A DNA stretch of 34,810 nucleotides from an archaeon (GTDB taxonomy: Archaea; Micrarchaeota; Micrarchaeia; Anstonellales; Anstonellaceae): assembly GCA_020056305.1 (NCBI GenBank), contig JAGVIA010000045.1, positions 1-34,810 of the forward strand, in the 5' to 3' direction. A model generated the notes under the pieces. The model was given only the letters and a program-made list of their open reading frames with translations. It searched no databases and had not been told where the DNA came from. This document shows positions 1 to 34,810 of this stretch, piece by piece. The position numbers and the translations under genes are program-made. Each line of letters begins with the position of its first letter. Within the stretch, counting starts at the first letter, position 1.

Positions 1-88
1 AAGCCCCCGACGAGATGGAGCGATGCACAGCATCGCGACAGATTTTGCCGCGCAAGCGGCAAAACGGCGGGGGCTGGAGCGAAGCGGA

Positions 89-160
89 AGCCCCCGACGA
101 GATTTGAACTCGTGGCCTCCTGTTTACGAGACAGGCGCTCTACCGCTGAGCTACAGGGGC
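89..160 (-). tRNA. tRNA-Thr, anticodon CGT
   Basis: Reverse complement GCCCCTG-TAGCTCAGCGGTAGAGC-G-CCTGT-CTCGTAA-ACAGG-AGGCC-ACGAG-TTCAAAT-CTCGT-CGGGGGC-T folds as a complete cloverleaf. The acceptor is 7 bp with G-T wobble, and the anticodon loop CTCGTAA gives CGT. Confidence 0.95.
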
Positions 161-308
161 GAGTGAGGATATTCTTCATTTCTGAAATAAAAGCGCCGAG
201 GATTGAATTTTTCGACTTCGTCGAAAAATGCTCGCAAAGTTTGCCAACTTTGCGATGGGATTTTTGCGCATTAGCACAAAATATCCGAGCGCGTTTTTGG
301 AACAAAAA

Positions 309-544
309 CGCCGAGGATGGGATTTTTAGGTAGACCGTTCTGTTGGAAAATAATTTTGGAGCGAAAAAACCAGCTCCGAAGAGCGGATATTTTTCGCGCA
401 AACCTCTTTCTTTTCCCCAGGGGCTTTTCTTTGCGGAGCAAAGAAAAGGGCCTGAACCCATAAACCACGGAGTGGAACCAGATATCTTCTTGGGGTCTCC
501 CCCGATCTCGAGTCTGGCGCGTTACCGGATTCCGCCACCTCGGC
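309..544 (-). tRNA. tRNA-Ser, anticodon CGA, interrupted twice (about 23 nt after the anticodon; about 128 nt in the T-loop)
   Basis: Proposed exons on the reverse strand: 544-507 (GCCGAGG...CCAGACTCGAG), 483-453 (ATCTGGTTCCACTCCGTGGTTTATGGGTTCA) and 324-309 (AATCCCATCCTCGGCG). Joined length is 85 nt. Pairings: acceptor GCCGAGG/CCTCGGC (7/7), anticodon stem CCAGA/TCTGG (5/5), variable-arm stem CCAC/GTGG, T-stem ATGGG/CCCAT (5/5), T-loop TTCAAAT, discriminator G as expected for Ser. Confidence 0.75.
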
Positions 545-607
545 AGCATGTTATGGATAATTGCGCTTTTTAACGTTTGGCGGAGAACGCTTTTGCGGTG
601 CATTCGA

Positions 608-1282
608 ATGAAACCGATAATCGCGCTCAATTTGAAAGTGTACAAGGAATCGCTTGGCGAGCGGGGGCTGAAATTGTGCAGGATTGCGTCCGAAGTGTCG
701 CTTCTTACTGGAGTGCGCATCATTGTCGCACCGCAGGCGGTGGACCTGGTTGCCGCATCGAAATTCCACGAGGACGTTTATGCGCAGCATGTGGATGGGA
801 ACGAGGCTGGCGCATTCACCGGCACTATTACGCCGGAGGCGCTAGTTGCCGCAGGGTGCAAGGGCTCGCTGATAAATCATTCCGAGCATCGCATTCCTTT
901 TGAGAAAATTGCAGCGGCACTCCTGAGAATGAACAAGCTGAAATTGGAGGGCATGCTTTGCACAACGGATGCGAGGGAAAGCGCGGATTATGCAAAGAGG
1001 CTTGGGAAGAATTTGCCGGCGTTTATTTCTGTCGAGCCGCCGGAACTGATTGGAAGCGGCATCTCTGTTTCAAATGCAAAGCCCGAAGTGGTCGTGGACA
1101 CGGTGAAAATGGTGAAAGACGTTGCAAACATTCCGGTGCTCTGCGGCGCTGGCGTGAGCAATGCGGCAGATGTGAAAAAAGCGATTGAGCTTGGGGCGGA
1201 CGGCGTGTTGCTGGCATCCGCATACGTGAAGGCGAAAGACCCGAAAAAACTTCTTAGTGAGATGGCATCAATTCTGGCCTGA
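608..1282 (+). CDS. tpiA: Triosephosphate isomerase (archaeal type)
   Basis: MKPIIALNLKVYKES..., INHSEHR, ISVEPPELIGSGISV, VLCGAGVSNAADVKKAIELGADGVLLASAYVKAKDP match archaeal TIM motifs. ATG at 608 chosen over the upstream ORF start. Confidence 0.93.
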   Translation: MKPIIALNLKVYKESLGERGLKLCRIASEVSLLTGVRIIVAPQAVDLVAASKFHEDVYAQHVDGNEAGAFTGTITPEALVAAGCKGSLINHSEHRIPFEKIAAALLRMNKLKLEGMLCTTDARESADYAKRLGKNLPAFISVEPPELIGSGISVSNAKPEVVVDTVKMVKDVANIPVLCGAGVSNAADVKKAIELGADGVLLASAYVKAKDPKKLLSEMASILA

Positions 1283-1482
1283 AGCGCCGCATGGACGGGC
1301 ATTTGCTTCAGGAAATCGGCACGCGATTGCTTCCCCGTGCTTATTCAAGCGTGCGCCCCAGAATTGATGCAAGAAGCATTAGAATAAGCAAAAACTACGG
1401 CAGGAAGCGAACAGGGCGGGCATAGGTATTTAAGGAGCGTTTTTTCATCTGCCATTGTTGAATTTTTTGCGGGGAGTTTGGC

Positions 1483-1806
1483 ATGGGCGGAATAAATCTT
1501 GAGAAGCCAACACCAGCCATTATTTTTGGTGATTTAGATAAGAGCAAAGGCTGGATGGAAAGGCTCGTTGACTGGCTAGGCACCAAGAGAGGGCAGGACG
1601 AAGTTTCAGGGATGAACTCCCGCGACCTGATGGACCCTCGGAAAATAAATCCTGTTGCGACAATGGCAGCCAGCATTGCCACTTTCTACTCGCAGATGCT
1701 CGGCGGGAGCGGGAAGAATGAAAAGCCGATTGTGCAGGACATTGAGGTTGAGAGAAAGAAAGGATTTGCAGGCAAAAGAGTGCTGGATGAGCAGTCGGCA
1801 AACTAA
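1483..1806 (+). CDS. Hypothetical small soluble protein (107 aa)
   Basis: ATG ORF preceded by the TATA-like GTATTTAAGG at about 1426-1435; convergent with the membrane-protein array. Confidence 0.6.
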   Translation: MGGINLEKPTPAIIFGDLDKSKGWMERLVDWLGTKRGQDEVSGMNSRDLMDPRKINPVATMAASIATFYSQMLGGSGKNEKPIVQDIEVERKKGFAGKRVLDEQSAN

Positions 1807-1808
1807 TT

Positions 1809-2891
1809 TCATATCAGTTTTATCAGCCCGCGCCCCACTTCGGCAAGGTCTGCGCCGAATAGCGCGCCGGTCTGGCGCACAAATGTGAGAGTCACGGTGA
1901 GCGCGACAAGCGGGAATATCAGCGCCTGCAAAAGAAGAACTGGAATGAGCGTCGTTACCCTGTCAAGGAACAGGCTGATGTCATTTTCGGATGACTGGTA
2001 TTTGTAGCGCATTACAGCAACGTCAGAGGGGTTTGAGAAGGAAGGCGCCTGGTTGGGGTCCGAGGGGTTTGTGCTGGACGGGGGCCGGCTAGTGTCCTCC
2101 CATGGTGCGAGGTTTGCCATTACTTCCTGCCCGGCATTAGCGCACCACGCAGTCACGTGCGGAAGGGACGCCATCATCAGAAGGTAGGAGAATGGGAAAA
2201 CGAACGCAAAGCCTAGTGCGAATGCAGTGATGAAACCGCCAACGCCGCGCGTTAGGGGGAATGCGCGGAAGAGAAGCCCGATTGGCAGGAATATTGAGAG
2301 CATGGTGACATCAATCAGGCTCAGGAAGCGGTACTGGATGAAATTGAACATTATGGAATACACCATGTTGCCTCCGATAAGCTGCCAGAACGTGACCGGC
2401 CCGCCAAGATAGCCGCCGCTAAGGGGCTCAACGCCAATTATGTCTGTAGAAATGCTCTTTGCAAACTCATGGTAGAGGTTGATTGTCGCAATCGTCCAGA
2501 ACACGCGCTTTTGGCATGTTATGACTTCCGCAATGTATGCCTTCCCGATGAAAATAGGGTTGCAGATGTCAACTGCGTTGGGGGGCGGGGTGGGGTCGGC
2601 GCATGCTAGTATATCCGGGTTGGTGATGTAGGGGCCCATGGAAATCATCCACATGTCAGATGTTGCAATCATAAGGCTGGAGAGGAAGGCGTGCTGGAAC
2701 CCTATTGCAAAAAATGCGATGAGGAAGGTGACTCCGACCTGCAGGTACTCGCCCTTTGCCCACATCATGAGGTTCTGGATGTCAAACGCCTTGGAGAGCA
2801 TGTAAAGCAAAGTCGTGACAAAGAAGGAAAGCATGGCTATCATTATCACGAAAGCCTCCCATGAGGGGAATATTGCAAATGCGGCCATCAT
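1809..2891 (-). CDS. Polytopic membrane protein, array paralog 1
   Basis: Several hydrophobic segments. Shared motifs: IQNLMMWAKGEYLQ, FLPIGLLFRAFPLTRGVGGFITAFALGFAFVFP, C-terminal ALFGADLAEVGRGLIKLI. 4-bp overlap with the preceding gene. Confidence 0.85.
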   Translation of the reverse strand: MMAAFAIFPSWEAFVIMIAMLSFFVTTLLYMLSKAFDIQNLMMWAKGEYLQVGVTFLIAFFAIGFQHAFLSSLMIATSDMWMISMGPYITNPDILACADPTPPPNAVDICNPIFIGKAYIAEVITCQKRVFWTIATINLYHEFAKSISTDIIGVEPLSGGYLGGPVTFWQLIGGNMVYSIMFNFIQYRFLSLIDVTMLSIFLPIGLLFRAFPLTRGVGGFITAFALGFAFVFPFSYLLMMASLPHVTAWCANAGQEVMANLAPWEDTSRPPSSTNPSDPNQAPSFSNPSDVAVMRYKYQSSENDISLFLDRVTTLIPVLLLQALIFPLVALTVTLTFVRQTGALFGADLAEVGRGLIKLI

Positions 2892-3955
2892 ATCAGCCTT
2901 GTAAGGTTTGTAACGTCAATCTCCTCGCCAAACAGCCGGGACATCCCGCGCGTCATTTCTATGAGCACAATGAAGTTGAGCGCAGGGAGCGCCACTGCGG
3001 CAATGAAGTATATCACGACAAAAAACATCATATGGAGTATGGTGTTCATCATAAAATCGCTAAAGCCCACGAAAATCGCGTGCCCTGCCTGGATGGGAAG
3101 CACAAAGAGGGTGTGGAATATGCCCTCCAGAAGCGACTGCGAGCCTGTTGGGGGGTTGCCCGAAGTTACGTAGGTGCCCAAAGGCTGCTCCATTTTCAGG
3201 AACGGATCGAACATTATCATGTCGTTGAACACCAGGAAAATTGGGTAGAAGAGCAGCATGCTTATTGAAAAGCCGATGAGGCCGCCGCCAAACTGGCGGG
3301 TGGGCGTGATTGCCCGGAGAAGGATGCCAAGGGGCAGGAGGAAGTTTAGTATTGCAAGCAGGAGATATTCCACCATGACGCGCTGGATTAGCGTGATTAG
3401 GAATGAGATGACAAAGCCGCTCATGGCAAAGAACATCAGGTTTGATATTTGTGAGAATCCCTCCATGGCAACAGTGGTGGTGCCGATGCCAAGGGGCCGC
3501 ATTTCCCACACCACTTTTGTGCCAAGCCCTATCCAGAAATTCACCTTGACAAGCGCGATGAATACGACTTTGCCGAAATTGGTCACCTTCCAAAGATAAT
3601 CATCTGCGATTGCATATGCGGAGGGCGCGTGCGTGGAGTCGGGCACTGCCTGGTAATCCGGATTATTTGCGTAGCGCGGTGAGAATATTGTCATGTCAAA
3701 GCTGCACATGCCCCAGACCACGGTAATTACCGCAAGCATAAGCACGGTTATGTTTGCCATCTGCAATACCTCGTGCCGCGACCATGCGATCAGCTTCGCA
3801 TTGCGCAGGAACGAGGCGAACATGTACACTATTGCAAGTGCAAGCGAGCTTATCAGGATGGCAAGGAAAACAAGGCCGCGCCAGTCGCTGCCCAGTATTG
3901 TGCCAAATCCCAAAAGCGGGCTTCCGCCCGAACAGATTGCGTCCACGTATGGCAT
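2888..3955 (-). CDS. Polytopic membrane protein, array paralog 2
   Basis: Motifs NAKLIAWSRHEVLQ, FLLPLGILLRAITPTRQFGGGLIGFSISMLLFYP, LFGEEIDVTNLTRLI. ATG at 3955 (MPYVDAI) follows the paralog 3 stop; the ORF track start at 3976 would overlap. Confidence 0.85.
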   Translation of the reverse strand: MPYVDAICSGGSPLLGFGTILGSDWRGLVFLAILISSLALAIVYMFASFLRNAKLIAWSRHEVLQMANITVLMLAVITVVWGMCSFDMTIFSPRYANNPDYQAVPDSTHAPSAYAIADDYLWKVTNFGKVVFIALVKVNFWIGLGTKVVWEMRPLGIGTTTVAMEGFSQISNLMFFAMSGFVISFLITLIQRVMVEYLLLAILNFLLPLGILLRAITPTRQFGGGLIGFSISMLLFYPIFLVFNDMIMFDPFLKMEQPLGTYVTSGNPPTGSQSLLEGIFHTLFVLPIQAGHAIFVGFSDFMMNTILHMMFFVVIYFIAAVALPALNFIVLIEMTRGMSRLFGEEIDVTNLTRLI

Positions 3956-3959
3956 AATA

Positions 3960-5153
3960 TCACAGGAGTTTCTCAATTGCGCTCAGGTCTATTTCCGTGC
4001 CGAGGTATTTTGCAACCTCGCGGCTGAATGTAAGGGTCAGGAATATGTTGAAAATGGGCAGGATGATGCTTATCACCACGACAAAATAGGCAACGACGCT
4101 CATTGCAGCAAACACCGAGCCTGCCGCAAGGGGCAGGAGAGAGGATGCTAAGGCTGACGCGCCAAAATATTTGAGCAGCAAAAAGACAAAGCCGATGCCC
4201 ATCATGTTCTGCGGCTGCCCGACCATGTCATACAGGCCCTTTAGCTGCAATCTAAGCCCGGTGTTCCAGGAGCAGTCCCTTGAGGTCCCGCACAGGTTTG
4301 CGCTGGGGGTGAAGCTGAAGACACTACGGGGATTTAGTTCGTTTGCTAAGTCCATCTCCGTTGGCGGGCCAAAGTGCGTCGAGATGACATATGCGCTTAG
4401 GTTGAGCATGAGGGGGTAGATGAAAAAGAAGCCCATTGCAAGGCCGATAAGCGCATCGCCTGCGCCTTTCGTAAACCCATAGCAGCGCAGGAAAAGCCCT
4501 GCCGGGAACATGAGCACAAAGAGCGTGTTTTTGAAAAAGCAGAGCAAAAATTGGTGGGTGTACCACTCGGCAACGGATGCTATCATGACGTTTAGCAGCA
4601 GCCCGAGCGCATCGAATATTGGGCGGAACACTGCGGAGAGCTGGAATGAGAAGCCGATGATGCCTGCGGGGCGCAGGAAGACGGATTGGTTGCCGATAAG
4701 CGAAACGCCTGCGGTGACGCCGGTCATCATCATGAAATCGCGCGTCATTGTCAGCTGGATGATGCGCGAATAGCGCTGGGCAGTATCAATGTTGTTATAT
4801 CCAGCCAGCTCAAGCCCTGCTGTTGCCGCCATGAACAAAAAGAGGATGAGCATTGAGACTATGAGGCTGTAGAGAAACTCCTTTGTCCAGGATGTGACCT
4901 GCGGCCAGTTGAAAAAGCCGCCGAAAATGTATGCGAATGAAACGAATGCGAAATTCATTAGGAGCGCGATTATTGAAAGCGCAATCCAGCCGTCCTTGTC
5001 AATGCCAAAAATGTTTCCCGTGCAGTAGGTGGTCGGGTCTACCGCTGTTTGCAGAATGCGGTTGGAGCCTGAAAGGAATGCGTAGGCGGTTGGCAGGGCG
5101 CATGCTAGCAGAAGAATGGCACAGAGCGCCGGCCGGATTTTCCATTCCATCAT
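3960..5153 (-). CDS. Polytopic membrane protein, array paralog 3
   Basis: Motifs WPQVTSWTKEFLYS, MFPAGLFLRCYGFTKGAGDALIGLAMGFFFIYP, YLGTEIDLSAIEKLL. ATGA overlap with the upstream gene. Confidence 0.85.
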   Translation of the reverse strand: MMEWKIRPALCAILLLACALPTAYAFLSGSNRILQTAVDPTTYCTGNIFGIDKDGWIALSIIALLMNFAFVSFAYIFGGFFNWPQVTSWTKEFLYSLIVSMLILFLFMAATAGLELAGYNNIDTAQRYSRIIQLTMTRDFMMMTGVTAGVSLIGNQSVFLRPAGIIGFSFQLSAVFRPIFDALGLLLNVMIASVAEWYTHQFLLCFFKNTLFVLMFPAGLFLRCYGFTKGAGDALIGLAMGFFFIYPLMLNLSAYVISTHFGPPTEMDLANELNPRSVFSFTPSANLCGTSRDCSWNTGLRLQLKGLYDMVGQPQNMMGIGFVFLLLKYFGASALASSLLPLAAGSVFAAMSVVAYFVVVISIILPIFNIFLTLTFSREVAKYLGTEIDLSAIEKLL

Positions 5154-6415
5154 ATCAGCCTCGTAAGCCCCGCAATCTCAACATCACCGCCAAGAAGCGG
5201 CGAGAATGCTTTTATGCCTGCAAGGGTGGTCATGAGCGCAAAGAACGGCAACACCACGGAGAATATGAAAATCTTTGCGGTGTTGTCGGCAACGCCGTTT
5301 TCGCCGAACATCGAGTCGCTTTCAGAGCCTTCAAACGGGCTTGACCAGAAGCGCAGAAGCATCGTGGTCCAGCTGCGCGAGAGCGCCTGCGAGCCGCGCT
5401 GCCCGACATTGCCAAGCAGGCTGAAAAAATCAGCAAGCTCTGCCTCGCTAGGCGGGGTTGCGGGGGCGCAGAGGTTTGTGCCAAGCGTCCTTGGCGGGCT
5501 GCTTGGGTCAAGATACCCTCCAGGGCCGCGGAGCTGGGGCATTGGGGTTGCAGTTGGCAGCGTGTCAGTCACAGGGTTCACCTGGCCATCAGGATTGAAC
5601 TCATTTGACATGAGGGCGGTCGTGGTGCTGCTCCATCCGGTCGTCATTGTGAATAGGATTGCGCCAGAGAGCGCGTAGAAGAGCGGGAATGCGATGTAAA
5701 AGCCCAGCGAGAGGGCAATGAGCAGCCCGCCAAGCTTGCGCGTGTATGAGGGGATGCGTAATATGAGCCCCATGCCAAAGAGCACCGGGAAAAAGCCGAC
5801 TGCAAAAAAGTCAATGAAGAACTGCTGGAAGCGTATGGCCACCATGTTCTTTACCATGAGGTCAAAGAGAAGCGAGTACGCGTTTGCAATCATGCTGAAG
5901 CCTGCCAAAAAGCCCACGTTTGTGTTTGGGGATTTTGTGGTGGTGAGAGATTGGTCTGCGCCGATTGTTGCCATGAGTGAAACCCAGCTGTAGGCAAAGA
6001 GCAGGCTCTGCGTCTGCGACTCGCTGGTCTTGAAGAGGATGTCAAGATAGTCAATTGCAAGGCGCACATGGCATGGCCTGCCCACCCAAGTCATTTCCGG
6101 ATGCGACAGCTGCGCGGCATTGCTCTGGGCGCAGAGCGCAGACACGTATATTTGGTAATCATGCGTGCCAAGCAAACTTATGCGCTCAAGCAGGAAATCC
6201 AGCCCGCTGGGGATTAGCGCTGCGGCGAATATGATTATGATGAGCGAGAAGAAAATCTGGAACACTTCGCGCCGCGCCCATGCCTTGAGCTTCTCATCGC
6301 CAAGGAAAGTGCCTGCGAGATATGCGGACATTATCGTGAGCGTGGCTGCGGATAGCGTGACGCCCAGCACCGGGCCCCACCAGTCCTGCCCTCCAATGAG
6401 TGGGAATTCTACCAT
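5150..6415 (-). CDS. Polytopic membrane protein, array paralog 4
   Basis: Motifs DEKLKAWARREVFQ, FFPVLFGMGLILRIPSYTRKLGGLLIALSLGFYIAFP, LLGGDVEIAGLTRLI. Confidence 0.85.
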   Translation of the reverse strand: MVEFPLIGGQDWWGPVLGVTLSAATLTIMSAYLAGTFLGDEKLKAWARREVFQIFFSLIIIIFAAALIPSGLDFLLERISLLGTHDYQIYVSALCAQSNAAQLSHPEMTWVGRPCHVRLAIDYLDILFKTSESQTQSLLFAYSWVSLMATIGADQSLTTTKSPNTNVGFLAGFSMIANAYSLLFDLMVKNMVAIRFQQFFIDFFAVGFFPVLFGMGLILRIPSYTRKLGGLLIALSLGFYIAFPLFYALSGAILFTMTTGWSSTTTALMSNEFNPDGQVNPVTDTLPTATPMPQLRGPGGYLDPSSPPRTLGTNLCAPATPPSEAELADFFSLLGNVGQRGSQALSRSWTTMLLRFWSSPFEGSESDSMFGENGVADNTAKIFIFSVVLPFFALMTTLAGIKAFSPLLGGDVEIAGLTRLI

Positions 6416-6419
6416 TTGC

Positions 6420-7430
6420 TCACTCCAGCTTCTGGCTGAAGAATTTCAATATGCTCTTTATGAACGTGACAGTTATCACCATGGAAAGGGACGGCAGGAA
6501 AACCGCCTGGAAGATGACAAACGAGAGGCTGCGGAGCAGGAGGAACATTGATGCATTCCAATCGAAAAACGTGTTGTACGAGAGGGTATTGATGAGCTCT
6601 GTTTGCGTGCGGAGGTTCACCGGCGGCGGGTTTGGGTTTGCGGGTGTTGGGGCGGTGGCGTGCACTTCTGTGTCAAACAGCTCACCTACGTTGAAGAGCG
6701 ATGCCTGGTGTGAAATAAGATAAGTCATCACCTGCGAGTGCATCACATATGTGAATGGGAATATGATGTAGAAGCCAAGGGCGAATGCTATTAGGAACGC
6801 ACCGGCGTCGCGCGTGAAGGGGACTGCCCGCAGAAGGACCCCTACGGGAAGGACAAGGGAGAGCATGGTGCCGCGTATGAACTGGAGCCCTATCTGCTGC
6901 GCCATGAGGCTTGAGGTGAACGGGGAGAGGAATATGATCAGGAAATCATACGATTTTTCAAATGCTATGGCGCCCGGGAATATTGGAATCCTGATTCCCC
7001 ATGCGCCTGCGCCATATTTCCCATAGATGTTGCCCCAATATTGCCACTTGAGTTTAAAGAACTCGAGCTGCTGGACCAGCTGGAATGCGCCGACAAAGCC
7101 ATTCCCATCATCGTCGTCGTCATCGGAGTATATTATCTTGTTTAGGTATTCCTGCGAGATGTCAAAGGAGTTTGCGCCGGCAATCGCAACCGAGACTTCC
7201 TCCACAAAGCACGCGACTCCGAATATGGAGAGCATGATGACGGCAGAGACTCCGACCTGCCAGAGCTCGATTGTTGACAATGCCTCGTATTCCGGCTTGT
7301 GGAAGAACATTGCAGCCATGTATAGGAGCGCGATTGCGAAAATCATTACTGCTATTACTAGCCAGAAAAGGGAGGTGACCTCGGCAGGGGCGCCTGCAGG
7401 GCATGCCGCTAGCAATATTGATGGCATCAT
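6420..7430 (-). CDS. Polytopic membrane protein, array paralog 5
   Basis: Motifs PEYEALSTIELWQ, LVLPVGVLLRAVPFTRDAGAFLIAFALGFYIIFP. The C-terminal motif is lost (ends SILKFFSQKLE). Loop contains DDDDDD. Confidence 0.85.
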   Translation of the reverse strand: MMPSILLAACPAGAPAEVTSLFWLVIAVMIFAIALLYMAAMFFHKPEYEALSTIELWQVGVSAVIMLSIFGVACFVEEVSVAIAGANSFDISQEYLNKIIYSDDDDDDGNGFVGAFQLVQQLEFFKLKWQYWGNIYGKYGAGAWGIRIPIFPGAIAFEKSYDFLIIFLSPFTSSLMAQQIGLQFIRGTMLSLVLPVGVLLRAVPFTRDAGAFLIAFALGFYIIFPFTYVMHSQVMTYLISHQASLFNVGELFDTEVHATAPTPANPNPPPVNLRTQTELINTLSYNTFFDWNASMFLLLRSLSFVIFQAVFLPSLSMVITVTFIKSILKFFSQKLE

Positions 7431-8791
7431 TAGATCAGCTTTGATATTCCAAAGAGGCGGGGCTCGCCGCCAAGCGCGACTGAGATGTCGCGGAAAAATG
7501 TGATTGAGAGGATGATGGAATTCACAAGGAACAGTATGTTGAGGACAAGTATCTGCATTGTGGGCGTGATTTCATCTATAATGTATGCATAGAAGAACTC
7601 GGACCATGCGTTTGGGTCGAGGATGAATGTGCGGAATTGCCAGATTGCGCTTGCGGCTGTTTTTATCTTGCCCCACATGGTCGTTTCATAGTGCTCCTGG
7701 CTTGAGGAAAACCTGTCTATTATGTTCCAGGGCCTGTCAGTTGATGTCATGGTATTGGGGTTCTGGCTTTCGTCCCGGACATCTTCAAACGCGTGCTTCA
7801 TTGCCTGCACCTGCAAGTCCACCCTGTCTTCAAATCTTTGATCGAATAATGGATCATCGCCGATTTCATCGGGCTCCCTGCTGCATATCTCAATTACGTT
7901 TTCATAGCTGGCAAAATTGATTGGCACGATGTTCTGGAATATCTGTGCGTTTAGGAGAATGGACATCGGATAGACAAAATACGCCGCCAGGCAGAATGCT
8001 ATTATTGTGGAGCCGGTCTTGCGCGTGAGCGGGATTGCGCGAAAGAGCAGCCCGAATGGCAAAAAGACGGTAAGCACTGCCTCCTGTATGAACTGCAATA
8101 GGACTTTTTGGGAGAAAATTAAGCCAGCGCCCATTGCAATGTAATCCAGGAGCATGATGTGCGCCTCGCTCACAATGGTCATGCCGATAAGCGGCTGGAA
8201 TGAGAGGCGGGGGACTGTCACGATGGCGGTTATCTGCTGCGTTGAGAAGCCCATGGTGGAGAGGACGCCAAGCAGAAGCTCGATTCCTATCAGGTGGCGG
8301 TATGCAGTCAGCATTGGAGCAAGCATCACCCCCCGAAACGCGTTTGGCGAAAAATCGATGAAATCTGTCGGGCTTACCTTGCAGCCGAGGAAATATTGCG
8401 CCTGCGTGAATACCGGGTAGAGGTTCGGGTCGTCAAAATGGGGGTTGACAAAATTCTCAGTGCAGAATGTGCCGCCTGGCCCAGCCGGGGTCAAAAAGCC
8501 CATCACGATGTAATTCAGGGTTATGATTGAGGCTATTGTGATTAGTATGATGAATGCTGAGAGGGAGTGCTCGTAAAGCTCGCCTTTCACCCATGCCTTT
8601 ATGGAGGGCATGGAGAGCGCCTCGCCTGCCATGAATGCAAGGGCGGCAAATGCGATGCCCACGAGAAGCGCGGCAATTGCCATCGGCGTCCAGGTGAGGT
8701 CTGCAGGCAGGTAGTTGAGGTTGGTCTGCGGGGGAGTGGCGAATGCGGGCTGCAAAAGCAGCAGGAATGCGATTGCAAGTAGTAATGCCAC
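7430..8791 (-). CDS. Polytopic membrane protein, array paralog 6 (first gene of the operon)
   Basis: Signal-like N-terminus MALLLAIAFLLLLQPAFA (GTG start). Motifs MPSIKAWVKGELYE, FLPFGLLFRAIPLTRKTGSTIIAFCLAAYFVYP, ALGGEPRLFGISKLI. Confidence 0.85.
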   Translation of the reverse strand: MALLLAIAFLLLLQPAFATPPQTNLNYLPADLTWTPMAIAALLVGIAFAALAFMAGEALSMPSIKAWVKGELYEHSLSAFIILITIASIITLNYIVMGFLTPAGPGGTFCTENFVNPHFDDPNLYPVFTQAQYFLGCKVSPTDFIDFSPNAFRGVMLAPMLTAYRHLIGIELLLGVLSTMGFSTQQITAIVTVPRLSFQPLIGMTIVSEAHIMLLDYIAMGAGLIFSQKVLLQFIQEAVLTVFLPFGLLFRAIPLTRKTGSTIIAFCLAAYFVYPMSILLNAQIFQNIVPINFASYENVIEICSREPDEIGDDPLFDQRFEDRVDLQVQAMKHAFEDVRDESQNPNTMTSTDRPWNIIDRFSSSQEHYETTMWGKIKTAASAIWQFRTFILDPNAWSEFFYAYIIDEITPTMQILVLNILFLVNSIILSITFFRDISVALGGEPRLFGISKLI

Positions 8792-8804
8792 GGGGAAAAT
8801 TCCA

Positions 8805-8826
8805 CTGCGAAAATATATAAAGTTTA
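8805..8826. promoter_or_regulatory. Candidate bidirectional promoter (TATA AAAATATATAAAG)
   Basis: Single AT-rich near-palindromic TATA in the 48-bp gap between divergent starts at 8791 (-) and 8840 (+), about 20-28 nt from each start. Confidence 0.6.
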
Positions 8827-8839
8827 AAAACCGGATTCC

Positions 8840-11800
8840 ATGCGTATGAGAGGCGGCCTCACGCTCATTATTGTGCTTCTTGCCATCAGCCCCCTCTTTG
8901 CAATAGAGCCTTTCTGCGACGCATGCTACAAGGCAAATATCGAGCTTTCGCCTGACATGGAGAACACGATACTGACGGCAAAAGTCAAATTCAATAACAT
9001 AACCTATTTCTATGATGTGAACGGGCAGCTCATGCCTGTTGCGCCTGGCATGGAAGACTGGCCAAAGGACGCTGCCGGCAATCCAGTGCCGCTCGGGGTG
9101 GAGAGAATCACGCTTGAAGTGGATGAAGTGCAGAATCCGGATGTGTATTTCGAGTTCGAGGATTACAAGGCATCGGATGACGATGCAGTGGTGCTGTGCG
9201 ACCCGTCTTTAGGAGATGAGCACGGGGTTGCGACTTGCAGTTTCAGGACTTTGCGTCCAAATGTGCCAAACCCTGCAGGGATTGATTTCGTTAATCTCCG
9301 AAAATGCATATATGCGCAAGCGCGCTTTCCCGGCAAGCAGGAGGACGGGTATTTCATAAAGCCGGCAAGCAAGGGAGTCATTTTGTGCCCTGCGGAGAAC
9401 AGCGCGATTTCCGGATTGAGCATCTCGATTGAGAATGCGGTACGCAATAATATCGGATTCTGCATTCCGATGCTAATTATCGGAGGCATGCTGGTTGCCG
9501 GGATGTACTATTCGGGGAAAAACCCGCTCTCGCTGTTTGACATCACCGTGCCGAGGCTGCCCCATGTCAAGGCGCTTCGGATCGGCAGGACGAACCTTCC
9601 ATGGCAGATGTCGGCAAAGGGCGCGATGAACGATAGGCTTATTGCAATGACTGGCAAGGTGCAGGCTGCCGCATTTGGAAAGTTCTCAAAAAGGGACAGG
9701 GTGAGAGGCGCGCTTCTCAAGAGCGAAATACAAGGCATACTGAAGAGGAAAATAAGCGAAGACGACAAGATGAAACTCATCTCTGCTGCGATTACGCGCT
9801 ATGGCTTTAACATAAATGACAGGTGGGTGGGCGAGGCGTTTGGCGCGCTCATGCAAAGCGAGCAGATGAAGATGCAGTTCAAGCGGGACGAGAAGGCGGT
9901 AGAGGAAGGCGAAATTTCATGGCATGGAAAAATATTTTCGAAGGGCAAGCTCAATTACAAAGGAAAAAAGTACCCAAATCCTATCGGGTGGACCCTCAAC
10001 CGCCTCAACGATCTTGAAAAGCCGCTGCAGAGGGTGCCTTTTTTCGGAAGCAGTCTTATTGGCAGGAGCCAGCAGGCGCTTGTGCGCCTTGCTGGAGCAA
10101 GGCAGGGCAATGTGGCTGTGCGCCGCGCGCTGCTCAAGCAGACTGCGGCAGAGGCGCTTAGGGCAACGGGTGCGGGAAAGGGCTCTGGAAAGCTTGCGGC
10201 ATTTGTGAACCGGAATTCTGCCGATAAAGTCAGGATGGGCAGCCTGCCAGACGTGCTTGGCAGGGTTGCAAACGAGATGGCGCTTACTGCGGACTTGGCG
10301 CACAGGCAGACGCTTGCAAAGCTCCATGAGCTCATTGAAGGCGGGATAGACCGGAAGCTTGCGGAAAAAGAGCTGGAACTGAAGAGGCTTATTGCATCTG
10401 CAGGGCTAAAGGCTGCAGGAGTCGCACGGCTTGAGAAAGAAATTGATGAAATTAAGCGGCTGAAGGATAAGCTTGCAGAAAGGGTTGCGGCTGCAAGCAG
10501 GGGCGCAAAAGGCATGGCAGACGCCAATGACCGCACCAAAACAATGATGGATGACATGGTCAGATTTGCAGTGGACAACAAAATTGATGTGGTGATGGGC
10601 GGCGAGAAAATTGTGAGCGGAGGGAAAGCCAATCGCGGAGAAATTGCAAAAATACTTGGCAGGATAGAGAGGATTACAGATCTTGTGACAAAGGACGGCT
10701 ATGTTGAGTTTAATGCAAAGACGGGTGAATTCCAGCTGAAAAAAGGCGCGGTGTTTGACCCGGACACGCTGCTTGGGGCAAGCAAAAACGCAAGAGGGGT
10801 GCGCGAAGGCGGGGCATATGGCAACATGCTTGATGAGCTTAAGGGTGCGCGTTTCCTGGAATTTTCACAGCTTCTGCGGGAAGGGAGAAGCGTTGCGGAT
10901 ATTTATGCCGTAAAGATTGCAGGAGAGAAAGGAGTCAAGATAGACAGATGGGAGGACTTATTTGGCAACGCAAGGGATCCTGCATCAAGGGCCAGGCTGG
11001 AAAACGGCAAGCTGAGAATGGATTTGCTTGGCGAGGTTGCCGATGCAATGGAGAGGAGGATTCGCCAAGAGGTCAAGTTCGCATACTTATTGACAGGCCC
11101 TGACAAGAGTTTGACAGGCAAACAGCTTCTGGAGAATGCAGGCAGGAATGCGGATGGGCTGTTTGGCAATATCCAGCTTAACAAAACCACTGACTTTGGC
11201 TTGCGGCACGCGCTTTCATCGCAGGTGAAGCTCGGATGGAGCGGAGTGGAGGATGCATTTGGCAGGCAGGTGCAGATGCTCCTGCGCTCGTTTGACTTTT
11301 TCTATGGCAAGAGCTTTGAGAGCCTGATGTCAGGCTACAACAGGACAGCGGAGAGAAACATGCTCACGTTTGCGCTGATTGAGGAGAATGCAAAAAGGCT
11401 TGGGCACGGCTCGGAGCGGCTGGATGCAAAAAGCTACAAGGACCTAATTGACAAGGGCATTACATATGGGGACTTGAGAAAGGGAATGTGGCTCTCGTCT
11501 ATTGATGGCACGTACACGCCGTTTTCCAAGGACAGGATGGGCGAGTACCTAATTTCGCAATATTCGGAGAAAATGATAAACAGCTACGTGCTCATACGCG
11601 ACAAGAGCGGCAAGTACGTGCATGGTGACCCGCAAAAAGACCAAAGGGTGGCAAGCGCGATACGCGAGGCAGACCTTGCCATTGACCCTGCAAAGAAGAT
11701 AGCGATTGGGGAGAAGCTGCTGGGGATAACACGCGACAAGGATGGCAAGGCAGTGGCAGGCAAAGGCTTGCTTGACGTGACCTCGATTGATGAGTACATG

Positions 11801-14041
11801 AAAAAAGACGCCGGGATGATTAAGCGCATGAGCTTTGGCCTCTCATCATTTGGAGAGCGGGTGCAGGTCGGCGGGCTGGACAAGATAAACCGGGGGCTCA
11901 TGGACTGGTACAGCGCACAGCTGCAGACAAGGCTTGCGCTCTCAAAGCTTGACAATTTCATAAACAATGCTCCGGGCGCGGGCGACAGGTTTGACATCAT
12001 GAGCGAGAAGTACAGGAACTTAAAGGATGTTGAGGGCGAGCTTCTTTCTGCGCGCAGCATGGAGAAGAAGGCAAGGATGGCAGGCGAGGCTGCGGCAGCG
12101 GCAATCGCACATGGGAACGTGGATAGGCTCATGTCGGACAGAAAAGACCTCATGGCAAACGTGTCGCACAACGAGCTTGACCGCTCGCTTCTTGCGGTGC
12201 GCGGGCAGATGCTTAATTTTTACAACATCACTGAATCGTCTGTCATGAGGGACCCGCGCATTGCAATAGGCGCAGGGTACGGCATACAATACGGCCCGAT
12301 GGTCGGCTACCAGACAGGGCAATTCGTTTACGAGAGGCCAAGCATGATATTCGGGCCCGGGCTGCTGCCCGGGGATGCGACTGCGAACTGGTTGATGAGG
12401 CCCACGTACTGGACGGCGGTCATGTTTTCCCAGATTGCAAGGCCTTTCTACACTAGCATCATTGGATACCCGAGCGTGTATGACAATGACATGTTCTATG
12501 GGGCAAGCATGCGCAAGGGCAATATCCGCAGGGCAGTTGGCGAGGCGCTCTCCATCACACAGAACCTTGAGATATTCCACCGCTTCACGCTGCCAAGGAT
12601 ACGGAAAAAGGAGGAGTATTTCACAGAGGAAGGGTTCAGGATTACCGGAGAGGGATGGTATGGCAAGAGATTCCTTGCGCCAATAACATTCAGGCGCGAT
12701 GTCGAGGGAGTAGGCACGGCGGAAAACGAGGAGCGCAGGCTGCAGCTTCTTGGGATTCAGTCGGAAGCCGGGCAGGATGTCAAGAGGAGGATGCTTGGAA
12801 GCCATGGCTTGCAGAGGACCGAGATGAGAATGGAAATTGAGCGCGCGCAGGCGGAAATGGACAGGTATGCGAGGGGAAATGCCGATTTGCGAACGACCAG
12901 GGATGAGTTAATTAGAGTGCTTGCTGCCGAACGGTCCACCCTGACGGCAGACCAGATAAAAGACCTCAATGATGCGATTGCGCGCAGATCTAAGGAGCTT
13001 CACGACAATGAAGCGGCAATTAGGCGCGAAACTTCTGCGCGCAAGGAAGCCGAACAATATGCAGAGCGCCCACTTGAAAAAATGCCCGGGGTGTTTGGCA
13101 GGCTCTTCCAGCCGGGCTATTATAATATTTTGAACCTCGGTGGCTATGATATTGCATTGGAGGGAAGCAGGATGAGGGGCTTTGACCTCTATGCGCCATA
13201 CCACAAGTCTGGCATCTGGAAGCCGCCAGTGCCTGGCATGCTGGACATAACACCGAGCGTGCCTGGCGTGAGCGAGAGCGAGTGGAGAATGTTCCCCCGC
13301 GTTGCGGCGCACGTTATGGCTAACTCAACGCTTGCAGAACTCACAAGGTTCAAAACGTATGGATTGGGCGCAAATGGGGATGTAGAGGCAAAAGGGGACT
13401 GGTATAGGTCTCCGGAGATGGAGAGCAACAGGGACGTGTATAGGCACGAGGATTCCCCCATATTGCGGCTTGCAAAGCTTGAGAGCGAGCGCATGGGATA
13501 CAGCTTCCTTAACAGCCCGTTTAGCATTCCGCTATCGCCACTTGCAGGAGCAATCTGGTTTGGGGCCGTACGCAAAACTTCATTCATAAGAAACCAGGCA
13601 TCGGCGCATGGCACTGCAGGCGCCTGGAGCGGCACCATACCGACAGACATGGACCCGGGCGGCGTTGCACTTGCAGCGCGCCAGGATGCGGTTGACCCGC
13701 GCGTTGCAGCAGGCGCCCAGATTTTGCCCCATGAGCCAGGCACGATGGGCTCGCATGCAATAAGGAGCATGAATGACAGGATCAACGGGATTGTGCAGGC
13801 GGATTATTATCGGGCAAGGGAAATGTGCCCGGTGCACAGGACATACAGCGCATTTGGGTCAGAGTGCCCGCAGTGCTCGCATGCAAAGGCAAAGCCGCTG
13901 ACAGGCGATGAGACTAAATACCGCAACTGGCTTGACACTTACATGAGGCAGGCGGAGGAGACGGGCAGGATACGCGAGCAGATGAGAAGGGACGAGAGGG
14001 TGGCTGAGCGCTACAGGAAGATGGCTGAATCGGCATACTGA
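8840..14041 (+). CDS. Giant secreted/membrane-anchored protein (1733 aa) with long helical/coiled-coil regions and a C-terminal Cys/His zinc-ribbon-like motif
   Basis: Signal peptide MRMRGGLTLIIVLLAISPLFA; hydrophobic segment IGFCIPMLIIGGMLVAGMYY; long charged region; CPVHRTYSAFGSECPQC near the C-terminus; TATA upstream. Confidence 0.85.
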   Translation: MRMRGGLTLIIVLLAISPLFAIEPFCDACYKANIELSPDMENTILTAKVKFNNITYFYDVNGQLMPVAPGMEDWPKDAAGNPVPLGVERITLEVDEVQNPDVYFEFEDYKASDDDAVVLCDPSLGDEHGVATCSFRTLRPNVPNPAGIDFVNLRKCIYAQARFPGKQEDGYFIKPASKGVILCPAENSAISGLSISIENAVRNNIGFCIPMLIIGGMLVAGMYYSGKNPLSLFDITVPRLPHVKALRIGRTNLPWQMSAKGAMNDRLIAMTGKVQAAAFGKFSKRDRVRGALLKSEIQGILKRKISEDDKMKLISAAITRYGFNINDRWVGEAFGALMQSEQMKMQFKRDEKAVEEGEISWHGKIFSKGKLNYKGKKYPNPIGWTLNRLNDLEKPLQRVPFFGSSLIGRSQQALVRLAGARQGNVAVRRALLKQTAAEALRATGAGKGSGKLAAFVNRNSADKVRMGSLPDVLGRVANEMALTADLAHRQTLAKLHELIEGGIDRKLAEKELELKRLIASAGLKAAGVARLEKEIDEIKRLKDKLAERVAAASRGAKGMADANDRTKTMMDDMVRFAVDNKIDVVMGGEKIVSGGKANRGEIAKILGRIERITDLVTKDGYVEFNAKTGEFQLKKGAVFDPDTLLGASKNARGVREGGAYGNMLDELKGARFLEFSQLLREGRSVADIYAVKIAGEKGVKIDRWEDLFGNARDPASRARLENGKLRMDLLGEVADAMERRIRQEVKFAYLLTGPDKSLTGKQLLENAGRNADGLFGNIQLNKTTDFGLRHALSSQVKLGWSGVEDAFGRQVQMLLRSFDFFYGKSFESLMSGYNRTAERNMLTFALIEENAKRLGHGSERLDAKSYKDLIDKGITYGDLRKGMWLSSIDGTYTPFSKDRMGEYLISQYSEKMINSYVLIRDKSGKYVHGDPQKDQRVASAIREADLAIDPAKKIAIGEKLLGITRDKDGKAVAGKGLLDVTSIDEYMKKDAGMIKRMSFGLSSFGERVQVGGLDKINRGLMDWYSAQLQTRLALSKLDNFINNAPGAGDRFDIMSEKYRNLKDVEGELLSARSMEKKARMAGEAAAAAIAHGNVDRLMSDRKDLMANVSHNELDRSLLAVRGQMLNFYNITESSVMRDPRIAIGAGYGIQYGPMVGYQTGQFVYERPSMIFGPGLLPGDATANWLMRPTYWTAVMFSQIARPFYTSIIGYPSVYDNDMFYGASMRKGNIRRAVGEALSITQNLEIFHRFTLPRIRKKEEYFTEEGFRITGEGWYGKRFLAPITFRRDVEGVGTAENEERRLQLLGIQSEAGQDVKRRMLGSHGLQRTEMRMEIERAQAEMDRYARGNADLRTTRDELIRVLAAERSTLTADQIKDLNDAIARRSKELHDNEAAIRRETSARKEAEQYAERPLEKMPGVFGRLFQPGYYNILNLGGYDIALEGSRMRGFDLYAPYHKSGIWKPPVPGMLDITPSVPGVSESEWRMFPRVAAHVMANSTLAELTRFKTYGLGANGDVEAKGDWYRSPEMESNRDVYRHEDSPILRLAKLESERMGYSFLNSPFSIPLSPLAGAIWFGAVRKTSFIRNQASAHGTAGAWSGTIPTDMDPGGVALAARQDAVDPRVAAGAQILPHEPGTMGSHAIRSMNDRINGIVQADYYRAREMCPVHRTYSAFGSECPQCSHAKAKPLTGDETKYRNWLDTYMRQAEETGRIREQMRRDERVAERYRKMAESAY

Positions 14042-14052
14042 TGGTTGGTCGC

Positions 14053-16356
14053 ATGAAAAATATTTTCTTTGCATTGCTGGTAATTTCACTTGTGCTTTTG
14101 GCAGGCTGCCTTGTGAACGATAGCATGCGGATGCGAAACCAGCTTTCATCCGCTCGCGCAATAGACATATTCAAATCAAATGAGGCCGGGCTAAATGAGC
14201 CGGAGCCTGGACCGACGCCGTGCAGCTGCATGTACTGCGACCGGCAGACTTATTACGTGGACAGCAACGGGAACATTATGCCGCTTGGGCCATTTGCAAG
14301 CCTGTTTGCGGAAAGCTCGCTATTTAATGGAAAATGCTATTTTGAGCAGTGCAACGTGACCACTTTCAATGATACAATGGCAACTTACCTCGAAGACCCG
14401 GTTAATGTTGAAAAGATTCCGCGCTATTTCGGATACGGGCAGGGCGGCTCTTTCCTTGAGTTTGGCGAGGCAGTAAAATATTGCAAGTCTAGCGTTGGCT
14501 ATTCAGGCAAATGGATGATAGGGGCGCATGAAGCGCCGCCTGCAATCCCGTCAAAGCGAAGGGCGCAATGCATGCTTGAGAAAAACGTGATTCCAGTCTA
14601 CATATATTATACAAAAGGCGAGGCGATTGACGAGGCACGCGCAAGGGAGATTGGGCAGAGGCTAAATGGCGTGGGGCCCGTCATTATTTCAACAGAGGTG
14701 GAATTTGACCCTGCAAAAATAGAGGAAGTGAAGCGGCAGGTCATTGCAATAGATCATGAGTGCCCGGACTGCCTTGTGGCAGTGACGCCAAGACTAAATG
14801 ACTTCCCTTCCCTTGATGCGCTCTTTTTTGCAGACCCTGCTGTAGCAGATAAAATTGACATTGTGGGGCAGGGAGTCGTGCTAAACGACAACCCAAGCAC
14901 GTGCAACATCGAAACGCTGATTGGCGAGAGGATGTACTTTTCAAGAAGGATATTGCAGAGGTATGCAAAGCCATCTATTTGGCTTTACTTTGGGATAAGC
15001 CCGCAGCAGCGCGACCCGGCAGCAGGAGTGCAATGCACCTGGAGCGACATTGATGCTGCGCGTGGTTACACATACCTTTTCCAGATGAGCCAGGCGCTTG
15101 TAAGCTCAGGAGTTATCGGGGTGCTCAATTACCAGTATGCTGACGGGCTTGACCCAAAGCCATGCGTTGGCGCCGCATGCGATTTCGGGCTTGTGGAAAT
15201 TAATCCGATTACGCACCAGGCAGAGCAGAAGCTGCCGCAGTTCCGCGGCTGGTTTGAGGGATGCCGGAAGTATGTCGGAAGCGATGGCGGCGTGGAGAAC
15301 GCGCAAAGCCCTGTTGTGTATTCGCGGAACGGGAAGGGGAATGTGTGCACTTTTGGAGGCAGCAACAGGATGCTGCAGAGCTTTGTGCAGCTTGAGCCGG
15401 GCGTGAATCCTTATAACACGATTCCGATGGGAGAGGACAACATAGGATACCAGTGCCGCGCGTGCATAAGCTATGATGTGGATCCGCCGTCGCTTTTGGC
15501 AGCAAGCTCCGCGCCGGTGGACCCGCCATGGTGCACATTGTATTACCCGGTGCTTGACGCGAACCCTGACAGGTATGACATTGACCCGGTGCTGATGAGG
15601 GCGATAATCGGGCAGGAATCAGACTTCGCGAACTGCGACCCGGACAAGACTGTGAGTTACGTCGTTGACACGCCGGAGAACCGCACGCTGTGCAGCAATC
15701 CGCTTGGCCTCAAGGAAAGCTCGGAAATAATCGATGTCGGAGAGGGCAGGGCGCTTGTTGACAGGTTCTGCCCGGGATTTGACATCGAGCGCAGATATTA
15801 TGACAGGGACGGCGTAATCAAGGGATGCCTTCCCATAAGCTCATTCTCCGGCAGCCCGAACCTCGGCGATTGCATCACGTGCGCCATGGGCATGGCGCAG
15901 TGCACGGATTACCCGGGATGGATTTATGAGGCAAACCCGGCAGTGCCCATGCCGGCAGAAGTGAAGCTTTGCAGCGGGGAAAAATACAATCCGTTCGACC
16001 CGAAAGACACGTTCTGCTGCGGCGCGTACAAGATTGCGTCATTCTACCAGGAGGCGCAGCGTTTTGTGGACAATAATCCTTTAATAGATTATTCCCCGGA
16101 TGAGAAGGAATGGTATACTGCGTATTTTGCAGTGCAGATGTACCACGATGGCTATCGCACCGTGGGAAGCGACTACAACCTGTATCTTTCGCAGCGCTTA
16201 TTGGAAGAGGATGGGTATTGCGCAGGCAACCTGCGTTATGTGAGCTATTTGCAAGAGTGCCTTGGGAGGAAATACGCTTACAACGTGCTGAGCAAGTACC
16301 GCGCGCTCATGGACATTGATAAGTGCAGGGGCGTGACCAATGAGTGCAGGAGCTGA
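14053..16356 (+). CDS. Lipoprotein with central TIM-barrel-like region and C-terminal lytic-transglycosylase/SLT-like domain
   Basis: Lipobox-like LLAGCL after the signal (MKNIFFALLVISLVLLAGC). SLT-like motifs in order: DPVLMRAIIGQESDF, CAMGMAQCTDYPGW, NPFDPKDTFCCGAYKIASFYQEA, WYTAYFAVQMYHDG. ATG at 14053 favoured over 14041, which overlaps the preceding stop. Confidence 0.75.
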   Translation: MKNIFFALLVISLVLLAGCLVNDSMRMRNQLSSARAIDIFKSNEAGLNEPEPGPTPCSCMYCDRQTYYVDSNGNIMPLGPFASLFAESSLFNGKCYFEQCNVTTFNDTMATYLEDPVNVEKIPRYFGYGQGGSFLEFGEAVKYCKSSVGYSGKWMIGAHEAPPAIPSKRRAQCMLEKNVIPVYIYYTKGEAIDEARAREIGQRLNGVGPVIISTEVEFDPAKIEEVKRQVIAIDHECPDCLVAVTPRLNDFPSLDALFFADPAVADKIDIVGQGVVLNDNPSTCNIETLIGERMYFSRRILQRYAKPSIWLYFGISPQQRDPAAGVQCTWSDIDAARGYTYLFQMSQALVSSGVIGVLNYQYADGLDPKPCVGAACDFGLVEINPITHQAEQKLPQFRGWFEGCRKYVGSDGGVENAQSPVVYSRNGKGNVCTFGGSNRMLQSFVQLEPGVNPYNTIPMGEDNIGYQCRACISYDVDPPSLLAASSAPVDPPWCTLYYPVLDANPDRYDIDPVLMRAIIGQESDFANCDPDKTVSYVVDTPENRTLCSNPLGLKESSEIIDVGEGRALVDRFCPGFDIERRYYDRDGVIKGCLPISSFSGSPNLGDCITCAMGMAQCTDYPGWIYEANPAVPMPAEVKLCSGEKYNPFDPKDTFCCGAYKIASFYQEAQRFVDNNPLIDYSPDEKEWYTAYFAVQMYHDGYRTVGSDYNLYLSQRLLEEDGYCAGNLRYVSYLQECLGRKYAYNVLSKYRALMDIDKCRGVTNECRS

Positions 16357-16473
16357 TTTTAGTTTGGCTCGCGGAATTGCTGAAATTTACCCCGTGACTT
16401 TTGCCCTGCGCAACTTACTTAAACACATCTGAGTGCAGGAATATTTTTACATTAAACCCAAAACTCACCCACC

Positions 16474-16484
16474 CCTATATATAC
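16474..16484 (+). promoter_or_regulatory. TATA box (CTATATATACC)
   Basis: Upstream of the 16518 start, with an SD-like GGGGGTGG just before the ATG. Confidence 0.55.
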
Positions 16485-16517
16485 CACCAACGACGGACTT
16501 TTAAGGGGGTGGAATGG

Positions 16518-17708
16518 ATGGCGCCAGTTAGCATTGTCGATGGGAAAATTGCAAAACCTGTTGCAGTTGTTCTGGGCAAAAAAGGCGTCGATTCAGTAGC
16601 CGCTGCCCATGACCTATTTATGAGAGCAGGTTTGGACCAAAAAACTATAGATATGCTCCTGGCTGGCTCTGCCGGAAATGGATCGGTTAAGGTGGACATA
16701 ACCGACCTGCCAAAACGCGACAGGGGCCGCCTGCTTCAGTTGTGCCGCAAAGACGAGGGCGCAGAGGTCATTGAATATCCGCCAATCACGCCTATTACTG
16801 CAAGATTTTTTGGCAACGCATTTATTCGGGCAAAAGACTCACTTGAAATAACCGGGCTTCGGGAGCAGCTTTTGCGCACAAGCGACGAGGCGCCGCACAA
16901 CGGCGCAAAAAGGGTACAGATGCGCGACTTAGCGCTGCAATGCGAGGAATATGCCAGCGGGCCCAGAGATGAGTTCATTGTGCGTGCTGGTGAAATTGAA
17001 GCTGCAAGGACAAGCAGGGATGAAGCAGTTCCGGGCATACGGGTGCAGTATGATGAGAGAATAGGAGAAAGAAGCAGAATCGTAGATGAAAAAATAAGCA
17101 CCTGCCAGAGCAAGAAAAAGAACCTTACAATAGGCGCTATTTTTGCCACTGTCAGCTCGGTTATCGGGGTAACCATTGATCCGGAGGCAGCCTTTAAATT
17201 TTTTGAGCATCTCCTTGACAAGCTCACGCCGCTTGGAGAAACGGCACTCTTTGCGCGCGGCATAGTAGCCACTCTTGCAGGCGGGCTGCTGGCAACCTTG
17301 TGGGCCCTGCGCCACAGGCTGGACAAGAGAATATCAAACCTTAGGATCGCAAAGGAGATGGAGCTTTCGGATTTGAGGGTCCAAAAAGAGCGGGAGGTAA
17401 TGAAGTTCCTCAATGAAAAAAGCGGGGAAATAAAGCAGATGCGCCAAGAGCTGGATAAGTTCGTGGCAAACAAGGTCATGGAAATACAGCTTGCGGCAGT
17501 GGCAATTCTCATGGATAGCTACAAGGAGTATGTCAGGCACCAGCTCTTTGTGAATGGCATGGAGAATGCGTACGAGCTTGATTTCAAGAACCCCAAGGAC
17601 AGAGAGCTGGTTTTTGAGTTCTATGGAAAGGTGATGGGCAACGGCAGCGTGCCAATCCGCCAGGCAGCCTCGGATGAAGGCGGTGAAACAAAGGCAGTGA
17701 CTGCCTAA
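16518..17708 (+). CDS. Coiled-coil protein with two central hydrophobic segments (hypothetical)
   Basis: ATG after GGGGGTGGA. Hydrophobic stretches (IGAIFATVSSVIGVTI; GIVATLAGGLLATLWAL) followed by a charged helix (MELSDLRVQKEREVMKFLNEKSGEIKQMRQELDKF). Confidence 0.75.
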   Translation: MAPVSIVDGKIAKPVAVVLGKKGVDSVAAAHDLFMRAGLDQKTIDMLLAGSAGNGSVKVDITDLPKRDRGRLLQLCRKDEGAEVIEYPPITPITARFFGNAFIRAKDSLEITGLREQLLRTSDEAPHNGAKRVQMRDLALQCEEYASGPRDEFIVRAGEIEAARTSRDEAVPGIRVQYDERIGERSRIVDEKISTCQSKKKNLTIGAIFATVSSVIGVTIDPEAAFKFFEHLLDKLTPLGETALFARGIVATLAGGLLATLWALRHRLDKRISNLRIAKEMELSDLRVQKEREVMKFLNEKSGEIKQMRQELDKFVANKVMEIQLAAVAILMDSYKEYVRHQLFVNGMENAYELDFKNPKDRELVFEFYGKVMGNGSVPIRQAASDEGGETKAVTA

Positions 17709-17800
17709 ATTCCCATTCGTTTTTCCTTTTTTTCCAGTCCTTTTTCCAGCCTCATCACAGGTAGCTTTATATTCTCCTGCTGAGTAGTAGTTGCATCAGT

Positions 17801-19760
<1,960 letters not shown>

Positions 19761-19768
19761 GCGGACGC

Positions 19769-20563
19769 TCACTCCATTCGCTGTTCCGCCTGCGGCTTGT
19801 AAGCCAGCGCCTGAAGACGTTGAGAAGGTGGGAAGAAGGCACATACGTACAATGGTCTGTAACCGCGAGCAAAAAGGCCGAGATATTTATATGTATTTAT
19901 TTTATTCGTATCTGCTAGTAGTTCGCGTAAAGTCTCCTCCGATGCATTCGAGATAACTCTGTCTTCTATTCGGATGAGATGAAAATGTTGCTCACGTGGC
20001 TGGGCGTCAGGCTCGGCGTCAATAGGGATGCCAAACTTGCTTTCTGTTGGATGGTGAAAAGGATCTCTGGCAACATTTTGAATTAATGTAAAGTTACTTG
20101 CATCGTCCACAACACAAGTAGCAATGCTGTGTCTTTCTAGCTCTTCGAGACTTTCTATTCTCTTTCCATTCTTGCCTTCCACTCGTATGATACTGTTTCC
20201 CTTCCCGTCAAAGCCCTGCGGCATTGCGAGAAGACCGCTTGCGCGCCAGTATTCCTTATCCACAAGCAAGCGACATTCTTCGCCTGTCTTTGGGTCAGCA
20301 AAAGTGTGAAACTCGCCGAATTTGCCATTGGTAGTTGCAACTAGGGGATTTGCCCATACAAAAGTCCCATCCGTCTCACCCATCGCTTTCCATACACGAG
20401 TCCCATCCCATTCTACACGGTTTATTACATTCAGATGCGCGTTTCCGCCATTGAAAAGTATTGTAAGCCCTAACCGGTTTGCCTCCACGATTGCGCCTAG
20501 AGAAGTAAGACGGCGCCCCTGGGCTATTTGTGATATCTCTGGGGCTTGGGTTTTCAGGTTCAT
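19769..20563 (-). CDS. Hypothetical protein (264 aa), no family recognised
   Basis: Intact ORF with strong SD (AGGAGGT) before ATG at 20563; convergent with gyrB. Confidence 0.75.
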   Translation of the reverse strand: MNLKTQAPEISQIAQGRRLTSLGAIVEANRLGLTILFNGGNAHLNVINRVEWDGTRVWKAMGETDGTFVWANPLVATTNGKFGEFHTFADPKTGEECRLLVDKEYWRASGLLAMPQGFDGKGNSIIRVEGKNGKRIESLEELERHSIATCVVDDASNFTLIQNVARDPFHHPTESKFGIPIDAEPDAQPREQHFHLIRIEDRVISNASEETLRELLADTNKINTYKYLGLFARGYRPLYVCAFFPPSQRLQALAYKPQAEQRME

Positions 20564-20584
20564 TGTTATACCTCCTGTTCCTTT

Positions 20585-20632
20585 GTGGTATTAGCATATA
20601 TTTAATAAAATGCGGTGTTGTAACAATACCAC
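20585..20632. promoter_or_regulatory. Inverted repeat GTGGTATT...AATACCAC flanking the TATA box of the TrmB-like gene
   Basis: Perfect 8-bp arms at 20585-20592 and 20625-20632, with CATATATTTAATA between them. Confidence 0.5.
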
Positions 20633-20633
20633 T

Positions 20634-21380
20634 ATGGGCAGCAACAAAGAGCTTCTAAGCAGAATTGGCTTTTCTGACGGCGAAGGAAAAGTATATGAGG
20701 TTATAATGGGCTCGGAGAATGCCTCGCTCCAGTATGTGCATGAGCAGACCGGCATGGAGCGCCGCAACGTCTACGATATCATAAACAAGCTCGTCAGCAA
20801 GGGGCTTGTGACGTACTTCACTGATAACAAGCGCAAAATATACCGTGCCACGCATCCTAAAAACATACTTGCCTATTTCGACCAGCAGCAAAATGACATC
20901 GAGAAGAAAAAAGAGTTGTTTGCGCAGGGCTTGCCGGAGCTTGTGAAGCAATACGAGGCATCAAAGCCGGAATTCAACGCCCGCATCTATAGGGGAAAGG
21001 AAGGCATAAAGGCGCTGTTCAACGAGATGCTGGACTACAAAGACCATTATTTTATCGGGGGCAATTGGGGGATTGTAAAATACGCCGGCAGGGAATGGTG
21101 GGACCTTTGGGACAGAAAAAGAGTGGCGCGGAAAATTTGGTGGCATGACATCATTACTGCTGCTTTTCTGGCGAAAAATCCGCCTATGAAAAAATATTAT
21201 GAGTATCGGGTGCTGCCAGAGGAATTCGGCTCGCCTAACGTCATTTTGATTTTCGGGGACAGGCTCGTGAATTTGTTCTGGGGCGAGCCGCTGCTGGCAT
21301 TTGAAATAGAGAACAAGGAGATAAGCGAAAACTATTTGCATTACTTTAACTATTTGTGGAAAAGGTTGGGGAAAAAATAG
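20634..21380 (+). CDS. TrmB-family-like transcriptional regulator
   Basis: N-terminal wHTH (LLSRIGFSDGEGKVYEVIMGSENASLQYVHEQTGMERRNVYDIINKLVSKGLVTYF) with a C-terminal effector-like domain. Confidence 0.8.
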   Translation: MGSNKELLSRIGFSDGEGKVYEVIMGSENASLQYVHEQTGMERRNVYDIINKLVSKGLVTYFTDNKRKIYRATHPKNILAYFDQQQNDIEKKKELFAQGLPELVKQYEASKPEFNARIYRGKEGIKALFNEMLDYKDHYFIGGNWGIVKYAGREWWDLWDRKRVARKIWWHDIITAAFLAKNPPMKKYYEYRVLPEEFGSPNVILIFGDRLVNLFWGEPLLAFEIENKEISENYLHYFNYLWKRLGKK

Positions 21381-21386
21381 GGCTGT

Positions 21387-22028
21387 TCAAATCATGTGCC
21401 CCATTTTCCTTCTCTTTGCCTCAAGATAGGACTTATTGTATTGCGTGGGCTTGGTGTGAAGCGGGATGCGCGAAAGCACTTTTATCCCGTATTTTCGCAA
21501 AGCCGCGATTTTTTTGGGGTTGTTTGTTATCAGGTTTATTGATGCCGGGCCCAGCAATTTTATCATCTTTGCAGCAAGGCGGTAATCGCGCAAGTCAGAG
21601 GGGAAGCCAAGCTTGATATTTGCCTGAACAGTGTCAAGCCCCTTGTCCTGCAAGGAATATGCGCGTATCTTGTTGATGAGGCCGATGCCCCTGCCTTCCT
21701 GGCGCACGTAAAGGACGGCGCCTGTGCCCCGTGACTCGATGTAGGAGAGCGCCCATTCAAGCTGGCTGCGGCAGTCGCAGCGAAGAGAGCCAATTGCATC
21801 GCCAGTGAGGCATTCCGAGTGCAGGCGCAATGGCACTGCGGATTTGCCCGAAATATCGCCTTTTACGATGGCAACGTGCTCCTTGCCGTCAATGGTATTG
21901 CAGAAGGTGAAAATTTTGAAAGTGCCAAAGCGCGTGGGCAGCTTTGCATCCGCCACTATGTGCACGTGCGGCTTTTTGTTCCTGCAGGAAAACTGCATGC
22001 TAGGAGGTATTCGGATTGTTTCGGACAT
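21387..22028 (-). CDS. ribA: GTP cyclohydrolase II
   Basis: HSECLTGDAIGSLRCDCRSQL zinc-site motif, YVRQEGRGIGLINKIRAYSLQD, NNPKKIAALRKYGIKV. Confidence 0.93.
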   Translation of the reverse strand: MSETIRIPPSMQFSCRNKKPHVHIVADAKLPTRFGTFKIFTFCNTIDGKEHVAIVKGDISGKSAVPLRLHSECLTGDAIGSLRCDCRSQLEWALSYIESRGTGAVLYVRQEGRGIGLINKIRAYSLQDKGLDTVQANIKLGFPSDLRDYRLAAKMIKLLGPASINLITNNPKKIAALRKYGIKVLSRIPLHTKPTQYNKSYLEAKRRKMGHMI

Positions 22029-22150
22029 GGAATATCATCCAGTTATGCTCAAAAGTTGCTTACTTGGGCTTAAAATATAAGCGTGCCGCATCGTTTTCAG
22101 GTAGGCATTTTGGGGCATGGAAATGCGAGGCTTTTTATACCCCAATTGCG

Positions 22151-22181
22151 TATATATTTCATTGATTTTTACGACGTAAAT
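22151..22181 (+). promoter_or_regulatory. gyrA promoter: TATA (TATATATTTC) and palindrome TTTACG-A-CGTAAA
   Basis: TATA at 22151-22160; palindrome 22168-22180 centred on 22174; core ACGACGT versus ACGTCGT upstream of gyrB. Confidence 0.5.
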
Positions 22182-22239
22182 GCGCCCTGCGACAATGCTT
22201 GAACTTTAGCCCAAATGCTATGCAAAATTAGTGGTTTTG

Positions 22240-25200
22240 ATGGACGAAAAATCTGAATATTCGCATGGGAAAATTACCGACAAGCCTGTTGAGTCCGAGC
22301 TTCGCGCATCCTACCTGGATTATGCCATGTCAGTAATAGTGGGCAGGGCGCTGCCTGACATTCGTGACGGGCTAAAGCCAGTGCACCGCCGCATCCTTTT
22401 TGCCATGCATGAGCTTGGGAATTCGCATGACAAGCCGTACAAGAAGTCCGCGCGCGTAGTAGGCGAGACTTTAGGAAAATTCCATCCGCACGGCGATGTC
22501 GCTATATATGATTCGATTGTGCGCATGGTGCAGGATTTCTCATTGCGCTATCCGCTCATTGACGGGCAGGGGAATTTTGGATGCTTTACAAAGGATACCA
22601 AGGTCCAGCTGGCAGATGGGCGAAGCATAAACTTCGGCGAGCTTGTAGATGAGGAGAGCGCTGGAAAGGAAAATTATACGTTTACAGTAGATAGGGAGGG
22701 TAGGATAAAGATAGGTAAAATCACAAAGCCGCGCCTGACTATCAAGAATGCCGAACTTATGAAAGTTGTGCTGGACAGCGGGGATGAGATACGCTGCACG
22801 CCAAACCACAGGTTCATGCTCCGAACCGGAGAGTACAAGGAGGCCCGGCATTTGCAGGCTGGGGACTCACTTATGCCCCTGTACACAAAGCTCTCTTCTA
22901 AAGAACCGGACCCGGATTTGGCAGGATATGAAATGATAATGCAGCCTGCAAATGGCAATTGGGAATACTCGCATCGGCTGGCTGACGAATGGAATATTGA
23001 GCATCGCGCATACGCCAAATCAGCGGGAAGAATAAGGCATCACTTGGATTTCAACAAACTGAACAATAATCCGACTAACATTAGGAGGATGAAATGGGGG
23101 GAGCACTGGAAGACCCATTACCTGCAAGCGTCGGAAAAACACAGAAACGACAGCAATTATAGGGAAAAGTTGGCTGAAGGAAGAAGGCGCTTCTGGAACA
23201 ACGATGCAAATCGAGACAGATATTCTGAAAGGTTAAGCAAAAGAAACAGAGAAAACTGGTCAAAATCAGCCTATAGGGCAGGGAAGAGAGAGCAGCTAAG
23301 CAAAATAAACAAGGAATACATTGCGGCACATCCAGAGAGAAAACAGGAATTTAGCCTGAGGGCGACCAAGACGCTCAAAAGACTATGGCAAGACCCGCGT
23401 TATCGAAGCTTCATGCACCAGAAAATCATAAAGGCAAACAAGAACCATCTTTCGAATAAAACAGGGAAGCTGAAATTCCTTGCAATATGCAAACATGTCC
23501 TGGCTCAAGGCAATGTTATTTGCCAGGAATCATACGGACAGATGCGAAATAAGGTTTATCCTTATGGCCATGCAACAACGTGGAAAAAGGGGTTGCAAAA
23601 GTACTTTGAAAACAATGTTTCGCTAGTTCTATGCGAATTGAATGGCAATCATAAGGTCGCAAGAACCGAATTTCTGGCTGAACGCGAGGACGTTTATGAC
23701 CTTACTGTGAATGGAACGCACAATTTTGCCCTTGCCTGCGGCGTGTTTGTCCACAATTCTGTTGACGGGGACGCTGCAGCTGCCATGAGGTATACTGAAA
23801 TCCGGCTTGGCAGGATGGCAGAGGAGATGCTCTCGGACATTGACATGGAGACTGTGGATTTTGCGCCGAACTTTGACGGGAGCCTCAAAGAGCCTCTTGT
23901 GCTTCCTTCCAAAATACCGAATTTGCTCATAAACGGCTCATCAGGCATTGCGGTTGGAATGGCGACAAACATACCTCCGCACAATTTGACCGAAGTGATT
24001 GACGGCATGGTTGCGCTAATTGACAAGCCTGCACTTGCGTTTGAAGAATTGATTGGCATTGTGAAGGGGCCTGACTTTCCAACAGGCGGGATGATTGTCG
24101 GCAGGCGGGGCATCATAGAGGCATATGCAAAAGGCAGGGGCACAATACGCGTTAGGGGAAAGGCGGAAATCGTTGACAAGGGAGACAGGAAGCGCATCGT
24201 GATTAAGGAAATACCGTACATGGTGAACAAGGCTGAGCTTATTGAAAAAATCGCAACGCTTGTGAAAGACAAGCAGATTGAGGGCATTTCAGACATAGCC
24301 GACAGGTCTGACAAGGACGGGCTTGAAGTGGTGATTGACCTTAAGCGGGATGCTAATGCAGATGTGGTGCTAAACCAGCTGTATGCGCGCACCGCGCTTG
24401 AGGGCACGTTTGGGATAATGAGCATCGCGCTTGTGAACAACGAGCCAAAGACATTGCCGCTTGCAGACATGCTCAGGGAATTCATAAACCACAGGCGTCA
24501 AGTCGTGCGCAGGAGATGCATGTTCGAGCTTGCGCGCGCAGAGGAGAAGAAGCACGTGCTTGAGGGAATCAAGATTGCGCTTGCGAACATTGATGGCATC
24601 ATAAAGACTGTGAAGGCCGCGGAGAACACACATGTTGCGCGAGACGGGCTAATGGCAGTGTTCGGGCTGACCGAGAAGCAGGCGGATGCAATCCTTGAGA
24701 TGAAGATACAGAGGATTGCAAGGCTTGAGACAAAGAAAGTGATTGACGAGCATGCCGAGCTTGTGAAAAAAGCCGAGTGGCTAAATGCCGTGCTTGCCGA
24801 TGAGAACAGGATATTTGGAATCATAAAAGACGAGCTTGCGGAAATTCGGAAAAAGTACGGGGATGGAAGAAAGACCGAGATTGTGGATGATGAGGAAGAG
24901 ATTGAGATCGAGGACCTTATTCCGGATGAGCAGGTTGCAATCATTGTCACTGAGAACAATTACATAAAGAGGATGCCTGTCGCCGAATACAAGGCGCAGC
25001 GGCGGGGCGGAAAGGGAATTATCGGCGCCGACACAAAAGAAAGTGACATTGTAAAGGACATCATTATCGCATCCACGCATGATTATTTGCTGGTGTTCAC
25101 TGACAAGGGGAATGTGCACTGGCTCAAGGTGTACAGGGTGCCCCAAGCTGGAAGGTATGCCATTGGAAAGGCGATTGTGAATCTGCTTTCAATTGAGAAA

Positions 25201-26028
25201 GAGGGCATTGCCGCATTCATTCCAGTGTCAAAATTCAAGGAAGGCGAGTTCCTTGTGATGGGGACAAAGAACGGCATAACAAAGAGAAGCGACCTGCTGG
25301 ATTACTCGAGGCCGAGGAAGGGGGGCATAATTGCGATTACGCTGCGCGAGAATGACAAGCTCATTGATGTGCTAAAGACAGATGGCAAGAGAAAAATCGT
25401 GCTTGCAACAGCGGACGGGCAGGCGATTAGGTTTGCTGAAGATGAAGTGCGCGAAATAGGCAGGACGGGACAGGGAGTCATAGGAATTCGCATGAAGGAG
25501 AAGGACGAGGTTGTCGGCATGGTGCTCGATGATGCGCCAGCAATACTCACCGTGTGCGAGAACGGGTATGGAAAGCGCACGGCAATTGAGGAATACAGGG
25601 AGCAGGGAAGGGGCGGTTCTGGCGTAATCAACATAGTGGTGGATGAGAGGAACGGCAAAGTGGTTGGCGTGCTTTCCGTGAGGGAAGATAGTGAAATTAT
25701 TGCAATGAGCTCGCGGGGCAAAGTGATACGCATGCCGGTTGCTGACATATCGGTGATTGGCAGGAACACAAAGGGAGTGCGAATCATGAAGTTGGAAGAA
25801 GGGGAGAAAGTGGTTGCGGTCGAGAGGCTGGCAAAAGAAAACGGGAATGGAGAGGAAAAGAAGGAAGAGGCAAGTGATGCGAAGGAAGGAAATGAAAGCT
25901 CTGCTGAAAAAAAATCGCAGCCGCCTGCAGATGAAGGGAAAAAACCCGCGGGCAATGAAAAGGAAGGGCAGGGGAATGCGGATGTGAAGGAAGAGGGCAA
26001 AAAAACTAATTCTTCTTCTGGCAGCTAA
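22240..26028 (+). CDS. gyrA: DNA gyrase subunit A precursor containing an in-frame intein
   Basis: Exteins carry [41 protein letters not shown] / [17 protein letters not shown], and C-terminal beta-pinwheel repeats (e.g. [11 protein letters not shown]). Confidence 0.97.
22582..23757 (+). mobile_element. Intein (392 aa) in GyrA with HNH-type homing endonuclease domain
   Basis: Starts [13 protein letters not shown] (block A); [27 protein letters not shown] (block B-like); ends [20 protein letters not shown] followed by Ser (F/G blocks). Endonuclease-like [28 protein letters not shown] resembles HNH. Flanking exteins join as GQGNFG-SVDGD. Confidence 0.93.
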
Positions 26029-26750
26029 AGCAGCAGCGCGCGCAATTTTTGCATTATTTTCAAGCCGGCTATTTTTCCCATTATGCCCCCTGCCGCAAGG
26101 AGCGCAAGCAGTAGCGATATGCCCAACGTGAACTGCATTGTGATTTCTTCGGTGCCCGGTACGAGTGGAGGGTGCACGCCGACAGCGTAATCAAAATAGA
26201 GGTCTATTGCACTGAGCAGCAGGAATGCGAGTATGGCAATTTTTGGGAATTTCTTTGGGTACATGAGCGCGCCTTCAAGCGCCATGCCAAAATGCCCGGG
26301 CACCAGCACAAGCGTGGGCAATATGTACGGAAACACTGTGTAGAGGGGCAGGCTGTAGAAGATGACAAACAATGTCCAGAGCGCGTATTTCACCATGCCA
26401 AGGGAAACAATTAAGTCAAATGTTTTTGAGCGCACAATGCCAAGAAGCGAAAGGGATGCGAGGAAAATGTAAAACGGGCAGTCTGGCACGAAAGGCCAGA
26501 GGTAGAGCGGGGTATTGGTAAGCTGGGTCCAGTAGAACCAGACTCCTGTTGCGATGCCTGCGGCATTCAGGAAAAGGACAGAGTCAAAGAGCTTGCCGTG
26601 CTGGTGCGAAATGGCATAGGTGTCGCCGTGGGATGCATCATCGCCGGCGCTTGCCCTTTCCCCCATGCTGCCGTCTGATGCGCCATCGTTTTTGCTGGCG
26701 GGGAATTGCGAGTTTTGCAAATGCTGCTTTGTTTTTTCCTTTTCGACCAT
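26025..26750 (-). CDS. DUF1405/YpjA-like integral membrane protein
   Basis: [30 protein letters not shown]..., [27 protein letters not shown] resemble the DUF1405 family. Confidence 0.7.
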
Positions 26751-26760
26751 CCAAAACGCC

Positions 26761-27243
26761 TTATTCCTTTCTTATTTGCGATGCCGGGACTCCGCCAACA
26801 AATGCACCCGGGCGCACATCGGAATTCACTAGTGACATTGAGGAGACTATTGCCCCGTCGCCTATTTTTACCCCGGGCAATATCGTGCAGTTGGCGCCAA
26901 TAAGTGCGCCTTTCCCTACTTCCACCTTGCCGACGCGGTATTCGCCAATCAGGAACTCATGCGCGAGAATGGTGGTGTTGTAGCCGATTATGCATCCTTC
27001 GCCAAGCTCGATCAGCTCAGGGTAGAAGAAATCAAGGGTGGCGCCAAACGCGATTGCGGCGCCATTCCCGACTTTCATGCCGGTGAGGCGGTAGAGGAAA
27101 TTCTTGAGATGGAGCGACGGGAGATAGCGGCAGCCATAGATGATGATGAAATTGAATAGCGTGCCAATGGGGTTTTTCACCTGCCAGAGCATGTGAAGCG
27201 AATTGTACTTGCCAGAGTATTTGATGGATTGGACGCGCCGCAT
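26761..27243 (-). CDS. Left-handed beta-helix (hexapeptide) acyltransferase
   Basis: Hexapeptide-type repeats: IELGEGCIIGYNTTILAHEF, VEVGKGALIGANCTILPGVKIGDGAIVSSMSLVNSDVRPGAFVGGVPA. Confidence 0.85.
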   Translation of the reverse strand: MRRVQSIKYSGKYNSLHMLWQVKNPIGTLFNFIIIYGCRYLPSLHLKNFLYRLTGMKVGNGAAIAFGATLDFFYPELIELGEGCIIGYNTTILAHEFLIGEYRVGKVEVGKGALIGANCTILPGVKIGDGAIVSSMSLVNSDVRPGAFVGGVPASQIRKE

Positions 27244-27274
27244 AGGATGGATTTGCGCATTGGATATAAAAAGG

Positions 27275-27835
27275 CTAGGAATTGGCAGAAGTGATTATCT
27301 TTGCCACGAACTCGCCTATTTTCGCATTGAGGTAGGTTTCGAACGGGCCGTATGCCAGCGTGCAGTCGCCCCCGCGCCGCGGGCAGTCGCGCGCAGACTT
27401 CCACAGGTCCATGAGCTGCACATCTCCCGTCGCATTCACCGCCTTGTCCGCTGCCATGAGCCGCGAATACCCCGGGATTTTGCCGGATTTTATCACTTCA
27501 AAATAGAGGGCTTCGGCATTTCGGTAAGGCGCAAGCTCTGAGATGTTGTTTTTCACAAGCGCAACCTCTCCTGATAGAATGTCGTAGGAATCCTGGAGGG
27601 CTGCGCATGAGGTGCCGGTCTGGCCGCACTGCTGCGAGAGGGCGTCATAGTCCTGCGTGCATTTTGAGAGCGAGGAGCGCGCAAGGGAGCACTGCGTTTC
27701 AAGCTCGGACACTTTTGCAGTTGCATCGGATGCCTGCTTTGCATACGCGTCGCGCTCCGCTTTGAGTGCCGCCTCATTTCCGATGCAGCCGAAAAAAAGG
27801 ATTAAGATGAAAATGAATGCAACCAGAATCTTCAT
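27275..27835 (-). CDS. Lipoprotein with coiled-coil region
   Basis: MKILVAFIFILILFFGCIG lipobox-like signal, then a heptad-like helix. Confidence 0.75.
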   Translation of the reverse strand: MKILVAFIFILILFFGCIGNEAALKAERDAYAKQASDATAKVSELETQCSLARSSLSKCTQDYDALSQQCGQTGTSCAALQDSYDILSGEVALVKNNISELAPYRNAEALYFEVIKSGKIPGYSRLMAADKAVNATGDVQLMDLWKSARDCPRRGGDCTLAYGPFETYLNAKIGEFVAKIITSANS

Positions 27836-27900
27836 ATTGGCACCTGCAAGAGAACCTCGGGGAAGGAATAAAAAGGCGCAGCTTGGGGCACAAAAATGTG

Positions 27901-27939
27901 TGTTAAGTTCTTATTAACAGTGTTAATACCGTATTAACA
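27901..27939. promoter_or_regulatory. Two tandem 19-bp palindromic operators upstream of the heat-shock operon
   Basis: TGTTAAGTTCTTATTAACA (27901-27919) and TGTTAATACCGTATTAACA (27921-27939), centres 20 bp apart, immediately upstream of TATA-like TTTAAAAAG. Confidence 0.7.
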
Positions 27940-27969
27940 TTTAAAAAGAAGCACGATGGGAACAATTGC

Positions 27970-28542
27970 ATGAAAGGCAAGCAAATGCGAAAGCAGGCGC
28001 TGCAAAAAGGGAGAAGAAATGCGAGCGGCATAATGCTCATGCAAAAGGGAGCGAGTGGAAAAACAGATATGTCATCTGGCATGCGCCCTGCAAGGCTCAT
28101 CTTGGCTGCGGGCACTGATTCGTTGCGAAGGCAGCTTGATACGCCGGAAGATGTCGAGGAGGAGCTTACGAAACTATTCCGCTCTATGCACCTCATGTCC
28201 GAGCGTGACGTGGATGCGACTGTGACACGAGTATTTAGGGCAATGATGCAGATGGGGCGCGAGGAGCCGGTTGGCTCAACGGACATATCGCGCTTCTCAG
28301 GGTTGAACAGGATTACGGTCATACATCATCTAAAGAGGCTGGAAATTGCCGGGGTGGTGAAAAAGCAGGAGGCAAAATACGTGCTCCGCTGCCAGAGCGT
28401 CGAGGGGCTAATGGAAGAGATGCGCTCTGACATGGAGCGGCAGTTTGAGCAGATGGAGGCGCTTGCAAGGCAGATTGACTTGGAATTTGGCATGTTTGAG
28501 AGGGAAATTCATGAGCGGAAAAAACGAAGCGGAAAGCGCTGA
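27970..28542 (+). CDS. HTH-containing regulator, first gene of the grpE-dnaK-dnaJ operon
   Basis: wHTH-like STDISRFSGLNRITVIHHLKRLEIAGVVKKQEAKYVLRC; C-terminal helix; overlaps grpE. Confidence 0.75.
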   Translation: MKGKQMRKQALQKGRRNASGIMLMQKGASGKTDMSSGMRPARLILAAGTDSLRRQLDTPEDVEEELTKLFRSMHLMSERDVDATVTRVFRAMMQMGREEPVGSTDISRFSGLNRITVIHHLKRLEIAGVVKKQEAKYVLRCQSVEGLMEEMRSDMERQFEQMEALARQIDLEFGMFEREIHERKKRSGKR

Positions 28543-29188
28543 TGGAACTGTTGCGGATGCGGAAAGTGCGCAGGATATGGCAGCCGAAGGATTGCGAAAC
28601 GCCAAAACGGGAAGCGGGAAAATGGGCGCAGCTGAAAAAGAAGAGGGTGGCAAAGCTGAAAGTGCGCAAAATTCAGCGGAAGAAGTTGAAACTGCATCTG
28701 CAAAAAAAAGCGGCGAGACCCCAGAAGAGCTGACAAACCACCTAAGGCGCCTTGCTGCTGAATTTGACAATTACAAGAAGCGCGCCGCAAAGGAGAAACT
28801 TGAAAGCGAGGGCAGGGGTGTTGCGAAAATGATTGAGAATTTGCTGCCGTTCCTTGACGAGCTTGAGATGGCAGACGCGGCTGCGGAAAAATCGCAGGAC
28901 GAAGCGCTCAAGAGCGGGATGAGGATGCTTTGCTCGAAGTTCCGCGGCATTCTTGAGAAGGAAGGGCTTTCTGGAATGAACCCGGTCGGGGAGAAATTCG
29001 ACCCGTACCGGCACGAGGCAGTGATGCGCGAGGGGTCGGGCGAAGAGGAAGGCACGATTGTGAAAGTATTGAGGAAGGGGTATTTGCTGGATGGGAAAAT
29101 ATTGCGGCATGCGATGGTAAGCGTGTCGAGCGGTGCGAAAGGAAATGAGAATGGCGGAAAGAAAGATGAAGGCAAGTTGGATTCTTAG
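28511..29188 (+). CDS. grpE: GrpE nucleotide exchange factor
   Basis: RRLAAEFDNYKKRAAKEK, LLPFLDELEMA, FDPYRHEAVM, GTIVKVLRKGYLLDGKILRHAMVSVS. Confidence 0.93.
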   Translation: MSGKNEAESADGTVADAESAQDMAAEGLRNAKTGSGKMGAAEKEEGGKAESAQNSAEEVETASAKKSGETPEELTNHLRRLAAEFDNYKKRAAKEKLESEGRGVAKMIENLLPFLDELEMADAAAEKSQDEALKSGMRMLCSKFRGILEKEGLSGMNPVGEKFDPYRHEAVMREGSGEEEGTIVKVLRKGYLLDGKILRHAMVSVSSGAKGNENGGKKDEGKLDS

Positions 29189-29209
29189 GATATTTACGAG
29201 GTGTAACAC

Positions 29210-31087
29210 ATGGCAAAGATAATCGGGATTGACCTGGGGACTTCGAATTCGGCAGCTGCGGTGATGGAGGGCGGAAGGCCCGCAATCATACCAAGCGCGG
29301 AGGGGCAGACTGCATACGGGAAGGCGTTCCCCTCATACGTGGCATTCACGAAAGAGGGGCAGAAACTGGTGGGTGAGCCAGCAAGAAGGCAGGCGGTGAG
29401 CAACGTGGATGCGACATTCTCCGCATTCAAGAGAAAGATGGGCACGGATTACAAGTATGGGGCATATGGAAAGGAATACCGGCCGCAGGAATTGTCCGCG
29501 TATCTATTGCAGAAAATAAAGCAGGATGCCGAGGCATACCTTGGGGACAAGGTGGAAAAGGCAGTAATCACAGTGCCTGCATACTTCAATGACAACCAGC
29601 GGCAGGCGACAAAAGATGCCGGCGAGATTGCGGGTTTGGAAGTTGTTCGGATAATAAACGAGCCAACTGCCGCGTCATTGGCATACGGGCTTGACAAGTC
29701 AGGAATTGACCAAAGAATACTTGTGTTTGACTTGGGAGGCGGCACGCTGGACGTCACCATAATGGAATTCGGGAACGGAGTTTTCGAGGTGAAGAGCACA
29801 TCTGGCGACACGCAGCTTGGCGGCACAGACATGGACACTGCCATTGTGGACCATCTTGTGGGCGTGTTCATGCGGGAGACCGGCATCGACATGCAAAGTG
29901 ACAGGCAGGCAATGCAGAGGATGAAGGAAGCCGGGGAAAAGGCAAAAATCGAGCTATCTACCGTGCTTGAGAGCGAAATCAATTTGCCATTTTTATCTGC
30001 GGACAAGAGCGGGCCGAAGCACTTTGTGCACAAATTGTCACGCGCAAAGCTTGAGGAGATAGTGGACCCGATTGTGCAGCGGTGCAAGGCGCCTGTGGAG
30101 CGCGCGCTGTCGGATGCGAAGCTGACATCTCAGAACATAAACAAGGTGATAATGGTTGGCGGCCCGACGCGCATGCCAATCGTGCAGAAATTCGTAGAAG
30201 GCATGGTGGGCAAGAAAGCCGAGGGCGGCGTTGACCCCATGGAGTGCGTCGCGCTTGGCGCTGCAATACAGGCAGGCGTGCTTGCAGGGGAAGTGAAAGA
30301 TATCCTGCTGCTGGATGTTACGCCACTGTCGCTTGGCATTGAGACGCTTGGGGGCGTCATGACAAAGCTCATTGAAAGAAATACCACCATCCCCACGAAG
30401 AAGAGCCAGATATTCTCAACAGCCTCAGACAGCCAGACGTCTGTTGAGATACATGTGCTGCAGGGCGAGCGGGCGATGGCAAAGGACAGCGTGGAACTTG
30501 GCAGGTTTTCACTTGTTGGCATACCGCCGGCGCCGCGCGGGATACCGCAAATAGAAGTGACGTTTGACATTGACGCAAACGGGCTGATACACGTGACAGC
30601 GCTTGACAAGGGCACTAACAAGGAGCAGAAGATGAAGATAGTGTCCCCGCACAAGATGGACAAGTCGGAAATAGAGAAATCCGTGCGGGATGCCGAGGCG
30701 CATGCGGAGGCTGACAAGAAATTGCGCGAGGAGGCAGAGGCGAAAAACGAGGCAGAGGCGCTTGTGTATGCGTCAGAGAAAACATTGAAGGAGAGCGGGG
30801 ACAAGGTGCCTGCTGACAAAAAGGAAAAAGCGCAGCAAGCTATTGATGAGATGAAAGAGGCGCTCAAAGGCAATGACGCTGCCAAGATAAAATCCGCGCT
30901 TGAGAAGCTAAAAGATGCGATTCAGGAAGCGGGCGCGTCATTGTACTCGCAACAGGGCGGGAATGAAGGAGGCGCTGGCGGATCTGGAGGCAGCGGGCCG
31001 CAGGGCGGAAGCGGACCGGGCAGTGAAAGCGGATTTGGCAGCGGTTCCGGCGATGACGTGCATGATGCAAACTACAAGAAAGTATAG
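29210..31087 (+). CDS. dnaK: Chaperone DnaK (Hsp70)
   Basis: [103 protein letters not shown]. Confidence 0.98.
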
Positions 31088-31100
31088 GGGGGGTGAAAAA

Positions 31101-31163
31101 ATGGCTGAGAAAACGAAAAAGAAGGCTTCAAAGAAGAAGATGGGCTGCGGCTGCAGGTGCTGA
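31101..31163 (+). CDS. 20-aa microORF MAEKTKKKASKKKMGCGCRC between dnaK and dnaJ
   Basis: ATG with SD-like GGGGGGTGA at spacing about 5; stop 4 nt before the dnaJ ATG. Confidence 0.5.
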   Translation: MAEKTKKKASKKKMGCGCRC

Positions 31164-31167
31164 TTGA

Positions 31168-32280
31168 ATGGCAACAAAGCGGGACTATTATGAGATACTT
31201 GGCGTGGGAAAGAGCGCAAGCAAGGACGAGATAAAGGCGGCATATCGCAAGCTTGCGATGCAATTCCATCCGGATCGGAACAAGGATGCTGGCGCAGAGG
31301 ATAAGTTCAAGGAGATATCAGAGGCGTATGCGGTGCTGTCTGATGACGAGAAGAGAAAGACTTATGACGCATACGGGCATGCGGGCTTTGACCAGCGGTA
31401 TTCGCAGGAGGACATTTTCAGGAATGCGGACTTTGGGGATTTGTTCCGCGAGTTCGGATTTTCATTTGGAGGCGGCGCAAGCCCGTTTGAGAACGCATTC
31501 TCCTCATTTTTCGGAGGCGGCGGGCGGCGGGGGGATTTTGGCGCGAGTTTGCGCTATGACATGGAATTATCACTTGAGGAAATCGGAAAGGGCGTAAAAA
31601 AGAGCATCTATATCGAGCATGCAAAGGAGTGCGGGCGATGCCATGGGAACGGCGCAGAGCCGGGCAGCAAGGTGGCGACATGCAGCGAGTGCAATGGCAG
31701 GGGCCAGGTGCAGCAGGTGCGCTCGATTGGAATCGGAAGGTTCGTGAGCGTCTCGCCATGCCGAAAATGCAAGGGCAGGGGGCAGGCAGCCGAGAAGGCG
31801 TGCAAGAGCTGCAACGGGGCAGGCAGGAGCCGGGAAATTGAGACTATTGAAGTGGAGATACCTGCAGGAGTTGAGGATGGCGGGAGGCTTCGGCTGCGCG
31901 GGCTTGGGGATTTTGGCAAAGACGGCGCAGGGGACTTGTATGTCATCGTGCACGAGGCAGAGCACAGGACATTCAAGCGGGACGGGCAGGATTTGCACAT
32001 GGAAATAGCAATTACTTTTGCACAGGCGGCGCTTGGCGCGGAAATTGAGGTGCCAACATTATTTGGAAAGGCAAAGATGAGCGTGCCTGCAGGCACGCAG
32101 CCCGGGCAGGTGTTTCGGCTGCGGGGCGAGGGGCTGCCAAGCTACGGGCGCGGGGGAAAGGGCGACGAGTATGTCAAGGTGGATGTGGCAGTGCCAAAGA
32201 AGCTGAACGAGAAGCAGAAAAAGGCGTTAAGGGAAGCGTTTGGCGCAGAGAGGGATGAGCGGATGTTTGGGGTTTTCTAG
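31168..32280 (+). CDS. dnaJ: Chaperone DnaJ
   Basis: J domain [32 protein letters not shown], four CxxCxGxG-type zinc repeats ([32 protein letters not shown]). Confidence 0.97.
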
Positions 32281-32281
32281 C

Positions 32282-33265
32282 ATGGGAAGGCTTGCCAAAA
32301 TGCAGGAAGATGCGAACAGGGAATATTACACTAGGAAGGGTGGCAGGATTTATTCTGATTTTATCACTTATGCGAATTCTGATGGGAAAATAGCGGAATG
32401 CAATGCGATTGAGTTTTGCAAAAAGTTTGGCAAGAAAAAAAACAAGCGCGTGCTTGAAATTGGGGTTGGGAATGGGAATTTTGCAGCAGAGTTTTTGAAG
32501 AAAGCAAATGCTGTTGCGCCGGGAATGAAAATTGATTACACGCTTGCGGACATTTCGGAAAAGATGCTTTTTGCTGCGGAAAAAAGGCTGCAGAAAGGCG
32601 GATTTGCAGCGAAAACTATTCATTCAGACGCAACTAAGGTGGAGTTCGCTCATTCTTCCTTTGATTACGTTCGTTTGCAGGAGCTTCTGACCGATTTGCC
32701 GTCATCAATTTTTGTCCTGTGCGAAGGAAGAGTGTTTGAAGTCGCATATGGCAAGGACGGAGGGGCAAGCGGGCTTTGTTTTGTGGATGAGAAGACATCT
32801 GCGTTTGTTGAGCCTGTCCTTTCGCGCCTTGGCGAAAATTATTTCGTGCCATTCAATTTTGCTGCGTGCGAATTGGTTGTGAAATTATATGATGCAATTG
32901 CACCGGGCGGGTACGTGGATATTTTTGATTATGGGTTTGCAAATGCGGATGATTTGCTGCCTTATGACATGTGGAATCAGTCTATTGTGCGCGAGTATGG
33001 CGGGCAGCTTACCGTGGACTTGAACATTCCACTGCTTCTATCGTTTGCAAAATCCGCAGGGTTTGAAGCAGATGTGCAACTGCAGAAGGAGTATGTGGAG
33101 CGCGTGCTTGGGGAAAAAGTTATGGGTGTGCAAAAAAAGAATGGATTGCATTATATGACAAAGAAAGAGCTGGGCAAGGAAGGGGGAAAGAAAGAGAATT
33201 TGCTGGACAATTACGAGGAGGATGACGGATTTTATCATGTGAGGCTTGCAAAGAAAGGGTTATAA
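32282..33265 (+). CDS. SAM-dependent methyltransferase-like protein
   Basis: Motif I VLEIGVGNGNFAAEFL, then YTLADISEKML; ATG at 32282 directly after the dnaJ stop. Confidence 0.75.
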   Translation: MGRLAKMQEDANREYYTRKGGRIYSDFITYANSDGKIAECNAIEFCKKFGKKKNKRVLEIGVGNGNFAAEFLKKANAVAPGMKIDYTLADISEKMLFAAEKRLQKGGFAAKTIHSDATKVEFAHSSFDYVRLQELLTDLPSSIFVLCEGRVFEVAYGKDGGASGLCFVDEKTSAFVEPVLSRLGENYFVPFNFAACELVVKLYDAIAPGGYVDIFDYGFANADDLLPYDMWNQSIVREYGGQLTVDLNIPLLLSFAKSAGFEADVQLQKEYVERVLGEKVMGVQKKNGLHYMTKKELGKEGGKKENLLDNYEEDDGFYHVRLAKKGL

Positions 33266-33300
33266 TTTACGCCTTTGATTTTTCTGCCATAGGTGGTCAT

Positions 33301-34113
33301 ATGGATCGTATTGCGCTGATAGCAGGCGCCTGTGCCCTGGTTCTTCTGGCAGTGATAGGCTACTTTGAGCTTCAGAAAGCAGGTGCGCCGCAGATGCAGA
33401 ATAATGTTCAGAGCGCCGGCAGGGATACAACTGCAAATGGCAGGGAGTTTGTAGCGGATAGGGGCACGCCCCAAAGCGATGTGGATATCCCTAAAAATGA
33501 AATTTTGAACCGGCAGGCAGGTTATGCAGAGCTGGCTGCAAAGCAGAAAAATGCCAGATGGGTTGGGGACTACAGATTCACAGTTGCCATTGCGGGAAAA
33601 GAAGAAAGTGCAGAGGTTACTCAGTACAGCATGAATGACAAGCAGAAAAGCAGGATAGATATGTTTGCATCAGGGAAAGAGGCTAGAGCGTATACACTTT
33701 CAGGCATTGCGTACGCATGCACAAAGGATGGAACCTCATGGAAGTGCCAGATACGCCAATCCAATACTGCGCCAGGCATGCCAGGCAGCACCGAGTCTTA
33801 CGGAAAAATACTTGATGCCCACCCGCCATCACCAGATGGCACAATTGAACTTGCAGGTACAACTGCCCACTGCTTTTTGTTTGACAATATGCAAGATTAC
33901 ATCTTTGAAGCATCGGAAGCCGATGAGAAGACACAGCAGGGCATGTCAACCCGCAGCCAGATGAGCTTGAGAACCTGCTTGACGGACGATGGGATTCCAC
34001 TTTATATGAAGACCGTAGTGCTTCTTGACGGAAAGGAAAGCATGCGCATGGAGATGGTTGCAAAAAGCTACGGCACATCCGTTTCGGAATCCGATTTTGA
34101 ATTGCCGGCTTGA
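33301..34113 (+). CDS. Membrane-anchored extracytoplasmic hypothetical protein (270 aa)
   Basis: N-terminal anchor IALIAGACALVLLAVIGYFEL; SD-like AGGTGGT upstream. Confidence 0.75.
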   Translation: MDRIALIAGACALVLLAVIGYFELQKAGAPQMQNNVQSAGRDTTANGREFVADRGTPQSDVDIPKNEILNRQAGYAELAAKQKNARWVGDYRFTVAIAGKEESAEVTQYSMNDKQKSRIDMFASGKEARAYTLSGIAYACTKDGTSWKCQIRQSNTAPGMPGSTESYGKILDAHPPSPDGTIELAGTTAHCFLFDNMQDYIFEASEADEKTQQGMSTRSQMSLRTCLTDDGIPLYMKTVVLLDGKESMRMEMVAKSYGTSVSESDFELPA

Positions 34114-34121
34114 AGGAAGTG

Positions 34122-34199
34122 ATGCCGAAGGCCACTTTCCTTGAAAATTACGAGGAGGATGATGGATTTTATCACGTTAGGCTAGTGAAGAAAAAATAA
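34122..34199 (+). pseudogene. 25-codon ORF matching the C-terminus of the methyltransferase
   Basis: MPKATFLENYEEDDGFYHVRLVKKK versus ENLLDNYEEDDGFYHVRLAKKGL at the end of the 32282-33265 product; nucleotide similarity is also obvious. Confidence 0.6.
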
Positions 34200-34217
34200 A
34201 GAAAAGAAGAAGGCGGT

Positions 34218-34634
34218 TTACCTGCAGTATGTGTAAAGGACTTCGGCATCGTGGGGCTCTCCGTTTTCGCTGTTTATGCGGAGAACGTGGATGAAGTAGT
34301 GCTTCTCCTGAAACAAAAGGCGATAGGTTAAACCCTCATTAACGCTTAATTGCGCGACTTGCTGGTTTCGGCGGTTGTAAATGCTGTAAGTTGCTATATA
34401 TGTCCCGCCATATTCAGAGCGCCCAACTTGATCCAGCTGCATCCGAAGGCCACCTACTGTTCCAACCATTTCGTTTGCCACGTTCGTGTTCCAGACAGTC
34501 CTGCAAGCAGTTGCATCATCGAGCGTGTCCTGTGTTTCAACGCTCACAGGTGTCGCTTCTGTAATTTTCGCAAAGCCGATGCCAAGCAAGCCGACGATTG
34601 CGAGAATCGTCACTATTGCTATTGTTTTATTCAA
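34218..34634 (-). CDS. Membrane-anchored hypothetical protein (138 aa)
   Basis: TTG start; hydrophobic N-terminus MNKTIAIVTILAIVGLLGIGFA; TATA TTATATATAA at 34664-34673 about 30 nt upstream. Confidence 0.65.
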   Translation of the reverse strand: MNKTIAIVTILAIVGLLGIGFAKITEATPVSVETQDTLDDATACRTVWNTNVANEMVGTVGGLRMQLDQVGRSEYGGTYIATYSIYNRRNQQVAQLSVNEGLTYRLLFQEKHYFIHVLRINSENGEPHDAEVLYTYCR

Positions 34635-34810
34635 TAAATCACCAGATTTATTTTGCCATTAAGTTATATATAAGGGTAACTGATGCGAATATAATTTGGG
34701 CTTTTCTGCGGTTCAGTACTTCCGAAAGTAATTGAATCCGGTGCCTGAAAACCGGCCCGAAGACCGGATTTTTGATAAAATCTTCTGGCGGCAGCTTAGG
34801 CTGCCTCTCG

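Follow-up and report, generated by a model that had tools for sequence, protein, structure and literature searches.

In this work we describe six tandem genes for polytopic membrane proteins in a member of Candidatus Micrarchaeota (genome of 1.38 Mb in 108 contigs), on contig C25, whose 34,810 nucleotides are called the window below. The six proteins are paralogs, their order and position-specific descent are conserved, the set is retained throughout the phylum, and in several families it is linked in one operon with an ATPase and pilins. We consider it likely that the six are non-interchangeable membrane-channel or platform subunits, in the role of VirB6/CedA, of a Ced-related type IV secretion-like machine, and that they probably assemble into a hetero-oligomer.

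The six genes lie on the minus strand and are numbered here in the order of transcription. They are g1 (7430-8791, 453 amino acids, AA; a signal-peptide-like N-terminus followed by five core transmembrane segments, TM), g2 (6420-7430, 336 AA, the shortest subunit), g3 (5150-6415, 421 AA), g4 (3960-5153, 397 AA, also signal-peptide-like at its N-terminus), g5 (2888-3976, 362 AA) and g6 (1809-2891, 360 AA, 5 TM). Going from g1 to g6 the spacing is -1, +4, -4, -17 and -4 nucleotides, i.e. the genes overlap or abut. Three signatures are common to the array: (W/A)xKxExxQ after TM1, a central LPxGLLxRxxPxTRxxG, and a GxEIxxxxLxRLI tail. At the C-terminus, GADLxEIGRGLIKLI is the hallmark of position g6. 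The initial annotation had described six tandem minus-strand genes with overlaps or gaps of about 4 nucleotides, and three shared motifs; the first claim holds on the ORF coordinates (gaps of -17 to +4) and all three motifs are real in the alignments. It had also proposed that the tail was lost in the fifth paralog (6420-7430, g2), and this point is corrected: g2 of the aligned relatives also lacks the tail, whose absence is a feature of position g2 and not a loss in the window genome. In the alignment the other five proteins are 20-24% identical to g6. Position-specific profiles from which the window was excluded recognize the other five window genes with 34-120 bits (E 1e-9 to 8e-36), compared with at most 8 bits for reversed-sequence controls. 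Because profiles of other positions recognize each of them in this way and the reversed controls do not, g1 to g6 are true paralogs, beyond chance resemblance. Pfam and NCBIfam searches of the six proteins gave nothing significant, and no PDB sequence relatives of the array profile were found.

The array family is found throughout the phylum. The first alignment of the six window proteins was too divergent to be used as a query for the genome-contig scan; a family profile of 36 members matches 263 of 301 Micrarchaeota genomes, and 88 of 96 when only good genomes are counted. Three families (f22-f24) mostly lack the array family or have one copy only. Of the named relatives that carry the same gene, isolate LFW-35 among them, nearly all bear the label Candidatus Micrarchaeota, a phylum that the NCBI taxonomy calls Microcaldota. 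A scan of the whole collection with the g6 tail motif as sole query found no clearly non-micrarchaeal genome with this motif, a few matches being labelled merely 'archaeon' and one ainarchaeum. The order g1-g6 is kept in the approximately 30 complete arrays sampled, and position profiles label the genes g1 to g6 in sequence, both within the window's order and in further families, f12, f14, f16 and f17 among them. For the most distant families (f20, f21) these profiles are too weak for labelling and the proteins are placed by a tree. Within the window's order, a tree of 117 array proteins shows six groups, one per position. A second tree, of 94 proteins, among them members of distant families and 11 single-copy paralogs, requires 7 label changes against a minimum of 6 and a mean of 63.7 for shuffled labels; g2, g3, g5, g6 and the single-copy set are each separated from the rest by a single branch, and two changes fall on g1 and three on g4, the least cleanly grouped position, some of the branches concerned being weak. 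The six-gene synteny is conserved phylum-wide, and this position-specific descent across families indicates that the six-way duplication is older than most of the phylum. Finally, two genomes of one genus were compared for g2-g6 (g1 was left out), with a dS of about 1 and a dN of 0.3-0.4; the resulting dN/dS of about 0.3-0.4 indicates purifying selection.

Many genomes of the window's order, and some outside it, carry a second six-gene array (type B), whose subunits have long insertions or N-terminal extensions and reach about 1100 AA. In the type B arrays at loci L039, L068, L069, L070, L145, L146 and L147, inserts between TM4 and TM5 accompany an N-terminal extension; the large inserts of B-type g3 were placed between TM4 and TM5 by domain matches, and hmmalign insert coordinates are unreliable at the ends of the longest B-array proteins. 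In addition, most genomes examined have one single-copy relative of the array genes, whose profile aligns with the array profile over about 290 positions (hhalign, 99.9%, 1e-37). In the window genome, array A and a single copy (contig C67) are present, and an array B was not found. In genome G001 about 6 kb separate the single-copy channel gene and a Cdc6/Orc1 gene (L061:8360-9379 and 14986-16263), and a similar Walker motif is found close to pilins on contig C72 of genome G000 (L065:2005-3342). A location of the type IV secretion system (T4SS) near the replication origin has been reported in Patescibacteria (PMC12102498). The single-copy-type ATPase is followed by a 231-AA winged-helix-like protein (L058:4211-4906; EAP30/Vps36, E 5e-5, below cut-off), and proteins of about 240 AA occupy the equivalent place in L106, L108 and L110.

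Partner genes adjoin the array in several families. In f13, f20 and f21, two 2-TM proteins of about 275 AA come after it and then, in most cases, an ATPase of about 505 AA. Three loci (L121, L122, L126) have this array-TM2-TM2-ATPase operon, and in two others (L125, L140) two or three VirB2-like pilin genes lie directly upstream of g1, giving a pilins-g1..g6-TM2-TM2-ATPase operon. The arrangement is not uniform: the 2-TM pair follows the array with no recognizable ATPase in L123, neither the pair nor the ATPase is present in L124, and in genome G123 an ATPase-sized protein at the ATPase position has no detectable ATPase similarity. The single paralog has a similar locus of its own, separate from the array, with the order pilin-single paralog-2TM-ATPase (L128-L131, L133) or single paralog-2TM-ATPase (L106). 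In the window's own order no ATPase or pilin adjoins the array, which has separated there from the ATPase/pilin operon. Both types of ATPase nevertheless occur in the window genome. That of contig C5 (L115:7984-9552), accompanied by a 2-TM protein, groups with the array-linked ATPases at 100/100, and the one on contig C67 (L058), beside the single copy, falls outside this group. The ATPases match AAA_10, DUF87/HerA and TraG models, and their best NCBIfam matches are CedD (5e-20) and CedB (1e-19), far below the curated cut-offs. T4SS_pilin and TrbC/VirB2 models recognize the pilins, for the most part weakly; T4SS_pilin PF18895 is above cut-off in 4 of 8 genomes, and the pilin set aligns with VirB2 of R388 (TrwL; hhalign, 76%, 2e-5). 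Three tandem VirB2-like pilin genes are present at L107:5095-6164 and at L140:15020-16283.

Some candidate partners were rejected. The idea that the 2-TM proteins correspond to the VirB4 N-terminal domain or to VirB8 found no Pfam, NCBIfam, PHROGs or hhalign match, and because no profile matches it is an inference only. A neighbour of about 900 AA considered as an ATPase is leucyl-tRNA synthetase, and SecD/SecF, found beside g6 in some relatives, is a local and not a general neighbour. The same genomes have other T4SS-like loci, possibly mobile elements (L112-L114): L112 and L113 have a 316-AA protein of 6-7 TM together with a VirB4-like ATPase (806-1046 AA), and L113 and L114 have small pilin-like proteins of 2-3 TM; the TM proteins of these loci match the array profile weakly (46%, 2e-4).

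The proposed kinship of the array proteins with known channels rests on CedA. In 20 whole Micrarchaeota genomes all 16 matches of the CedA profile NF041796 fall in array or single-copy genes, and in 14 control genomes matches were obtained only in Sulfolobus acidocaldarius and Bacillus subtilis. The strongest match reaches 27 bits (E 8e-7) and does not attain the curated cut-off of 330 bits; in the window, g2 matches at 6726-6944 with E 0.018. With every score far below the cut-off for CedA, the array proteins are classed here as CedA-like and not as the CedA equivalog of Sulfolobales. No direct similarity to the TrbL/VirB6 proteins of bacteria could be detected: the TrbL/VirB6 model PF04610 had no match above cut-off in six genomes, single VirB6 sequences of R388/R751, including TrwI of R388, did not match the array, and a Foldseek search of the PDB with an AF2 model of g6 (all-helical, pLDDT 80, pTM 0.73) gave no match below E 0.3. 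The VirB6/TrbL-type channel reading proposed in the initial annotation is supported at the level of the family and operon, by the CedA profile, the ATPase and the pilins, and not by a direct match to the bacterial proteins or to a PDB fold. The polytopic layout of VirB6/CedA, with about 5-7 TM, conserved TM regions and a central loop in the cytoplasm, is shared by the array proteins, which have five core TM segments by hydropathy and the conserved RxxPxTRxxG loop. The N-terminus of the array proteins weakly resembles pilins (hhalign, 28%, E 6e-4; 0.23 for the reversed control) and the array profile also picks up pilins; the N-terminus of CedA is known to resemble the pilin CedA1 (PMC9905601). 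Net charge is positive in the RxxPxTR loop and negative in the two loops that precede TM3 and follow TM4. These charges, and the signal-peptide-like starts of g1 and g4, fit a topology with the N-terminus outside, the C-terminus inside, and the variable loops and B-array inserts outside, which is inferred from sequence alone.

Upstream of g1, in the opposite direction, the window encodes a giant membrane-anchored protein (8840-14041, plus strand, 1733 AA), composed of a signal peptide, an exterior part of about 180 AA, a TM at 205-223, an interior part of about 1500 AA and CxxH/CxxC near the C-terminus. It is followed by a lipoprotein-like partner (14041-16356, plus strand, 771 AA) with a conserved lytic-transglycosylase-like motif, RAIIGQESDF. 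The two genes co-occur across families and are divergent from array A in several; the giant adjoins or is near array A in f1, f6 and f11, and a giant with a related TM-proximal segment adjoins or is near some B arrays (L071, L147). We regard both proteins as likely accessory parts of the array machine, any enzymatic activity being a guess at the level of the motif: the lipoprotein has no Pfam or PHROGs match and no PDB sequence relatives, and a lytic-transglycosylase fold of its C-terminus could not be assessed, the single-sequence model (pLDDT 38) being unusable. Further along the window, gyrA (22231-26028, plus strand) carries an intein (PF14890, protein residues 126-509); in relative G005, the gyrA that neighbours gyrB (L064:13579-16131, 850 AA) has the length of an intein-free gene.

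A membrane platform would, as in Ced and T4SS, be the site of pilin assembly and the passage through which the ATPase drives DNA or protein; here the six different subunits would build it, as a hetero-oligomeric ring or platform. Five core TM helices are predicted in each subunit, with the N-terminus outside and the C-tail inside. The N-terminal hairpin, weakly similar to VirB2-type pilins, would bind the pilus, contacts with the HerA/VirB4/CedB-like ATPase and the 2-TM partner(s) may be made by the cytoplasmic RxxPxTR loop and the C-tail, and the variable TM2-TM3 and TM4-TM5 loops would face outward. DNA, as in Ced, or protein would be moved to or from another cell. The hetero-oligomeric membrane assembly suggested by the initial annotation is supported by the fixed retention of six genes, and oligomerization itself is not shown; topology, substrate, direction, host contact and stoichiometry are likewise inferred or not shown. 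Several observations weigh against the channel reading. In the window's own order the array does not adjoin an ATPase or pilin, the CedA, CedB and CedD scores are far below cut-off, there is no TrbL or PDB match, and the protein at the ATPase position in G123 lacks ATPase similarity. Moreover, the homopentamer precedent (PMC12857230) has no obvious fit with six distinct subunits, and it follows from the known VirB6 homopentamer either that symmetry differs in Micrarchaeota or that not all six subunits are in the ring. A bolder reading, which we would neither favour nor discount, is that of an obligate six-paralog VirB6/CedA hetero-oligomer, already present in the ancestor of most Micrarchaeota and operating where these cells touch a partner cell, with a second copy of enlarged ectodomains in many genomes; its ring could possibly be six-fold instead of five-fold.

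The alternative that survives best, although we find it rather less convincing than a Ced-like channel, is that of a machine derived from a T4SS and co-opted for protein secretion or cell tethering on a host or partner cell, not for moving DNA. The giant TM protein would then be the tether and the lipoprotein the part that opens the wall or glycan. Support comes from the giant-lipoprotein pair, which in several families is transcribed divergently from array A, from the giants adjoining or near some B arrays, from the T4SS of Patescibacteria, mostly devoid of a relaxase and thought to be co-opted in epibionts (PMC12102498), and from the VirB4-like domains of nanohaloarchaeal giant proteins (PMC10266531). 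However, the ATPases are nearest to the DNA-moving CedB/CedD and no effector has been identified; this model departs from the Ced-like channel in substrate only. A second alternative, which we consider unlikely, is a set of six separate CedA/VirB6 channels, each a homo-oligomer, that share one ATPase but differ in the substrate, partner or pilin they serve. In its favour, genomes contain several pilin genes, and many of those in the order possess a complete type B array, whose subunits are extended, but about 30 arrays retain all six genes, in one order and overlapping or abutting, and the unit of duplication is the six together, not single subunits. Lastly, an unrelated family of polytopic transporters or lipid-modifying proteins, VirB6-like solely in hydrophobic layout, would account for the absence of Pfam, TrbL and Foldseek matches, but is very improbable given the operon with a CedB-like ATPase and pilins, the specific CedA profile matches and the failure of the reversed controls.

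The Ced-related machine that we favour shares with Ced of Sulfolobales (CedA/CedE, CedA1, CedB/CedD) and Ted of Thermoproteales a pilin, a CedA/VirB6-like channel and a HerA/VirB4-like ATPase (PMC9905601, PMC11868833); the Ced components given in PMC11868833 include no relaxase. It differs from them by having six channel paralogs instead of one or two, by a separate 2-TM protein before the ATPase and by scores well below the CedA/CedB equivalog cut-offs. The nearest precedents for a six-paralog platform are CedA and its paralog CedE in Saccharolobus, proposed to form a hetero-oligomer (PMC11868833), and the tandem virB6 paralogs of Rickettsiales, 4 in Anaplasmataceae and 5 in Rickettsiaceae, some with surface-exposed hydrophilic extensions (PMC7648143). 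The latter resemble the array as strongly diverged paralogs in one operon, some with long extensions, in host-associated cells; the Micrarchaeota array is archaeal, CedA-like and of six copies, and the resemblance is probably convergent, an inference made without kinship data. The T4SS of Patescibacteria combines VirB2-like pilin arrays, VirB4 and VirB6 in ultrasmall, mostly epibiotic cells (PMC12102498), but it is bacterial, and no six-gene virB6 array is reported in the relevant sections of that work. VirB6 of R388 (TrwI) and DotA of Dot/Icm likewise sit at the base of the pilus or channel as its central platform in the membrane, but form a homopentamer of one subunit (PMC12857230), and the array has no sequence match to TrwI. 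In the open-access literature searched (preprints and most subscription journals were outside the scope), there is no description of the array or of such a machine in Micrarchaeota, and it looks like a six-part form, hitherto undescribed, of the conjugation-like type IV transfer machine.

How DPANN archaea and their hosts exchange material is an open question, for which a phylum-wide six-subunit machine is a concrete candidate. The stoichiometry of VirB6 and the roles of its subunits become testable with six genes of fixed identity, to be compared with the bacterial homopentamer. Finally, the parallel with Rickettsiales suggests, as an inference, that multiplication of VirB6 may recur in small, host-associated cells.
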